63,959 nucleotides of DNA from Prochlorococcus sp. AG-436-J02. GTDB lineage: Bacteria > Cyanobacteriota > Cyanobacteriia > PCC-6307 > Cyanobiaceae. The stretch covers positions 1 to 63,959 of the forward strand of contig QCPI01000004.1 of the NCBI GenBank assembly GCA_003212625.1, in the 5' to 3' direction. Shown here one piece after another: positions 1-63,959 of this stretch. Positions within the stretch are counted from its first letter, which is position 1; every line of letters starts with the position of its first letter. Both the position numbers and the translations under genes were made by a program. The notes beneath the pieces are model-generated. The model made no database searches. It was not told the DNA's origin and saw only the letters and a program-made list of their open reading frames with translations.

Positions 1-626
1 AGTCTTTGAAGTAAAGCTAGTTCAGATGGATTTAGATCAATGCTTGAATTAGGTATTGATCCAATTGCAAACCCTTCTTCAGGAATAAAACTACACTTCC
101 AGCTCCACTCTCCAATAGGAGGTATTAGCTGTGAACCAGATTGACAACAATTTTGAAGTGGTAAGCAATATCCGCCTAGAGCTAGTATATGTATACATGA
201 TTGAACACTTATAGCTAAAGCTTGTAATGAATCAAATTCTATTCTATGTAAATTGTCTAGTCTATTTAAATGGATTAATACCAGTTTAAGTAAACCTTTT
301 TGCGGATCATCGTTGCCTACCATAATCATTATTAGCTCGGAAATTGCTTGTGCTGCAGAAAGAGTTTCTAATTGCTTTCCAATATTTCCATAACTTTTAA
401 GAATCTTTATTTGTGTAACTCGCTTAAGATTTTTTTTTCCAACTATGTGTAAATCTAAAAAATTCAAAGGAGATGTTGCTCCAAGGCTACTTTTGGGTTT
501 TCTTGCTCCTGGTATTGCAAGACGAGATATTCCATTCTCTTCAGTAAGGATGGTTAAAAGCCTGTCGTTTTCACCAAGAGGTCCAACCTTTAAAGAAAGC
601 CCTTGCAATCTTTGCGTTAAACTCAT
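1..626 (-). CDS. recO: DNA repair protein RecO (3' end cut by window edge)
   Basis: The reverse strand reads from ATG at 626 without a stop to the window edge, about 208 residues, so the C-terminus is missing. The N-terminus (MSLTQRLQGLSLKVGPLGEN, then DRLLTILTEENGISRLAIPG) is the OB-fold start typical of RecO, which mediates RecA loading in RecF-pathway recombinational repair. A Cys cluster (CLPLQNCC) near 130-160 fits the C-terminal RecO region that carries a zinc-binding site in many homologues. The start codon shares one base with the deoC stop (TAATG), which implies translational coupling in an lrtA-deoC-recO unit. Confidence 0.9.
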   Translation of the reverse strand, partial: MSLTQRLQGLSLKVGPLGENDRLLTILTEENGISRLAIPGARKPKSSLGATSPLNFLDLHIVGKKNLKRVTQIKILKSYGNIGKQLETLSAAQAISELIMIMVGNDDPQKGLLKLVLIHLNRLDNLHRIEFDSLQALAISVQSCIHILALGGYCLPLQNCCQSGSQLIPPIGEWSWKCSFIPEEGFAIGSIPNSSIDLNPSELALLQR

Positions 627-1309
627 TATCCTTTTTTCTTTTGTTCTTTATTAATTTCAAAACCAAGGCTTGTCCCAACATAAGTTGCTCCTGCTTCAAT
701 CATTTCTATTGCTTGATAGAAAGTTTTAATACCTCCAACTGTTTTAATTGAACAGCGATTTTTCACAATTCCAGAGACCTTTAAAGTTTGATCTTTTGTT
801 ATGGCTGGACCAAAACCATTCCCTATTTGAATTCCTGTTGCTCCTGCATCAATAGAAGCATTTATAGCTAATGTAAGTTTTGATGAGGTTAAGAGTGTAT
901 TTGCATCAAGTATTACTCGTAATGGAACACCAAGTTTACTTATTTGATTTATTTCCTCAGCAAAAAGTTCGATATTACTTTCGTTTAATGCAAAATAATT
1001 TGGAACAAAATCTAATTCTTCTGCTCCTTTCTCTATTGCATATTCGGCTTCTTTGATTTTGTTATATATAGGAATAAAACCAAAAGGAAAGGCAATTACT
1101 GATATTAATTTTGTATTACTTTTACTCCCTATCCTTTCACGGGCAATTGATAGATGAGAAAGACTGGTGCATAAACCTGCAAAAGAATTTTGCTTGCATC
1201 CATCGCAAATTTGAACAAGCATTTCTTTCTCTAAATGAGGATTTAAGACTGCTTGATGAATTACATTAGAAATATTGCCATAGGCTTCTTCCGAATTGTT
1301 TCTATCCAT
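626..1309 (-). CDS. deoC: Deoxyribose-phosphate aldolase (DeoC) homologue lacking the Schiff-base lysine
   Basis: This is a 227-residue TIM-barrel protein of the DeoC/LacD aldolase family, which normally cleaves deoxyribose 5-phosphate to acetaldehyde and glyceraldehyde 3-phosphate in deoxynucleoside salvage. The family segments ELDFVPN (D100) and IKTVGGIKT (K189) correspond to the usual proton-relay Asp and Lys. The segment that is normally (F/I)KTSTG reads IQIGNGFG here, so the nucleophilic lysine is Gln161 (codon CAA at 829-827). Canonical aldolase activity is therefore doubtful, although fold and ancestry are clear. The gene lies 11 bases after lrtA and overlaps recO by one base. Confidence 0.85.
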   Translation of the reverse strand: MDRNNSEEAYGNISNVIHQAVLNPHLEKEMLVQICDGCKQNSFAGLCTSLSHLSIARERIGSKSNTKLISVIAFPFGFIPIYNKIKEAEYAIEKGAEELDFVPNYFALNESNIELFAEEINQISKLGVPLRVILDANTLLTSSKLTLAINASIDAGATGIQIGNGFGPAITKDQTLKVSGIVKNRCSIKTVGGIKTFYQAIEMIEAGATYVGTSLGFEINKEQKKKG

Positions 1310-1320
1310 ATGACTAGTAT

Positions 1321-1905
1321 CTAATTTTTTTCTTGAATCACGCCATATCCTCCGTGATTTCTCTTGTATATAACTCTTAAAGCTAAACTTTCTTCTTCCC
1401 TAAATACATAGAAGTCATGATCAATCAGATCTAATTGGGCTCTTGCTGTATCAATACTCATAGGGGGCATTTCAAAATATTTCCGTCTTACTCCTGGGCT
1501 AGGGAGATAAGGCTCTTTGCCCTCAATGAATGTATTCTCTGAGGAAGAAAGATTTTGAGTGTCTTCTCTTTGAATTGATTTTGTAGACTTATTATTATGA
1601 ACATGATGACTATTGTGACGATCTTTATACTTACGTAATTGTCGTGCAAGTTTATTTGCTACTAAGTCGATGCTTGCATATAGATTTTCACTTCTTTCTT
1701 GTGCTCTTATCACAGTTCCGTTTGCAAAAACAGTTACCTCCGCTGTTTGTTGAGGTACTCGGGGATTGCGAGCGACTGAGAGGTGGACATCAGCTTCCTT
1801 CACCATTTCTTGAAAATTGTGAGTTGCTTTATCAATTTTTGTTTTGGTGTAATCACGAAGTGATGGAGTTAAATCAAGATTGCGTCCATGAATAAGAAGC
1901 TTCAT
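1321..1905 (-). CDS. lrtA: Long-form ribosome hibernation promoting factor (LrtA/HPF)
   Basis: This 194-residue protein has two parts. Residues 1-100 form the HPF/RaiA N-terminal domain (MKLLIHGRNLDLTPSLRDYT, then VHLSVARNPR and VTVFANGTVIRAQE), which binds the 30S decoding region. After a linker, residues 135-190 (RRKYFEMPPMSIDTARAQLD, ending HDFYVFREEESLALRVIYKR) form the C-terminal dimerisation domain that drives 100S ribosome formation. In cyanobacteria this is the 'light-repressed transcript' lrtA. The start at 1905 overlaps the longest lipB reading frame by 18 bases on the other strand, so its promoter must lie within or just inside lipB. Confidence 0.95.
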   Translation of the reverse strand: MKLLIHGRNLDLTPSLRDYTKTKIDKATHNFQEMVKEADVHLSVARNPRVPQQTAEVTVFANGTVIRAQERSENLYASIDLVANKLARQLRKYKDRHNSHHVHNNKSTKSIQREDTQNLSSSENTFIEGKEPYLPSPGVRRKYFEMPPMSIDTARAQLDLIDHDFYVFREEESLALRVIYKRNHGGYGVIQEKN

Positions 1906-2610
1906 TCTGTTTCGCCTGAATCAGGGCCTAATAGCAACTTAGATCTAACTCGTCAACTTGCACAATCTTCTTCGGCTTTTCTTTTTGAACCTAAAAATAT
2001 TGTGCCATTTCAGACTGCGTTGGGTTGGCAGAAAGATTTTCAGAAAAGTCTTATTGAGAAACCGTTTTCACCCCAAGCAGTATGGCTCCTTGAACATTTT
2101 TCTTGCTACACCATCGGGAGAGGTGGCAATAAAAAAAATTTATTATTTGAAGATAATAAATCTCCCTTGCCAGTTTTTGTTATTGAGAGAGGAGGTGAAG
2201 TCACTCATCACATGCCAGGGCAGATGGTTGGATATCTAGTTTTGAATTTAAGTTTTCATAAAAAAGATTTATCTTGGTACTTGAGAAAATTGGAACAGGT
2301 TCTTATTGATGTTCTTGACTTGTTGGGTTTAGAGGGAAAGAGGGTCGATGGTATGACAGGAGTTTGGTGTGAAGATAAAAAGGTTGGTTCAATAGGAATT
2401 GGATGCAAGAGATGGATTACTCAACATGGATTCTCATTAAATATAGATTGTGATTTGATTGGCTTTGAGAAGATAATTCCTTGTGGATTGGATAAAGTGA
2501 AATTAGGGAAATTGAGTGATTGGATCCCTGGTATCAAAGTCTGTGACGTTAAACCTCTTTTAAGGGAATCTGTGGAAAGACGTTTTAAATTAAAATGGGA
2601 AAACATATAA
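1888..2610 (+). CDS. lipB: Octanoyl-[acyl-carrier-protein]:protein octanoyltransferase
   Basis: LipB moves the octanoyl group from ACP to lipoyl domains, the first step of lipoate synthesis; pdhC downstream encodes a client lipoyl domain. Recognisable segments are WLLEHFSCYTIGRGG, ERGGEVTHHMPGQMVGYLVL, GVWCEDKKVGSIGIGCKRW (catalytic Lys) and IIPCGLDK (catalytic Cys). The ATG at 1888 gives 240 residues but overlaps lrtA head-to-head. An in-frame GTG at 2002 (VPFQTALGW) would give 202 residues, nearer the family core. The start is therefore uncertain; the coding body is not. Confidence 0.9.
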   Translation: MNKKLHSVSPESGPNSNLDLTRQLAQSSSAFLFEPKNIVPFQTALGWQKDFQKSLIEKPFSPQAVWLLEHFSCYTIGRGGNKKNLLFEDNKSPLPVFVIERGGEVTHHMPGQMVGYLVLNLSFHKKDLSWYLRKLEQVLIDVLDLLGLEGKRVDGMTGVWCEDKKVGSIGIGCKRWITQHGFSLNIDCDLIGFEKIIPCGLDKVKLGKLSDWIPGIKVCDVKPLLRESVERRFKLKWENI

Positions 2611-2661
2611 ATTGATTTTATAAGTATTACTAAAAATAATAAAAAATTATTTTTTACAGCT

Positions 2662-4635
2662 ATGACAATGACTAACTCTCAAAAAAAAATACTGGCTTCT
2701 AAAAATGCCTTGGCTTTTTGGATCCCAAGTAAAAAAGAGGAAAAAGCAATAAATAGAAGATCTCATCTTGATGGAATCACTCAAGTTGATGAGATTTGGG
2801 AACAATTAAAAGTTCAGCTAGGTGATTTAGAGGCAGTTGTTTCACCGCATACGTTCCACCCAGAAAGGTTTACTTATGAAGAACTTGCAGACAATATTTC
2901 TAATGCAGCAGATGCCTTTTCTCAAATAGGTTTAGAGCCTGATGATGTAGTTGCTCTTTTTGCCGAAAATAGCCCTAGATGGCTAATTGCTGATCAAGCA
3001 CTTATGCGGCTAGGAGCATCAGACGCCGTTAGGGGGGCGACTGCTCCACCAAGTGAACTGAGATATATTTTGGAAGATTCAAATTCGGTTGGATTGATTG
3101 TTCAAAACTCTGAAGTATGGGAAAAACTTTCACTTGATGAAAAGCAAATAAATAATTTAAAATTTGTTATTCAACTTGAAGGTAAAGCTTGTGACGGAGT
3201 CTTTGAATGGGAGAGTTTTTTGAAGAAAGGATTGAATAAAGTAAATGTAAGTAAACAGGAAAATATAATTGATAGAAAAAAAACCAGGATTGCTACTATT
3301 TTATATACTTCTGGAACAACAGGTAAGCCCAAAGGCGTCCCATTAACACATTCTAATTTGTTGCATCAAATTAGATCTCTTGCATGTATAGCAAATCCTT
3401 CTCCAGGAGAACCAGTATTAAGCGTTTTGCCAATTTGGCATTCATATGAGCGTAGTGCTGAATATTATTTTTTCTCTTGCGGTTGTACCCAAAACTACAC
3501 ATCAATTAGGTATCTCAAGGAAGATTTGCCGAGAGTTAAGCCTATAGTAATGGCAACAGTTCCAAGGCTTTGGGAGTCAATAAAATTAGGTTTTGAGGAT
3601 GCTGTTGAAAAATTTCCAAAGTTTAGAAAGACCTTGATAAAAAGTGCTATTTCAAATAGTAAGGCATATAAATTGGCGCTTAGAAAACTTAATTTATTAA
3701 CGATTGATAGTGTTTCTTCTTTAGACCAAATAATATCTTTTATTGAGATTCTTTTGCGGTTTCCAATGCATAGGATTTCTTCTATTTATTTATGGCCAAG
3801 AATTCTTACTAAGATTTGTGGAGGAAAACTGCGATTCCCAATTAGTGGTGGTGGGGCAATTGCTCCGCATATTGATTCATTTTTTGAAGCCTTAGGTGTT
3901 GAACTATTGGTTGGTTATGGGTTAACTGAGACAAGTCCAGTTCTAACTTGTAGAAGACCTTGGAGAAATATACGTGGAAGTGCAGGTCAACCTTTGCCCG
4001 AGACTGAGATAAAGATTGTAGATCCTGAAACATTCCAAACACAAAAGCTTCGACAAAAAGGTTTGGTTTTCGCACGTGGCCCTCAAATAATGTCTGGTTA
4101 TTTAGGAAAACAATCTGAATCTAAGAAGGTTTTAGATTCTAATGGTTGGTTCAATACTGGGGATTTAGGTATGTTGCTTGCTGATGGATCTTTAATACTT
4201 ACTGGAAGAGCGAAGGATACGATAGTGCTAAGCAGTGGAGAAAATATAGAGCCAGGTCCTCTAGAAGAAGCATTGATTGCGAGCCCATTGGTTGAGCAGG
4301 CTTTTCTATTGGGTCAAGATCAAAAGCAACTTGCTGCTTTGATTGTTCCTCGAATTGATTACTTAAAAGAATGGCTTGCAGGGAGAGGGGTTCCTTCTCA
4401 AATTGTTTTGGGACTCTGTTCTGAAAATAGTGAATTAATACAAGTCTTAAGGATGGAAATGAATAAAATTTTAGAAAATCGTCTTGGATCTCGAAGAGAA
4501 GAGAGATTATTCTCAATTGCTTTAGTAGAACCATTTACTATAGAAAATGGCTTGTTAACACAAACTCTTAAGCAAAAACGTGAAAAAATTATTCAACGTG
4601 ATTTGAACTTTATAAATAAGATATATGATTTGTAA
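2662..4635 (+). CDS. aas: Long-chain acyl-ACP/acyl-CoA synthetase (AMP-forming)
   Basis: This is a 657-residue ANL-superfamily adenylating enzyme. The phosphate-binding loop YTSGTTGKPKGVPLTHSN, the GYGLTETSPV motif, GWFNTGDLG and the C-terminal hinge LTGRAKDTIVLSSGENIEP are all intact. The length and the large insertion between the N- and C-domains match long-chain acyl synthetases. Cyanobacteria usually carry one such gene, which acts mainly as an acyl-ACP synthetase recycling free fatty acids from membrane turnover; that specificity is inferred from the lineage. It could equally be annotated fadD. A hairpin follows the stop codon. Confidence 0.92.
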   Translation: MTMTNSQKKILASKNALAFWIPSKKEEKAINRRSHLDGITQVDEIWEQLKVQLGDLEAVVSPHTFHPERFTYEELADNISNAADAFSQIGLEPDDVVALFAENSPRWLIADQALMRLGASDAVRGATAPPSELRYILEDSNSVGLIVQNSEVWEKLSLDEKQINNLKFVIQLEGKACDGVFEWESFLKKGLNKVNVSKQENIIDRKKTRIATILYTSGTTGKPKGVPLTHSNLLHQIRSLACIANPSPGEPVLSVLPIWHSYERSAEYYFFSCGCTQNYTSIRYLKEDLPRVKPIVMATVPRLWESIKLGFEDAVEKFPKFRKTLIKSAISNSKAYKLALRKLNLLTIDSVSSLDQIISFIEILLRFPMHRISSIYLWPRILTKICGGKLRFPISGGGAIAPHIDSFFEALGVELLVGYGLTETSPVLTCRRPWRNIRGSAGQPLPETEIKIVDPETFQTQKLRQKGLVFARGPQIMSGYLGKQSESKKVLDSNGWFNTGDLGMLLADGSLILTGRAKDTIVLSSGENIEPGPLEEALIASPLVEQAFLLGQDQKQLAALIVPRIDYLKEWLAGRGVPSQIVLGLCSENSELIQVLRMEMNKILENRLGSRREERLFSIALVEPFTIENGLLTQTLKQKREKIIQRDLNFINKIYDL

Positions 4636-4645
4636 TTTGTTTATT

Positions 4646-4664
4646 TGGTCAATTAAATTGACCA
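4646..4664 (+). terminator. Putative terminator hairpin after the acyl synthetase
   Basis: Just after the stop, TGGTCAATT and AATTGACCA form a near-perfect inverted repeat (9-bp arms, effectively 8 bp with a 3-base loop). It is followed by a T-rich but interrupted stretch. The stem is AT-rich, so termination may be weak. Confidence 0.45.
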
Positions 4665-4715
4665 ATACTATCTTTTACTGAGAGCCTAGTAATTGATTCA
4701 AGATTTAATGATCAG

Positions 4716-5150
4716 GTGAATTCAATTTCTATAAAACGCTCAATAACAGTGAGAGCAGTTGTTACCCCTTCATGGAAAGAGGAAGCTGAGCGCGAATTAA
4801 GTAATGCAATATCAGCAATAGATCAGCAACTTGGTGAATTAGAAAAAGAAGGACAACAAATAGTTGATGGTATTAGGAGTCAGAGCTCCAATCCTCTTGA
4901 TCCAAGGGTTCAAGAGCAGGTAGGTCAAGTTCAAAGCCAAGTCTCGTCTAAAAGATCAGAATTTGAAGAACAAAAAAGAAATCTTCTTTCACAGCAATCT
5001 CAAGTTCGTGACCTAGAGATGGAACAAATTGTTGAGCAAGGTCAAATTGATAGTATTTGTGATTTAAAAGTTGGTGATAACTTAGTAAGGAAAATGGGTG
5101 TGAGTATTTTGGTCAGAGATGGAATTGTTGAAGCAATTGACCAGGACTGA
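4716..5150 (+). CDS. YlqD-like coiled-coil protein
   Basis: A 144-residue protein starting at GTG 4716. Residues 5-18 (IKRSITVRAVVTPS) form a short beta segment. Residues 19-105 are a long Gln/Glu-rich coiled coil (EEAERELSNAISAIDQQLGE onward), and the C-terminus (DLKVGDNLVRKMGVSILVRD) forms a small beta domain. This layout matches the YlqD family, widespread in cyanobacteria and Firmicutes and of unknown function. No signal peptide or membrane segment is visible. It probably forms its own transcription unit between the hairpin at 4646 and pdhC. Confidence 0.75.
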   Translation: MNSISIKRSITVRAVVTPSWKEEAERELSNAISAIDQQLGELEKEGQQIVDGIRSQSSNPLDPRVQEQVGQVQSQVSSKRSEFEEQKRNLLSQQSQVRDLEMEQIVEQGQIDSICDLKVGDNLVRKMGVSILVRDGIVEAIDQD

Positions 5151-5342
5151 AAAATGATCGAACTATAATTTAGACAATAAAAAAGTTTTGATATTAAGAA
5201 GAAATCCACATAAAAAAATCTATCGTTGTAAGGACACTCATGTAGAACTAACATTGGTATGTATTGATACTTGCATAGCTTCTAGATAGAAATTTTTGAA
5301 GCCTTGCCACAAACTCTCTCTATAAAGAAAATAGGAACAATC

Positions 5343-6713
5343 ATGGCCACACATGACATCTTTATGCCTGCTTTAAGTTCAACAATGACTGAGGGCAAGA
5401 TAGTTGAGTGGCTAAAAAAACCTGGAGATAAAGTTGAAAGAGGTGAGTCTGTTTTGGTTGTTGAGTCAGATAAGGCTGATATGGATGTTGAGTCTTTCCA
5501 TGATGGTTTTCTTGCTTCGATTGTTATGCCTGCTGGTAGCTCTGCTCCAGTTGGAGAGACAATTGGATTGATTGTTGAGACCGCAGACGAAATTACTGCA
5601 GCTCAAGCTAACGCACCTTCTCCTCCTCAATCAGCTAGTCAAGATAAAGAGAGTTCATCGCCTCAGGTTCAAGAAAGAATAGACTCTGCTGACATCTCTA
5701 AGGAAACTGTTGTAAAGGAGGCACAACCTACTGCACCTCTTGCTCCTGAACCAGCTCTAGCACAGCCTCAATTCTTTAAAGATGGTCGAATTATCGCTTC
5801 TCCAAGAGCTAAAAAGCTTGCCTCTCAAATGGGAGTAGATTTGGCTACTGTTAGAGGTTCTGGACCTCATGGACGTATACAAGCTGAGGATGTTCAAAGT
5901 GCAAAAGGTCAACCTATAAGCGTTCCTTGGATCGCTGAAAGTAATGCTCCTGCGAAAATTGTTACTGAGGTGTCTCGTATAGAAAAAAAATCTATTGACT
6001 CGGATAAGCCACCTGCCGCAGGGAAAAGCTTTGGATCTAGAGGTGAAACAATTGCATTCAACACTCTCCAACAAGCTGTCAATCGGAATATGGAGGAAAG
6101 TTTAAATACTCCTTGTTTCAGGGTCGGATATTCAATTCTTACAGATGAATTGGATTCTTTCTATAAACAAGTTAAACCTAATGGAGTAACCATGACTGCT
6201 TTGCTCGCTAAAGCAGTTGGTTTGACTCTTGCTAGGCACCCTCAAGTGAATGCAGCTTTTAGTTCTGAGGGAATTGCATATCCGTCACAAATAAATGTAG
6301 CCGTTGCCGTTGCAATGGAGGATGGAGGGTTGATAACTCCTGTGTTACAAAATGCTGATGAGACTAGTCTTGCTGATTTGTCTTTGCAATGGGCTGATCT
6401 TGTTAAGCGTGCCAGGAACAAGCAATTAGAACCTCAAGAATATAGCAGCGGTACATTTACACTTTCTAATCTAGGGATGTTTGGTGTGGATCGCTTTGAT
6501 GCAATTTTGCCCCCTGGTACAGGAGCAATTTTAGCTGTAGGAGCCTCTTTACCTAAAGTTGTTGCTTCTAAAGATGGTTCGATTTCAATCAGAAAACAGA
6601 TGCAAGTAAATCTTACCGCTGATCATAGGGTGATATATGGAGCTGATGGGGCACTATTCCTAAAGGATTTGGCTTACCTAATAGAACAAAATCCTTATAG
6701 CCTTTCATCTTGA
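5343..6713 (+). CDS. pdhC: Pyruvate dehydrogenase E2, dihydrolipoamide acetyltransferase
   Basis: I place the start at ATG 5343 (MATHDIFMPALSSTMTEG), giving 456 residues; a longer frame from 5304 adds an unlikely tail. One lipoyl domain occupies residues 1-80 with the lipoylated Lys in VESDKADMDVES. An Ala/Pro/Gln linker follows, then an E3-binding domain (ASPRAKKLASQMGVDLATVR) and a catalytic acyltransferase domain ending TADHRVIYGADGALFL. The DHRVIYGAD active-site form is typical of cyanobacterial and plastid E2. The protein forms the acetyl-CoA-producing core, and its lipoyl group depends on lipB upstream. Confidence 0.95.
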   Translation: MATHDIFMPALSSTMTEGKIVEWLKKPGDKVERGESVLVVESDKADMDVESFHDGFLASIVMPAGSSAPVGETIGLIVETADEITAAQANAPSPPQSASQDKESSSPQVQERIDSADISKETVVKEAQPTAPLAPEPALAQPQFFKDGRIIASPRAKKLASQMGVDLATVRGSGPHGRIQAEDVQSAKGQPISVPWIAESNAPAKIVTEVSRIEKKSIDSDKPPAAGKSFGSRGETIAFNTLQQAVNRNMEESLNTPCFRVGYSILTDELDSFYKQVKPNGVTMTALLAKAVGLTLARHPQVNAAFSSEGIAYPSQINVAVAVAMEDGGLITPVLQNADETSLADLSLQWADLVKRARNKQLEPQEYSSGTFTLSNLGMFGVDRFDAILPPGTGAILAVGASLPKVVASKDGSISIRKQMQVNLTADHRVIYGADGALFLKDLAYLIEQNPYSLSS

Positions 6714-6765
6714 GATGAAATTGGTCGAACCAAAAGTGATTTTTCTTATTTTTAATTAATTTGAT

Positions 6766-7863
6766 GTGCTAGATCAACAAGATAATCTTTTAAGTTCATA
6801 CAACTATGATTTACCCAATGATTTAATTGCTCAATCACCTACTGATCCTAGACATGATGCGAAATTGATGATTGTCAATGATGGGAAAGAGGATTCTTTA
6901 AGCCTTACTCATGCAAAGATTTGGGACTTGAAAGATATATTGAAGACGGGCGATCTTTTAGTTGTTAATAATACTCGTGTTCTGAAGGCAAGATTGAAAA
7001 TTCGATTGTCAGGAGGAGGCTTAGGTGAATTATTACTTATGGAACCGAGAGAAGATGGCCAATGGCTTTGTCTCGGCCGTCCTGCCAGACGGATGAGAAT
7101 TGGTGATCAATTATGGATGGATACTTCTCCAGGTAATTCTTTGTGTTTAATGGTTATTGAAAAGGATGAAAGTACAGGTGGAAGAATTATTAAATTCCCT
7201 GATGAGTTTACAAGTAGGACAGAAATGGCGAATTTACTTGATTTATATGGTGAAGTTCCTTTGCCTCCATATATTGATAAGGAGAATTCTAGTGAACATG
7301 ACGAAAAATATCAGACTCGATTTGCTTCGAAGCCTGGAGCTATAGCTGCACCCACAGCAGGGTTACATCTAAGTGATGAACTGATCGAAATTTTAAAAAT
7401 TAGGGGCATTAAGATTGCACAAATTACTTTGCATGTCGGTCTTGGAACTTTTAGACCCTTAGAAAAAGAAGACTTATCTCAACTTGATTTACATAGTGAG
7501 TGGGTACAAGTTACTGAAGAGGCAATTAGAGCGATAAAAAATTGCAAGGAAGAGGGGGGAAAGGTTTTTGCAGTCGGTACTACAAGTGTAAGAGCTCTTG
7601 AAGCCGCTTTTCTCTCAGGGAGAGGGACCTTGAAATCATTTGAGGGAAAGGTGAATCTGGTAATTAAACCAGGATTTAAATTTTGCGTAATTGATGGATT
7701 ACTAACTAATTTTCACCTCCCCAAAAGTTCCCTACTACTTTTAGTTAGCTCTCTTATTGGTCGAAAACGTATGTTGAAAGTTTATCAAAATGCAATTGCT
7801 AATAAATATCGATTTTTCTCTTATGGAGATGCGATGTTGATAACACCTGATTCAGTTATATAA
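6766..7863 (+). CDS. queA: S-adenosylmethionine:tRNA ribosyltransferase-isomerase
   Basis: A 365-residue QueA that transfers and isomerises the ribosyl group of SAM to make epoxyqueuosine in tRNA. Hallmarks are [63 protein letters not shown] and [13 protein letters not shown]. The start appears to be GTG 6766: the overlapping ATG at 6764 is out of frame and stops at once, and the conserved YDLP segment begins by residue 14. It converges on cysK with only 8 bases between the stops. Confidence 0.95.
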
Positions 7864-7871
7864 ACTAAAAC

Positions 7872-8858
7872 TCAGGTTAATGATGGTTCTTTGATAACGC
7901 CTGTAGGAACATTTTCAAACATTATTGATGAAATATATCTTTCTGCAAGGTCAGGAAGAATTACAACGATTGTCTTTCCTTCAAACTCTTCTTTTTCGGC
8001 TAACCTTACAGCTACAGCTGCGGCTGCACCACATGAGATGCCAACTAATAGACCTTCTTCTTGCGCTAATCGTAGTGCCATTGCTATAGACTCATCATTT
8101 GAGACTTGCTCAACTTGATCGACTACTGATAGATCAAGGTTTGTAGGAATAAACCCAGCTCCAATACCTTGGATTTTATGCGGACCTGGCTTTACTTCTT
8201 CTCCATTGAGAGTTTGCGTTATTACTGGACTATGAGTGGGCTCTACAGCAACAGATAATAATGAGTGATTTCTCTCGTTTTTTATGTAACGAGAGACACC
8301 TGTAATAGTTCCACCTGTTCCAACTCCCGAGATTAGAACATCAATTTTGCCATCGGTATCATCCCAAATCTCAGGTCCCGTCGTTTTGAAATGTATTTCT
8401 GGATTAGCTGGATTATCAAACTGTCCAGGCATAAAGTATTTTTGAGGATCGCTATCAGCTATTTCCTTGGCTTTAGCAATTGCACCAGGCATACCTTTTG
8501 CTGCTTCAGTAAGTATTAATTCAGCACCAAGAACAGCCATCATTCTTCGACGTTCAATTGACATGGACTCGGGCATTGTGAGGATTAGTTTATAACCTCG
8601 AGCAGCGGCTGTATAAGCAAGGGCTATTCCTGTATTGCCAGATGTTGGCTCAATAATGACTTTATCTTTGTTAAGTAAACCTTTCTTTTCTGCATCCCAG
8701 ATCATGTTTGCACCAATTCTACATTTAACGCTGTAGGCGGGGTTACGGCCTTCTATTTTTGCAAGGACTGTAGCTTTAGCATCCTTAGTGATCGAATTTA
8801 GTTTGACCAATGGTGTATGACCAATAGCAAAACTATTGTCTTCATAGATTCTGGACAT
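7872..8858 (-). CDS. cysK: Cysteine synthase (O-acetylserine sulfhydrylase)
   Basis: A 328-residue fold-type II PLP enzyme that makes L-cysteine from O-acetylserine and sulfide. PLP-binding Lys45 lies in [14 protein letters not shown], the substrate loop is [13 protein letters not shown], and the phosphate-binding glycine loop is [14 protein letters not shown]. It starts at ATG 8858. It lies downstream of two transsulfuration-type PLP genes on the same strand, about 90 bases away, so this is a small sulfur-amino-acid neighbourhood. Confidence 0.95.
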
Positions 8859-8947
8859 TTTTTAAATGACTTTGATTAACTAATACCCTAAATCTATATA
8901 GAAATCTTGCTAATTGGTTATTTAGATAATCTTTATTAGTGATTTTT

Positions 8948-10423
8948 TTATTTTTTATCTATTACTGAATTAAATCTTGACCATAATTCATCTTGATTTT
9001 CTAGCCCTACAGAAACTCTTAATAAATGTTCCGAGACGCCGCAACTCTCAGCCCATTGCAGTTCTTTGAAGTGAGCTAACTGAACGTATGGACAAACCAA
9101 AGTAAAATTTGTACCTAAACTAGGGCCTTTGCATACTCTCAAAGAATCATAAACTCTTTTTGATTCCTCAATTCCTCCTCTAAGCTCAAAAGATAATAGA
9201 CATCCATAACCTCCTCCTTTTTTTAATAATGAATTAAAATTTTTACAATTTTGAGGATGTAAAACCTTTGAGATTTCTTTTTTAGTTTCTAATTTTTCTT
9301 TCAGCTTTAAGCAAGATGTATTTAGTCTTTTCATGCGATCTTTTACGTCGCGACTAGTTATCGCTAATTCAATAGCATCTGAATCCGATAGTGTCGACAA
9401 AGCGACTTTAGGGATTGTCTCAGCTAATTCTTTTCCCCATTTTGAATAAGGGCTTATGACAGTACTGCCAGCAAGAATATCTCCTCTTCCAGCAAAGCTT
9501 TTGGTAAGTGAACTGAAAACTACATCTGCATAAGGAGTTAAATGAACATTTATAGGTGAGCCAATAGTATCGTCAACAATAATAGGTATATCTCTTTCTT
9601 GAGCTAATTTCGAAATAGATATGAGGTCAACACATTGCAATAAAGGATTGCTAGGAATTTCTATTATTAAGGCAGCTGGTCTTTTCTTATCGAGTTCTTT
9701 TTTTATATGACTTAATTTGGTTTTGACAATGAGATCGCTTCCTTGGAAAATAATCTGTGGAAGCTTGAGTACATCAACATATGGGAAACCTATCTGAAGT
9801 ATCGAACTATTCCCTTTAATGCATTTAATCGCTGATAGGGTAGTCGTTAAGGCAGCCATGCCTGAACGATGTAGTTGAATTAAACTAGAATCACAATTAT
9901 AAATATTGGCTAAACGATTCAGGAGTTCATTTTGTGCAGCACGCCCATCTGAAGTGGATGGTTCTTTCTCTCTCCCAAGAGCTATGGCCGCCTCACGTGA
10001 AGATAATCCAAGCCCTGTATGTTGCCAGAAGGCTTTTGCAGAAGGAGTACTGCTTTGATCAACGATCAAACAAGAAGCTCCCAGAAAATCTTTTATTTTT
10101 GAAGAACACTCAGAATTATTTCTATGACAATGTTTTTGGGCACTTAAAGCAGAAGCTCTATTGGGATAAGGCCAACTACTTTGATGTGATTCTCCATGAA
10201 ATGCCAGAGACTTGCGGGCCACTTCAGCGACAAAAGGATTAAAGCCAAATCTGGGGTACATTGCTTTTAATGACTTTATACAAGCTGGAACTTTTTCTTC
10301 GTAAGCGATAACATCTTTCCATCTAGGTAAGGCAACAGATACGGCATGTGGTCGATTCGGGAGAGGCTCTCCTAAATCTTTAGCACTCCAGCAAGGATCA
10401 GTTAGTAAATTTCGTTCAGTCAA
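8948..10423 (-). CDS. Cystathionine gamma-synthase-like PLP enzyme with N-terminal extension
   Basis: A 491-residue Cys/Met-metabolism PLP enzyme (fold type I). The catalytic domain runs from about residue 150 to the end, with LHRSGMAALTTTLSAIK, the PLP aspartate in IIVDDTIGSP and Lys308 in SSLTKSFAGRGD. Residues 1-130 form an extension absent from bacterial MetB. Its segment PHAVSVALPRWKDVIAYEE, followed by YPRFGFNPFV, resembles fungal cystathionine gamma-synthases (STR2 type) as I remember them. A role in forming cystathionine for methionine synthesis is inferred. Its ATG overlaps the stop of the upstream 389-residue paralogue by four bases (ATGA), implying coupled translation. Confidence 0.8.
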   Translation of the reverse strand: MTERNLLTDPCWSAKDLGEPLPNRPHAVSVALPRWKDVIAYEEKVPACIKSLKAMYPRFGFNPFVAEVARKSLAFHGESHQSSWPYPNRASALSAQKHCHRNNSECSSKIKDFLGASCLIVDQSSTPSAKAFWQHTGLGLSSREAAIALGREKEPSTSDGRAAQNELLNRLANIYNCDSSLIQLHRSGMAALTTTLSAIKCIKGNSSILQIGFPYVDVLKLPQIIFQGSDLIVKTKLSHIKKELDKKRPAALIIEIPSNPLLQCVDLISISKLAQERDIPIIVDDTIGSPINVHLTPYADVVFSSLTKSFAGRGDILAGSTVISPYSKWGKELAETIPKVALSTLSDSDAIELAITSRDVKDRMKRLNTSCLKLKEKLETKKEISKVLHPQNCKNFNSLLKKGGGYGCLLSFELRGGIEESKRVYDSLRVCKGPSLGTNFTLVCPYVQLAHFKELQWAESCGVSEHLLRVSVGLENQDELWSRFNSVIDKK

Positions 10424-11589
10424 GAGATGATTCCTAATGCTTGATTCAAATCAGCACTTAAGTCTTCAATATCTTCACATCCGACGGAAAAGCGAATAAG
10501 TGAATCAGTAATTCCAATCTTTAATTTTGTTTCTTTAGGAACTGAGGCGTGTGTCATTGTTGCGGGGTGGCATACAAGGCTTTCGATTCCTCCGAGACTT
10601 TCTGCCATTTTGAAAAAACGAAGACTTTTACAAAATGAATAAGTTTGGGATTGACTAGCATTAACAGTGGCAGTGACAATTGCTCCTCCCAAAGTCATTT
10701 GTCTTTTTGCCAATTTACATTGTGGATGATCATGCCTGAACGGATATCGAACGGATTTTATTACTGGATTGTCGGCTAATTGATTAGCTATTTTAGAAGC
10801 ATTATTGATTTGTTTTTCTAAACGAAGTGGAAGAGTTTTTATTCCTCGTGTAATAAGCCAGCAATCAAAGGGAGAAGGATTTAAGCCAAGAGCTTTTTGA
10901 GCAAAATTTAGCTTATCTCTCCATTGAGTACACTCAGTGCATACTGCCCCCCCAAGTGCATCTGAGTGACCATTGATATATTTGGTCGTGCTAGTTAACG
11001 ATAAGGTTGCTCCTAGTTTCAGAGGTCTTTGTAATAGAGGCGTTGCAAAAGTATTGTCTACGACTACAGGGATTTGCATTTTATTTGAGAAGTTACAAAT
11101 TTCTTCAATATTAATAATTTTAAGGAGTGGGTTGGTTGGACTTTCTAGCCAAATCATTGCTGGCTTGTGATTTGAAATGACCTCTTTAAAATTAGATTTA
11201 GTAAAATCTATCCATAGTGTTTTTAACCCAAAACGATTAAATACTTGTTCAAATAATCTCACAGTACACCCATAAAGATTCTCCTCACAAAGGATTAAGT
11301 CGCCAGCCTTAAGAGAGGAAACTATTGCAGTAATTGCAGCGACTCCAGAACCAAAGACACTGGCATATTGGCATTCTTCCAGATCAGATAAGACTGATTC
11401 AAGAATTCTGAAATTTGGATTTCCTGAACGCGTATAGTCAAAGCCACTCTCATTGCCATGCACGAAAGTTGAAGTTGGGAAGATAGGAGGCATTATTGAG
11501 CCGGTCTCTTCAGAAAAATTTTCTTTATGATGTATGACTCTTGTGTTTACACCGGTGGTGATCAGCTTCTCTCTTTTTTCTGAGCCCAT
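10420..11589 (-). CDS. metB: Cystathionine gamma-synthase / beta-lyase family protein
   Basis: A 389-residue trans-sulfuration PLP enzyme of normal length. It contains DYTRSGNPNFRILESVLSDL, FGSGVAAITAIVSSLKAGD, LESPTNPLLKI, VVVDNTFATPLLQRPL and the PLP lysine Lys203 in STTKYINGHSD. Family members make or cleave cystathionine and the two activities cannot be separated by eye. With the longer neighbour immediately downstream, one plausible division is synthase plus lyase. It is the first gene of the unit and starts 104 bases after the rpsD stop. Confidence 0.85.
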   Translation of the reverse strand: MGSEKREKLITTGVNTRVIHHKENFSEETGSIMPPIFPTSTFVHGNESGFDYTRSGNPNFRILESVLSDLEECQYASVFGSGVAAITAIVSSLKAGDLILCEENLYGCTVRLFEQVFNRFGLKTLWIDFTKSNFKEVISNHKPAMIWLESPTNPLLKIINIEEICNFSNKMQIPVVVDNTFATPLLQRPLKLGATLSLTSTTKYINGHSDALGGAVCTECTQWRDKLNFAQKALGLNPSPFDCWLITRGIKTLPLRLEKQINNASKIANQLADNPVIKSVRYPFRHDHPQCKLAKRQMTLGGAIVTATVNASQSQTYSFCKSLRFFKMAESLGGIESLVCHPATMTHASVPKETKLKIGITDSLIRFSVGCEDIEDLSADLNQALGIIS

Positions 11590-11633
11590 ATTTATTGAAT
11601 TGATTTTCTATAGGCTATAGAAAAACATGAAAA

Positions 11634-11653
11634 AGCCCCTAAAAAAAGGGGCT
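11634..11653 (-). terminator. Rho-independent terminator of rpsD
   Basis: Read on the minus strand, AGCCCC, a T-rich loop, and GGGGCT are followed by TTTTT, about 40 bases past the rpsD stop. The GC stem and U-tract are in the correct orientation for rpsD. The hairpin separates rpsD from the metB-like unit. Confidence 0.85.
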
Positions 11654-11692
11654 CAATAATTAAATTTAATGAGAAAGAAGCTATGAATAGCC

Positions 11693-12301
11693 TTATACCT
11701 TTCTTGAGTAATACTCAACAACTAACAATTCATTGATTTCAATGGCAACCCATTCCCTATCTGTCTTGGCAGAAATCTTTGCAGAAAGCTTGGTTTTATC
11801 AAGTTCAAGGTGTGGAGGTACATTAGCAAGACCTGGAAATTCCAAGTTTGCTTGAGCCAATTGTTTACTAGCTTTATTATCTCTGATAGCAATAATATCT
11901 CCAGCTTTGCATTGATAACTTGCAATGTCAGTGATCCTGCCGTTAACAGTCACATGTCCATGGTTTACGAGTTGCCTTGCGCCTGGAATGGTTGGTCCAA
12001 ATCCAAGTCTAAAACAAACATTATCAAGCCTATTTTCAAGAAGCTTTAAAAGATTCGTTCCTGTGGAACCCTCTTGAGCACGAGCTTTCTTTACATATCG
12101 AACTAACTGACGTTCAGAAATTCCATAATTGAATCGAAGTTTTTGCTTCTCTTCGAGTCGGATCGCGTATTCAGAGCGCTTGCGACGGGCTTGGCCGTGC
12201 TGACCTGGAGGATGAGACCTTTTTGCGGCCTTCCGGGTGAGACCAGGTAGGTCTCCCAAGCGTCGCGTGATCCTCAAGCGAGGTCCGCGGTATCTAGACA
12301 T
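11693..12301 (-). CDS. rpsD: 30S ribosomal protein S4
   Basis: A 202-residue S4, a primary 16S rRNA-binding protein that nucleates 30S assembly. The N-terminal segment [20 protein letters not shown] and the S4 RNA-binding domain ([34 protein letters not shown]) are intact, and the C-terminus ends VVEYYSRKV. As in other cyanobacteria it stands alone rather than in an alpha operon. The 93-base gap to divergent yidD contains a nested inverted repeat (12333-12364) that could be its autoregulatory leader. Confidence 0.97.
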
Positions 12302-12332
12302 AAGGGTTTGAATTAGAAAAGGTTTGCTGGAC

Positions 12333-12364
12333 AGGGTAATCTGGATTCAAATCCATTTCACCCT
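12333..12364 (-). promoter_or_regulatory. Nested inverted repeat in the rpsD/yidD divergent leader
   Basis: Outer arms AGGGT/ACCCT enclose symmetrical 4-base internal loops and inner arms TGGATT/AATCCA with a 2-base tip. The element sits about 31 bases from each start codon. As RNA on the minus strand it would lie in the rpsD leader, where S4 autoregulates in several bacteria; as DNA it could be an operator. Function is inference only. Confidence 0.4.
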
Positions 12365-12394
12365 ATATTCACCAGTTCATTATTCTATCTAAAG

Positions 12395-12634
12395 ATGCTC
12401 TCAAAGATCAATAAAGCCATTGCATTTGTTCTTATTGCTTTAATTGCCTTTTATCAAAAATGGATTTCCCCATTGCTTGGATCTAGTTGTAGATTTATCC
12501 CTACTTGCAGTGCTTATGGAGTAGAAGCTGTTACCAAGCATGGCCCTTGGAGAGGTGGTTGGTTAACCTTAAAAAGATTAAGTAAATGTCATCCTTTTAC
12601 TCCTTGTGGATGTGATCCTGTTCCTGAAAAATGA
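12395..12634 (+). CDS. yidD: Membrane protein insertion efficiency factor YidD
   Basis: This 79-residue protein has the full YidD signature: a hydrophobic N-terminus ([20 protein letters not shown]), then [20 protein letters not shown] and [12 protein letters not shown] with conserved Cys residues. YidD is a membrane-associated helper for YidC-dependent insertion. It overlaps the next gene by four bases (ATGA), so the two are likely co-translated. Confidence 0.93.
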
Positions 12635-12942
12635 ACTCAAATGTGTTGATTTTATTTTCTCGTAAAGGCTGCTGCTTGTGTCAAACACTAGAAAAAAAAT
12701 TGTCTAATATTAGTCTAATTAATTTAAAGCCTCCGATAGTACTTTCTATTGTGGATATAGATAGTAAAGAGATCTCTATAGAAATTCAAAGAAAGTATAC
12801 TAATGAAGTCCCGGTTTTAGTTCTTGATTCTAATAAATTATCAAGAAAAATTGAATTACCTCGAGTTTCTCCACGTTTAAAAGAAGACTTGCTTTTCTCT
12901 TGGCTACAAAAGAACTTGAATATGTGTCTAAAAGCATCTTAA
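12631..12942 (+). CDS. Glutaredoxin-like thiol protein (DUF836 type)
   Basis: A 103-residue thioredoxin-fold protein. The N-terminal beta strand [20 protein letters not shown] carries a CxxC-like redox centre (CCLC), and [12 protein letters not shown] provides the cis-proline loop (VPV). The length and features match the small glutaredoxin-like DUF836 family, whose substrates are unknown. It is coupled to yidD by a 4-base overlap. It could be a thiol-disulfide exchange protein of the cytosol, as no signal peptide is visible. Confidence 0.8.
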
Positions 12943-13063
12943 GAAATAATCAAATGTTTTTTACTTACTGAATCATAAGTAGAGATAAATTGTAGTGAAA
13001 AATATCTACTTCTTTTTATACTTTTAATGAGCCTTCATTATTTCCCTTCATCAGAGGTTTGTT

Positions 13064-14581
13064 TTGTCGCGTTATCTTCACTCTTTGTTGAAAGCAATTG
13101 ATCTTGAGGTTCCTTCAGGATTGGTAAATCCTGAAATAAAAAATCTTTCATCTGACTCTAGAGTAATTGAAAAAGGTGATTTGTTCTTAGGTTTAGAAGG
13201 TGAGCAAGTTGATGGAGGGACTTATTGGGCAAAAGCTATTGAGAGAGGAGCTTGTGCGGCAATTATTAGTAAAAATGCTTCTCTTTTAAATCCACCAACC
13301 AATACAGATCCCGTGGTTATTTTCCCAGACCCTGTATCTCTATTGATGGGTAAATTGGCTGCTAATTTTTGGGGCAATCCATCTGATGAGCTGTGTTTGA
13401 TAGGTGTTACTGGTACAAATGGCAAAACTACAACATCATATCTAATTGAATTTTTAACTTCTTCGCTTGGGAATCCATCTGCCTTATTTGGGACATTAAT
13501 TAATCGTTGGCCTAATTATGAAGAAACTTCAACCTATACAACTACTTTTGCAGTGCCTTTGCAGGAACAACTTAGTAAAGCAGTTAAGGCAGGAGTTGAA
13601 TACGCAGCCATGGAAGTAAGTTCACACGCGTTGTCTCAGAATAGAGTCGCGGGTTGTTATTTTAGCGGAGCAATATTTACAAATCTTTCAAGGGATCATT
13701 TAGATTATCACGATTCAATGGAATCTTACTTTGATGCTAAAGCTAGCTTGTTTAGAACACATTTAATAGCAGACTCTAATCCTAGATCAGTAGTAAATAT
13801 TGATGATAAATGGGGCGCATTATTAGCACAAGAGCTAAACCAAAAATGTTGGACGTGTTCAATAAAAGACAATTCTCAAAGTAGAAAAAAACCAGATTTA
13901 TACATTAGTAATCTTCAAATTATGCAAGATGGGTACAAGGGGAAATTGCATACACCCTTAGGGGAAGAAAACTTTTTTTCACCATTAATAGGCGATTTTA
14001 ATTTAATGAATATCTTGCAAGCAGTTGGTATTCTTGTTCAAAGAGGTTTTCCCTTAAATGATCTTTTGGTTGCGTTGAATAAGTTTCCAGGAGTCCCTGG
14101 CCGAATGCAATTGATAAATATGGATGAATTTAAAGTAAAAGATGGGTATCCGCTAGTGATAGTAGATTATGCACATACACCGGATGGTTTGCAAAATGCT
14201 TTAATGGCATCAAGATCATTAACCAAAAAAAAATTAATATGTGTCTTTGGTTGTGGTGGTGATAGAGATAAAGGTAAAAGATCCAAGATGGGAGAAGTGG
14301 CTGCTAAGTTTGCAGATTATGTTGTTGTGACATCTGATAATCCTCGGCAAGAAGACCCAAACGAAATTATTAAAGATATTCAATCGGGTATAACTTTAGA
14401 TTCTGAAATTTTATTGGAGCCAGAGAGATCTATAGCAATTAAACTTGCTATAGCAAAAGCCAAGAGAAACGACGTTGTTCTAATTGCAGGGAAAGGACAT
14501 GAAGATTATCAAATTTTAAAGGATCAGACAATACATTTTGACGATCGTGAAGAAGCTAGAAAAGCACTATATTTAAAATAG
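13064..14581 (+). CDS. murE: UDP-MurNAc-L-Ala-D-Glu:meso-diaminopimelate ligase
   Basis: A 505-residue Mur ligase that adds meso-DAP to the peptidoglycan stem peptide. It has the N-terminal UDP-binding segment (NLSSDSRVIEKGDLFLGLEG), the ATP loop GVTGTNGKTTTSY with Lys121, VVDYAHTPDGL, and the DAP-recognition motif TSDNPRQEDP. The start is TTG 13064. The gene converges on a PLP gene with only four bases between the stops. Confidence 0.96.
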   Translation: MSRYLHSLLKAIDLEVPSGLVNPEIKNLSSDSRVIEKGDLFLGLEGEQVDGGTYWAKAIERGACAAIISKNASLLNPPTNTDPVVIFPDPVSLLMGKLAANFWGNPSDELCLIGVTGTNGKTTTSYLIEFLTSSLGNPSALFGTLINRWPNYEETSTYTTTFAVPLQEQLSKAVKAGVEYAAMEVSSHALSQNRVAGCYFSGAIFTNLSRDHLDYHDSMESYFDAKASLFRTHLIADSNPRSVVNIDDKWGALLAQELNQKCWTCSIKDNSQSRKKPDLYISNLQIMQDGYKGKLHTPLGEENFFSPLIGDFNLMNILQAVGILVQRGFPLNDLLVALNKFPGVPGRMQLINMDEFKVKDGYPLVIVDYAHTPDGLQNALMASRSLTKKKLICVFGCGGDRDKGKRSKMGEVAAKFADYVVVTSDNPRQEDPNEIIKDIQSGITLDSEILLEPERSIAIKLAIAKAKRNDVVLIAGKGHEDYQILKDQTIHFDDREEARKALYLK

Positions 14582-14585
14582 ATTT

Positions 14586-15797
14586 CTATCTCGACTTTTT
14601 AGTCGAGATGAAATTATCTAGAGCAATGACGAGATTATCTATTTCGTTTAAATCTGTTGTGATGTGAACACAAGCACGAAGCCATTTAGGATCTTCCAGA
14701 ACTCTTATCCATATTTTTTTTTGACCTAGATGTTTGACAACTTCTTCTGGATCATTTATTCCTTTAATTGAAAAGCTAATAATTCCTGACGGTGGAGGAT
14801 TATTTAACACAAGTTCAATATGTTTAATTTGGTTTAACTTTTCCCAAAGAATAGAGCTGAGTTTTTTTATCTTGAACAATCGCTCGGTCTCAGAACTTTC
14901 ATTTTTTAGCATTTTTAGAGAGCTCTTAAGACCAGCTAAAAGAGGGACACAAGAAGTTGCTATTTCAAAACGTCTGCCATCCGAATGAAAAGGAGTTTTG
15001 TTGTTGATATGAATTCCTTCTTCAGTTTTTAAGCTTTTCCAGCCAATTAATGTTGGGTTTGATTCTTTTAGGACTCTTGTTGAGAGAGCAACAGCGCCAA
15101 GGCCCTCAGGCCCATAAGCCCATTTATGTCCTGTAAATGCATAGATGTCTGCTTCATTACAAGCACCTTTAATTGGAATATGACAAAAACTTTGAGCAGC
15201 ATCAACTAATAAATAAGGTTTGTTTGCATGTTCTTTTAGTTTTTTAGATATAAGTTCAATAGGCATGATTTGCCCTGTATTCCAAAGAAGATGCGAGAGG
15301 ACAACTAGCTTCGTATCCTTTTGTAGATTTTGCTCTATTAATGTAAGTACTGTTTTATATGTCTCATCTTTTTTGTCGTAGCCATTCTGTAATTTTAATA
15401 CAGGCAGTATCCCAATCTTTAAATTCTTTCTTTGAGCTAACTCTTTACATGCTGCAACTATTCCAGGATGCTCACAATCACTAATTAAAACATGATCCCC
15501 ATCAGAAAATGGTAGACCTAGTAATGGTAAGACACAGCCGGAGCTAACATTCTCACTCAAAGCAATTCTTCTAGGATGAATACCACAAATTTCTGAGATA
15601 AGTTTTTTAGTACCTATGATTTCGTTTGCGATGTATGGCCAAACATCAGTTGTAAATGGACCTAATTGTTGGATTGTTTGCCAACTCGAAGTTATTGCAT
15701 TTAGTGATCGAGTGGGGAGTGGCCCTTGACCCCCATAATTAAAATAATGTTTATTTTGTAAAGCGGGAATATTATCTTTAAAAGATATGTCTGACAT
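14586..15797 (-). CDS. Class V aminotransferase, cysteine C-S lyase-like
   Basis: A 403-residue fold-type I PLP enzyme related to NifS/SufS and to the cyanobacterial cyst(e)ine C-S lyase (C-DES). Key segments are YFNYGGQGPLPTRSL, LSENVSSGCVLPLLGLPF, LLVDAAQSFCHIP and the PLP lysine in AFTGHKWAYGPEGLG. No obvious SufS/IscS-type catalytic Cys loop is seen near the C-terminus, which favours a C-S lyase or other desulfurase-like role; specificity is uncertain. A 9-bp hairpin overlaps its 3' end. Confidence 0.8.
   Translation of the reverse strand: MSDISFKDNIPALQNKHYFNYGGQGPLPTRSLNAITSSWQTIQQLGPFTTDVWPYIANEIIGTKKLISEICGIHPRRIALSENVSSGCVLPLLGLPFSDGDHVLISDCEHPGIVAACKELAQRKNLKIGILPVLKLQNGYDKKDETYKTVLTLIEQNLQKDTKLVVLSHLLWNTGQIMPIELISKKLKEHANKPYLLVDAAQSFCHIPIKGACNEADIYAFTGHKWAYGPEGLGAVALSTRVLKESNPTLIGWKSLKTEEGIHINNKTPFHSDGRRFEIATSCVPLLAGLKSSLKMLKNESSETERLFKIKKLSSILWEKLNQIKHIELVLNNPPPSGIISFSIKGINDPEEVVKHLGQKKIWIRVLEDPKWLRACVHITTDLNEIDNLVIALDNFISTKKSR
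14588..14609. terminator. Hairpin between convergent murE and the PLP gene
   Basis: ATCTCGACT and AGTCGAGAT form a perfect 9-bp stem with a TTTT loop. It overlaps the last codons of the minus-strand gene and lies seven bases past the murE stop. No clear U-tract follows on either strand, so it may be a weak bidirectional terminator or an mRNA-stabilising hairpin. Confidence 0.45.
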
Positions 15798-15975
15798 TTT
15801 TGACTACCTAGTTGTGCGTACTAAGAATATCTTTTTGTAACCAATTTACCTATTTCAAAAATTCATTTAGTTATGTTAACTTAAACGGCTATGACTTGTG
15901 AACTGGTTTATGGAGTGGCTTTGATTCCGAAAAAAGACTTTATTAACGTAATATGATTTTAATTCTAATCGGTTT

Positions 15976-16110
15976 ATGGACGACAAAAAAGAACAAAAAA
16001 TCAAAGCTCAAGAATGGGTTGTTATGTTTGATGGGCAAATAAAAAAAAGTGAGAAAGAGATTGATGCTTATGAGCATCATTTGGAAGTTAATAGTCAAAG
16101 GAATGAATAG
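15976..16110 (+). CDS. Small hypothetical protein, 44 aa
   Basis: An ATG-to-TAG frame of 44 codons encodes a charged, soluble peptide (starts MDDKKEQKIKAQEWVVMFDG, then QIKKSEKEIDAYEHHLEVNS). The composition, a plausible amphipathic helix with acidic and basic residues, looks protein-like rather than random AT-rich DNA. It lies in an otherwise empty 0.8-kb stretch. I do not recognise a family; function unknown. Confidence 0.5.
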   Translation: MDDKKEQKIKAQEWVVMFDGQIKKSEKEIDAYEHHLEVNSQRNE

Positions 16111-16223
16111 AAACTAAATTTTAGTCCATTAGTTAAATAATAAAAATTACTTTTCCTCTTAATCTTGTTAATGTTCAATCTGAAGGATGGAGATGTAATT
16201 ATTATAAATTCTCAGGAATCTTT

Positions 16224-16239
16224 TCTAGCTTAAGCTAGA
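16224..16239. repeat. Perfect 16-bp palindrome
   Basis: TCTAGCTTAAGCTAGA is a perfect palindrome in the spacer between two small ORFs. It could be an operator or the core of a small terminator, but no T-tract follows directly. Confidence 0.4.
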
Positions 16240-16320
16240 TGTCCCTTATAGATGCTTGTGTTTAAAGGCTTTTACTTTTTTCGATTTTTATATTATGATA
16301 CTTATGACTATAATATTCCA

Positions 16321-16419
16321 ATGAAAATTGATTTTGGACCTATAACTTTCAGTAGGATTGCAAGCATCCTTTTGATACTTGGATTTTTCGGACTTTTAGC
16401 TTATAACTCTACTCTTTAA
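16321..16419 (+). CDS. Possible single-span membrane peptide, 32 aa
   Basis: A 32-codon frame from ATG 16321 encodes a short N-terminal segment (MKIDFGPITFSR) and one hydrophobic helix (IASILLILGFFGLLAY). The size and topology resemble the tiny single-helix subunits of photosynthetic complexes, but I cannot match it to a known Psb, Psa or Pet protein. No clear Shine-Dalgarno sequence is visible. It lies upstream of the PsbN-like gene on the same strand. Confidence 0.4.
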   Translation: MKIDFGPITFSRIASILLILGFFGLLAYNSTL

Positions 16420-16507
16420 AAATTATTTAAGTTGGTTTAACAATATAAATAATATTAATGAATTAAGTTATTTTTATCTTTTTGTATCAAATAACAATAA
16501 ACATCTC

Positions 16508-16532
16508 TTGATTTCTTTAAAAGTGAAATCAA
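16508..16532. repeat. Inverted repeat upstream of the PsbN-like gene
   Basis: TTGATTTC and GAAATCAA form an 8-bp stem around a 9-base A/T-rich loop, about 90 bases before ATG 16622. It may end the transcript of the preceding 32-codon ORF or form part of the leader of the next gene. The following purine-rich run is not a U-tract. Confidence 0.35.
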
Positions 16533-16621
16533 AGAAAGGAATAGGACAATTTAGATAGTTTCCGTTTAATTCTCTCGATGTATGTATCTATACAGTAGAA
16601 TTTCATAAATTAGAAATACAA

Positions 16622-16858
16622 ATGGAAACCTCAACTACTGATCCAACTCTATTGATACTTATTGGAGGAATAGTTGTTTTACTTGCTGGCTCCGTAGCTT
16701 ACGGAGTGTACTCAACATTTGGCTCAGGTTCTAAAGAGCTTAGAGATACTATTGACGAACACGCTAAAATGCATGAATTAGGTATTGCCCATGGACATGG
16801 TGGAAATTCAGAGGCTTATGAAATGTCTGGAAAACTCCAAAAAGATAACATCTCTTAA
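16622..16858 (+). CDS. PsbN-like membrane protein with His-rich C-terminal extension
   Basis: A 78-residue protein. Residues 9-31 form one membrane helix, and residues 27-47 (YGVYSTFGSGSKELRDTIDEH) reproduce the PsbN signature (Y-F/A-FG-x-x-S-x-x-LRD-x-x-x-EH). PsbN is normally 43-46 residues and is needed for assembly or repair of photosystem II. Here about 30 further residues follow, with histidines at 47, 51, 57 and 59 (including HGHGG). It is not beside psbH in this window, so it may be a paralogue rather than PsbN itself. Metal binding by the tail is inference, suggested by the His-rich permease downstream. Confidence 0.65.
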   Translation: METSTTDPTLLILIGGIVVLLAGSVAYGVYSTFGSGSKELRDTIDEHAKMHELGIAHGHGGNSEAYEMSGKLQKDNIS

Positions 16859-17047
16859 AAATTAAAGAATTTTTGTTCTATAGAAACTGTTGAAAATTTT
16901 GCTTAAGATATTTGTAAGTAATATAAATAATTAATTTTATATATGAACTTAGTTAGTTGTAATATTTATAGGTTTGGATCATCTAAATTGAGTAGTCTCA
17001 TAAGAGTATTATTCATTTATTGAAAACAGTTTGAGAAGTAATTTTTC

Positions 17048-17716
17048 ATGTTAATCAGTACATTAACTGGCTTTGCCGCTGGTGCAGTGCATGTTGTTAG
17101 TGGGGCTGACCATATGGTTGCAATGGCCCCATCAGCAATCCGAAAACCACGAGTAGCTTTAAAGGATGGATTGGCATGGGGTGTTGGTCATTCAGCAGGA
17201 GTTTTAACCCTCTCAATGTTGGGGATTTTGGCTAAGGATTTAATAAATATTGAATTAATGTCTTCTTATTCAGAGTTTCTTGTAGGCATAAGTCTCTTAA
17301 TTGTTGGATTTTCGGCTATTAGGACTTCATTGAGAGTAAATATTCATACGCATCAACACATGCATGGAGAAGAAACTCAACATAAACATTTTCATTTTCA
17401 TTCACTTGGCAATAAACTGCACAGAAGCCATACGCATGCCGCAACGGGATTAGGTGTTTTGCACGGCTTTGCTGGAGCCAGCCATTTGGTAGCAATTATT
17501 CCCGCATTGGCATTGCCTCTATTTGGAGCGGTGGCTTATTTAATTGCATATTTACTTGGGTCAGTGTTCGCAATGGGATGTGTTGTTTTAGGTATATCTT
17601 TTGCAGCGAATAAAGCTAATAAAATGTTTTATCCATTCTTGATGCGATCAATAGGAGGACTATCAATAGTTACAGGAATTTTTTGGCTTCAAAAAACTTC
17701 GATTATTACTTTTTAA
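17048..17716 (+). CDS. NicO/UreH-type Ni/Co transporter-like permease with His-rich loop
   Basis: A 222-residue polytopic membrane protein with about six helices. The first helix ends in HVVSGADHMVAMAPSA, and a matching GFAGASHLVAIIPALALP occurs in the second half, the internally repeated layout of nickel/cobalt permeases. The cytoplasmic or periplasmic loop at residues 99-130 is extremely His-rich (HTHQHMHGEE, KHFHFHS, RSHTHA), as in metal transporters. Marine picocyanobacteria need nickel for Ni-superoxide dismutase and urease, so nickel is the likely substrate, but this is inferred. Confidence 0.75.
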   Translation: MLISTLTGFAAGAVHVVSGADHMVAMAPSAIRKPRVALKDGLAWGVGHSAGVLTLSMLGILAKDLINIELMSSYSEFLVGISLLIVGFSAIRTSLRVNIHTHQHMHGEETQHKHFHFHSLGNKLHRSHTHAATGLGVLHGFAGASHLVAIIPALALPLFGAVAYLIAYLLGSVFAMGCVVLGISFAANKANKMFYPFLMRSIGGLSIVTGIFWLQKTSIITF

Positions 17717-17728
17717 AAATAATTTTTA

Positions 17729-17863
17729 ATGAATTACACAGCTAGTTTTATTGCTTTAGGAGGATTCTTTTTATGGGTTATTCTTGCTACATTGATTTGG
17801 GCTAGAAGGATGAGAAAACTTAAAAAGGAATATTTTCAAGATAAATCCAAATTTAAAAGTTAA
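17729..17863 (+). CDS. Small single-span membrane protein, 44 aa
   Basis: The frame starts 12 bases after the permease stop. Residues 5-25 (ASFIALGGFFLWVILATLIW) form one membrane helix, followed by a strongly basic tail (ARRMRKLKKEYFQDKSKFKS). The positive-inside rule places the tail in the cytoplasm. The closeness to the His-rich permease suggests co-transcription. The family is not recognised. Confidence 0.55.
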   Translation: MNYTASFIALGGFFLWVILATLIWARRMRKLKKEYFQDKSKFKS

Positions 17864-17952
17864 TTGATACATCATTATTTGTCTTTGGATACATTTATCG
17901 TGGTAAAAATGATTAAAGATTATGTATGATTATTTTATTCTAAATAAGATTG

Positions 17953-18213
17953 ATGAAAGGTGTTTTATTTTTCTTAGGTTCTATCTTTAGATGGCCTGTT
18001 CAAAAAACTAACGAATTCTTTATCTTTCATGTGTATCTTTTGGGGATATATGGAATAACTTTTTTGCTAAGAAATATAGGTTTGAGCTTCTCTAATCTTA
18101 TCTTTACAGTTGGTTTAGTAGCACCAATCGGATATCTTATTTATAATGGTTTACCTTTAGATTGTCTTGATTATAAGTCTGCAATTAAAAGGGAATTGAG
18201 TTCTCAAAATTAA
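17953..18213 (+). CDS. Hypothetical small membrane protein, 86 aa
   Basis: I choose ATG 17953 (MKGVLFFLGSIFRW); a TTG directly before it is in frame. Two hydrophobic segments, roughly residues 25-45 and 50-68, suggest a two-span membrane protein with a charged C-terminus ending ELSSQN. No family is recognised. It converges on nfu, about 30 bases away. Confidence 0.6.
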   Translation: MKGVLFFLGSIFRWPVQKTNEFFIFHVYLLGIYGITFLLRNIGLSFSNLIFTVGLVAPIGYLIYNGLPLDCLDYKSAIKRELSSQN

Positions 18214-18245
18214 AGAATAACAACCAACTTAACTAGATAATTAAT

Positions 18246-18491
18246 TTAGAGAACCTGTATTACTTCGCTAACTTCTGGAATCATTTCCATTAGTTTTCTT
18301 TCAATTCCCATTTTGAGAGTCATTGTGCTGCTTGGGCAGCTCCCACAAGCCCCTTGAAGTCTTACTTTGACAATTGGTCCATCTATTTCAGCTATTTCTA
18401 CATTTCCTCCATCAGCCATGAGAAATGGTCTTAATTCATCGAGAACCTTTTCAACATTGTCAGTGGTTAGTGGAAGAGTTTCGTCGCTCAT
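18246..18491 (-). CDS. nfu: NifU-like Fe-S scaffold (NFU domain)
   Basis: An 81-residue single-domain NFU protein. The motif [18 protein letters not shown] carries the CxxC that holds a transient [4Fe-4S] cluster between two subunits, and [18 protein letters not shown] is the family start. In cyanobacteria this small NfuA-type scaffold supplies Fe-S clusters, including those of photosystem I. It is divergent from mqo with about 60 bases between them. Confidence 0.95.
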
Positions 18492-18552
18492 TTAGGCTTG
18501 CTTAACTTATTTTGCTTAGCTTAGTGAATTACAGGATAGTCTGTATGTAATC

Positions 18553-20055
18553 TTGATAAAGATTTTGTTTAATACCAGTACTTCAGATTCATTAAATAAT
18601 TATGACGCAATATTAGTGGGAGCAGGGATTATGAGCTCAACTCTTGCAGTACTGCTTCATGAGCTTGAGCCTGATTTGCGATTGCTAATTGTTGAAAGAT
18701 TATCTTCTCCTGGTTTAGAAAGCAGTCATGCCGAGAATAATGCTGGCACAGGTCATGCTGCGAACTGTGAGCTTAATTACACTCCTATTCAAGAGGATGG
18801 AGCTATTAGAACTAGTAAAGCTTTTGAAATAAATAAATCTTTTGAGCGAAGTTTAGAGTTTTGGGCCTCTTTGGCAGAAGAAGGGAAACTGATGCCACAA
18901 ACTTTTTTAAATAAGCTGCCACATATTAGCCTTGTCTTTGGAGAGGAAGATATTTCTTTTCTGAAAAAAAGGTTTTCTGCGCTTAGTTCTCATCCCGCTT
19001 TTTCACAAATGGAATTCACCATGGATCATGGTGAATTAAAAGATTGGATGCCATTGATAATGGATAGTAGGAAACAGAGTGAAAAGATAGCTGCAACAAG
19101 AATTAAAAGAGGAACTGATATTGATTTTGGTAATTTAACTCGTTCATATATCAATCAAATTGAAAGGAAAGAATCTATTGAGACTAACTTTTCAACTAAT
19201 GTTGAAAATCTTGAACAAGATAGTGCAGGAGATTGGTATTTGTCTTTAAAAGGAACCAAAAAAAATAGAATTGTTAGATCAAAGTTTGTATTTCTTGGAG
19301 CAGGAGGAGGAGCTTTGTCTCTCTTGCAAAAATCAGGAATACCAGAAGGATTATCATATGCAGGTTTTCCTGTAAGTGGGAAATGGTTGGTTTGTGAAGA
19401 AGAGAAATCAGCAAAAAAACATAATGCCAAGGTTTATGGAAATGCAACTATTGGGGCTCCACCTATGTCTGTCCCACATTTAGATACCAGGTGGATAAAT
19501 GGAAAAACATCTCTCTTATTTGGTCCTTTTGCAGGATTCAGTTCTAATTTCTTAAAAAATGGATCAAGATTGGATTTATTTAGATCAATAAAACCAACTA
19601 ATTTTTTATCTATGTTGCAAGCAGGAGTAGACAATATTGATTTAGGAAAGTATTTATTCAGTCAAATATTACAAAAAAAGGAGGATAGAATAGACACTTT
19701 AAAAAGATTTCTTCCTTTGGTTTCTCCTAGTGATTGGAAACTTTCAATTTCCGGACAGCGCGTTCAAATAATTAAACAAACGGCTCAAGGTGGGGTTTTA
19801 AAAATGGGTACAGAAGTTGTAACTTCATCTGATGGGTCTTTAGCAGCTTTACTTGGTGCTTCTCCGGGCGCAAGTACAGCTGTCACAATTATGCTTGAAG
19901 TTTTAAATCGGTGCTGGCATGAAAAAATGAAATCAAGTCTATGGAGAGATAGATTGCTAGAGCTTTTCCCCAGTATTGGGACAGATATTAATTCAAATCA
20001 AGAAGCACTTTTGTCAATTCGCAGAAGAAACGATTTCTTACTTAAATTAATTTAA
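18553..20055 (+). CDS. mqo: Malate:quinone oxidoreductase
   Basis: A 500-residue FAD-dependent peripheral membrane enzyme that oxidises malate and passes electrons to quinone. The Rossmann motif AILVGAGIMSSTLAVLLHEL opens the protein. ERLSSPGLESSHAENNAGTG, GHAANCELNYTP and the C-terminal GASPGASTAVTIMLEVL are Mqo signatures. The start is TTG 18553. It completes the malate-to-oxaloacetate step in organisms lacking malate dehydrogenase. Confidence 0.95.
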   Translation: MIKILFNTSTSDSLNNYDAILVGAGIMSSTLAVLLHELEPDLRLLIVERLSSPGLESSHAENNAGTGHAANCELNYTPIQEDGAIRTSKAFEINKSFERSLEFWASLAEEGKLMPQTFLNKLPHISLVFGEEDISFLKKRFSALSSHPAFSQMEFTMDHGELKDWMPLIMDSRKQSEKIAATRIKRGTDIDFGNLTRSYINQIERKESIETNFSTNVENLEQDSAGDWYLSLKGTKKNRIVRSKFVFLGAGGGALSLLQKSGIPEGLSYAGFPVSGKWLVCEEEKSAKKHNAKVYGNATIGAPPMSVPHLDTRWINGKTSLLFGPFAGFSSNFLKNGSRLDLFRSIKPTNFLSMLQAGVDNIDLGKYLFSQILQKKEDRIDTLKRFLPLVSPSDWKLSISGQRVQIIKQTAQGGVLKMGTEVVTSSDGSLAALLGASPGASTAVTIMLEVLNRCWHEKMKSSLWRDRLLELFPSIGTDINSNQEALLSIRRRNDFLLKLI

Positions 20056-20139
20056 AACTTTAGTACTTGTGAGTTATATTTAATCTTTATTTAGAGTTGA
20101 TTTGATAATTGAACTTTTTGTTCCTTTAATTGTTTTCGC

Positions 20140-21948
20140 ATGACTAATGTGCCCATTTCTCGTCTGAGGAACTTCTGCATAATTGCTCATATCGACCATG
20201 GCAAATCAACCTTGGCAGATAGGCTTCTACAAGATACTGGGACAGTCTCTTCTAGAGATATGCAAGAACAATTCTTGGATAATATGGACCTTGAGAGAGA
20301 GAGAGGCATAACTATAAAATTACAAGCTGCACGAATGAATTACATCGCTAATGATGGAGAGAAATATGTTTTGAATTTGATTGATACTCCTGGCCATGTT
20401 GATTTTTCTTATGAGGTGAGTAGATCATTGCAGGCTTGTGAGGGTGCGTTGTTGGTCGTTGATGCTAGTCAAGGAGTTGAAGCTCAAACTTTGGCCAATG
20501 TTTATCTTGCCTTGGAAAATGATTTAGAAATTATTCCTGTTCTTAATAAAGTTGATTTACCTGGGGCTGATCCTGAAAAAATAAAAAATGAGATTGAATC
20601 AATCATTGGATTAGACACATCAAAGGCAATTTCTTGCTCTGCGAAAACAGGGGTTGGCATTCCTGAAATACTACAAGCAGTAGTAGATAGAATACCTGCT
20701 CCCAAAGAGAATGTTGATCAAGCTACAAAAGCACTTATATTTGATTCTTATTACGACCCTTATAGAGGAGTAATTGTCTATTTCAGGATTATGAGCGGTA
20801 CCATTTGTAAAAAAGATAAGATTTTACTTATGGCTAGTAATAAAAATTATGAGTTAGATGAAATAGGTGTAATGGCTCCTGATCAAGTAAAAGTAGATGA
20901 ACTTCATGCAGGCGAAGTCGGATATTTAGCTGCATCTATCAAAGCAGTTTCTGATGCAAGAGTCGGAGATACTATTACCTTGCAGGATAGGCCTGCTGAA
21001 GAAGCCTTGCCAGGTTATACCGAGGCTAAACCAATGGTCTTTTGTGGGTTGTTCCCCACGGATGCAGATCAATATCCAGATCTGAGAGAGGCGCTAGATA
21101 AATTGCAGCTATCTGATGCTGCATTGAAATATGAACCAGAAACAAGTAGTGCAATGGGATTTGGATTTCGTTGTGGATTTTTAGGGTTATTGCATATGGA
21201 AATTGTTCAAGAGCGTTTAGAACGTGAATATGATTTGGATTTAATTGTTACTGCACCGTCAGTAATTTATAAAGTGAACATGATTGATGGAGAAGTTTTA
21301 ATGATTGATAATCCCGCTACACTCCCAGATCCTCAAAGACGAGAAACAATAGAAGAACCATACGTAAGAATGGAAATTTACGCTCCTAATGATTACAACG
21401 GAACCCTGATGGGTCTTTGTCAGGATAGAAGAGGAGACTTTATTGATATGAAGTACATAACGACTGATAGAGTTACTATTATTTATGAAATACCCTTGGC
21501 AGAAGTTGTTACAGACTTCTTTGACCAGATGAAAAGTAGAACCAAGGGATATGCCTCTATGGAGTATCAACTGATTGGCTATAGGAGAAATGATTTAGTC
21601 AGATTAGACGTTCTAATTAATTCAGAACGGGCAGACCCTTTGACGACAATCGTTCATAAAGATAGCGCTTATAGTATAGGGAAAGGACTTGTTGAGAAAT
21701 TAAAGGAACTTATTCCGAAACAACAATTTAAAATTCCTTTACAGGCTTCAATTGGAAGCCGAATTATTGCCAGTGAAGGTATTAGTGCTTTAAGAAAAGA
21801 TGTTTTATCCAAATGTTACGGAGGTGATATCTCTAGGAAAAAGAAGTTGTTGAAGAAACAAGCAAAAGGGAAAAAAAGGATGAAATCTATGGGTAAAGTC
21901 GATGTTCCGCAAGAGGCTTTTATGGCTGTCTTGAAATTAAATCAATGA
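20140..21948 (+). CDS. lepA: Elongation factor 4 (LepA)
   Basis: A 602-residue translational GTPase that can back-translocate stalled ribosomes. G1 is [11 protein letters not shown]3 DTPGHVDF and G4 NKVDLPGA. Domain IV and the basic C-terminal domain ([20 protein letters not shown]) distinguish it from EF-G. It begins at ATG 20140 and converges on a small ORF that ends nine bases past its stop. Confidence 0.97.
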
Positions 21949-21956
21949 TTAATAGA

Positions 21957-22133
21957 TTATTTTTCCCATGGTTGGTTTGTATAGCTTAGTTCATTTGAAT
22001 TATTTATAACCAATGAGACTTCCTGACTCCCTCTCTCTTTAGTGAGGCTTGTCCAGATAAAACCTATAATTATGAGTGATGCAATGGCAATTGAGAGCTC
22101 ACCTACAGTGAGCCCATCATTCTTTAAATTCAT
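21957..22133 (-). CDS. Small membrane protein, 58 aa
   Basis: Reading the minus strand from ATG 22133 gives 58 residues: a polar start (MNLKNDGLTVGELSIAIA), one membrane helix (LSIAIASLIIIGFIWTSL) and a soluble polar tail ending NQPWEK. The composition and the TVGEL segment look like a genuine small membrane protein of the marine cyanobacterial type, but I cannot name a family. It fills the lepA/ABC-permease gap. Confidence 0.6.
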   Translation of the reverse strand: MNLKNDGLTVGELSIAIASLIIIGFIWTSLTKERGSQEVSLVINNSNELSYTNQPWEK

Positions 22134-22217
22134 TTGAAATTGTATGTTTTATTTATTTAAGCAATTTTTTTATTTATTTACTACCTTTTATCGTTAAATT
22201 TAATTAGGTATTATTAT

Positions 22218-23081
22218 TTGAAATTGCATCTGACAGGCTTTTTACGACGCAAGAATTTGTCGGAGCGATTAATGCTTGCTGGGCTGATAATTTTATTCGT
22301 ATATATAGGCATCTCTATTTTTATGCCAATATTAATATCTCTTAAGATAGTACCTAATGGTGAATTTGGATTAGGGAACCCGATTTTTTCGGCTCCATCT
22401 TTCGATCATTGGTGTGGAACAGATCGACTAGGTCGAGACGTTTGTATTAGGACTTTGGCTGCGAGTGGAGTAGCATTACAGGTTGTTTTTGTTGCAGTAT
22501 CTCTTGCCGTTCTCGTGGGGATACCTTTGGGACTTTTAAGTGGCTACATTGGGGGGTGGGTGGATAGAATTTTGGTTCTTTTGATGGATACTCTCTATAC
22601 CATTCCTGTCCTCCTGCTTTCTGTGGTGATGGCATTTTTATTCGGTAGAGGGATATTGAATGCGTCAATAGCATTGTGCGTTGTTTATATCCCTCAATAT
22701 TTTCGACTTGTTAGAAACCAGACTTCACAAGTTAAATCAGAACTTTATATCGAAGCAGCTATATCAATGGGTGCTTCGCCTTCTTGGGTGATAAGAAAAT
22801 ACCTTTTAAAAAATGTGCTTACTTCTGTACCTGTAGTCTTAACACTTAATGCGGCAGATGCTGTATTGGTCCTTGGGGGTTTGGGATTTCTTGGGTTGGG
22901 TTTGCCAGAAAATATTCCAGAATGGGGAAGTGATTTAAATATGGCATTAGTTGCATTGCCTACTGGTATTTGGTGGACAGCCATTTATCCTGGTTTGGCT
23001 ATGTTTGTTTTAGTGTTGGGTTTATCTTTTATTGGTGAGGGATTAGAAAAATTCATAAGCAAAACGGAAATAGGTGCATAG
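22218..23081 (+). CDS. ABC transporter permease, dipeptide/oligopeptide type (DppC-like)
   Basis: A 287-residue inner-membrane permease. HWCGTDRLGRDVCIRTLAAS is the N-terminal DppC/OppC signature, followed by about five more helices. The ATPase-contact EAA loop is YIEAAISMGASPSWVIRKYL. The start is TTG 22218. The partner permease, binding protein and ATPases are not in this window, so the substrate (peptide, nickel or other) cannot be given. Confidence 0.88.
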   Translation: MKLHLTGFLRRKNLSERLMLAGLIILFVYIGISIFMPILISLKIVPNGEFGLGNPIFSAPSFDHWCGTDRLGRDVCIRTLAASGVALQVVFVAVSLAVLVGIPLGLLSGYIGGWVDRILVLLMDTLYTIPVLLLSVVMAFLFGRGILNASIALCVVYIPQYFRLVRNQTSQVKSELYIEAAISMGASPSWVIRKYLLKNVLTSVPVVLTLNAADAVLVLGGLGFLGLGLPENIPEWGSDLNMALVALPTGIWWTAIYPGLAMFVLVLGLSFIGEGLEKFISKTEIGA

Positions 23082-23108
23082 AGTTAAATCAAATTTGAAG
23101 TTTTCAAT

Positions 23109-23804
23109 TTAATATCTCATTCTTTCTGTTCTTGGGAGCTGATCTATTATTTCGCCGTTGTCATTTAGTTCTGGATATTTTTTCCCTTCACTTTTGCACC
23201 AATTAGCAACTTCTGGATAAGCCCATTCAAAAATCTTTCTTTTGTATGTTTCTTTGCTCAAGCCTTCCCCAGATTCAGGGATTAAATTTGCTACTTGTCG
23301 TTGTCTTATGGCCTCAAATAATAATGCCGATGCTGCAACTGATACATTCAACGATTCAACCATTCCTCTCATTGGAATATGAATATGCTCATCCATTAAA
23401 CTTGAAGCTTCGTCACTAATACCCCATTTCTCGGCACCTAGTACAAAAGCTGTTGGACCACTGAAATTACATTCTCTGTAGTCAATTGATTTTGGATTCA
23501 AGTTTGTTCCATATAATTTAAATCCCTTATTCTTAAGAACTTTTATTGCCTCAGTTGTCTTCTTATATTGATTTATTTTGACCCATTTTTGGCTTCCTTG
23601 AGCGGTGCTATTAAAGGTCAAGAGTTTTTCTTTATTAAAGATTGCGTATGCCTCAAGAACGCCAACAGCATCACAGCTTCTTATTATCGCTGAGAGATTA
23701 TGAGGTTTTTCAACATTCTCAATTAAAACAGTCAGATCTGAAATCCTTCTATTTAGTACGGATTTTAGACGTTCAAAACGTCTAGGTAGCAAAGGCATTT
23801 TCAA
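23109..23804 (-). CDS. trmH: tRNA (guanosine-2'-O-)-methyltransferase TrmH
   Basis: A 231-residue SPOUT (SpoU) methyltransferase. Motif 1 is NVEKPHNLSAIIRSCDAVG, motif 2 AFVLGAEKWGISDEA and motif 3 IPMRGMVESLNVSVAASALL; together they form the knotted SAM site. The C-terminal extension with a basic and aromatic tail fits TrmH, which methylates Gm18 of tRNA, better than rRNA enzymes. It converges on the ABC permease with 27 bases between stops. Confidence 0.88.
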   Translation of the reverse strand: MKMPLLPRRFERLKSVLNRRISDLTVLIENVEKPHNLSAIIRSCDAVGVLEAYAIFNKEKLLTFNSTAQGSQKWVKINQYKKTTEAIKVLKNKGFKLYGTNLNPKSIDYRECNFSGPTAFVLGAEKWGISDEASSLMDEHIHIPMRGMVESLNVSVAASALLFEAIRQRQVANLIPESGEGLSKETYKRKIFEWAYPEVANWCKSEGKKYPELNDNGEIIDQLPRTERMRY

Positions 23805-23913
23805 TTATTCTTGGGGTTTTATTTTTAATTAGAACATTCGATGTTTTGATTATCGTAAAAGAAAATAACTTAACTAACTTTAAAAAATAATTGAAAATTT
23901 TCTATACAAAAAA

Positions 23914-23940
23914 AAGCTCCTGTCTATTAGACAGGAGCTT
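23914..23940 (-). terminator. Strong terminator of the porin gene
   Basis: AAGCTCCTGTCT and AGACAGGAGCTT form a perfect 12-bp stem with a 3-base loop. A-runs on one side and T-runs on the other make it work on both strands. It lies about 33 bases past the porin stop and before trmH. Confidence 0.92.
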
Positions 23941-23972
23941 TTTTGTAATTGAGAATTTAGATTACTAATTAA

Positions 23973-24986
23973 TTAGAAGCTAAATGATGTTTCAACAACG
24001 AAACCAGAGTCATCATCACCAGTTGTATCTTCAACAGTGAAGAAACCAGGAGTGATTGTCATGCTGTCATTTAATTCGTAAGTGTATGACAATTCGAAAC
24101 CAGTTGTGTCATTAAGAGTAGTACCATCAATGTCAGTTGAGTTGTAAGCAGCACCTAATGTTCCAGGTCCAACTACGTAGTCAACACCAACAAATAAGTC
24201 AGATCTCTCTTCGGCAGCTCCGTCTGGATCTTGTGTGTCATAAGCAACGCTGATTGTTGCATCAATAGACTCAGGGCTGTAGTAGATACCACCACCAAAT
24301 GTGTCGTAACCAGTTGTTGCTGCGTTTTCACCATCATTGGAAGTGATTATTAGACCACCACCAAATCCGTCGCCGTTGTAGCCAAGAGTGAAAGTTGTAA
24401 CATCATCACCAGTTTCGCCACCGATTCCAATAGTTGAAGTATCACCATCTACGGAAACGAAGCTTGCTGATGCAACTACACCATTGTCGTTTGCATATTC
24501 AACTGCAATTCCAGCACCAGTTTCACCTTGAGTAGACCAAGGCATACTACCTAATCTGAAAGCGTCTGAGTAAGCTGAAATTGTTGCACCAATAACATCA
24601 TCCTGGTCAAGCAAAGGTCCAGCAGTTACTGCAAGATCTCCAACAGGGAATGAATAGTATAGGGAATTAACCTGAAGTCTATTGCTTGTGCCTGTAGTAG
24701 CACTATCCATGTTTGCTAATGGACCACTAGCATTACCAGTTTCAATACCTGCGTAGAATTGATCTTCACCAGTGAAGCTTGAATTCAAGTCAAGGCCATA
24801 TGCATACTGCATATAAAGCTCTTCTTGAGTATCGGTTGTGCCACCGTCTGCAATAGAACCAACAGTAAATGTTGAACTACCAGAAAGAATTGTGGTTGAT
24901 GAAAATGCAGAGTCTGCATTAACTGCAACAGGAGCCAATAGGCCCAATGCAGCTGGAGCTACCAGCAAGCGCTGAAAAAGCTTCAT
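23973..24986 (-). CDS. Outer-membrane porin (cyanobacterial, without SLH domain)
   Basis: I start at ATG 24986 (MKLFQRLLVAPAALGLLAPV), giving 337 residues; the longer frame adds ten implausible residues. A signal peptide ends near AVNA. The mature protein is acidic and rich in Gly, Thr and Asp, with alternating beta-strand patterns (YAYGLDLNSSF, LSYTYELNDSMTITPGF), and it ends in Phe (VVETSFSF), the outer-membrane beta-barrel targeting signature. It lacks the N-terminal SLH domain of larger Som porins. The RBS lies inside a 9-base perfect match to the Yfr1 seed complement. A strong terminator follows. Confidence 0.9.
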   Translation of the reverse strand: MKLFQRLLVAPAALGLLAPVAVNADSAFSSTTILSGSSTFTVGSIADGGTTDTQEELYMQYAYGLDLNSSFTGEDQFYAGIETGNASGPLANMDSATTGTSNRLQVNSLYYSFPVGDLAVTAGPLLDQDDVIGATISAYSDAFRLGSMPWSTQGETGAGIAVEYANDNGVVASASFVSVDGDTSTIGIGGETGDDVTTFTLGYNGDGFGGGLIITSNDGENAATTGYDTFGGGIYYSPESIDATISVAYDTQDPDGAAEERSDLFVGVDYVVGPGTLGAAYNSTDIDGTTLNDTTGFELSYTYELNDSMTITPGFFTVEDTTGDDDSGFVVETSFSF

Positions 24987-24990
24987 TGTG

Positions 24991-24999
24991 TCCTCACAC
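24991..24999 (-). promoter_or_regulatory. Yfr1 pairing site overlapping the porin ribosome-binding site
   Basis: The porin leader reads GTGTGAGGA four bases before the ATG. This is perfectly complementary to TCCTCACAC, nine of the eleven bases of the conserved unpaired Yfr1 motif ACTCCTCACAC. Yfr1 is known to repress translation of porin mRNAs in Prochlorococcus. The GAGGA Shine-Dalgarno sequence lies inside the site, and this also supports the start at 24986. Confidence 0.75.
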
Positions 25000-25107
25000 A
25001 TATAAGAAGTAAACAAATATTAGCTATCCCAAGACAGGTGCAAAGTAACCTATGTTACAGCTCTTTGTTTGGCCTATCTTCCACTCTTTATGAAAATCAT
25101 TGCAATC

Positions 25108-25113
25108 ATTATA
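25108..25113 (-). promoter_or_regulatory. Candidate -10 box of the porin promoter
   Basis: A perfect TATAAT occurs on the minus strand, which would give a leader of roughly 115 bases before ATG 24986. No convincing -35 box is visible at the usual distance, which is common for cyanobacterial promoters. Confidence 0.4.
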
Positions 25114-25183
25114 GTATTGACTTTATGGAGAAGCTTTTTGAATGTATCGATAATATTGTTGACTGAATTTTACATGATTACTT

Positions 25184-26530
25184 TTGATTAAGAACCTGTC
25201 ATCTGTAGAAGGTCTAGAGACAAGAAAGGCTGCATGGGAAGTTATCCAGGCAGTAGGTGGAGGAGCATTCGCAGATGTAGCTTTGGAAAGAATTTTTAAT
25301 TTTTATTCATTCAAGGCGATAGATAAAGCCTTAATAACTGAACTTTCTTATGGTGCAATTCGTCAAAGATATTTTTTAGATTGTTGGATTGACTTTTTAG
25401 GAAAAGTATCGGTAAAGAAGCAGCCTCCTCTATTGAGATGGCTATTGCATCTTGGGCTTTATCAGATTTTCAAAATGGAGCGAATCCCTCCCGCTGCCGC
25501 AATTAATACAGCTGTTGAGCTTGCGAAAAATAATCATTTAGCAAAGCTTGCTCCTGTTGTTAATGGTATTTTGCGATCTGCTTTACGAAGAAAAGAGTGT
25601 GGTTTTCAGCTACCTAAATCAAATAATCCAAGTTTAGAATTAGCAAAAAACGAGTCTTTACCAGTTTGGTTGGCAGATGAATTGATTAATTGGAAGGGAG
25701 TAGAAGATGCTTATAAGATTTCCAAATCATTCAATACTATTAGTCCTATTGATATAAGAGTGAATAAAATACGAGCAGATTTAAAAGATGTAAAAGAGAT
25801 TTTTGATACCTGCGGTATTGAAAATAAATTAATTCCAAATTGTCCATACGGCTTGGAAATCTCAGCTGGTGTTGGTGAACCTAAGAAATGGCCTGGTTAT
25901 GAAGAGGGAAAATGGAGTGTTCAAGATAGATCTTCACAACTAATTGCTCCACTTCTGGGAGGGGCACCTGGAGAAAAGATTCTTGATGCTTGTGCTGCAC
26001 CAGGTGGTAAATCAACGCATATTGCCGAATTAATCAATAACCAGGGTGAAATCTGGTCTGTTGATAGATCTTCTCGGAGAGCTCGCAAAATATTAGCTAA
26101 CGCAGAGAGGCTTGGGACTACATGTTTGCAACTATTGGTTGCTGATTCTAATAAGTTATTAGAGAAGCATCCTGAGTGGAAAGCTTATTTTCATCGAATA
26201 CTAATTGATGCTCCTTGCTCTGGCCTGGGCACTCTTGCACGTCACCCTGACGCAAGGTGGAGAATGAATAAAGAGAATATCCAGGATCTTGTTACTCTTC
26301 AAGGTGAGCTACTCAAATCTTTAGCTCCTTTATTGAAAAGTGGAGGCAATCTAGTATATTCCACTTGTACTATTCATCCTGACGAGAATTCTAATCAGAT
26401 AAAAAATTTTCTTAAAATAAATTCAAAATTTTCACTAGAATATGAGAAACAAATTTGGCCTGGAGAGGAAAATAATGGAGATGGTTTTTACATTGCAGTT
26501 TTAAAAAAAAATTTTAAAAAAGCTAATTAG
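25184..26530 (+). CDS. rsmB: 16S rRNA m5C967 methyltransferase (RsmB/Sun)
   Basis: A 448-residue protein. Residues 1-145 form a NusB-like RNA-binding domain (TRKAAWEVIQAVGGGAFADV). The catalytic Rossmann domain carries DACAAPGGKSTHIAELI (SAM site), the DAPCSGLGTLARHPDARWR motif IV cysteine and YSTCTIHPDENSNQI (motif VI catalytic cysteine). Both cysteines of the RNA m5C mechanism are present. The start is TTG 25184. It converges on chlG. Confidence 0.93.
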   Translation: MIKNLSSVEGLETRKAAWEVIQAVGGGAFADVALERIFNFYSFKAIDKALITELSYGAIRQRYFLDCWIDFLGKVSVKKQPPLLRWLLHLGLYQIFKMERIPPAAAINTAVELAKNNHLAKLAPVVNGILRSALRRKECGFQLPKSNNPSLELAKNESLPVWLADELINWKGVEDAYKISKSFNTISPIDIRVNKIRADLKDVKEIFDTCGIENKLIPNCPYGLEISAGVGEPKKWPGYEEGKWSVQDRSSQLIAPLLGGAPGEKILDACAAPGGKSTHIAELINNQGEIWSVDRSSRRARKILANAERLGTTCLQLLVADSNKLLEKHPEWKAYFHRILIDAPCSGLGTLARHPDARWRMNKENIQDLVTLQGELLKSLAPLLKSGGNLVYSTCTIHPDENSNQIKNFLKINSKFSLEYEKQIWPGEENNGDGFYIAVLKKNFKKAN

Positions 26531-26545
26531 ATTTTATAGCTAAAA

Positions 26546-27496
26546 TTATAAACTAATTAAGGAACTATGCCCTATTGCTATGGCAGTTACAAGCATTCCT
26601 AAAATCAGGAATGGTTGAGCACTTGCTTGATATTTAACATCAAAACTTAATGGGTCACGTAATAGCCAGATATCTTGAAAAGTTATTTGTGGGATTATAA
26701 GTAAAACGAGAATAACTGATGCAAAATGTTGTCCTATGGCTATTAAAACTATGACCATTGCTATTTGAAAGATATCTATCATTCCTGCACTAATACGACT
26801 TGCATTTTTTATTCCAAAAACAACAGGCAGTGATTCAAGTCCCAGGCTTTTATCCCCTTCAACGCTTTTAAAATCGTTTATAACTGCAATTCCTAAACCT
26901 GATAAGCTGTAGGCAAGAGTAAGAAAAGCAGTTGTCCAAGTTAAATGTCCAAAAAGAGCCTGTCCAGCCCACCAAGGTAGCGCTATATAACTTGCACCAA
27001 GTGCATAATTCCCAAGCCATCCATTTTGTTTAAGTTTTAAAGGTGGTGCTGAATAAATAAAACTGACAAAAGATCCGCCCAATGCAAGAAGAAATACTGA
27101 AGGTATTTCGTGATGGGCCCACAAATCTAATAAATAGGCAACCCCAAGACCAGCTAGTAGTAAAACCCAAATTTGAAGCCTGACTTGGAAAAGGGAAATT
27201 GCTCCAGAGGGTATGGGCCTATTGGGTTCATTTATTGCGTCAATTTCTCTATCAAAGTAATCATTTATTGTTTGAGTGTATCCAGTTAGAAGTGGACCAC
27301 TCATAAACATGCAACTTGCTGAAGCAAGTATGTTGCTTACTTCCCAGTGGTAATTACCACTGGCAGCGGCGCCACATATGACTCCCCATAGCAAAGGAAT
27401 CCATGTGATGGGCTTCATTAATTGCAAACGAAGCTTCCAGATGTTTTTTGTCTCAGAACCTCCTTTTATGCCAAGGAGTTGCCTAGCATCGCTCAC
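26546..27496 (-). CDS. chlG: Chlorophyll synthase
   Basis: A 316-residue polytopic UbiA-family prenyltransferase that esterifies chlorophyllide with phytyl or geranylgeranyl diphosphate, the last step of chlorophyll synthesis. The first Asp-rich motif is NDYFDREIDAINEPNRPIPS and the second is INDFKSVEGDKSLGLESLPV. About eight membrane helices are visible. In divinyl-chlorophyll organisms the same enzyme is used. It lies 15 bases after a small DUF2862 gene on the same strand. Confidence 0.95.
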   Translation of the reverse strand: MSDARQLLGIKGGSETKNIWKLRLQLMKPITWIPLLWGVICGAAASGNYHWEVSNILASASCMFMSGPLLTGYTQTINDYFDREIDAINEPNRPIPSGAISLFQVRLQIWVLLLAGLGVAYLLDLWAHHEIPSVFLLALGGSFVSFIYSAPPLKLKQNGWLGNYALGASYIALPWWAGQALFGHLTWTTAFLTLAYSLSGLGIAVINDFKSVEGDKSLGLESLPVVFGIKNASRISAGMIDIFQIAMVIVLIAIGQHFASVILVLLIIPQITFQDIWLLRDPLSFDVKYQASAQPFLILGMLVTAIAIGHSSLISL

Positions 27497-27511
27497 TTTT
27501 TAACCTCAGGG

Positions 27512-27733
27512 TTAAGAAACTTCATCTTCAAAGAACCAATGTTTGCTGCCATCATTCATTTTAATTACCACACCAATTCCACCTATACCATCAGTCATCT
27601 TGTAATCGATGACCGTACCTCTTGGGTCTTTTGATAGTTGATTGATTAAATAGGAAGGTATTCGATCTCTTACACGTTCAATATTAATTTTAATTTTTGA
27701 ACCTATCCTTGAAAGGGAGGTAGGCTTAGCCAT
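27512..27733 (-). CDS. DUF2862-like small cyanobacterial protein
   Basis: I choose ATG 27733 (MAKPTSLSRIGSKIKINIER), giving 73 residues; a longer frame from 27760 is less likely. The compact beta-rich sequence (RGTVIDYKMTDGIGGIGVVI, then HWFFEDEVS) matches a small cyanobacteria- and plastid-specific family (DUF2862) of unknown function. It contains no membrane segment. It lies immediately upstream of chlG and divergent from hisF, so it is probably co-transcribed with chlG. Confidence 0.75.
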   Translation of the reverse strand: MAKPTSLSRIGSKIKINIERVRDRIPSYLINQLSKDPRGTVIDYKMTDGIGGIGVVIKMNDGSKHWFFEDEVS

Positions 27734-27786
27734 GGAATTAAAATACTCAATTTCGGGCACCTTAACAGTTCCTCTGTTTAAAAATC

Positions 27787-28557
27787 ATGGTTGCTTTAAG
27801 ATTGATTCCTTGTCTTGATGTTTCAAACGGACGAGTAGTGAAGGGAGTGAATTTTGTTGGATTGCGTGATGCGGGTGATCCAGTTGAGTTGGGATGTAGA
27901 TACAGCAAGGCTGGAGCGGATGAATTGGTCTTCCTAGATATAACCGCAACACATGAGAAAAGAACTACTTTGGTTGATATGGTCAGACGTACATCCGAAG
28001 CTGTCACAATCCCTTTTACCGTTGGAGGAGGAATAAGCTCATTAAATGGAATAAATGAATTGTTGAGAGCAGGTGCAGATAAAGTAAGTTTAAATTCCAG
28101 TGCTGTTAATGACCCTTCGTTGATTTCACAAGGAGCAAATCGTTTTGGTTCTCAATGTATTGTCGTGGCAATAGATGCAAAAAAGAACAAATATATTTCC
28201 AATAAGTGGGAGGTTTATGTCAGTGGGGGAAGAAGAAATACAGGGTTGGATGTAATAAAATGGGCAGAAAAAGTATTTGATTTAGGAGCAGGTGAAATCT
28301 TATTAACATCTATGGATGGTGATGGAACTCAAAACGGTTATGACATAGAACTTACTAAGTCCATTGCTGAGAAGGTACCCATACCTGTAATAGCTTCAGG
28401 AGGAGCTGGTTGCTTGAGGCATATTAAAGAGGCTTTTACTGATGGGAAGTCTTCAGCTGCTCTCTTGGCTTCCTTGTTACATGATGGCAAATTAACTATC
28501 AAAGAAATAAAAGAATATTTAATTAAGGAAAATTTACCTATCAGACCAATTGAATGA
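27787..28557 (+). CDS. hisF: Imidazole glycerol phosphate synthase cyclase subunit
   Basis: A 256-residue (beta-alpha)8 barrel. The catalytic acids lie in [15 protein letters not shown] and [10 protein letters not shown], and the phosphate-binding loops are TVGGGISS and VIASGGAG. With HisH it makes imidazole glycerol phosphate and AICAR in histidine synthesis; hisH is not adjacent, as is usual for scattered cyanobacterial his genes. Confidence 0.97.
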
Positions 28558-28612
28558 TAAATATTCCATAATCATTTAAATTTTATGGCAGTTGATTATT
28601 TTTTATATTTTT

Positions 28613-29311
28613 ATGAAGCCAGGTAATACTAGGGCTGTAGAGGAAATGTTTAATTCAATTTCTTCAAAATATGATTTTCTAAATGATATTTTTAGCTTTG
28701 GATTACATAGGCTTTGGAAAAGAAAATTGTTGAATACTCTTAATCCGATTTTTGGAGAAAAATGGATAGATCTTTGTTGTGGAACAGGAGATATGTCAAT
28801 ACTTTTGGCTAGGTATATGAAAAGTTCTGAAAATATAACTGGGATAGATTCAGCATCTCAAGCATTGTCAATTGCGAGAGAAAGATCAAAAGAAAATTAT
28901 TCTTCAATTGAATGGATAAATGGGGATGCTTTGAAGACAAATTTCCCGTTTCATCAATTTGATGGACTTCTGATGGCTTATGGCTTGAGGAATCTTTCAA
29001 GCTCTGAGGCTGGGCTTAAAGAGGCTTTTAGAATTTTGAAACCAGGAGGTAGAGCTGGAATATTAGATTTTAGATCTTTTCAAGGATTTTCTATACAAGG
29101 GGTTTTCCAAAAGATTTATTTAAGTTTGTATGTGGTGCCAATTGCCTCAGCCTTCGGTTTAGGGAAAGAATATTCATACATTAAAAAAAGTTTAGTTAAC
29201 TTCCCTTCTGGACCTGAACAAATTGATTTGGCACTTTCTTCTGGTTTTAGAAAAGCAGAATACAAGACATTAGCAATGGGTCAGATGGGTATTTTATTAC
29301 TTACGTCCTAA
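28613..29311 (+). CDS. menG: Demethylphylloquinone/demethylmenaquinone methyltransferase (MenG/UbiE)
   Basis: The start is likely ATG 28613 (MKPGNTRAVEEMFNSISSKY), giving 232 residues; a TTG at 28592 adds seven. It is a class I SAM methyltransferase: WIDLCCGTGDMSILLAR is motif I, YDFLNDIFSFGLHRLWKR is the UbiE family signature, and LKPGGRAGILDFRSF follows. In cyanobacteria it performs the last methylation of phylloquinone, the photosystem I A1 cofactor, or of a plastoquinone precursor. Confidence 0.92.
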   Translation: MKPGNTRAVEEMFNSISSKYDFLNDIFSFGLHRLWKRKLLNTLNPIFGEKWIDLCCGTGDMSILLARYMKSSENITGIDSASQALSIARERSKENYSSIEWINGDALKTNFPFHQFDGLLMAYGLRNLSSSEAGLKEAFRILKPGGRAGILDFRSFQGFSIQGVFQKIYLSLYVVPIASAFGLGKEYSYIKKSLVNFPSGPEQIDLALSSGFRKAEYKTLAMGQMGILLLTS

Positions 29312-29321
29312 GTTAAATTGT

Positions 29322-29804
29322 TCAATTTATTCTTAATTCTTTTCTTCTGCAAAAACTACACTTACCCCATAATTTAATCTCTCCTTTAGGTGAAGGTACT
29401 TTGCAAAATGGACAATTGATAATGCCATTTTTATCAGTTCTGCTTGGGTGTCTTTCCCATATTTCTTTTTCATTTTCTTTAGTGACTAAATCAATTGGAT
29501 AATATTGCCTAATCCGTATCTCTTTTATTGCATATCCATATGACTTTAAAGATTTAATTAACTCCACACGGTTGTATTGGAGTGCTTGTCTCCACTGTGG
29601 ATGACTTGCTCCAATGGTTAGAATTTTATTTTTAATTTCAAGTGGTGTGCAATTCAATGCGAGTTGCTCTCCAGCGATTTCTACCCAATGTTGAATAAGG
29701 CCTCCTACATTCCCTTCCCATGAAGACTTGATTTCTTCTAAGCATGAATATATTGATTGCTCTCTTTTTGCTTTTGTTTTATGTTTTGAGTCCTCTAAAA
29801 TCAA
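29322..29804 (-). CDS. DciA-like (DUF721) protein with C-terminal zinc ribbon
   Basis: A 160-residue protein. The central KH-like domain (LIQHWVEIAGEQLALNCTPL, ILTIGASHPQWRQALQYNR) is DUF721/DciA, whose members help load the replicative helicase DnaB in bacteria lacking DnaC/DnaI. Residues 127-158 hold a four-Cys cluster (CPFC and CSFC about 20 residues apart), a probable zinc ribbon absent from many DciA proteins. A replication role is inferred from the family. It converges on menG. Confidence 0.75.
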   Translation of the reverse strand: MILEDSKHKTKAKREQSIYSCLEEIKSSWEGNVGGLIQHWVEIAGEQLALNCTPLEIKNKILTIGASHPQWRQALQYNRVELIKSLKSYGYAIKEIRIRQYYPIDLVTKENEKEIWERHPSRTDKNGIINCPFCKVPSPKGEIKLWGKCSFCRRKELRIN

Positions 29805-29877
29805 TTTAAATTAGACACTATTGATGAGTTAATGCTTAAATCTAGCTTATATTTTTTACATTGCATAAAACATCCTA

Positions 29878-30663
29878 ATGGGATTATTAGATAGGTTCAC
29901 CCGCTTGCTAAGGGCAAATCTAAATGCTTTTGTTAGTGATGCAGAAGATCCAATAAAAATACTTGATCAGTCCGTTGCTGATATGCAAGAAGATTTGGTG
30001 AGGCTTCGTCAAGCAGTCGCTATGGCTATCGCAAGTCAAAAAAGATTAGAGAATCAGGCAGATCAGGCAAAAGAGCAAATTCAAAATTGGTTCTCAAGAG
30101 CGGAATTAGCCTTGAAAAAAGGAGAGGACGATTTAGCTAGAGAAGCATTAAGTAGAAAAAAAACTTTTCAAGAAACTTTTGCATCTTTGTCAACTCAGTT
30201 TCAATCTCAAAATGGTCAAGTTGAAAAATTAAAGAAAAGTCTTCTGTTGTTAGAAAGGAAAATTGCCGAAGCGCGAACAAAAAAAGACATGCTTAAAGCT
30301 AGAGCGCAGGCAGCTCAGGCTCAGCAGAAAATTCAAAGTGCTGTGGGTGATGTAGGCAGTAAGTCTTCTATGGCTGCTTTTGAAAGAATGGAAGATAAAG
30401 TAGAAGCATTGGAAGCTTCAGGTCAGGCAGCATTGGAGTTAGCAGGCGAAGATCTCGAAAGTAAGTTTGTGGCATTAGAAGAGGGTGATGATATAGAAAA
30501 AGAATTAGAGATATTAAGGAATCAATTAAAATTTGGAGTTAATTCTCTAGCTTTGCCTCCTTCTGACTTAAGTGTAAATGAAATCAAGACAGTAGAAATC
30601 AAAGAAGTTGAAGTTGAATTAGAGGAGATGAAAAAGTCAATAGATAACTCTGAATCCGTTTAA
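29878..30663 (+). CDS. vipp1: Vipp1/PspA (IM30) membrane-shaping protein
   Basis: A 261-residue ESCRT-III-like protein. It begins MGLLDRFTRLLRANLNAFVS, the amphipathic membrane-binding helix, followed by about 190 residues of heptad-rich coiled coil. A C-terminal extension past residue 215 distinguishes Vipp1 from PspA. It maintains thylakoid membranes and responds to membrane stress. It is followed by birA after 17 bases. Confidence 0.93.
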   Translation: MGLLDRFTRLLRANLNAFVSDAEDPIKILDQSVADMQEDLVRLRQAVAMAIASQKRLENQADQAKEQIQNWFSRAELALKKGEDDLAREALSRKKTFQETFASLSTQFQSQNGQVEKLKKSLLLLERKIAEARTKKDMLKARAQAAQAQQKIQSAVGDVGSKSSMAAFERMEDKVEALEASGQAALELAGEDLESKFVALEEGDDIEKELEILRNQLKFGVNSLALPPSDLSVNEIKTVEIKEVEVELEEMKKSIDNSESV

Positions 30664-30680
30664 AACATAGAATTTAAAAT

Positions 30681-31436
30681 ATGAATAATAAACTCTTTAG
30701 AGGTGTAGGGGGCATTTATCGATATCACAAATTAAGGCAGCCATCTAGTAGATCTTGGCTTTTAGTTAGGAAGCCTATTTGTGCAAGTACAGAAATAGAA
30801 TTATCAAATTGGATTTCGGAGAAACCGGTAGTGAAAGATAGGTTAAGAGCAATCTTTGCTTATTCGCAAAAATATGGCCAAGGTCAGTTTGGTCGGAATT
30901 GGTATTCACCAAAGGGAGGGGTTTGGGTTAGTGCAGCTATTAATAGAGAAGATTCCAAAATGAAAAATTCTGAGCTTTATGGCTTAGCCGTTGCGTTAGC
31001 TATGGTTGAAAGATTTGAACGGATAGGGGTTAATGTGAAAATAAAATGGCCAAATGATCTTTTGGTTGAGGGTAAAAAATTAGCTGGAATTTTACCTAGA
31101 GTATTTTCAAGAGGAGGAAAACTTAGATTATTAAGAGTAGGAGTTGGTTTAAATGTATTTAATAATGTTCCTAAAGAGGGGATTTCACTAAAAAAAATTA
31201 TTAGAAATGGAAAAATGAATGTAAATTTTTGGTCATCAGAAGTTTTATTTGCAATAGAAAGATCTTTAGATTTTTTAGATAATAAAAAATTTCTATCCAG
31301 TCAAGTTGAGCAAAGATTATGGTCAAAAAAATATATTGATAAAGAAACTGGCTTTCAATTGGAGATTAAGGGTATTGATTCAAGTGGCAGATTGATTGTT
31401 ATTAAAGATGGTAAAGAAACATTATTAGCAAATTAA
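30681..31436 (+). CDS. birA: Biotin-[acetyl-CoA-carboxylase] ligase
   Basis: A 251-residue ligase of the short type, without a DNA-binding helix-turn-helix. Biotinyl-AMP synthesis is supported by YGQGQFGRNWYSPKGGVWVS (a variant of the usual GRGRxGR loop, with Gln) and KIKWPNDLLVEGKKLAGIL. It attaches biotin to the carboxyl carrier protein of acetyl-CoA carboxylase. The glycine-rich loop is GQGQFGR, slightly divergent. Confidence 0.88.
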   Translation: MNNKLFRGVGGIYRYHKLRQPSSRSWLLVRKPICASTEIELSNWISEKPVVKDRLRAIFAYSQKYGQGQFGRNWYSPKGGVWVSAAINREDSKMKNSELYGLAVALAMVERFERIGVNVKIKWPNDLLVEGKKLAGILPRVFSRGGKLRLLRVGVGLNVFNNVPKEGISLKKIIRNGKMNVNFWSSEVLFAIERSLDFLDNKKFLSSQVEQRLWSKKYIDKETGFQLEIKGIDSSGRLIVIKDGKETLLAN

Positions 31437-31452
31437 ACATAATTAAATTTAA

Positions 31453-32178
31453 TTAATTTTGAGAAATTTCTATTACCTTCCCATCTTTAAATCTTGCGAT
31501 TTTTTTTGCTCTTTGAGCAACAGTGTCTTCATGAGTAACTAACACAATTGTTATTCCTTGATTATGAAGTTGGTCAAAAAGATTTAAAACATCTTCAGTG
31601 GTTTTGGAATCAAGTGCACCGGTTGGTTCATCTGCTAATAAAAGTGATGGTTGATTGATTATTGCTCTTGCTATTGCAACCCGCTGTTGCTGCCCTCCAG
31701 ACAATTGATTGGGTAGATTGGTCATCCTATTTTTCAGTCCTACTCGCGTAAGAGCTTCTTCAGCACGCTTCTTTCTTTCTATAGAGGGAATACATGCATA
31801 AATCATTGGAAGCATTACATTCTCCAGCGCTGAAATTTCTTGAAGCAGATGAAATTGCTGAAAAACAAAACCAAGTTCTTTGTTTCTAATATCTGCAAGC
31901 GAGTCATCATCAAGTTTTTCTACGGCAGTTCCATTTAGTTCATATTTCCCATTAGTAGGACGATCAAGACATCCAAGAATATTCATCGCAGTACTTTTCC
32001 CAGATCCACTTGCCCCCATCACTGCAAGGTAATCCCCCTGAAAAACTTCGAGGTTTAGGTCATCAAGAGCTTTAACTTTTACTGAACCTTCTCCATAAAA
32101 TTTATTTACATGCGTGAGACGAGCTACAGAGTTTTTCAATGATTTTAATTGGTTAGCCAATTGAATTTTTACTTGCAA
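31453..32178 (-). CDS. ABC transporter ATP-binding protein (LolD/MacB/DevA type)
   Basis: A 241-residue ATPase with Walker [20 protein letters not shown]-loop FVFQQFHLL, signature [14 protein letters not shown], Walker [13 protein letters not shown] and His switch VTHED. The closest class is the LolD/MacB group, which energises lipoprotein release or heterocyst-type DevBCA export. No matching permease is adjacent. The longest frame overlaps the end of ndhB by 26 bases; a TTG codon 14 codons in is an alternative start. Confidence 0.85.
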
Positions 32179-33715
32179 GAGTAATAGCTTCTTGAAGTAA
32201 TGGTGTTCCGTTTACAGCACCATCAGCAAAATTAAAGAGAGGGTTTGAGATGATTCCACCAATAGCAGTTACTAGAACACAAAAAATTAAAGCTACTTTG
32301 AGAGATGACATGCCTGGTATTGACCATTCTATAGATGGATATGCTTTTACAACATCTGAAGCTTCTTTAGGTTCTTTTACAACCATCATTTTTATAACTG
32401 AGATGTAATAGTAAATAGAAATAACAGAAGTGATCAGACCAACAGTCACAAGTAAGTATTGTCCATCAGCCCATCCGGCGAAGAATAAATAAATCTTCCC
32501 AAAGAATCCAAGCATAGGAGGAATCCCTCCTAAAGAAAGAAGACATAGACTTAATCCTAATGTGATTAACGGGTCTTTTTGGTAAAGCCCTGCATAATCT
32601 GAAATTTGATCACTACCAGTTCTAATTGAGAAAAGTATTATGCAAGCAAAAGCACCAAGATTCATAAATAAATACGCTGCCATATATAAAACCATTGCTG
32701 CAAAACCATCTTCAGTTCCGCATACCAAACCAATCATCACAAATCCAGCTTGGCCAATTGAGCTATAAGCAAGCATTCTTTTCATTGATTTTTGTGCTAG
32801 CGCTACAACATTTCCCAGGGACATACTCAGAACAGCTAAGACAGTAAATAGCAATTTCCATTGTGTGTCAAAAGCGCTGAAACACCCCACAAGAATCCTT
32901 ACTGCTAGCGCAAATCCAGCGGCTTTGGACCCTACTGATAAAAACGCGACAACTGGAGTTGGAGAGCCCTCATAAACGTCTGGAGTCCATTGATGAAAGG
33001 GAACTGCTGCGATCTTGAAGGCTACTGTGGATAAGACAAAAACAAGTGCTAATGCAGATAAGGGCGTAGGGGCATTTATTAAAGTTATTCCTATTTCTTT
33101 TAGGTTTGTAGATCCACTAATTCCATAAAGAAGAGATGCTCCATAAAGAAATACTGCGGCAGCTGCCGAACCGACTAATAAATATTTTAAAGCCGCCTCA
33201 GAACTCCTTGAATCTCTTTTGAGGTATCCAGACAGTAGGTAGCTTGCGACTGAGAGTGTTTCTAGTGAGACAAAAACACTCACTAAATCAGTTGAGCCAC
33301 ATAGAAGCATTGCTCCAAGAGTGGCAGCTAGTAATATTGCTGCGAATTCACCTATAGGACTTCCATTCTTTTCAGCATATCTCCAACTAATTAGTAGAGA
33401 AATAAGAGTTGATAAAGCTATTACCCCTCTAAAAGCAATAGCTAGATTATCTGCGATAAATGCTCCTAAGAAAGATTCTTGAGTTTCTCCATTCCATTGC
33501 ATGAATAACAAAATTAAAGATGAAACAAGACCTGCATAACAAATAGGGGGGGACCACCGAGCTGAAATTTTGTCACCGGCCAAATCAACTAAAAGTGTAC
33601 CTAGCATTGCCAACAGAACTGCGGCCTCTGGTAGGACGGTTTTGGCATTTAAGGAGAGATTTAAAAGCTCTACAGGTGCATTTATGAATATTTGAAAAGA
33701 AAAAAGGGCTCCCAT
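32153..33715 (-). CDS. ndhB: NAD(P)H-quinone oxidoreductase subunit 2
   Basis: A 520-residue antiporter-like membrane subunit of NDH-1 with about 14 helices. Segments typical of NdhB are [40 protein letters not shown] and [18 protein letters not shown]. The complex drives respiratory and cyclic electron flow and CO2 uptake. It begins at ATG 33715, divergent from topA. Confidence 0.97.
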
Positions 33716-33826
33716 TTGTGTATTGTTTTTAAGCAGTGTCTGATTTTATGACTCTAGCGAAGTTATAAAATATGCCTTTTTTATCATTTTGGGCTATGCA
33801 TTTTACTATTCAGTACGTTAGATAGG

Positions 33827-33833
33827 AAGGAGG
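33827..33833 (+). promoter_or_regulatory. Unusually strong Shine-Dalgarno of topA
   Basis: AAGGAGG occurs 12 bases before ATG 33846. Most genes here have weak or no recognisable SD, so this one stands out and supports the chosen start. Confidence 0.6.
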
Positions 33834-33845
33834 AAAATTGAGCTA

Positions 33846-36749
33846 ATGCCTACTGACCATACTTTGGTAATTGTTGAAAGTCCCACAAAGGCAAAAACCA
33901 TAAAAGGGTTTTTGCCTAAGGATTTTCAAGTTCTTGCGTCAATGGGGCATATAAGAGACTTGCCTAACAATGCCTCTGAGATCCCGGCAAAGCATAAAGG
34001 AGAGAAGTGGGCAACCATTGGAGTCAATACAACTGCTGATTTTGATCCTTTGTATGTGGTACCAAAAGACAAGAAAAAAATTGTCAAGGAATTAAAACAA
34101 TCTTTGAAGGGTGCTAGTGAATTGTTGCTTGCGACTGATGAAGATAGAGAAGGGGAAAGTATTAGTTGGCATTTAATGAATGTCCTTGATCCAAAAATCC
34201 CTGTCAAGAGGATGGTCTTCCACGAGATAACTAAAGAAGCTATTTCTAAGGCTCTCGCGAGAACAAGGGAAATTGATATGGAGTTAGTTCATGCCCAGGA
34301 AACAAGGAGGATACTAGACAGATTAGTGGGATATACATTGTCCCCTCTTTTGTGGAAAAAAGTTTCTTGGGGCTTATCTGCAGGAAGAGTCCAATCAGTT
34401 GCAGTAAGATTGCTTGTTTTGAGAGAGAGAGCAAGAAGATCTTTCAAAAGTGGGAGTTATTGGGACTTGAAAGCAAAATTAGAAAAAGAAGGTAGTGAAT
34501 TTGAGGTGAAAATGACCTCAATCGGTGGTCAAAGAATTGCTAATGGGAGTGACTTTGATGAGTCAACAGGCTTATTGAAATCTGGTCGAAATGTCAGATT
34601 ACTCAAGGAAAAAGAATCCAAAGAATTTGCTCAAAAATTAACTACTGAAAAATGGAAAGTTACTAATGTCGAAGAAAAACCCTCCATTCGTAAACCAGTG
34701 CCTCCTTTTACTACAAGTACCTTGCAACAAGAAGCTAATAGAAAGCTACGATTATCAGCTAGGGAAACCATGAGATGTGCTCAGGGGTTGTATGAAAGGG
34801 GGTTTATTACATATATGCGAACGGATTCAGTCAGTCTGTCCGATCAGGCTGTAAATGCCTCACGAAAATGTGTTGAATCAAAATATGGTGTTGAATATTT
34901 AAGTAATAAACCTCGCCAATTCTCTAATAAAACTAGAAATGCTCAAGAAGCTCATGAAGCAATTCGTCCTTCAGGTGAGAGTTTTAAAACACCTAAAGAG
35001 TCCAACTTGCAAGGAAGGGATCTTTCTTTATACGAACTGATTTGGAAACGAACGGTTGCTAGTCAAATGGCTGATGCAAGGTTGACAATGCTTGGTGTTG
35101 AATTACAAGCAGCGGATGTATCTTTTAGAGCAAGCGGAAAAAGAATAGATTTTCCTGGTTTCTTTAGAGCTTATGTTGAAGGAAGTGATGATCCGGATAG
35201 TGCACTTGAAGGACAAGAAGTTCTTTTGCCTAATTTAGCTGTTGGAGATACTCCGACAGCTAAGAATGTAGAGGCGTTGGGTCACCAGACTCAGCCTCCA
35301 TCTCGATATAGTGAAGCTTCATTAGTTAAAACACTTGAGAAAGAAGGTATAGGTCGTCCATCAACATATGCAAGCATCATAGGAACAATTGTAGACCGAG
35401 GGTATTCAGTCCTAAACAATAATTCTTTGACTCCAAGCTTTACAGCATTTGCGGTTACTGCACTTCTTGAAGAACATTTTCCTGACCTTGTAGATACTAG
35501 TTTTACAGCTCGAATGGAATCTACACTTGATGAGATCTCAACAGGGAAAGTGAGCTGGCTACCATATCTTAAGGATTTTTATAAAGGTGACACAGGTTTA
35601 GAGAATCAAGTTCAACAAAGAGAAGGAGATATAGATGGAGGTGAATTCAGGTCTGTTTCTTTGGAGGGGCTTTCGTCTCTTGTTAGGTTAGGTAAATTTG
35701 GCACATATCTTGAGTCGAAGCAATTAGGAGAAAATGGTAAGCCTATAACGGCTACTCTTCCGCAGGAAATTACTCCTGCAGATTTGGATGAAGATATCGC
35801 AGAGATGATTTTAAAACAAAAAGCTGAGGGCCCCGATTCACTGGGTGTTGATCCTGATACTGGACAGAATTTATACCTGCTAAATGGTAGATATGGTCAC
35901 TTTATCCAAAGGGGACTGGTGACTGAGCTGAAGGATCTGGGGGTCCTAAAAGGTAAGAAAAAGCTAGGTAATCTTCGCTTGTTTAAAAGTAGTCAATATG
36001 GACTTTATTTGAAGCAGGATGCATCAAAAGTTCAGGTATTATTGCCAGAGAATACAAAAGAGGAAGATGTTGATGTTGACAATGTACTTGAATATCTAGA
36101 AGATAAATCATTAAAAAAAGCTCCAAATCCTAAAAGAACCTCATTGCCAAAAAATATAAAACCCGAAAATTTAACGTTTGAGCAGGCCCTTGGATTAATA
36201 CAATTACCACGTCTACTAGGAGAGCATCCTGAAGGAGGGAAAGTTCAATCAAGTTTAGGTAGGTTTGGTCCTTATGTTGTTTGGAGTAAAAATGATGGCG
36301 AAAAAGATTACCGTTCAATTAAGGGTGAAGATGACGTTCTTCAAGTAAGCCTAGAGAGAGCTCTTGAGCTTTTATCTATTCCAAAACGAGGAAGAGGTGG
36401 AAGAACTGCTTTGAAGGAACTAGGGGTTCCAGAAGGAGGAAAAGAAATTATCCAATTATTTAATGGCCCTTATGGTTTATATGTTAAGCAGGGGAAAGTG
36501 AATGCCTCTCTACCTGAAGGTAAAAGTGCTGAAGACATTTCAATTGAAGAAGCTATAGAATTGTTGGCTGCAAAGAAATCAAGTAAAAAATCAACTGCTA
36601 AGAAAAAAACTTCTTCAAAAAAGATTACTAAATCAACTAAGAAAGTTTCGGCATCATCTTCAAAGAAAAATAGTAATCCAAAAGCACCCTCAATTACTAA
36701 AACAGGGCGCTTGAGAGCTAGTAAAGTAAGGGTTATTAAAGCTAAATAA
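33846..36749 (+). CDS. topA: DNA topoisomerase I
   Basis: A 967-residue type IA topoisomerase that relaxes negative supercoils. The toprim domain has ESPTKAKTI and ATDEDREGESISWHL, and the active-site Tyr323 lies in RGFITYMRTDSVSLS. Instead of zinc ribbons, the C-terminus carries repeated TopA C-terminal units (RLGKFGTYLE, GRYGHFIQRG, SQYGLYLKQ, GRFGPYVVW, GPYGLYVKQG) and ends in a Lys/Ser-rich basic tail of about 65 residues, as in other cyanobacteria. Confidence 0.97.
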   Translation: MPTDHTLVIVESPTKAKTIKGFLPKDFQVLASMGHIRDLPNNASEIPAKHKGEKWATIGVNTTADFDPLYVVPKDKKKIVKELKQSLKGASELLLATDEDREGESISWHLMNVLDPKIPVKRMVFHEITKEAISKALARTREIDMELVHAQETRRILDRLVGYTLSPLLWKKVSWGLSAGRVQSVAVRLLVLRERARRSFKSGSYWDLKAKLEKEGSEFEVKMTSIGGQRIANGSDFDESTGLLKSGRNVRLLKEKESKEFAQKLTTEKWKVTNVEEKPSIRKPVPPFTTSTLQQEANRKLRLSARETMRCAQGLYERGFITYMRTDSVSLSDQAVNASRKCVESKYGVEYLSNKPRQFSNKTRNAQEAHEAIRPSGESFKTPKESNLQGRDLSLYELIWKRTVASQMADARLTMLGVELQAADVSFRASGKRIDFPGFFRAYVEGSDDPDSALEGQEVLLPNLAVGDTPTAKNVEALGHQTQPPSRYSEASLVKTLEKEGIGRPSTYASIIGTIVDRGYSVLNNNSLTPSFTAFAVTALLEEHFPDLVDTSFTARMESTLDEISTGKVSWLPYLKDFYKGDTGLENQVQQREGDIDGGEFRSVSLEGLSSLVRLGKFGTYLESKQLGENGKPITATLPQEITPADLDEDIAEMILKQKAEGPDSLGVDPDTGQNLYLLNGRYGHFIQRGLVTELKDLGVLKGKKKLGNLRLFKSSQYGLYLKQDASKVQVLLPENTKEEDVDVDNVLEYLEDKSLKKAPNPKRTSLPKNIKPENLTFEQALGLIQLPRLLGEHPEGGKVQSSLGRFGPYVVWSKNDGEKDYRSIKGEDDVLQVSLERALELLSIPKRGRGGRTALKELGVPEGGKEIIQLFNGPYGLYVKQGKVNASLPEGKSAEDISIEEAIELLAAKKSSKKSTAKKKTSSKKITKSTKKVSASSSKKNSNPKAPSITKTGRLRASKVRVIKAK

Positions 36750-36753
36750 AATT

Positions 36754-37248
36754 TTGAATATTTTAAGAGTAGTTGAAAATATGGTTCTTAAATTAATGCT
36801 AATAGCTATTCTTTTTCCACTTCAATCCTGTTCTAATACTTTGATTGGTGATAGGTTAGAAAATAGTTTTGATCTCATTGAGAAACCAATAATCCAAGGG
36901 AATAATACTGAAGTTAATGAACAAAAGAAACCAAATAAAATAAAAATAATTAAATCTAGTAAAAAAAATAATGAGGAAAAAAATGAGAATGATCAAATAA
37001 ATATTACAAAAAATAATTCAATATCTAATAAAGATAACTTTAGTCAAAAATCAACTAAATCAATCAAGAAGGTAATCTTTAAACCTCAGCCATATAGAAT
37101 TATTTTGAAATTATCAGGTGTAAATCCATCTGCTCCAGCTGAGACTGTTACAAATGCGTTGAGGAAAGCAGGAGTCCAGTTTGAGGTTGAAAAGATTGAA
37201 CGTTTTGATGAGAAAAATTTGCTAAAGGATTCAGCTATGAAAAGATAA
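36754..37248 (+). CDS. Putative lipoprotein with Asn/Lys-rich linker
   Basis: The frame starts at TTG 36754 (164 residues) or more likely ATG 36781 (155 residues). A hydrophobic leader ends in a lipobox (LFPLQSCSN), so it is probably a lipoprotein. Residues 45-115 form a low-complexity Asn/Lys/Ser linker. The last 50 residues (YRIILKLSGVNPSAPAETVT, then ALRKAGVQFEVEKIERFDEK) look like a small folded domain conserved for a reason. No family is recognised. It lies between topA and a DUF2232 protein. Confidence 0.6.
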   Translation: MNILRVVENMVLKLMLIAILFPLQSCSNTLIGDRLENSFDLIEKPIIQGNNTEVNEQKKPNKIKIIKSSKKNNEEKNENDQINITKNNSISNKDNFSQKSTKSIKKVIFKPQPYRIILKLSGVNPSAPAETVTNALRKAGVQFEVEKIERFDEKNLLKDSAMKR

Positions 37249-37253
37249 AAATT

Positions 37254-37940
37254 TTGACTTTAGATAATAAAAACTTTTCAAGAAGTAGATCTCTTTATAA
37301 AGTTCCTTTAAGTAAAAGAAAGGCCTTGAAAATTGTTGAGTCTTCTTATTTAGCTGCTGCAACTTCATTGATTTGGATAGCTCTTTATTATTTGCCTATT
37401 GGTGGTGCATTCTTTCGTCTTGCTTTACCTTTGCCTTTAGCTCTTCTGCAGATTCGGAGAGGTGTTAAAACAGGGATTGAGGGAGTAATGATTTGTGTAA
37501 TGTTATTAGCTGTTTTAATGGGTCCCCTAAGAGGTCCTTTAGTGCTTTTCCCTTACGGATTGCTTTCCTTATGGTTAGGATATAGCTGGCAAAAAAGATG
37601 GAATTGGTGGTTAAGTTGGAGTGTTGGTGTTGCAATTGGAACTATGGGTTTTCTAGTGAGGGTGATTGTTTTATCTGTGTTGGTTAGTGAAAATTTATGG
37701 GTCATTATTACACGTGCTGGAGCGGCATTGATTGAGAAAGGTATAGACATGTTCAATCTTCCTTTTACTCCCAATATGACTCAAGTTCAGATAGTTGCGT
37801 TATTTCTCGTTATCACGCAAGAAATTGTTTACGTTCTTTGTTTACACGCTTTAGCCTATTGGATTTTCCCGAGACTAAAATCCTTCATACCTGAGCCACC
37901 TGCTTTATTAGAGAATTTAATTTCTCTAGAACCTAATTGA
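37254..37940 (+). CDS. DUF2232-like polytopic membrane protein
   Basis: A 228-residue membrane protein with about five or six helices (AAATSLIWIALYYLPIGGAF, LPLPLALLQIRRG, MICVMLLAVLMGPL, then two more). The pattern matches DUF2232 proteins, predicted membrane components found in bacteria and cyanobacteria without a firm function. It starts at TTG 37254, and the downstream cobT begins seven bases after its stop, suggesting a common transcript. Confidence 0.7.
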   Translation: MTLDNKNFSRSRSLYKVPLSKRKALKIVESSYLAAATSLIWIALYYLPIGGAFFRLALPLPLALLQIRRGVKTGIEGVMICVMLLAVLMGPLRGPLVLFPYGLLSLWLGYSWQKRWNWWLSWSVGVAIGTMGFLVRVIVLSVLVSENLWVIITRAGAALIEKGIDMFNLPFTPNMTQVQIVALFLVITQEIVYVLCLHALAYWIFPRLKSFIPEPPALLENLISLEPN

Positions 37941-37946
37941 TCAATA

Positions 37947-39137
37947 ATGATAGGAGAAAATTACGTTTTATTGAGGTCAGGTGTATTAGCTTTTGGTAAA
38001 GGAATGCAAAAACAAAATATTGATGAAAGAGTACAACGTTGGCATGAAAATATTACGAATACTGCTTTCTTTTTAATTCTGGCTGGATCTGAAACGGCTG
38101 AGATTGAGGGGATATCTTCTGCTGGTTCGACTCCTGTCGCTAGACGTTATACAGCGGTTGCAGATGCTGAACTTTTGTTGCGAGGACCTAAGTATCCAAC
38201 AAGATGCCCTTTACCTCCTTTACCTGCTGGGGTTTCACCTGCTTTGATTAGTTATGTCGCCTCAAGCTTTTTAAAAATTAAACCAACTGTGATTTCTGCA
38301 GGACTGCTACAAAGTCCTGCCTTTCCTCATATTTGCCTTGAGTCTGCAGAAACAGGTCCAGCTAGATGCTTGAGTTCAGGGAAGGCAATGGACATTAGTA
38401 GAGTTAAACTTTTGTTCGATGGTGGCTTTAAAATAGGGAAAAAATTAAGAAAATCTCTTTTAATTACAGAGTGTGTTCCAGGAGGGACGACTACAGCTTT
38501 TGCAGTCCTATCTGGGCTAGGTATACATGTTAATGGTCTTATTAGCGGAAGCCATAGAAATCCTCCTTCGGAACTGAAACTAAAACTAGTTAATCAAGGA
38601 TTAAAAGCCGCAAAATTAGAGAAGAGCCCATCTTCTTTTGATCTTATGGCTGCGGTTGGTGATCCATTTCAGCCAATTGCAGTTGGTTTATTGATGGGAG
38701 CAAGAGAATCTGGCCAAGATATTTTATTAGGAGGAGGTTGTCAAATGTTGGCAGTATTAGCATTGGCTTTAAATGAAATTAAACCTGAAGCTCGTTCTGA
38801 ATTTGTTGAAAAAAAAATCTTAATTGGAACCACATCATGGTTAGTAGATGAATCTCTTTCTTCTTCAAAAAAAAGAAATTCGTTTATTCATTTAATGAAT
38901 CATGTTGCTAAACATTTTAAAGTTAATATTCTTGGTTTAGCTAGTGGATATAGATTTAAGGATAGTAATCAAAAAGTTCTTCGAGATTATGAGATTGGAT
39001 ATGTCAAAGAAGGAGTTGGAGCTGGAGCATTATCATTGCTTGCACAAATTAAGGGATTGACTCAGAAAGAAATGGTTGAGAAATGTGGAAGAGAGGTTGT
39101 TAATCTATTTAAGTCAAAAGATGAAAAAACTATTTAA
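37947..39137 (+). CDS. cobT: CobT-like nicotinate-nucleotide phosphoribosyltransferase
   Basis: A 396-residue protein of the cyanobacterial/archaeal CobT family. Segments such as PLPPLPAGVSPALISYVASS, ECVPGGTTTAFAVLSGLG, MAAVGDPFQPIAVGLLMGA and ILGGGCQ-like glycine loops (LLGGGCQMLAVLALAL) fit. It activates the lower-ligand base of (pseudo)cobalamin for nucleotide-loop assembly; picocyanobacteria make the adenine-containing form. The ATG is at 37947. Confidence 0.85.
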   Translation: MIGENYVLLRSGVLAFGKGMQKQNIDERVQRWHENITNTAFFLILAGSETAEIEGISSAGSTPVARRYTAVADAELLLRGPKYPTRCPLPPLPAGVSPALISYVASSFLKIKPTVISAGLLQSPAFPHICLESAETGPARCLSSGKAMDISRVKLLFDGGFKIGKKLRKSLLITECVPGGTTTAFAVLSGLGIHVNGLISGSHRNPPSELKLKLVNQGLKAAKLEKSPSSFDLMAAVGDPFQPIAVGLLMGARESGQDILLGGGCQMLAVLALALNEIKPEARSEFVEKKILIGTTSWLVDESLSSSKKRNSFIHLMNHVAKHFKVNILGLASGYRFKDSNQKVLRDYEIGYVKEGVGAGALSLLAQIKGLTQKEMVEKCGREVVNLFKSKDEKTI

Positions 39138-39151
39138 GGAATCTCAAAAAT

Positions 39152-40153
39152 ATGCAAACAAATAATTTGAGAAGGAGAGATTTTCTAAGGTATGGGTTGA
39201 TCTCTTCTTTCTTCATATTAGCCGGGTGCTCAATATCTAAAGAAAAATTAGCTTTAAGAGGAGATCCTAATAGTTTCCCTAGTGAATTTATAAATAGTTT
39301 ATCTACAGCCTGGGAATTTGTACCAATGCAAGATATTGGATTACAAAAAAGTCCTTATAATTCTGATCTCATAGAAAAAACAGACTTATTAGTCTTAAAT
39401 GACGGTTGGATTTCTAATTTACCTTTTGGTGCATTTCACGAAATTAAAGCAACTTATATTAGAGATAATTTAAGTCAGCAGGCTCGTTCTTTTTTGAATG
39501 GCTTAAGCGAGGAATATAAAAATAGAATTATTCCTTTAGCGGTAAGTCCTTGGGTCATACTTTTCCGAAATGAAGATTCACTAGCTCTCAAAAATAAGAA
39601 TTCTTGGGAAGTTGTTTTTTCAAGTGCATTGACAAATCAAATAATTTTTCCTAATAGTCCTTATCTTCTGATATCCATTGCCAAAAAAATAGGATTTGTT
39701 AATAACTTCTCAAAGATCAAGAGTCAAGCCAAGTCATTTGATGATCAGAATGCTTTGAATTGGGTCGTTTCAGGTAGAGCTAATGCAGCAGTTCTACCTT
39801 TATCTAGCTGTGTCGATAGTCTTATTAAAGATCCTCGCTTATCTATCCTTTTACCTCAGGAGGGAAGTCCCTTGAACTGGACAGTTCTTGCTTCTCCTAG
39901 GTCTTCTACAACGACTTTCCCTACAGAATGGTTTGATCTGTTATGGGGGCCAACTTATTTGAGACGTGTAATTGGAAAAGGTTTTTTGCCTCCAACTGAT
40001 TGGTCAGATTTACGGAGAAAAAATATAACTATCTTTAAAAGATATCAATCTATCTTTCTTCCAGAAGAAAGTGTTTGGAATAAATGTTGGTCATTGCCTA
40101 TACTGAGTTTTCAAGAGAAAAAAGATCTAGCTTTGTATTGGAATAATTCATAA
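39152..40153 (+). CDS. Tat-type lipoprotein, solute-binding-protein-like
   Basis: A 333-residue protein whose leader has both a twin-arginine motif (RRRDFLRYGLISS) and a lipobox (ILAGCS), so it is probably Tat-exported and lipidated. The mature part, with LLVLNDGWISNLPFG and VSGRANAAVLPLSSCVDSL, resembles periplasmic spermidine/putrescine-type binding proteins, though motifs are weak. No ABC permease is adjacent. The substrate is unknown. It starts 14 bases after cobT. Confidence 0.7.
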   Translation: MQTNNLRRRDFLRYGLISSFFILAGCSISKEKLALRGDPNSFPSEFINSLSTAWEFVPMQDIGLQKSPYNSDLIEKTDLLVLNDGWISNLPFGAFHEIKATYIRDNLSQQARSFLNGLSEEYKNRIIPLAVSPWVILFRNEDSLALKNKNSWEVVFSSALTNQIIFPNSPYLLISIAKKIGFVNNFSKIKSQAKSFDDQNALNWVVSGRANAAVLPLSSCVDSLIKDPRLSILLPQEGSPLNWTVLASPRSSTTTFPTEWFDLLWGPTYLRRVIGKGFLPPTDWSDLRRKNITIFKRYQSIFLPEESVWNKCWSLPILSFQEKKDLALYWNNS

Positions 40154-40237
40154 CTAAACTTTATTTTAAATTCAAATAACCTTTCAAAGACATTTCTAAA
40201 GACTATAACTAACATTCTAAAAGTGGTAGATTCCATA

Positions 40238-40900
40238 ATGTTTACTGGTTTAATACAGTCTATTGGCACGATTAAGAAAAAGAGTATGGGTGTAGTTGTT
40301 GAGGGATGTAAGCCTTTTTCTCCTATGAAACTTGGTGATAGTGTCTCTGTTGATGGAGTTTGTCTGACAGTTTCTGAATTAATGAATGATTCATTCTTCG
40401 CTAATGTAAGTGAAGAGACTCTTAAAAGAACAAATCTTGCAGAAAAAGCTCAGAAAAATGGCTATGTAAATCTTGAGCCAGCATTACGTCTTAATGATCG
40501 ATTAGGTGGACATATTGTCAGTGGACATATAGATGGGTTGGGTAAAATTGTTTCGATTAAAGATTTGAAAAATTCCTGGGATCTGAAAGTATCTTGGGAT
40601 AATTTAAATTTCTGCAGATACATGTGCGATAAAGCTAGTATTAGCATAAATGGAATAAGTCTTACTATCGCAGAGATATATGATGATGGATGTACATTTT
40701 CAGTAGCCGTAATACCTCACACTTGGTCAAATACGTGCTTGCAGTTTTTAAAAATTGGTGAGAATGTTAATTTGGAGGTTGACTTGATGGCTAAATATGC
40801 AGAAAGACTTCTAAAAGTAAATAAAAATCCTAATGATTCCATTTCTAAACAAAAACCTTTCATTAGCCATGAATGGCTTAACGAACAAGGTTGGATTTAA
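40238..40900 (+). CDS. ribE: Riboflavin synthase alpha chain
   Basis: The start is ATG 40238 (MFTGLIQSIGTI), the canonical RibE N-terminus; the longer frame adds five residues. The 220-residue protein contains two lumazine-binding beta-barrel repeats, with DSVSVDGVCLTV in the first and DKASISINGISLTI in the second, plus LGGHIVSGHIDG. It joins two lumazines to riboflavin. No FMN riboswitch-like structure is visible in the 84 bases upstream. Confidence 0.95.
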   Translation: MFTGLIQSIGTIKKKSMGVVVEGCKPFSPMKLGDSVSVDGVCLTVSELMNDSFFANVSEETLKRTNLAEKAQKNGYVNLEPALRLNDRLGGHIVSGHIDGLGKIVSIKDLKNSWDLKVSWDNLNFCRYMCDKASISINGISLTIAEIYDDGCTFSVAVIPHTWSNTCLQFLKIGENVNLEVDLMAKYAERLLKVNKNPNDSISKQKPFISHEWLNEQGWI

Positions 40901-40942
40901 CGGATTTATATTTGATTTGAGTGATTTTTATTGAAAGAATTA

Positions 40943-41299
40943 TTATTTCTTGAGTGGCAACAAACTGATTGCTCCTGACTCTTTTCTTACATCAATGCGA
41001 AATTCCTGTCCAGGTTCAAGACCTAATTTTTTGGTATAGGCATGACCAATCAGAAGATTTCCATTGCCATGAACTTTTGTTCGAAATTCTGCTTGTCTTC
41101 CTCTTGAAGATCTATTGCCTGCTCTTCCGGGGCCATTTGAGCGAAGTTTATACCCTTTAGCTTCAACTAAAGCACGATAGAAACTTTTACGTAAAACTCT
41201 CCCGCTTGGCCCAACGTAACCACATCCTTTAGCGATTTCGTCTTCTGGACATTTGCTCAAAGATCTTGCTTTGTCTAGGAGTTCTTTTCCAACAAGCAT
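40943..41299 (-). CDS. AbrB-family transcriptional regulator (cyAbrB)
   Basis: A 118-residue protein with a cyAbrB-type N-terminal segment (LVGKELLDKARSLSKCPEDE, CGYVGPSGRVLRKSFYRALV) and a C-terminal AbrB-like DNA-binding region (FRTKVHGNGNLLIGHAYTKK, FRIDVRKESGAISLLP). Cyanobacterial AbrBs regulate carbon-nitrogen balance genes and are conserved across the phylum. It lies downstream of the cta cluster on the same strand, with a 95-base gap. Confidence 0.9.
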   Translation of the reverse strand: MLVGKELLDKARSLSKCPEDEIAKGCGYVGPSGRVLRKSFYRALVEAKGYKLRSNGPGRAGNRSSRGRQAEFRTKVHGNGNLLIGHAYTKKLGLEPGQEFRIDVRKESGAISLLPLKK

Positions 41300-41394
41300 T
41301 TCAGACTGTTTTAATTAACTGAATTCTGACCAATAAGTGGAATTGTGGCAACAAATTAATTTAAATTTTCTATCTTAGTATCAATATTTACTGC

Positions 41395-42000
41395 TCAAAG
41401 CAGATAAAGGATAATGAATAAAACGACCCAAATACCATCTACGAAGTGCCAATAGAGCTCTACTGCTTCAAATGGAAACTTGTTTTCTTTATGGACTCGA
41501 CCATATGGGATACGTGTTTGCCACCAAATTATCATTATCATTATTGATCCAAGTGTTACGTGAAGCCCATGAAAACCAGTTAATGCATAAAAAGTACTTG
41601 CAAACAGATTGTCAGTTAAGCCAAAAGGCAAAGTAAAGTATTCAAACATTTGGCTGATTAAAAATGCCACACCCAATACACCTGTAATAAGAAGCCATTT
41701 TTGACATTGTTTTGCTTCATTCTTTTCTAAAAATTTTCCAGCTTTATGAAAAGTAAAGCTACTAACTAATAGCAAGATTGTATTTAAAGTGGGTAAAGGT
41801 AGTTCTAATTCGTAAATAGCATCTGGACCTAAGGGGTTAACTGCTTTAAAAGTTAGATATGCAGCAAAAAAACCTGCAAAGGTCATCCCGTCAGCGATTA
41901 AAAAAGTTATTAGACCGAACAAACGGAAATCTTCATGTTCTTCAGTTAATAGATCTTTCTTGCTTTCTGAGGATGTTTCTTTTGGAACTAGCGACGTCAT
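41395..42000 (-). CDS. ctaE: Cytochrome c oxidase subunit III
   Basis: A 201-residue membrane protein with five helices, the bacterial short form. FRLFGLITFLIADGMTFAGF and TGFHGLHVTLGSIMIMIIWW are family segments, and it ends HFVDGIWVVLFIILYLL. Its ATG overlaps the ctaD stop by four bases (ATGA). It is the last gene of ctaCDE, which reduces O2 at the end of the respiratory chain. Confidence 0.95.
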   Translation of the reverse strand: MTSLVPKETSSESKKDLLTEEHEDFRLFGLITFLIADGMTFAGFFAAYLTFKAVNPLGPDAIYELELPLPTLNTILLLVSSFTFHKAGKFLEKNEAKQCQKWLLITGVLGVAFLISQMFEYFTLPFGLTDNLFASTFYALTGFHGLHVTLGSIMIMIIWWQTRIPYGRVHKENKFPFEAVELYWHFVDGIWVVLFIILYLL

Positions 42001-43637
42001 TGTTTCTGCTCCTGAGGCTTATTTGAATCTCTTCTCCCATAACCATATGGCTCAAGAACAAGTGGAGCTTCTCCTTCCCAATTTTCTACGGGTGGGGGTG
42101 AACTTGTTAACCACTCAGGAGTAAGTGCATCCCAGGGATTTTCACCAGCATCTTCCCCGTAGAGGATGCTTTGAAAAACATTCCATAGAAAAGGTAAAGT
42201 ACTTAAAGCCATTAATAATGCTCCTATACTACTTATTTGATTGATCAATTGAAATTGTGGATCGTATTCTGCAACTCGTCGAGGCATGCCATTTAAACCT
42301 AGCCAATGTTGAGGAGCGAAACAAAGATTAAAGCCTATAAAGGTAATTATGAAGTGGAATCTTCCAAGATTTTCATTGAGCATTTTCCCAGTGAATTTTG
42401 GGAACCAATGATAAATTGAGGAGAAAATAACAAAGACAGAGCCTCCATAGACTATGTAATGAAAATGGGCAACCACAAAATAAGTGTCGTGCACATGAAC
42501 ATCAAAAGGAACTTGAGCTAGAGCAACACCTGTTATTCCACCTAAAACAAAGTTAATTATAAATCCACATGAAAATAGCATTGCACCATTCAGTGAAATT
42601 TTTCCTCCCCATAAAGTTGCAACCCAGTTAAAGAATTTAATACCTGTTGGAACAGCTATGAATGCAGTAGCTATTGTGAAAAATAAGCGCATCCATGGAG
42701 GAGTCCCACTCGTAAACATATGATGAGCCCAAACAACTAAACCTAAAACAACTATTCCCATAATTGAGAAGACCATTGTTGTATAGCCAAAAAGTGGCTT
42801 TCTACTATGGATTGGAAGTATTTCACTGACCAAACCAAAGGCAGGTAGAACCATGATATAAACAGCAGGATGCGAGTAAAACCAAAAAAGATGTTGATAA
42901 ACAATTACGTTTCCCCCAAGACTTGGGTTAAAGAAACCAGTATGAGCAACTATGTCAAAGCTTAAAAGAATTAAAGTACCAGCAAGAACAGGAGTTGATA
43001 AAACAACAAGAATACTTGTACCGAGCATTGCCCAGCAATACATAGGTAATTGCATTAATTTAAGTCCAGGTCTCCTAAGCTTGAGGATGGTTGCAATGAA
43101 ATTAATACCACCAAAAATTGAGCTACCACCCAAAAGTAAGACACTTAATATCCAAATAATTTGACCGGCTGCTGGAGTCGTAATGCTTAGTGGTGGATAG
43201 GCTGTCCAACCAGATTGTGCGGCACCATTAATAAAATAGCTGGTTATTAACATCAAACCGGATGGAGGGATTAGCCAAAAAGCAACTGCGTTTAATCGTG
43301 GGAAGGCCATGTCCCTCGCACCAACATAAAAAGGTATTAAGTAGTTTCCAAAAGCACCATTTACAACAGGCACGATCCATAAAAAAATCATGATCGTGCC
43401 GTGGAGAGTTAGAACTTGGTTGTAAACTTCTCTTGGCATGAAATCTGAAAGGGGACTGGCGAGCTCTATCCTTATCGCTCCAGCTAAAGATCCTCCAATC
43501 AAATAAAATAAGAAACCACAAACCAAATATTGAAGACCTATTACTTTATGATCAAGACTAAAACTTAGATATTTTAGCCATCCGGTTGGTTGAAGTTTTT
43601 CTGGTGGAGTGTTGTTTGGTTTAAGTGAAATAGTCAT
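41997..43637 (-). CDS. ctaD: Cytochrome c oxidase subunit I
   Basis: A 546-residue, 12-helix catalytic subunit. Heme/Cu ligands occur in LTLHGTIMIFLW, HLFWFYSHPAVYIMVLPAFG (CuB His with the cross-linked Tyr), VVWAHHMFTSG and HFHYIVYGG. The helix VI motif is YSHPAV rather than GHPEV, so the D-channel glutamate is absent. This is the A2 subtype of heme-copper oxidases. It is followed by ctaE with a 4-base overlap and preceded by ctaC with a 4-base gap. Confidence 0.97.
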   Translation of the reverse strand: MTISLKPNNTPPEKLQPTGWLKYLSFSLDHKVIGLQYLVCGFLFYLIGGSLAGAIRIELASPLSDFMPREVYNQVLTLHGTIMIFLWIVPVVNGAFGNYLIPFYVGARDMAFPRLNAVAFWLIPPSGLMLITSYFINGAAQSGWTAYPPLSITTPAAGQIIWILSVLLLGGSSIFGGINFIATILKLRRPGLKLMQLPMYCWAMLGTSILVVLSTPVLAGTLILLSFDIVAHTGFFNPSLGGNVIVYQHLFWFYSHPAVYIMVLPAFGLVSEILPIHSRKPLFGYTTMVFSIMGIVVLGLVVWAHHMFTSGTPPWMRLFFTIATAFIAVPTGIKFFNWVATLWGGKISLNGAMLFSCGFIINFVLGGITGVALAQVPFDVHVHDTYFVVAHFHYIVYGGSVFVIFSSIYHWFPKFTGKMLNENLGRFHFIITFIGFNLCFAPQHWLGLNGMPRRVAEYDPQFQLINQISSIGALLMALSTLPFLWNVFQSILYGEDAGENPWDALTPEWLTSSPPPVENWEGEAPLVLEPYGYGRRDSNKPQEQKQ

Positions 43638-43641
43638 GATC

Positions 43642-44454
43642 TTAAATTGTTTCCTTAGAGTTTTCTCTTAACCAATAATCAAAGTCTTCTTGTTCATCAA
43701 CTATTACGTTTGATCTCATGCCTCCATGATATGGACCACATAACTCTGCACAAACAATGGGAAAATTACCTGTTTTTGTCGGAGTGAAATTTAGGATTGT
43801 TGGTTGCCCAGGAATGACATCTTGTTTTAGTCTAAATTGAGGCACCCAAAAGGCATGTATTACATCTTTAGATTCCATTCTTAAACTAATTTCTCTCCCT
43901 ACTGGAACATGAAGTTCTCCAGTAATAATATCTCCTTTTGGATAATGAAAGATAAAAGCAAATTGCATTGCAGTTAACTCAATTGGTAATGAGGCGGAAT
44001 TATTTGAAGAGGAAGTCTCAATTGGTCCGGAACCTATGCCCCCCCAAATTCTCTCGGCCTGATTTTCTACTTGACTTTCGTGATCATGCATTAGAGGCTG
44101 CATACCACCCATTCGATCATAAATATCGTAGCTATATAAACCTACAAACAAAACAACAATTGCAGGAACTGCCGTCCAGAAAATTTCAAGAGTGATATTA
44201 CCTTCTAAATTAATTCCATCACCAGTTTCTCCAGGTCTACGACGGAATTGAATAAGGCTATAAATTACTAAAGAAGTCATACCTATGAACAGTATGCAAC
44301 CAATAATGAATAAGACTCTATAAAGTTCATCATAAACAGGAGCATTAATGCTCGCGCTTACGGGAAGCATATCTACGTTGTAAGCAATCCAAACACCTCC
44401 TATTCCAAGAATTAAACTTGATATAAGAGTTATGATGGCCGATAGTTTCGGCAA
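43642..44454 (-). CDS. ctaC: Cytochrome c oxidase subunit II
   Basis: A 270-residue protein with two N-terminal membrane helices (LISSLILGIGGVWIAYNVDM; IIGCILFIGMTSLVIYSLIQ) and a periplasmic/lumenal cupredoxin domain. The dinuclear CuA site is intact: HAFWVPQFRLKQD and CAELCGPYHGGM (two Cys, one His, one Met). It receives electrons from cytochrome c or plastocyanin. It heads ctaCDE and is divergent from ctaA with 184 bases between. Confidence 0.96.
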   Translation of the reverse strand: MPKLSAIITLISSLILGIGGVWIAYNVDMLPVSASINAPVYDELYRVLFIIGCILFIGMTSLVIYSLIQFRRRPGETGDGINLEGNITLEIFWTAVPAIVVLFVGLYSYDIYDRMGGMQPLMHDHESQVENQAERIWGGIGSGPIETSSSNNSASLPIELTAMQFAFIFHYPKGDIITGELHVPVGREISLRMESKDVIHAFWVPQFRLKQDVIPGQPTILNFTPTKTGNFPIVCAELCGPYHGGMRSNVIVDEQEDFDYWLRENSKETI

Positions 44455-44638
44455 GAAAATCTCCCTTTCTATTTATAGGTTATGAGCAAAATTAATTAAT
44501 GTACTCACTAATTGTTAATTCAAGATGAATAATTTATTTTTACAGATAATCTTTATGTTGCAGTCCGCTTATTCAGGTGACGTGTACGAAGTAATCGCTA
44601 CGTTGAATTAATAATGATCTTGTTGGATTTTTGCATAC

Positions 44639-45565
44639 GTGCAGACTATTTATCCTTCCAAGCCTCGCTTTAGATTGGGTCAGCTTGCTGCTCATGTAGT
44701 GGTTGCACTGATCGCTCTTGTTGTAATTGGAGGAGCAACGAGAGTAATGGAGGCTGGCCTTGCTTGCCCTGACTGGCCTTTGTGTTATGGATCGTTTTTA
44801 CCTGGTAGGCAAATGAATTTACAAGTTTTCCTCGAATGGTTTCATCGATTAGATGCTTTTTTTGTTGGGATTGTTTTAATAACTCAGTTTGCTCTTTCTT
44901 TATGCTGGGCGAAATCTTTACCTAAATGGCTCCCTTGGACTTATGGACTCCTAACTCTATTGGTTGCTTTTCAGGGGTTTTTAGGTGCTTTGACAGTTAT
45001 TCAATTATTACCATCACTAGTAGTAATTGCACATCTTGCTGTTGCATTTACTCTTGTTGCAATCATGAGTGGTGTAACTCAACAATTATTGAGCCCAGGT
45101 GAATCAATTTTTCCAATTTGGCTTCGCTCTATTGGATTTGCCTCTCTTCTTTCAGTAATAGGTCAGTCTTTACTTGGTAGTCGGGTGGCAACCTCATGGG
45201 CTGCTGAAAGATGCTTGAATTTTGGTGATTCTTGCAATCTATTATCACTTCATCGTGTAAGTGCTTTCCCAGTAAGCCTTTTGGTGATTTCATTCGTAAT
45301 AATTTCATTTACTCAGAAAGATGTTCTTATTAATCAATGGCCTTATCTTTTAATGATTATTTTTTTGATCATTTCACAAATCTTTTTAGGACTTTTCTCA
45401 ATTCAATTTGGGATGAGTGCGCCTGGCCTTGTCATTGCACACCAACTAGTTGCTTGCTTGTTAGTTGCCGTTATATCAGCATTGAATTTTAAAGGTAGAG
45501 GAATTGATAGATCTTCCCAATCACTTTTTATAACTGAATCAACTTTGGAGACATGTCATGGTTAG
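44639..45565 (+). CDS. ctaA: Heme A synthase (CtaA/COX15)
   Basis: A 308-residue membrane protein with about eight helices that oxidises heme O to heme [21 protein letters not shown] and the second-half [20 protein letters not shown] reflect the internal duplication, and the His residues of [29 protein letters not shown] and [11 protein letters not shown] are candidate heme ligands. The start is GTG 44639. It overlaps ctaB by eight bases. Confidence 0.93.
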
Positions 45566-46556
45566 CTCAACATCTGATGCTATTGCGCAGCAAATTAATC
45601 GTGAGGATATTGTTCCATCTAGAAAGCGTATTAAGCTACCAGCTTGGTTAGAGGTGGCGAAGCCAAGATTAATCCCTCTTTTACTTGCTACTACTGTTGG
45701 TGGAATGGCTCTTTCGGAAGAATGGCCATTACCCTCTTCTAGATTGGCCTGTACTTTAGGTGGAGGAGCTCTCGCCGCTGCAGCCGCGGGAGCTCTTAAT
45801 TGTTTGTGGGAACAAGATCTTGATAAACGAATGAAGCGTACGAGTAATAGAGCATTACCTTCTGGTCGACTTTCTCAGTCATCTGTTTTCATTGGAGCAA
45901 TTTCTTGCACTTTGGCTGCTTCAGTTCTTTTAGTAAGTGGAGTTAACTGTTTAGCTGCTGGACTTACTCTTTTGGGACTTTGTAGTTACGTACTTCTATA
46001 TACAGCTTTATTAAAACCTAGAACATCTCAAAATATAGTTTTTGGAGGAGTCGCTGGAGCAATCCCTCCTCTTGTCGGAGCTTCAGCAGCGGCAGGACAT
46101 ATTGGATTAGGTGGTTGGTGGTTGTTCTCTTTAGTCATGGTTTGGACCCCAGCACATTTTTGGGCTCTTGCCATATTGTTAAAAGAGGACTATCGATCTG
46201 TAGGGATACCTATGCTTCCAACAGTAAGTGGCCCTTTTGTTACTGCTAAAGCTATATCCGTTTATGGCTACCTAACTGTAATTCTAAGTTTTTTAGGGTG
46301 CTTTGTTTTACCTGAAGGAGGTTTGCTATATGGAATTTTATTGCTACCTTATAATTCAAGATTACTTCAATTGGTTTCTAGATTAAGAGATAATCCAGAG
46401 GATTTAGATCGGGCTAAGGGTTTGTTTAGATGGTCTATCCTTTATATGTTTGGAGTTTGTTTTTTGCTTGTTATTAGTAGATTACAAGTATCAATTGTTT
46501 TTAATGATCAATTGATAAAGTTAATTAATGATTTCTTTATTAGCTTTTCGTACTAA
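45558..46556 (+). CDS. ctaB: Protoheme IX farnesyltransferase (heme O synthase)
   Basis: A 332-residue UbiA-family prenyltransferase. [20 protein letters not shown] is the first Asp-rich motif, preceded by the helix-rich [40 protein letters not shown] is the heme O synthase signature. It makes heme O for CtaA, and the two reading frames overlap by eight bases, which suggests coupled synthesis with ctaA. Confidence 0.96.
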
Positions 46557-46650
46557 ATAAAACAATTAAAAGCTTTATCAACTTATCTTTATATATTAAG
46601 TAGACTTTCTTAGAAGATTTAGATTTGTTTTCTTAATGAATTTTTGCTAG

Positions 46651-47664
46651 ATGTTTTTTATTCAACTGAAAAATTTATACAAGTCTTATGGCTCCATTAA
46701 GGCTCTCAATGGACTTAATCTTAAAGTACCTAAAGGTGCTTTATATGGTTTGCTGGGACCAAATGGGGCAGGTAAAAGCACTGCTCTGAGAATCATCTGT
46801 ACTCTTCTTGATCCTGATTCAGGTGATGTTGAGGTAGCAGGACATAATGCCTTGATCGAGGAAAAAGAAACCAGACGAAGATTGGGTTATGTAGCTCAAG
46901 AGGTCGCAATAGATAAAATACTTACAGGTAGAGAGTTGCTCTTGCTTCAAGGAGATCTTTATCATCTAAATAAAAACTATAAAAAAGCGAGAATTGAAGA
47001 ATTGATTGAAAGACTTGAGATGAATGAATGGATTGATCGAAGATGTGGCTCTTTTTCTGGAGGCATGAAAAGAAGACTTGATCTTGCTTCGGGCTTGTTA
47101 CATGAACCCGAATTATTGATTTTGGATGAACCTACGGTTGGCTTGGATATAGAAAGTAGAGCAGTCATTTGGGGATTATTGAAGGAACTTAAAAATAATG
47201 AAACCACAATTCTTTTAAGTAGTCATTATCTCGAGGAAGTAGATGAACTGTCTGATGAGATCGCTATTATTGATAAGGGAAAAGTTATTGCTAGTGGAAA
47301 ACCAGATGATCTAAAGAAAAAACTTGGTGGAGATAGAGTGACACTTCGGGTTCGTGAGTTCAGTGATGAATTAGAAGCTGAATCGGTAAGGAAATTGATT
47401 AAAAATATAAATGGAGTATCAAACGTCGTTGTAAATAAAAAGCAAGGATATTCCTTAAATTTCTTAGTGCAAAGTAATGATGTTATATCAAATTTGTCGG
47501 AGTGTCTTGCGAAAGAAAATTTTGATGTCTTTGCACTTTCTCATAGCCGTCCTAGTCTAGATGATGTTTATTTGCAGGCAACAGGTAAAACTCTTATGGA
47601 TGCAGAATTAGAATTAGCTGGTAAAAGAGATTTGAAGCTTGAGAATAAAAAATCGATGCGTTAG
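46651..47664 (+). CDS. ABC exporter ATP-binding protein (multidrug type)
   Basis: A 337-residue ATPase of the DrrA/CcmA-like class: Walker A LLGPNGAGKSTALRII, signature SFSGGMKRRLDLASGL, Walker B LLILDEPTVGLD and HYLEEVDEL. A C-terminal domain of about 100 residues follows the ATPase core, as in DrrA-type exporters. It pairs with the ABC-2 permease 35 bases downstream. The substrate is unknown. Confidence 0.9.
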   Translation: MFFIQLKNLYKSYGSIKALNGLNLKVPKGALYGLLGPNGAGKSTALRIICTLLDPDSGDVEVAGHNALIEEKETRRRLGYVAQEVAIDKILTGRELLLLQGDLYHLNKNYKKARIEELIERLEMNEWIDRRCGSFSGGMKRRLDLASGLLHEPELLILDEPTVGLDIESRAVIWGLLKELKNNETTILLSSHYLEEVDELSDEIAIIDKGKVIASGKPDDLKKKLGGDRVTLRVREFSDELEAESVRKLIKNINGVSNVVVNKKQGYSLNFLVQSNDVISNLSECLAKENFDVFALSHSRPSLDDVYLQATGKTLMDAELELAGKRDLKLENKKSMR

Positions 47665-47699
47665 TTGATTTTTTTCTCTTAAAATTGATAAATAAAAAA

Positions 47700-48554
47700 A
47701 TGATTGCCACTAATTCATCATTTTCTCAAGGGAAACAGTCTAGAAATGATTTGAATGAAATTTTTCAAGAGAGTTTTGCATTAACATGGAGGCTTTTTAT
47801 TCAATTAATTCGAAGACCTTCAACATTATTTGCAGGCATTCTCCAACCTTTAATATGGCTTTTGCTTTTTGCAGCACTATTCTCTAAAGCTCCAGTAGAT
47901 TTCTTACCTGGGAGCAGTAGCTATGGTGAATTTCTTGGTGCAGGCTTAATAGTATTTACTGCTTTTAGTGGAGCCCTTAATGCTGGACTCCCTGTAATGT
48001 TTGATAGAGAATTTGGTTTCCTGAACCGACTTTTAGTTGCCCCATTGAGTAGCAGAAGTTCAATCGTTATTTCTTCAGTAATATATATAACTACTATTAG
48101 TCTTCTGCAGAGTTTTGCAATAATGGCAACTTCTGCTTTTTTAGGTTATGGATGGCCAAGTTTGGGGGGGTTTTTCCTTATAACAATAACCTTATTATTG
48201 TTGGTATTTGCAATCACTGGTTTAAGCCTTGGGTTGGCATTTGTTTTGCCAGGACATATAGAACTAATTGCAATTATCTTTATTGCTAATCTCCCTGTCC
48301 TTTTTGCTAGTACAGCACTGGCTCCAATATCTTTCATGCCTGAATGGTTAGGATTGATAGCATCAATTAATCCATTAACATTTGCGATTGAACCAATACG
48401 CATGGCTTATCACAATTCCGTTGATCTGAAATTAGTTTTAATTAATGCACCTTATGGAGAAGTAAATGGATATTCTTGTCTCGCAATATTATTTATTCTT
48501 ACAGTTGGATTGTTTTTTCTTATCAGACCACTTTTAAATCGCAAACTTGCTTGA
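47700..48554 (+). CDS. ABC-2 type transporter permease
   Basis: The start is likely ATG 47700 (MIATNSSFSQGKQ), 284 residues; a TTG at 47685 adds five codons. It has six helices and the ABC-2 signature region (FDREFGFLNRLLVAPLSSRS). It is the membrane partner of the preceding ATPase, and together they form an exporter of the DrrAB type, of unknown cargo. Confidence 0.88.
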   Translation: MIATNSSFSQGKQSRNDLNEIFQESFALTWRLFIQLIRRPSTLFAGILQPLIWLLLFAALFSKAPVDFLPGSSSYGEFLGAGLIVFTAFSGALNAGLPVMFDREFGFLNRLLVAPLSSRSSIVISSVIYITTISLLQSFAIMATSAFLGYGWPSLGGFFLITITLLLLVFAITGLSLGLAFVLPGHIELIAIIFIANLPVLFASTALAPISFMPEWLGLIASINPLTFAIEPIRMAYHNSVDLKLVLINAPYGEVNGYSCLAILFILTVGLFFLIRPLLNRKLA

Positions 48555-48583
48555 TAATCTTGTTTTAGTGATCTATAAGAATC

Positions 48584-49066
48584 TTGGAGTCTAGAAAGTA
48601 TCAACTACAAAAACAAATTATAGAAGCTATTAAAGCTAACGATCATGATTTATCTTCTCTCCTGAAATCTCAATGGGCACATCGCTTTGGAGTAGAGAGT
48701 TTGGAAGAATTAAACAAACTAGATGTAACCTTCTCAAATCAAAATACTATTAATGAAGATAAGCAACATATTGACCAATCACAAGATTATGCTCTTGAGG
48801 TTAATAAAGAAATTTCTATAAAAGATGATGATGATAAAGAAAAAGAAATCAGCAGTGATACTAAGGAAATAATTGATTCGGTCGAGATTCACAATAAAGA
48901 ATCATTTGCAATTAAATCATCTGAAACAGTTGAGAAAGAAGATTATGATAATAAAGATATAAATCCAGTTAGAGGATATAAAACACCCCCCAAAGTAGAA
49001 GCATTAATTCCATTGCCACCTAAACCTAAATATAGTTATCTCAGAAAATGGTTACTTCGAAGTTAG
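48584..49066 (+). CDS. Hypothetical acidic protein, 160 aa
   Basis: A 160-residue protein starting at TTG 48584. Residues 1-50 form a helical start (YQLQKQIIEAIKANDHDLSS, then SQWAHRFGVESLEELNKLD). The middle is low-complexity and rich in Asp/Glu/Lys, and the end (KVEALIPLPPKPKYSYLRKW) is basic and Pro-rich. No membrane segment or known domain is visible. It follows the ABC exporter by 30 bases and converges on groEL. Confidence 0.6.
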   Translation: MESRKYQLQKQIIEAIKANDHDLSSLLKSQWAHRFGVESLEELNKLDVTFSNQNTINEDKQHIDQSQDYALEVNKEISIKDDDDKEKEISSDTKEIIDSVEIHNKESFAIKSSETVEKEDYDNKDINPVRGYKTPPKVEALIPLPPKPKYSYLRKWLLRS

Positions 49067-49125
49067 TTTTAAATTCTTTTTGGTTTTAGTTCTTCTTGAT
49101 TTTAAGAATTTATTTAGTTCTCTTT

Positions 49126-50808
49126 TTACATCATTCCTGGCATACCCATTCCACCCATTCCACCCATTCCACCCATTCCACCCATTCCACCCATTCCACC
49201 CATTGGATCCCCACCGTCTGCTCCAGGGCTAGCCGGTGGTTCAGGTTTGTCTGCAATAACAACTTCAGTTGTTATTAAAAGCGAGGCTATTGATACGGCA
49301 TCTTGAAGAGCAAGTCGTATAACTTTTGAAGCGTCTAAAATTCCTGCTTCAAGTAAATCTTCATACTCTCCAGTTTGCGCATTGAATCCTTTGCCTAATC
49401 GCTTGATATCTGAAACAACAACATCACCATTGAATCCAGCATTTATAGCTATCTGTTTAGTTGGGGCAGTTAATGCCCTTTTTATGATTTCTACACCCGT
49501 CTTTTGGTCACCCTTTAAATTCTTAGATATATCTTCAAGTCCTTCGCTTAGTTCAAGAAGTGTCGTTCCACCACCAGCAACAATACCTTCTTCTATAGCT
49601 GCACGAGTGGCATTAAGAGCATCCTCAATTCTTAGCTTTCTATTCTTCAATTCAGTTTCAGTAGGTGCACCAACCTTGATAACGGCCACTCCACCTGCAA
49701 GTTTAGCGATTCTTTCATTTAACTTTTCTTGGTCATACTCAGAATCTGTTTCTTCGAGTTCTCTTTTGATTGAGGCAATGCGATTAGATAATTCAGTGTT
49801 TTTGTTGTCGTTCGCGACAATTGTTGTGCTGTCTTTTGTAATTGTTACTTTTCTGGCTTTCCCTAAATCAGATATTTGAACTTTCTCAAGACTCATTGCT
49901 TTGTCTTCGCTTATTAATGTACCGCCAGTTAGTACAGCAATATCTCCTAGAGCAGCTTTACGTCTCTCTCCAAATGAAGGAGCCCTAACTGCTGCAACTT
50001 GAAGTACACCACGATTTTTATTTACAACTAAGGTCGCTAACGCTTCCCCTTCTACTTCTTCGGCAAGAATTATTAGAGGTGTTCCGTTCTTTTGAACAGT
50101 TTCAAGAACAGGAATAAGATCGACAATTGCAGAAATCTTTTTATCAGTTATTAGTATTGATGGATTTTCAAATTCACAGATCAATCTATCCTCATCAGTA
50201 ACAAAATATGGTGAACTATAACCTCTGTCGAAAGCCATGCCTTCAGTGATATCAAGTTCAGTAGCTAGAGATTTTGATTCCTCAACTGTTATTACTCCAT
50301 CAAAACTTACTTTATCTATTGCATCTGCAATCATTGAACCTATTTCTTCATCGCCACCTGCACTTACTGTCGCAACTTGCTTTATAGCGTCACCACTTAC
50401 TGATTTGCTTTTTTTCTTGAGATCATCAACAATTTGAGCAACTGCTTTTTCCATTCCTCTTCTTAATTCAATTGGACTTGCTCCTGCAGCTGTATTTCTA
50501 AGTCCTTCTTGAACCATAAACTGAGCTAAAACCGTTGCGGTAGTAGTTCCATCTCCAGCTTTCTCCTTTGTCTTTGATGCAACTTGTTCAATTAACTTCG
50601 CCCCTATATTTTCAAATGGATCATCTAGATCTATTTCTTTAGCAATAGTGACTCCATCATTAACAATATCTGGGGCCCCAAATTTCTTTTCAATTACTAC
50701 ATTTCTACCTTTAGGTCCAATGGTGACTTTTAGAGCATTCGCTAAATTGTTTACTCCTTTTTCAAGAGAACCACGAGATTCATCTGAAAAACTTAGTAGC
50801 TTGGCCAT
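49126..50808 (-). CDS. groEL: 60 kDa chaperonin GroEL
   Basis: A 560-residue chaperonin. [19 protein letters not shown] and [12 protein letters not shown] form the ATP site, and [10 protein letters not shown] closes the equatorial domain. The C-terminus is a Gly-Met-rich tail of repeated GGM ending GMPGMM. No groES lies upstream and no CIRCE operator (TTAGCACTC-N9-GAGTGCTAA) is seen in the 130-base leader, so this is a stand-alone copy of the kind many cyanobacteria have in addition to groESL. Confidence 0.97.
49145..49207 (-). repeat. 9-bp tandem repeat coding the GroEL GGM tail
   Basis: Six perfect copies of CCCATTCCA (49145-49198), then a degenerate seventh, encode the repeating Met-Gly-Gly of the GroEL C-terminus on the minus strand. 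The exact identity suggests recent slippage-driven length change. Confidence 0.9.
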
Positions 50809-50936
50809 ATTTGATTTGAATTAAACTTAATCTCCCACAAGAAACTCACATTAGGGGAGGCTAAATAAGTGGGGAAAGCCGAATCGTATTTCTTGAGATT
50901 TTCCCAATTTTTCTAGAAGGTAGTTAGTGTCTAGTT

Positions 50937-51113
50937 ATGAATGATCCAGGAGCTTTATTTTTTCTTCTAATGGCTGGCTTGGCTGGAACTATGACATTGA
51001 TTTATTTCCCTTTGCGGATATTTCTTACATTCACAGCCAGGGGTAGAAGATTAAGGCTTTTGCAACGTATACGGAGACTGAGAGATGAACTTGGTCAGCC
51101 TATTGATAATTAG
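50937..51113 (+). CDS. Small membrane protein, 58 aa
   Basis: The ATG at 50937 opens a 58-codon frame. Residues 5-35 hold one long hydrophobic segment or a tight hairpin (PGALFFLLMAGLAGTMTLIY, then FPLRIFLTF), followed by a very basic tail (TARGRRLRLLQRIRRLRDEL) and a polar end. The positive-inside rule places the tail in the cytoplasm. It looks like a conserved small cyanobacterial protein, but I cannot name a family. It is divergent from groEL. Confidence 0.6.
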   Translation: MNDPGALFFLLMAGLAGTMTLIYFPLRIFLTFTARGRRLRLLQRIRRLRDELGQPIDN

Positions 51114-51155
51114 CTAGTAAATATATTTTTTGAAAGCTTCTCAAATTACTCAATA

Positions 51156-51413
51156 CTAGTTTGAACCATTGAGCTTTGAATTTTCCTCTGTACTAACTTG
51201 TGTAAATTTACGAAGTAATCTAAACATTTTGCTGAAAAGTAAAATCGCCCAAATAATTATTCCAATCACTGAAACGAAAGCAATAACAACTCCAAGTAAG
51301 CCAATCAAACCTTCACCTATGCCACCTTCATAAAAACGATCAAGACAAAGGACACCTCCAAATGTCAGAAGGAATAAAGAGGCAAGAGCCTCTTTTTCAT
51401 GTTTTCTTAGCAT
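51156..51413 (-). CDS. TM2-domain-like membrane protein, 85 aa
   Basis: An 85-residue protein. Residues 8-35 (EALASLFLLTFGGVLCLDRF, YEGGIGEGLIGLLG) resemble the TM2 motif (GG-x-x-G-x-D/H-RFY-x-G), which spans the membrane twice with a short turn. A second hydrophobic stretch (VVIAFVSVIGIIIWAILLF) follows, then a basic and polar tail. TM2 proteins have no uniform function. It sits alone between two small genes. Confidence 0.65.
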   Translation of the reverse strand: MLRKHEKEALASLFLLTFGGVLCLDRFYEGGIGEGLIGLLGVVIAFVSVIGIIIWAILLFSKMFRLLRKFTQVSTEENSKLNGSN

Positions 51414-51920
51414 TTTTTATGTTATTTCTTCCCTCATAACAAATTGATCAAGTAATACAAGGATCAAGAAATAATTATTTTTGTTCTGAAGGGATTTAAC
51501 TTATCCAATAGATGATTTCACTTTTGTTTTATCCAAAATAACTCTTGAAATTAAAAGATTCAATAATATAAAATAGTTAGATTAATTGGTTTAGAAAGTT
51601 GCGAACTTATCTTCTAATCGAGGAGAGTTCCTTGTGAGATTATTTATTATTTGAGAATATAGTTAATAGATATTAACCTAATTTCTATTTGGTCTTTATC
51701 TATATATTGAAATAGGAACTTGCTAGATTTTAAGAATGAACTAACCATCAGGAAAGAAAATAATGACAAAATAAAATAACCATTCATAATAGCTATAATT
51801 ATTTATTCCAATTGCATCATTTTTGAAGCATTATTTGGGAATTCAAATTAAATCAAATCAAATTATTGCTATATTTTTTAATTATGCCATGATTTAATAT
51901 TATAATTCAAGTTAAACAAA
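51414..51920. other. 507-bp AT-rich intergenic region bordering the pilus locus
   Basis: I see no credible ORF, tRNA or strong hairpin in this stretch. It is very AT-rich and contains only short oligo-A/T runs. It separates the housekeeping region from the pilus locus and probably carries the promoter of the GTG 51921 gene. Confidence 0.6.
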
Positions 51921-52187
51921 GTGATTTATTTTATCAAAATAAAGAAAAATATCCTGTTATTATTAATCTTGTTTTGGACCTCTTCCTTGAATGCAAATGC
52001 TAAAATTAATAGTAATGAAGAAGCTGAAAAATTCTTAAATAATTACTGCATAGAAATTGTAAGCGCCATTAAGGATGCATATGAAACACAATTAGAAGCA
52101 GTTTCAAATCAAGATTGGAAAACCTTTGGGGAAAAAGGTCGCTGGATTGGTAGCCTTGCTGACGTTTATAGCAAGTTATGCGAATAA
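51921..52187 (+). CDS. Small secreted protein, 88 aa
   Basis: The start is GTG 51921. A signal peptide (KKNILLLLILFWTSSLNANA) leaves a mature peptide of about 60 residues, alpha-helical and with two Cys (NYCIEIVSAIKDAYETQLEA, DVYSKLCE) that could pair. No known family. It is the first gene of the pilus locus, 18 bases before the prepilin peptidase, so a periplasmic role linked to pili is possible but unproven. Confidence 0.6.
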   Translation: MIYFIKIKKNILLLLILFWTSSLNANAKINSNEEAEKFLNNYCIEIVSAIKDAYETQLEAVSNQDWKTFGEKGRWIGSLADVYSKLCE

Positions 52188-52205
52188 TATATATGTGCTA
52201 ATCAA

Positions 52206-53015
52206 ATGTTTTATCTTCTTTCTATACTACTTGGCTCTTCCTTTGGCAGCTTTTTGAATGTATGTAGATATAGGATACCTAGAAATGAATCAATAATATA
52301 CCCTTCAAGTTTTTGTAGAGAATGCTTATCAGAAATAAAATGGTATTTTAATATTCCTGTAATCTCTTGGATTTGGCTTAAAGGTAATTGTTATTACTGT
52401 AAGGCAAATATCAATGTTAGTTATTTATTTATAGAGATTTTAACTCCAATTTTATTTGTATTAAATTTATATTCATTCCCGATTTTTAGTAATTACTTTC
52501 TACTCAATTTAGTAGGAATTGATATTTTGACCTTGTATTTTCTTTTAATTGCTTTTATAGATTTTTCAACTTATAAAATACCTAATATAATTATATTAAC
52601 AGGATCAATTACTGGATTATCTTTTACAATAATCTCTAAACTCATATCTCCATTTGATAATGCTTTGATAGGATTTATATTTAATCTTTTATCAGGCTTA
52701 TTAGGCTTTATACTTCTAGAATCTATTGTATTTCTTGTAGCCCTAATAATAAATAAAAATGCTTTTGGGATGGGAGACAGCAAATATTTATTTCTGATAG
52801 GTTCATGGATTGGCTTTAAGGGCATGGTTATGTCTTTCGTTCTAGCCATATTTATAGGCGGTATTATTACTTTATTGCTTTTATTGATATCTAAAATAAG
52901 GAGAGGTCAGAAAATACCCTTTGGCCCATATTTATCACTAGGAGGATATTTAGTATGTTTTTATGGAGAAGAATTTTGGATTAGTGTAATAAGAAAAATA
53001 TCTCTGTATAGCTAA
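52206..53015 (+). CDS. pilD: Prepilin peptidase/N-methyltransferase (PilD)
   Basis: A 269-residue type IV prepilin peptidase that cleaves the leader after Gly and methylates the new N-terminus. The cytoplasmic methyltransferase loop has paired CxxC motifs (C37, C40, C62, C65). The catalytic aspartates are D119 in AFIDFSTYKIPN and D191 in GMGDSKYL. About eight helices are visible. It processes the prepilins encoded just downstream. Confidence 0.93.
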   Translation: MFYLLSILLGSSFGSFLNVCRYRIPRNESIIYPSSFCRECLSEIKWYFNIPVISWIWLKGNCYYCKANINVSYLFIEILTPILFVLNLYSFPIFSNYFLLNLVGIDILTLYFLLIAFIDFSTYKIPNIIILTGSITGLSFTIISKLISPFDNALIGFIFNLLSGLLGFILLESIVFLVALIINKNAFGMGDSKYLFLIGSWIGFKGMVMSFVLAIFIGGIITLLLLLISKIRRGQKIPFGPYLSLGGYLVCFYGEEFWISVIRKISLYS

Positions 53016-53057
53016 AATTTTATTTTATATCTATAATATAAAATAAAGATAAATTAG

Positions 53058-53471
53058 ATGAAGACCAATCTTTCAAGATTTATTTCAATTTCTTTATTTC
53101 TTAGCGGTATGATTTTTGTCCCTGGGCAATCTGAGGAGTTAAAGTTAAAAAATAATTCTTTTCAGAATAAAATCAGCAAAATTAATAACATCTCATGCAC
53201 TGATGAGCAAAACATTATTCAAGACTTAGAAAGAAGTTTTGACCATGAAAATCGAACTCTTATAAATAGAGTTAATGAAAAAAACAATATTAAAGATTTT
53301 TTCGGTATAGGACCAAACCGATATCCTGAGAATCGAATGGTTCAAGAAAGTAAGAAAATGTGGGATACTTTTGAATGTCATATGTCTAAAATTTCTGAAA
53401 GGTTTAAGCCTATGACAAAAGATATATTTAATGGATATAATTCCAGTTTATCGGAACTTGATGAGATTTAA
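53058..53471 (+). CDS. Unknown secreted protein in the pilus locus, 137 aa
   Basis: A 137-residue protein with a signal peptide (RFISISLFLSGMIFVPGQSE) and a polar, helical mature part with two Cys (NNISCTDEQNIIQDLERSFD, KMWDTFECHMSKISERFKPM). No prepilin motif is seen, so it is a soluble or peripheral periplasmic protein rather than a pilin. No family is recognised. It lies between pilD and the first pilin gene, so a locus-specific function is likely. Confidence 0.55.
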   Translation: MKTNLSRFISISLFLSGMIFVPGQSEELKLKNNSFQNKISKINNISCTDEQNIIQDLERSFDHENRTLINRVNEKNNIKDFFGIGPNRYPENRMVQESKKMWDTFECHMSKISERFKPMTKDIFNGYNSSLSELDEI

Positions 53472-53485
53472 TTGTCAATAATAAT

Positions 53486-54136
53486 GTGAAAAGATTGGAA
53501 AACTATTTAAAATATACTAGAAGATCTAAGATTAAATCTTTTTATTCAGAGGAATATGGTTTTACTATCGTAGAACTTATTATAGTTATTACTATAGTAG
53601 GAATTCTTGCTGCTTTATCTGTTCCTAGTTCATTACAATGGATCTATAAAGAAAAGCAAAATTCTTATGTAAGAGAACTCACAGGTTTTATTGAATTAAT
53701 GAGAAAGGAGGCTAGACGATGGAATGGAAGCTGTTCATTATCTCCAAAGACAACTTCGGTTAATGGTAGAAATATACAACCATTGTTTAATGTTTCTTGT
53801 AAGGGGATGAATAATAATCAAAAATTCAATATATCTAGAAGTATTCCATTAGCAGGTAAACTTATTTTCCAGGAGGTTAGTAGCTCTTTTAATGTAACAC
53901 CTAAAGGACATATATCTTTATCTAATTCAGCTTCAAATAACAGTTCAGTTGTTATGGTAATTGGAGGTAGATACGAAATGCAATCATCCCAATATAGACC
54001 AAAATGCATTCTAATAGAATCTCCATCTGGAATTATTAGAAGTGGTATCTATGCTCGTTATTATTCCACTTCTTCAAGAAGATTAAGTAGTGAGTATAAG
54101 CCCCAATTAAGAACTTCTCAATGTATTACGCGTTAG
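53486..54136 (+). CDS. Type IV minor pilin, GspH/FimT-like
   Basis: A 216-residue prepilin starting at GTG 53486. A 25-residue leader ends in EEYG, cleaved before FTIVELIIVITIVGILAALS, which has the obligatory Glu5. The C-terminal globular domain has a Cys-containing core (NGSCSLSPKT, VSCKGMNNN). In pseudopilin terms it is most like GspH/FimT, the first member of the minor pilin set. It is followed by the major-type pilin after about 175 bases with its own promoter. Confidence 0.8.
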   Translation: MKRLENYLKYTRRSKIKSFYSEEYGFTIVELIIVITIVGILAALSVPSSLQWIYKEKQNSYVRELTGFIELMRKEARRWNGSCSLSPKTTSVNGRNIQPLFNVSCKGMNNNQKFNISRSIPLAGKLIFQEVSSSFNVTPKGHISLSNSASNNSSVVMVIGGRYEMQSSQYRPKCILIESPSGIIRSGIYARYYSTSSRRLSSEYKPQLRTSQCITR

Positions 54137-54263
54137 ATATAAAAAAGATTCTATTGATTTAAACCTAGAATAGATCTAAACGCATCTCTAAAAAGGTGTA
54201 TTATTATACATTTTTGGATTTCTCACTGATTCAAATTGCAGTCTATACTTGTAAAGATTACTT

Positions 54264-54291
54264 TTGAAATATACAATGTATTGTGTATAGT
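54264..54291 (+). promoter_or_regulatory. Candidate sigma70 promoter of the pilin gene
   Basis: TTGAAA (54264-54269) and TATAGT (54286-54291) are separated by 16 bases, so the transcript would begin near 54298. This gives a ~15-base leader before ATG 54313 and argues against the GTG at 54283, which would lie in the promoter. Confidence 0.55.
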
Positions 54292-54312
54292 ATTTTGAGT
54301 CAGGTTATTGTA

Positions 54313-54870
54313 ATGTCTAAATTTAAAGCCACTCTTACAAGATATCTAAACAGTAGGCTAAAGGAAACTGATTCAGGATTTACGCTTGTTGAGCTAATTG
54401 TTGTAGTTGTAATTATTGGTATTCTTTCTTCTATTGCTATTCCAAGCTTTCAAAATGCTAGTGAAAAAGCCAAGCAAAAAGAAGCTTCTTCCTTGATTGC
54501 TTCATACTTGAAAGCAGCTCAAGCATATTACACGGAAAATAGCATCACTCCTGATAGGAGTAGCCATATTGGTCAATACATCACAGTAACTGGATGTAGA
54601 CAGGGAAACCCTCAATATTGCAAAACCAATAATAATCCTCTTATAAATCATTCCAATGCAAGTAGGAATCAGTGGTATTCACCTAATGGTCACTTCAACA
54701 TAAGAATGGAAAGATCAGGAACTAGGCTAAATTTTCGTGCACTGCCAATATCTCCATCAGGATTAGGCGTTGTGGGTTGTTATGACTCTTTTTCTGGCGC
54801 TACAAGATTAAAAGAAAATGATGCTAATCAAAAAGGTGCTGGAAATGTTAGGAATATAAATTGTAGATAA
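54313..54870 (+). CDS. Type IV pilin (PilA/GspG-like)
   Basis: The start is ATG 54313, giving 185 residues. A 22-residue leader ends in TDSG, cleaved before FTLVELIVVVVIIGILSSIA with Glu5. Then follow the alpha1-N helix and an aligned C-terminal domain (ASEKAKQKEASSLIASYLKA, QAYYTENSITPDRSSHIGQY) with three or four Cys. The leader, helix and size are those of a main filament subunit or GspG-type pilin. A candidate promoter lies directly upstream. Confidence 0.88.
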   Translation: MSKFKATLTRYLNSRLKETDSGFTLVELIVVVVIIGILSSIAIPSFQNASEKAKQKEASSLIASYLKAAQAYYTENSITPDRSSHIGQYITVTGCRQGNPQYCKTNNNPLINHSNASRNQWYSPNGHFNIRMERSGTRLNFRALPISPSGLGVVGCYDSFSGATRLKENDANQKGAGNVRNINCR

Positions 54871-54902
54871 ATTTATAATTATATTATTAAAAGATATATT
54901 TT

Positions 54903-57128
54903 ATGAATGATAACGAGTCAAAAGTTATCAGTTTGATTTATAAAAAATTAATTAAGTCTGCATTATCAGATAAAAACAACAGTGAAGGTTTTGTTATACC
55001 TCAAATACTAGTATTAATTATAGGAGTTTCAGTTGCAGTATCTGGATTAATAGCTTCATCTGTTAATCGTCTATCAAGCTCAAGATTAAGTTCTTTAGAG
55101 CTACAATCTAAAAATTCAACTACAAGTGGCGTTAATAATATTAGATCAATATTTAATAATACAAAAGGTGCATATTATTATTTTTGGTTAGCAAAATCGT
55201 GTTCACAAAATACAAATAATAAAGAATGCCCTCAATTTGGGAATGCTTCATCTCTTCTATGGCCAGGACCTTTTATTAAAGGTGCTTTACCTGATTTATC
55301 AAGAATATATTGGTCTGACTCAGGGACAAGTTGGTGTGATGGTCTTAGTTCAAGTAAATGCCCAGGAAGACAAGTAGCACCAACCTGTACTTATTTAGGC
55401 AAAACACAATCATCACCAATTAATTGGAATTATTATAGATCTTCTTTGTCAAATTTATTGAGTGGAAATGATCAGGCGTTTAGTAATCAATTAAGTGGTT
55501 CTAAAAGAGATCATTTTCAAAGCTTCACTCTGAAATCAACTGATTTTGTTGGATCTGAGGATGGAGGAGAGAATTCTATTTTGATAGAAGGTAATACAAA
55601 AGTATCTTCTAATTCAACAATTAAAAGTTCTAGTAATAAACTCAGAGCAAATATTCAAGTAAGTAAAATAGTTTCGGAAGCTGGTTTTGGATATATTAGT
55701 GCAGGTGAAAATCAAAGAGATAGCAATTCATTATTTTTAGGTAATTTAATTGTTTCAGGAAACAAAAAAGGTTCAATTATATGGAGAAAAAACTTATTTA
55801 GACCTACAGATTGTTCAAAAACTAAGAATTTATTAGGTATTAAAAGTTCTTATCAATTACCTGACAATACTAAAGGAGAAGGTGGCCTTTGGGTTCAACC
55901 ACTTTTATTACCGCCACCTCCATCTAAAAAGTCCCAATCCAATCCATGGTCTTTGGGGCAAGTTGTTTGCACTCAAGATAGCTCATGGAAATCATGGACA
56001 AATTGCAGGTTTATGGAAACAACTGGTTGGAATAGCTATAAATCTAAAGATAGAATTGTTACTGTAGATGATTTAATAGTAAGTGGAAAAGATTCTTTTT
56101 TTGGGATAGTAACTTCCAATAAATCACGAGTTACATTAATAGTTAATGGTTCTATTGATCTAAGTAATGGTGGGAGAATTTGTCATAGAGATAATAGTTC
56201 AGCAGCTAGTTGTGGTTCGGGGAAGCCAGAGAATCTAACAATATTATTTCAGCAGCCAGGCAAAAATAGTTTGCCTTCCATAGCAAATGAAAATGGTAAA
56301 CAAGAATTAAAATGTTCTTCTAATGGAGGTATTGATTTAGTTCAAAATAAAAATATTCCTTATAATACTTTCATCCTTAGCAATTCAGGACATTCTGATA
56401 GGAGAGAACCTTTTAGTGGCTTTATATATGCTACTAAAACCACTCTTTCAACCTCTTCAAGTCCAGCTAAGTACTATCAAGTACCAAAAAATGGTTCTAA
56501 ATTACTAGTTAGAACTAGAGGACTATATTCTTATATAAATAATCCAGAAGGTTCATTTCAAGATAGGGCTCCACGTATAATTAGAAGTTGGAATAATAAG
56601 CCTATTCCTTATACGAAAGAAAGCACACTCTATTGGAGTAGTCCTAGATATACTTATCAAATCATTGCAATAGGTAGTAGATCAACATCATCTAATCCAG
56701 GTCAAAATACCATGTTGAATATGGCTTTGATTTGGGATACTTCACGTAATGTTTATTTCCTTGTAGGTCTTAATATTAAGCAAACCGAAGCCCAATTTGT
56801 TAACAGGAATACTAATGGGAGAATCTGGTATGTATATCTTGGTCGAGACCCTTATGGGAGAACAAATAATGGTAGAACATGGCTAAGTTATTATGGTATC
56901 GATTTGAAAGAATCTAAAACTAAAGATCTATATATTAAAGGTGCTGCATGGATGAAGAATATATGTATGGATAAGTATGGAAATGGCAAAGTATATTGGG
57001 ACTTTAAAAAAGATTTCAATAGAGATCTAGTAAAGAGATATGCTAATAACCCAAAATATAATTATGGTGTTCCATATTATCGTGGAAAGTCCATAAAACT
57101 ATGGGATACTCTTAGAGATTTTAATTAA
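54903..57128 (+). CDS. Giant PilX/GspK-like minor pilin, 741 aa
   Basis: A 741-residue protein. The segment NNSEG|FVIPQILVLIIGVSVAVS is a prepilin cleavage site with Gln at mature position 5 (residue 34) instead of Glu. Loss of Glu5 is the hallmark of GspK/PilX, the subunit at the pilus tip, which does not need to neutralise a partner N-terminus. The mature protein has about 690 residues of Ser/Asn/Gly-rich, probably beta-rich extracellular sequence with scattered Cys and no recognised domain. This is several times the length of a typical PilX. Its TAA overlaps the next ATG (TAATG). Confidence 0.75.
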   Translation: MNDNESKVISLIYKKLIKSALSDKNNSEGFVIPQILVLIIGVSVAVSGLIASSVNRLSSSRLSSLELQSKNSTTSGVNNIRSIFNNTKGAYYYFWLAKSCSQNTNNKECPQFGNASSLLWPGPFIKGALPDLSRIYWSDSGTSWCDGLSSSKCPGRQVAPTCTYLGKTQSSPINWNYYRSSLSNLLSGNDQAFSNQLSGSKRDHFQSFTLKSTDFVGSEDGGENSILIEGNTKVSSNSTIKSSSNKLRANIQVSKIVSEAGFGYISAGENQRDSNSLFLGNLIVSGNKKGSIIWRKNLFRPTDCSKTKNLLGIKSSYQLPDNTKGEGGLWVQPLLLPPPPSKKSQSNPWSLGQVVCTQDSSWKSWTNCRFMETTGWNSYKSKDRIVTVDDLIVSGKDSFFGIVTSNKSRVTLIVNGSIDLSNGGRICHRDNSSAASCGSGKPENLTILFQQPGKNSLPSIANENGKQELKCSSNGGIDLVQNKNIPYNTFILSNSGHSDRREPFSGFIYATKTTLSTSSSPAKYYQVPKNGSKLLVRTRGLYSYINNPEGSFQDRAPRIIRSWNNKPIPYTKESTLYWSSPRYTYQIIAIGSRSTSSNPGQNTMLNMALIWDTSRNVYFLVGLNIKQTEAQFVNRNTNGRIWYVYLGRDPYGRTNNGRTWLSYYGIDLKESKTKDLYIKGAAWMKNICMDKYGNGKVYWDFKKDFNRDLVKRYANNPKYNYGVPYYRGKSIKLWDTLRDFN

Positions 57129-57739
57129 TGAAAAAATCTTTATTTGCTATTGATAAATATATTCATAGGTTGTTAATTAGTGAAGAGGGTATTGGCCTAA
57201 GTGAATCAATTGTTAGTATTTTACTTTTAACATTTTTAATTGGTTATTCAATGTATTTTATATCAATGAGGCAATCAATAATGTATAAAGCTAATTTAAC
57301 AACTGCAATTAATGATGAAATAAAAAGGGATATAGAAAAGTTAAAAATAGAATTATGGAATGAACATTATAAGCCTCCTCAAAATCAACAATCGGCTTAT
57401 TATGATACAGTAACGACACAATTACCAAGTAAATATTGTATCAATGTAATTAATACTTACGATAGATTACCTAGCTCAAAAACTAGAGTTTGGATCCCAG
57501 GATCCAATCAAAATTCTTATCGAGGTCAAGTAAGAAATAAAATTTTCAGAGGTTCACCAGTTAAAATCACAAGAAATATTAATAGTCAAAGACCAATGAA
57601 TATTGGCTCAGACTTCACTGTTGATAAAAGTATTATTGAGGTTACATACAATGTTGAGAAAGGTAATGAAAATATTCAATGGACTAGTATAGAATTATCA
57701 AGCGAAGCCCATAGCTGGTGTCCCCCAAAAGGAAACTAA
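57128..57739 (+). CDS. Minor pilin, PilV/GspI-like, 203 aa
   Basis: A 203-residue prepilin-like protein. The leader ends in SEEG (residue 21), followed by IGLSESIVSILLLTFLIGYS, so Glu26 would be the mature Glu5. A signal after G23 is also possible. The C-terminal domain is small, with few Cys (KYCINVINTY, HSWCPPKGN). The position between the K-like and J-like pilins matches PilV/GspI. It is translationally coupled to the 741-residue gene through a shared TAATG. Confidence 0.7.
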   Translation: MKKSLFAIDKYIHRLLISEEGIGLSESIVSILLLTFLIGYSMYFISMRQSIMYKANLTTAINDEIKRDIEKLKIELWNEHYKPPQNQQSAYYDTVTTQLPSKYCINVINTYDRLPSSKTRVWIPGSNQNSYRGQVRNKIFRGSPVKITRNINSQRPMNIGSDFTVDKSIIEVTYNVEKGNENIQWTSIELSSEAHSWCPPKGN

Positions 57740-57741
57740 AA

Positions 57742-59121
57742 ATGTTTAATAATATAAAATTTGTTCCAATGTATAAATTTACAAAAAAATATTTTAGAAA
57801 ACAAATATATTCTAATAGTGGATTCACGATAACTGAGCTATTAGTTTCAAGTACTGTATCTCTTCTTGTTTTAACAGCTGGATTTACTCTTATTAGAATG
57901 ACATTAGATTTGAATAAATCTGATGAAACAGCATTAAAACTAAGTGGGAAGATTGATAATGCATTAGATTTTGTAGTGGATGAGATAAATAGTAGTAAAA
58001 GAGTATTAACAAGTATTAGTCAACAGCCTAATTCATGCAAGAGACCTCCTGGTGAATTTGTTATAGGATTAAGTCTTCCTGATCAAGCTCTTGATGTTTC
58101 TGCTTATAAGAAAACTAATAAACAAAATACACAATTTTTAAGGACTCAATTAAATTGTCCGATTATTTATACCTTAGTTAAGAATAATAATTATTCAGGG
58201 AAAAGAGGTTATTCATATAAATTGATGAGACGAGGCCCTGCAATCAATGAAAAGGGATATTATATACCTACAAAGATTAATGATACTTTGGTCGCAGATA
58301 GAATACGTTATAGTCCTATAGACTCAATGAGTTGTAGTTCTGGTTGGACAAAAAGAACAATTAAGGGAATAATTACTTGTACAGATAAATATAGAAAATC
58401 TGCCGAAATAGGTATCTCCGCAGAAACAAATAAGAATTATGATAAGTATAATTTCCTGTCTAAAACCTCTGCAGGATTTAGTAAGATTCAAGATGACGAA
58501 TTGTTGGGAAATAATAATAATTTAGGTGGCGCCACGGGACAGCCTTGTGCTGGTTGCAAATTATTTGGTACACCAGTAACAAGTCAAAAAATTACTTTTT
58601 TTATAGATATTTCAGGGTCTATGAATTGGGGAAGGATAAGGAATAAGCGACCAATGGATGTAGCGAAGGAAGAATTAATAAAAAATATTCAAAAATTGAA
58701 TAATGGAGTCAAGTTGCAAGTAATTGCTTTTAATCATTATTCAAGAAAACTGTTTAGTAGTCCACAAATTTTAAATAATAAAACTAGATATGAGGCAATA
58801 CGTTGGGTGAGCAGACTCTACGCAGGAGGTGGAACTAATCCATGGGCTGGAGTATCGGAATCCATGAAAAGTCAAGATGTTGGCCAAATGATATTAATGT
58901 CTGATGGCTGGACAAGGACATATGGATATTGCCAACATCTACGTAGGTATATGAAATACTCAGATTGTTTTAAACATTATAATGACAATGTTAGATCGAC
59001 CACTCCAGCAGGTACAGTTCAAATAGATAGTGTATCAATTAAAAATAATTTCTGTGCTGGGAATGGATGGATGGGAGATCTCTCTTCAAAGAACGGAGGA
59101 AATTGTACAGTTGTAAGATAA
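57742..59121 (+). CDS. Minor pilin (PilW/GspJ-like) fused to a von Willebrand factor A domain
   Basis: I choose ATG 57742 (RBS AAAGGAAAC), 459 residues; a GTG at 57718 is inside the previous gene. A 27-residue leader ends in SNSG, followed by FTITELLVSSTVSLLVLTAG with Glu5, as in PilW/GspJ. Residues 50-270 form a Cys-containing pilin-type domain with a Ser/Asn/Gly linker. Residues about 283-459 form a VWA domain with a complete MIDAS: DISGS (D289, S291, S293), T365 in GGGTNPWAG and D388 in MSDGW. This predicts divalent-metal-dependent adhesion at the pilus tip. The stop abuts the pilQ stop with no gap. Confidence 0.85.
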   Translation: MFNNIKFVPMYKFTKKYFRKQIYSNSGFTITELLVSSTVSLLVLTAGFTLIRMTLDLNKSDETALKLSGKIDNALDFVVDEINSSKRVLTSISQQPNSCKRPPGEFVIGLSLPDQALDVSAYKKTNKQNTQFLRTQLNCPIIYTLVKNNNYSGKRGYSYKLMRRGPAINEKGYYIPTKINDTLVADRIRYSPIDSMSCSSGWTKRTIKGIITCTDKYRKSAEIGISAETNKNYDKYNFLSKTSAGFSKIQDDELLGNNNNLGGATGQPCAGCKLFGTPVTSQKITFFIDISGSMNWGRIRNKRPMDVAKEELIKNIQKLNNGVKLQVIAFNHYSRKLFSSPQILNNKTRYEAIRWVSRLYAGGGTNPWAGVSESMKSQDVGQMILMSDGWTRTYGYCQHLRRYMKYSDCFKHYNDNVRSTTPAGTVQIDSVSIKNNFCAGNGWMGDLSSKNGGNCTVVR

Positions 59122-61344
59122 TTAATCTTGGTTAATCATTTTCTTTATTTCTGGTGATTTAGGAATATATCCGGGATTATTCATAGTTATATCTTCGTAG
59201 GAGTCTTTTACTATTTGTGGTGTTACTAGTATTACCAACTCTCGTTGCTCTTTGGTTGAACTTGAATTTCTAAATAATCTACCTAATAAAGGAATGTCTC
59301 CTAAAATTGGGAATTTAGTGACAGTTTCCATATCTGTACTATTTAAAACTCCAGTAAGAATTAATGTGTTGCCATCTCTTATGCGAATTGAACCACTGTC
59401 AAGCCTTCTTGTCGCAAGCAGGGTGATTTCCCCACAACCTTGTAAAGTTCTAGAGCCTCCAGATACAGATACTGCTGGTGAGATGGAGAATGTAACGTAA
59501 CCGTTATCATCAATCCTTAAAACTCTTGCTCCAAAAGTTAAGCCAGATATTCCATATTCAAAAGTTGGTACGGTTGATTCTTCTTCTACTTCACAATTAA
59601 CTGGAACTTGACTTCCTACAATTATAAATGCCTCATTCCCGTATGAACGTCCAATAGTACCTGCAGTTAAAGCAGTAGTTACATCTTCAAAAGTGACGGT
59701 ATCTCCTCCTGTCTTTCCAGGGTATTCATTAAGGATAAGTGTTGGACTAGCTAATATTTTTGTATTTTCAGAAGCAATAGATGCTTGCAAGAAATCAACT
59801 ATTGATTGGTTGTCGTATGACCTTTTAACAGGATTATCAGTTGGTGTATTAGCAACTAAAAAATCGTCTTCATTTGGTGGTAAAAGATTACCAAATGCTC
59901 CAAGAAGTTTGCCACCAGAATTAACAATAAATTGATTCCCTGTTCTGAAAGCCCAGCTATTATTAAAAGTATTTCCATCACTTATATTGATATCTAAAAT
60001 TTTGACAGTCAAAGCAACCTGTCTTTGTCTCAAATCTAATTGCTTGATATAGTTCTCTGCAACATCTACTAATTGAGGCGATCCAAGCAATGTAATAGTC
60101 TGGAGTCGGTCGTCGGTCGTAACCATCAAACCAAGTAAAGGTCCAGATGACGCTCCATAAACTTGAATTTTTGTTTCAGTGCTATTAGTTGTAGTAGATG
60201 AGGTCTCTGAACCTGCAACACGATCAGATTCAGATTGCCCGCTACTAACCGCTGTCGTAATAGTGGAAGTGGTACTAACTTTTGCACCTAAATTAGCAAG
60301 GTAAGAGGCAGCGGCATTTGCTGTGGTTTGATTTAATCTATACACCCTAGAAATTCTATTTAAGAAAATTCTTTCTCTTACGCTTGGTCCAACATAGACA
60401 ATATTATTTTGTATGGTTGCTTGAAGACCACTAGCCATTAATAATGTATTAAAGGCGACATCATAAGGTTGATCTTTGATTGACAAAGTTATATATCTTT
60501 GAGCATCTGAGGTCTTTTCTTCAGATGATTCTAACTCTTCAGTTCTAGAACTTGATATACCTTGATTAAATGTCTGCGATTCTTGAGCACTGGAAAAAGT
60601 AGGAGTTGATGATGATGATTGATCTTGGAATGTAGGGTCATCTTGTACATACACAAATCCATAGTCTGTTTGAGATATTAAATATTCAATAGCTTCTCTA
60701 GCTGGGGTATTTTTGAAGACTAAAGACACATTTGGACCTTTAATATTAATAAGATTTGGATTATTAATAAAAGAAGTACCAACTGCTATGTCTCCTAAGG
60801 GTGGAGCTTTTGGTATGTTTTTATTATTAGGATCTGATATCTTCTTTATTTCATTTACTTGGAATGGATTATTTAACTTTTGATTAGCTTTCGAAAGTTC
60901 AAGGTCAGGGAAATCAATAAATACTTTATTATTTTTAAAAATTATATTGGGATTATTAATTTTAGTATTAAGGGTTGGAATAATAGAAAGAATCAATTCA
61001 CCATTTGAACCTTTAATGCTAATGGTTTTTAAACCAGCTTCTGGAATAGATAGACTTTGAGATGTTATTGGTTTTGTAGTATTTTTAAGAAATAATCGAA
61101 CCTCAACAAACTCATCAGTAATGTGATTTTTAAAAGTAGTATCAGAGGGGATCTCAGATAAAACAATTTTCATATTAGGTGAATCACCTTCCAAGCTTAG
61201 TAAAACATCATTATTTTCTGAATTTTGGTCGATAATTACATTTCTTAAATCGTTTGATGCAACATAATTGAATGATGAATTAAAAAACTCCGAAGATACT
61301 ATCGCAAAAGGTATAAGAAGAATAGAGTAAAATTTATTAATCAT
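59122..61344 (-). CDS. pilQ: Type IV pilus secretin PilQ (GspD family)
   Basis: A 740-residue outer-membrane secretin. After a signal peptide there is an AMIN-type beta domain, then STN/N0-like segments (VSLVFKNTPAREAIEYLISQ; DQPYDVAFNTLLMASGLQAT), an N1 segment (RVYRLNQTTANAAASYLANL) and the secretin barrel from about residue 430. The signature ends RIRDGNTLILTGVLNSTDME, TKFPILGDIPLLGRLFRNSS and LVILVTPQIV. It forms the exit pore for the pilus. It is the last gene of the minus-strand pilM-N-O-Q unit. Confidence 0.92.
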   Translation of the reverse strand: MINKFYSILLIPFAIVSSEFFNSSFNYVASNDLRNVIIDQNSENNDVLLSLEGDSPNMKIVLSEIPSDTTFKNHITDEFVEVRLFLKNTTKPITSQSLSIPEAGLKTISIKGSNGELILSIIPTLNTKINNPNIIFKNNKVFIDFPDLELSKANQKLNNPFQVNEIKKISDPNNKNIPKAPPLGDIAVGTSFINNPNLINIKGPNVSLVFKNTPAREAIEYLISQTDYGFVYVQDDPTFQDQSSSSTPTFSSAQESQTFNQGISSSRTEELESSEEKTSDAQRYITLSIKDQPYDVAFNTLLMASGLQATIQNNIVYVGPSVRERIFLNRISRVYRLNQTTANAAASYLANLGAKVSTTSTITTAVSSGQSESDRVAGSETSSTTTNSTETKIQVYGASSGPLLGLMVTTDDRLQTITLLGSPQLVDVAENYIKQLDLRQRQVALTVKILDINISDGNTFNNSWAFRTGNQFIVNSGGKLLGAFGNLLPPNEDDFLVANTPTDNPVKRSYDNQSIVDFLQASIASENTKILASPTLILNEYPGKTGGDTVTFEDVTTALTAGTIGRSYGNEAFIIVGSQVPVNCEVEEESTVPTFEYGISGLTFGARVLRIDDNGYVTFSISPAVSVSGGSRTLQGCGEITLLATRRLDSGSIRIRDGNTLILTGVLNSTDMETVTKFPILGDIPLLGRLFRNSSSTKEQRELVILVTPQIVKDSYEDITMNNPGYIPKSPEIKKMINQD

Positions 61345-61421
61345 TTTAATTGTTTACCTTAAAAGAAATGATAGAATATTCATGTTGAAAAGTCTACTTT
61401 TTATAGCACTATTAATATAAA

Positions 61422-61643
61422 TCATTTCATTAAAGTAGGTACATTAATAATTAACCTTGCATCAACCTCACCGCTCTGGATTGCTGGCATCTCTTCGTTA
61501 TCAGAATAGTTAGGTTGAGTTAAACTGGGTTCAAAACATACAGGTATAATAATCATATTGTATTCCTGAATAGTTCTTAAATAATTTAAAAGGTTTAAAT
61601 AGTTACCATTAATCCTCAGAGAGAAATAGTTATTCTGAAAGAC
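61422..61643 (-). pseudogene. pilO: In-frame 3' remainder of pilO, after an internal TAG
   Basis: Directly past the TAG at 61644-61646 the same frame continues for 73 codons (VFQNNYFSLRINGNYLNLLN, YLRTIQEYNMIIIPVCFEPS onward) to TGA at 61424. The sequence is clearly coding and matches the C-terminal alpha/beta domain of PilO, with the usual amphipathic strands and a hydrophobic core. There is no frameshift and no nearby initiation codon before the ATG within EYNMII. It is either a nonsense mutation (probably CAG to TAG), a sequencing error, or a site of readthrough. Confidence 0.8.
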
Positions 61644-62354
61644 CTAATTGATTGATTTAGGGATATTACTGAAAACATCAAGGCCAGAATTTATGGATGG
61701 ATTGAATTTATAAAGTTGAATAGAATTATTGGCTGGATAATCATCATCTATGAATTCACTAATATCTGAATCAAAATTATTTTCATTATCAAAATCCATA
61801 TCATCCATTGGGAGATCAAAGTCCTGATTCTCAAAATCACTAAAACCATTATTTGAAAATTCATCATCAGTCCTAGATGAACAGGAATTTAATTCATCTT
61901 TTTGGATAGGAGAAAATTCAGAAATTAAAACAACTGATCTTTTAGCGGAATCATATAGAAGTTCGCTAAGTAAGAATAAATCCTTAGATTTAGCAATTAA
62001 ATTCTTAAATTTTGGTAATAATATATTTAATTCTTCTCTAATTTTATTACGATTATCTAGTTGCTCTTGAATAATAGGTAACTCGTTCTTCTCATTAAAA
62101 TAAAGATCAGATAACTTCTGCTTTTCACGAAAAGATTTAAAAGAAGGAATTAATGCTAAAGAGCTAAAGACTGCTGCAGTTAAAATTCCAATTGTAGGAT
62201 AGAAGGCTTTAGATTTTGAAAGATTCTTTATGTCTTCGAGTTTAATAGACTTAAGATCTTCTATTTTTACAGTCTTTGCTTTCTCAAGCATTTCAGCAAC
62301 ATCAATTTTCTTTAATTCATCAATAAATTGTAGTAAGCTAATATTTTTTTTCAT
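61644..62354 (-). CDS. pilO: Type IV pilus assembly protein PilO, interrupted by a stop codon
   Basis: A 236-residue protein as translated. Residues 1-50 form a charged cytoplasmic part, 51-70 (FYPTIGILTAAVFSSLALIP) a single membrane helix, and 75-125 a coiled coil (EKQKLSDLYFNEKNELPIIQ). The start of the alpha/beta domain follows (KSKDLFLLSELLYDSAKRSV). Residues 152-206 hold a very acidic insertion (DDEF, PMDDMDFDNENNFDSD). The reading stops at TAG after IPKSIN, and the remaining domain is encoded in frame in 61422-61643. The N-terminal half alone probably cannot complete the fold that pairs with PilN. Confidence 0.8.
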   Translation of the reverse strand: MKKNISLLQFIDELKKIDVAEMLEKAKTVKIEDLKSIKLEDIKNLSKSKAFYPTIGILTAAVFSSLALIPSFKSFREKQKLSDLYFNEKNELPIIQEQLDNRNKIREELNILLPKFKNLIAKSKDLFLLSELLYDSAKRSVVLISEFSPIQKDELNSCSSRTDDEFSNNGFSDFENQDFDLPMDDMDFDNENNFDSDISEFIDDDYPANNSIQLYKFNPSINSGLDVFSNIPKSIN

Positions 62355-62358
62355 GTTT

Positions 62359-63123
62359 CTATCTTATAAAGAGATTTAATATGTATGAATATTTATTTAG
62401 CTTAGATAGAGCTCCATAATTAAATGCATTTTTATTTAATTCTATTATAGTTTGTAAGGAAGGGTTTGTTAGTTTTCCTGTTATTTCAACAACTACCCCA
62501 GCTTTGTATTGGTTACTCTCAACAGATTCATCTGATAACTTTGATTGATCAATTAACCTTACTAGTTTCAATGATTCTGATTTAATTAACTTATTATCAA
62601 ATAATAAATTAAGTAATTTATTTATAGAAATTATATTATTTCCAATAGCATTTATCTTGAATCCATGATTATCAATTGTATAATCAGATAGTTGAACACC
62701 TTGTGGAATTAAGCTTTGCAGATAATATCCAAATAAATAATCTGGAGCTGAAATAGCATATAGACTGCCATACTTTATAAATGAATTAAAGTCAGATTCA
62801 AGACTTCGATTAATTTCACTTAATTGATTAATATTATCCTCATAAGAATAATGAAACATTTCAAATCTTCTAATGTTTATAATAGGTACTATTGAAACAA
62901 TTTGTATTAGAAGTGTTAAAGCTAATATGCTAAAGGATGGAATAAAAAGTATTTTATTACTCTTAGCAAATGTAATTAAATATTTAAATTTTGATATATA
63001 GCTTGTGAATTTACTTGTACTGCTTAAATCTTTGTTTTTGCTAGACAGTGGGATTATAGTATTTTTTTTGTAAGACCAAAAATTTATTGTCTTATAGTTT
63101 CTAGCAAAGTTATATTTTATCAT
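62359..63123 (-). CDS. pilN: Type IV pilus assembly protein PilN
   Basis: A 254-residue protein. A basic cytoplasmic N-terminus (about 50 residues, longer than in typical PilN) is followed by one membrane helix (ILFIPSFSILALTLLIQIVS) and a periplasmic domain with coiled coil (YEDNINQLSEINRSLESDFN). The C-terminal ferredoxin-like segment includes VEITGKLTNPSLQTIIELNK. It binds PilM through its N-terminus and pairs with PilO. It overlaps pilM by four bases (ATGA). Confidence 0.8.
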   Translation of the reverse strand: MIKYNFARNYKTINFWSYKKNTIIPLSSKNKDLSSTSKFTSYISKFKYLITFAKSNKILFIPSFSILALTLLIQIVSIVPIINIRRFEMFHYSYEDNINQLSEINRSLESDFNSFIKYGSLYAISAPDYLFGYYLQSLIPQGVQLSDYTIDNHGFKINAIGNNIISINKLLNLLFDNKLIKSESLKLVRLIDQSKLSDESVESNQYKAGVVVEITGKLTNPSLQTIIELNKNAFNYGALSKLNKYSYILNLFIR

Positions 63124-63959
63124 TTAACTAAATCCTCTATTAAAAGGGAAAAAGAATCCAAAACGGATTTATTTTTTTCCTGATCCTCTAATTCTATATT
63201 ATTTATAATCTTAGAACTTAAATATTCTCTACTATTGTATATTTCAAAACCATAAATGGAAGAACGATCTTTATCAAATTTTAATTCATCAAGTCCGATA
63301 CCGGATATATAAATTTTTTCTGGCAGTATATCATTATCATCTTTTGCTATTTTTTCTACTGCATTCTTTAAGCGCAGAAAAAGCTGTTGCTGTACTTTTT
63401 CATCATTTGATTTATATAAGGATACTCCATAAGGTAATTTATATGACTTAAGTCCACAATTTTGCTTTTGGATATAGATTGTTATTGACGAAACTTCTAT
63501 GTCACATAATACACTATATATTTGATTTGTAGATTTATTTGAAATCTGGTCAATAATATTTATTGAAGCATTTGATAATGCTACTACTGGCTTATCAAGT
63601 AAAACTAAGATACTCATCCATGATTCAATTATATTTTTTTCTGCATAGATAACTATATGATATGAACTTAGTTTGTCTCCTGAAACTCTTTGATACTGAA
63701 TAGATGTATCATCAGGAAGGAATGGACTATTTGATAGAATGATTGGATCTTTTTCGGAAAAGACAACCAATTGATTGTCACTGAAAGTTTTAGCAGTAAA
63801 GAAAGAAGAACTAAGTAGAAGTATAATAGGTGGATTTTTTAGACCGAATACTTCAATCACATCTTCTATGATGTTTTTTACTTCTTCAATATTTTCAACC
63901 TTGCTATCTCCTATTAACTTAGTATCTATTTCGATCTTAATATGTTTTTCTATTATAGT
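63120..63959 (-). CDS. pilM: Type IV pilus assembly protein PilM (5' end cut by window edge)
   Basis: The frame remains open past GTG 63860 to the window edge, so only the C-terminal 279 residues are visible and the true start lies outside. What is seen looks like the C-terminal half of an actin-like PilM: VLCDIEVSSITIYIQKQNCG (phosphate-2-like), KLPYGVSLY and IYISGIGLDELK (adenosine-loop-like). PilM sits on the cytoplasmic side and binds the N-terminal tail of PilN. Identification rests mainly on position before pilN-pilO-pilQ and the fold-like pattern. The stop overlaps pilN by four bases. Confidence 0.7.
   Translation of the reverse strand, partial: TIIEKHIKIEIDTKLIGDSKVENIEEVKNIIEDVIEVFGLKNPPIILLLSSSFFTAKTFSDNQLVVFSEKDPIILSNSPFLPDDTSIQYQRVSGDKLSSYHIVIYAEKNIIESWMSILVLLDKPVVALSNASINIIDQISNKSTNQIYSVLCDIEVSSITIYIQKQNCGLKSYKLPYGVSLYKSNDEKVQQQLFLRLKNAVEKIAKDDNDILPEKIYISGIGLDELKFDKDRSSIYGFEIYNSREYLSSKIINNIELEDQEKNKSVLDSFSLLIEDLVK

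Follow-up and report, generated by a model that had tools for sequence, protein, structure and literature searches.

The locus described here raises the question of what a type IV prepilin that ends in a von Willebrand A (VWA) domain does in a marine picocyanobacterium, and whether it takes over the work of the pilus protein PilY1. The window we analysed is a stretch of 63,959 nucleotides (contig QCPI01000004.1, positions 1 to 63,959) of Prochlorococcus sp. AG-436-J02, whose genome is 54% complete.

A prepilin and a VWA domain in one polypeptide

The gene at 57742–59121 (plus strand) is a single open frame of 459 a.a. that joins a prepilin and a VWA domain in one polypeptide, pilin module first, which is the modular layout of the pilin PilB of Streptococcus sanguinis. 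A preliminary description of this DNA had reported a class III prepilin signal with Glu5 at its N-terminus, and we found the same: the signal is SG/FTITE, with the cleavage site between G27 and F28 and E32 as the mature Glu5, and it has a short leader, a glycine at position −1 and a hydrophobic stretch at 35–57. Seven out of nine relatives match the Pfam family N_methyl. For the C-terminal part, residues 284–390 match the Pfam families VWA_2 (E 5e-5), VWA_3 (E 8e-5) and VWA (E 6e-4), each slightly under the curated cut-off; VWA_2 is also matched by six out of nine relatives, and NCBIfam TIGR03788 is matched in its VWA part with an E-value of 1.8e-11. Every MIDAS element (DxSxS...T...D) is where it had been reported (D289, S291, S293, T365 and D388), and these residues are invariant across the closest six sequences. 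The Pfam scan of the protein gave VWA only, the beta-propeller of PilY1/PilC (PF05567) being absent, and a search of the PDB by sequence gave no useful match.

We built an AlphaFold2 model from a nine-sequence alignment. Its mean pLDDT is 63.7: the VWA region is mostly at 73–88, the pilin module is uneven, and residues 1–62 and some linkers are below 50. The predicted pilin module has helices at 39–57 and 59–84 (partly within the low-confidence residues 1–62), followed by strands between 105 and 246. The VWA module is modelled as alternating strands and helices in the expected order, with three MIDAS residues on the canonical loops: D289 closes the first strand, T365 lies in a loop that precedes a helix, and D388 directly follows the strand 382–387. 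VIA-align superposes residues ∼265–459 on solved VWA domains with Z up to 18.7 and an rmsd of 2.1 over 149 residues, so that the C-terminal module is predicted to have the Rossmann-like alpha/beta VWA fold, in agreement with the preliminary description. A chance or frameshift origin of the gene is ruled out by the single open frame, the homologues and the low dN/dS, and a chance VWA-like motif by the predicted fold, the alignment to solved VWA domains and purifying selection.

The top Foldseek match for the whole chain, and the best match over both modules, is S. sanguinis PilB (PDB 7ba2; E 6e-10 over 489 columns). PilB is likewise a class III prepilin with a C-terminal VWA domain and an intact MIDAS (PMC8179133, PMC9934059), and is of similar length (454 versus 459 a.a.). 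The rmsd of this match is 24, therefore the modules differ in relative orientation and the similarity is module by module; the identity is ∼12% over the structural alignment. The two proteins differ in other ways: PilB belongs to a monoderm host, where PilABC replaces H-I-J-K, whereas the picocyanobacterial protein belongs to a diderm host whose H-I-J-K set is putatively complete; and, unlike PilB, a branch of the picocyanobacterial VWA pilins lacks MIDAS. The MIDAS of PilB is flanked by two arms.

The minor-pilin operon and the identity of the N-terminal module

The VWA pilin is encoded by the last gene of a minor-pilin run on the plus strand (H, pilA-like, K, I and J+VWA), with a prepilin peptidase gene nearby and a secretin gene, pilQ, that is convergent with it and directly abuts it. 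The features are:

52206–53015, plus strand: prepilin peptidase PilD (Pfam A24_N_bact 5e-30, Peptidase_A24 8e-12)
53486–54136, plus strand: minor prepilin, H/FimU-like, 216 a.a. (Pfam N_methyl; NCBIfam TIGR01708 gspH, PRK10506)
54283–54870, plus strand: PilA-type (major-pilin-like) prepilin, 195 a.a. (Pfam N_methyl; NCBIfam GspG/PilA profiles)
54903–57128, plus strand: large prepilin, putatively K/PilX-like, 741 a.a., SEG/FVIPQ, without Glu5 (hydrophobic N-terminus and place in the operon)
57128–57739, plus strand: minor prepilin, putatively I/PilV-like, 203 a.a., EEG/IGLSE with Glu5 (N-terminus and place)
57742–59121, plus strand: bimodular VWA prepilin (pilin module ∼28–262; VWA module ∼280–459; MIDAS D289/S291/S293/T365/D388)
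59122–61344, minus strand: secretin PilQ (Pfam Secretin 1.7e-27, STN, Secretin_N)
61644–62354, minus strand: probable pilO (by position only)
62359–63123, minus strand: probable pilN (weak Pfam match to PilN, E 0.0025)
63120–63959 (window edge), minus strand: probable pilM (by position only)

A small ORF sits between pilD (52206) and the H-like prepilin gene (53486). The K and I genes overlap by one base, and the I gene stops 2 bases ahead of the ATG of the VWA pilin. The K and I assignments are putative, being drawn from N-termini and gene place rather than from profile matches (the I-like protein has no match of its own in Pfam or NCBIfam); the I-like gene is kept beside the VWA pilin in relatives. 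The K-like prepilin is far bigger than the usual K/PilX subunits, and its position is conserved; no Pfam family matches the additional part, and the structure prediction for the protein (pLDDT 38) gave no usable fold.

The PilB ATPase is encoded on another contig of the same genome (C30). Beside it, at C30:1288–2085, T2SSE (PilT-like) has two partial matches, one per strand (L131 and L132); together they resemble a broken pilT or an inversion chimera from DNA amplification. In named Prochlorococcus relatives, one of them the cultured strain MIT 9302, the gene order is identical and pilB lies beyond it, in some cases with pilT as well; in both Prochlorococcus subgroups described below, pilQ lies directly against the VWA-pilin gene. 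The operons of picocyanobacteria with larger genomes hold these genes too, arranged differently (pilA, pilA-like, K-like, I, H, J-VWA), and in several genomes the set occurs twice, sometimes in tandem. A phmmer search in this larger-genome clade did not find a secretin beside the VWA pilin in most loci; two loci have the pilQ adjacency.

The name PilW/GspJ, given to the subunit in the preliminary description, is based on the operon position and weak profile matches: TIGR01711 (gspJ) is matched by three out of 16 family members with E about 0.04. The best named profile for the N-terminus is that of HpsC, a pseudopilin of filamentous cyanobacteria (NF038304), matched by 10 out of 16 members with E down to 9e-6; however, the VWA pilin scores 20.7 bits against an equivalog cut-off of 200, and only the first ∼80 residues are covered. 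We regard the N-terminal module as probably a J/PilW-type pilin.

Distribution of the fusion and decay of the metal site

A scan of genome contigs with the VWA pilin as a single sequence found nothing; a profile from a four-row alignment gave matches. Matches were found in three out of 41 genomes of the genus (two besides AG-436-J02 itself), all of them full-length. Among 400 genomes of the picocyanobacterial family, 83 were matched at E 1e-3 by a profile from the Prochlorococcus alignment (this count includes pilin-only matches) and 50 at E 1e-10 by a profile from the alignment of the larger-genome versions. The VWA pilins occur in a large number of picocyanobacterial genera, a genome often having two of them, and the larger-genome clade is probably marine Synechococcus. 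In a phylum-wide sample of 292 cyanobacterial genomes, all matches to the VWA part are inside the picocyanobacterial family; other families match through the pilin N-terminus only, in frames of mostly 210–480 a.a. (five examples were read). This first-look profile search scores no more than five candidates in each genome, which makes the case for a family-only distribution strong but short of exhaustive. As for origins from outside, a phage source was rejected: neither the single protein nor the alignment had a relative in viral contigs. One VWA pilin of Prochlorococcus type, nearly identical to L046, is on a contig labelled as a Crocinitomicaceae MAG (L044, PBXW01000005.1), which is almost certainly misbinned.

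In a profile–profile comparison the Prochlorococcus versions can be aligned with the larger-genome versions over their full length (probability 99.8, E 3e-30), and the two have a pilin-body motif in common (Y-L ... Y-L-R-GP ... G-Y). The simplest reading of these alignments is one fusion event before the two clades split. A second, separate origin is a lesser possibility, because long branches join the two clades in our phylogeny of the VWA pilins, which is a quick tree.

Conservation of MIDAS was judged on 79 distinct VWA-bearing frames, gathered by homology and thus not a random sample. The complete D-S-S-T-D set is present in 61 of them, including all the nearest relatives, which bears out the expectation that orthologues would keep it; but the percentages differ sharply among groups: it is complete in 14 out of 14 members of the subgroup of AG-436-J02, in 45 out of 46 of the larger-genome clade and in only two out of 17 of a second Prochlorococcus subgroup (proteins of ∼495 a.a.). 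In the latter the decay tracks the tree: L009 and L016 are intact, L019 has T changed to S, and the third serine and the second aspartate are then lost, in L023 and L024 and afterwards in eleven more (MIDAS-lost members in all: L010, L012–L015, L017, L018 and L020–L025). Another member of this subgroup, L028, is cut short, and the pair L033 and L034 lost MIDAS separately.

The dN/dS of the VWA module is 0.03–0.09 in three near-relative pairs of the subgroup of AG-436-J02, about 0.10–0.17 in the MIDAS-less subgroup and 0.39, the highest seen, between two copies in MIT 9302. By these ratios, the VWA domain is still maintained in the MIDAS-less branch, if somewhat more loosely. Therefore metal-dependent adhesion cannot be the universal role of these proteins, and the MIDAS-less branch argues for an extra, metal-independent one. 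The preliminary description of a metal-dependent tip adhesin in a marine picocyanobacterium thus has to be narrowed: the host is a marine Prochlorococcus, but the role would not extend to the members without MIDAS.

Proposed function and its alternatives

The explanation that we favour, with a probability of roughly 0.6, is that of a type IV minor pilin with two modules, in which the VWA domain, through the MIDAS metal, gives the pilus its adhesive or contact-sensing part. The N-terminal module would be built into the H-I-J-K priming complex and the VWA module displayed at the tip, where MIDAS is predicted to bind a divalent metal and, thereby, a ligand; the protein would stand in for PilY1, which is undetected in these genomes. 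In its favour, the VWA domain of S. sanguinis PilB, which works with a minor-pilin set of its own, binds metal and host proteins (PMC8179133), and PilB has been modelled at the pilus tip (PMC9934059). Points against it are the weak GspJ/PilW identity, the uneven pLDDT of the pilin module, the subgroup without MIDAS, the incomplete genome, the small number of full-length orthologues in the genus, and the finding that the MIDAS mutant of PilB still binds fibronectin and fibrinogen (PMC8179133).

In diderm pili, according to reviews, a separate PilC/PilY1 serves as tip effector (PMC10191384). PilY1/PilC of diderm type IVa pili resembles the VWA pilin in that some PilY1 proteins have a VWA domain at the pilus tip, together with the minor-pilin complex, and by this analogy the two likely do the same job. 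It differs in that it is not a pilin but a protein of its own, which carries a beta-propeller (PF05567) at its C-terminus, a domain that the VWA pilin lacks. The suggestion that a PilY1-type function is fused onto PilW/GspJ is therefore kept as an analogy: a VWA domain with a competent MIDAS is indeed fused to a pilin, but the beta-propeller is missing and the GspJ identity is weak by sequence. A separate pilY1 was looked for with PF05567, which had no match in the 41 genus genomes and the 292 phylum genomes, nor in any control genome, so that PilY1 counts here as not detected rather than absent; VWA_2 matches only the VWA-pilin gene in the 54% of the AG-436-J02 genome that is available. A fuller scenario, which we put forward tentatively and rate at somewhat below even odds, is that picocyanobacteria have no PilY1 and carry the VWA adhesin as the integral J subunit of a tip complex made of four pilins (the PilABC strategy of monoderms set inside a diderm H-I-J-K complex), and that one Prochlorococcus lineage has made this tip metal-independent.

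The purifying selection on the VWA domain in the MIDAS-less branch, and the abutting pilQ in both Prochlorococcus subgroups, would also suit a mainly structural subunit for assembly or priming, in which a VWA cap controls how the pilus is assembled or passes through PilQ, with adhesion as a secondary function; S. sanguinis deleted for pilB is no longer piliated (PMC8179133). We consider this unlikely, as most members keep the full metal site, which a pure scaffold would not need, and as S. sanguinis with a PilB that does not bind metal is still piliated, with impaired twitching (PMC8179133).

Adhesion and contact sensing also have to be weighed against roles that differ in what the VWA domain binds. 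One is that of a receptor of a competence-type pilus, which would capture DNA, polysaccharide or particles and not serve as a cell-surface adhesin: the minor pilins PilA3, PilW, RntA and RntB of S. elongatus are required for transformation (PMC12288463), and larger-genome picocyanobacteria hold several minor-pilin sets together. Yet protein ligands are usual for VWA/MIDAS domains, and pilA genes lie beside the VWA pilin in the larger-genome operon, while the abundant PilA1 pilus of Synechococcus WH7803 (possibly from another operon) is linked to suspension and escape from grazing (PMC7994388); we regard the receptor role as distinctly improbable. More doubtful still, and in our judgement very improbable, is a pilus that binds a specific partner (a phage, a grazer, a heterotroph or another picocyanobacterium), with the VWA domain diversifying under biotic pressure. 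The two copies per genome in several strains, the orphan C-terminal fragments, the module-swapped paralogue (see below) and the low frequency of orthologues within the genus do look like a variable surface trait, but the near pairs have a low dN/dS, the MIT 9302 duplicate being the one exception, and no homologue was found in viral contigs.

Type IV pili help marine picocyanobacteria to stay suspended and to escape grazers (PMC7994388), and the chemistry of their pilus tips appears undescribed. The WH7803 PilA1 cluster in that paper likewise has several prepilin genes, with some pilA1 neighbours marked 'unknown function', and the paper makes no mention of a VWA domain or PilY. One of the 15 module types most often found on pilins is VWA (PMC8179133), and VWA-bearing pilins as such are already published (PilB); the fusion, present here as first described, is therefore neither new in kind nor peculiar to one organism, given the many picocyanobacterial genera that have it. 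Our literature search, which had most subscription journals outside its scope, returned no paper on a VWA pilin in picocyanobacteria and none that links 'modular pilin' to cyanobacteria. The apparent novelty is that, in a dominant ocean lineage, a VWA pilin occurs family-wide and inside the core minor-pilin operon, together with a natural group that has lost MIDAS; the MIDAS-intact and MIDAS-lost branches offer a natural comparison for the role of MIDAS in a pilus tip. The pilus tip of these open-ocean cells is probably sticky in a metal-dependent way, with an adhesion domain of the metal-binding kind also found in human integrins, and the conserved VWA pilin, if it does bind metal, is a candidate for what the pilus touches other things with (particles, grazers or other cells).

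Several paralogues and fragments were found. In AG-436-J02 a paralogue on contig C17 (L002:1165–2262, minus strand) is 40% identical in the pilin body (residues 24–262) and has a Cys-rich C-terminus of ∼90 a.a. in place of the VWA domain; it is located near a PilA-type pilin, and it suggests that C-terminal modules are exchangeable on one pilin scaffold. An orphan C-terminal fragment of 57 a.a. (51% identity to residues 404–459) is encoded on contig C11 of the same genome (C11:25217–25390; L003:1495–1668, minus strand), and a tblastn search did not find its upstream remainder. Short C-terminal pieces that resemble this fragment are also present in G268, G274 and G314; these orphan pieces may be pseudogene remnants or donor cassettes. 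In MIT 9302 (contig NZ_JNAM01000010.1) two VWA pilins, L042 and L045, are encoded ∼12 kb apart, one in the minor-pilin operon and the other alone beyond pilB-pilT-pilC.
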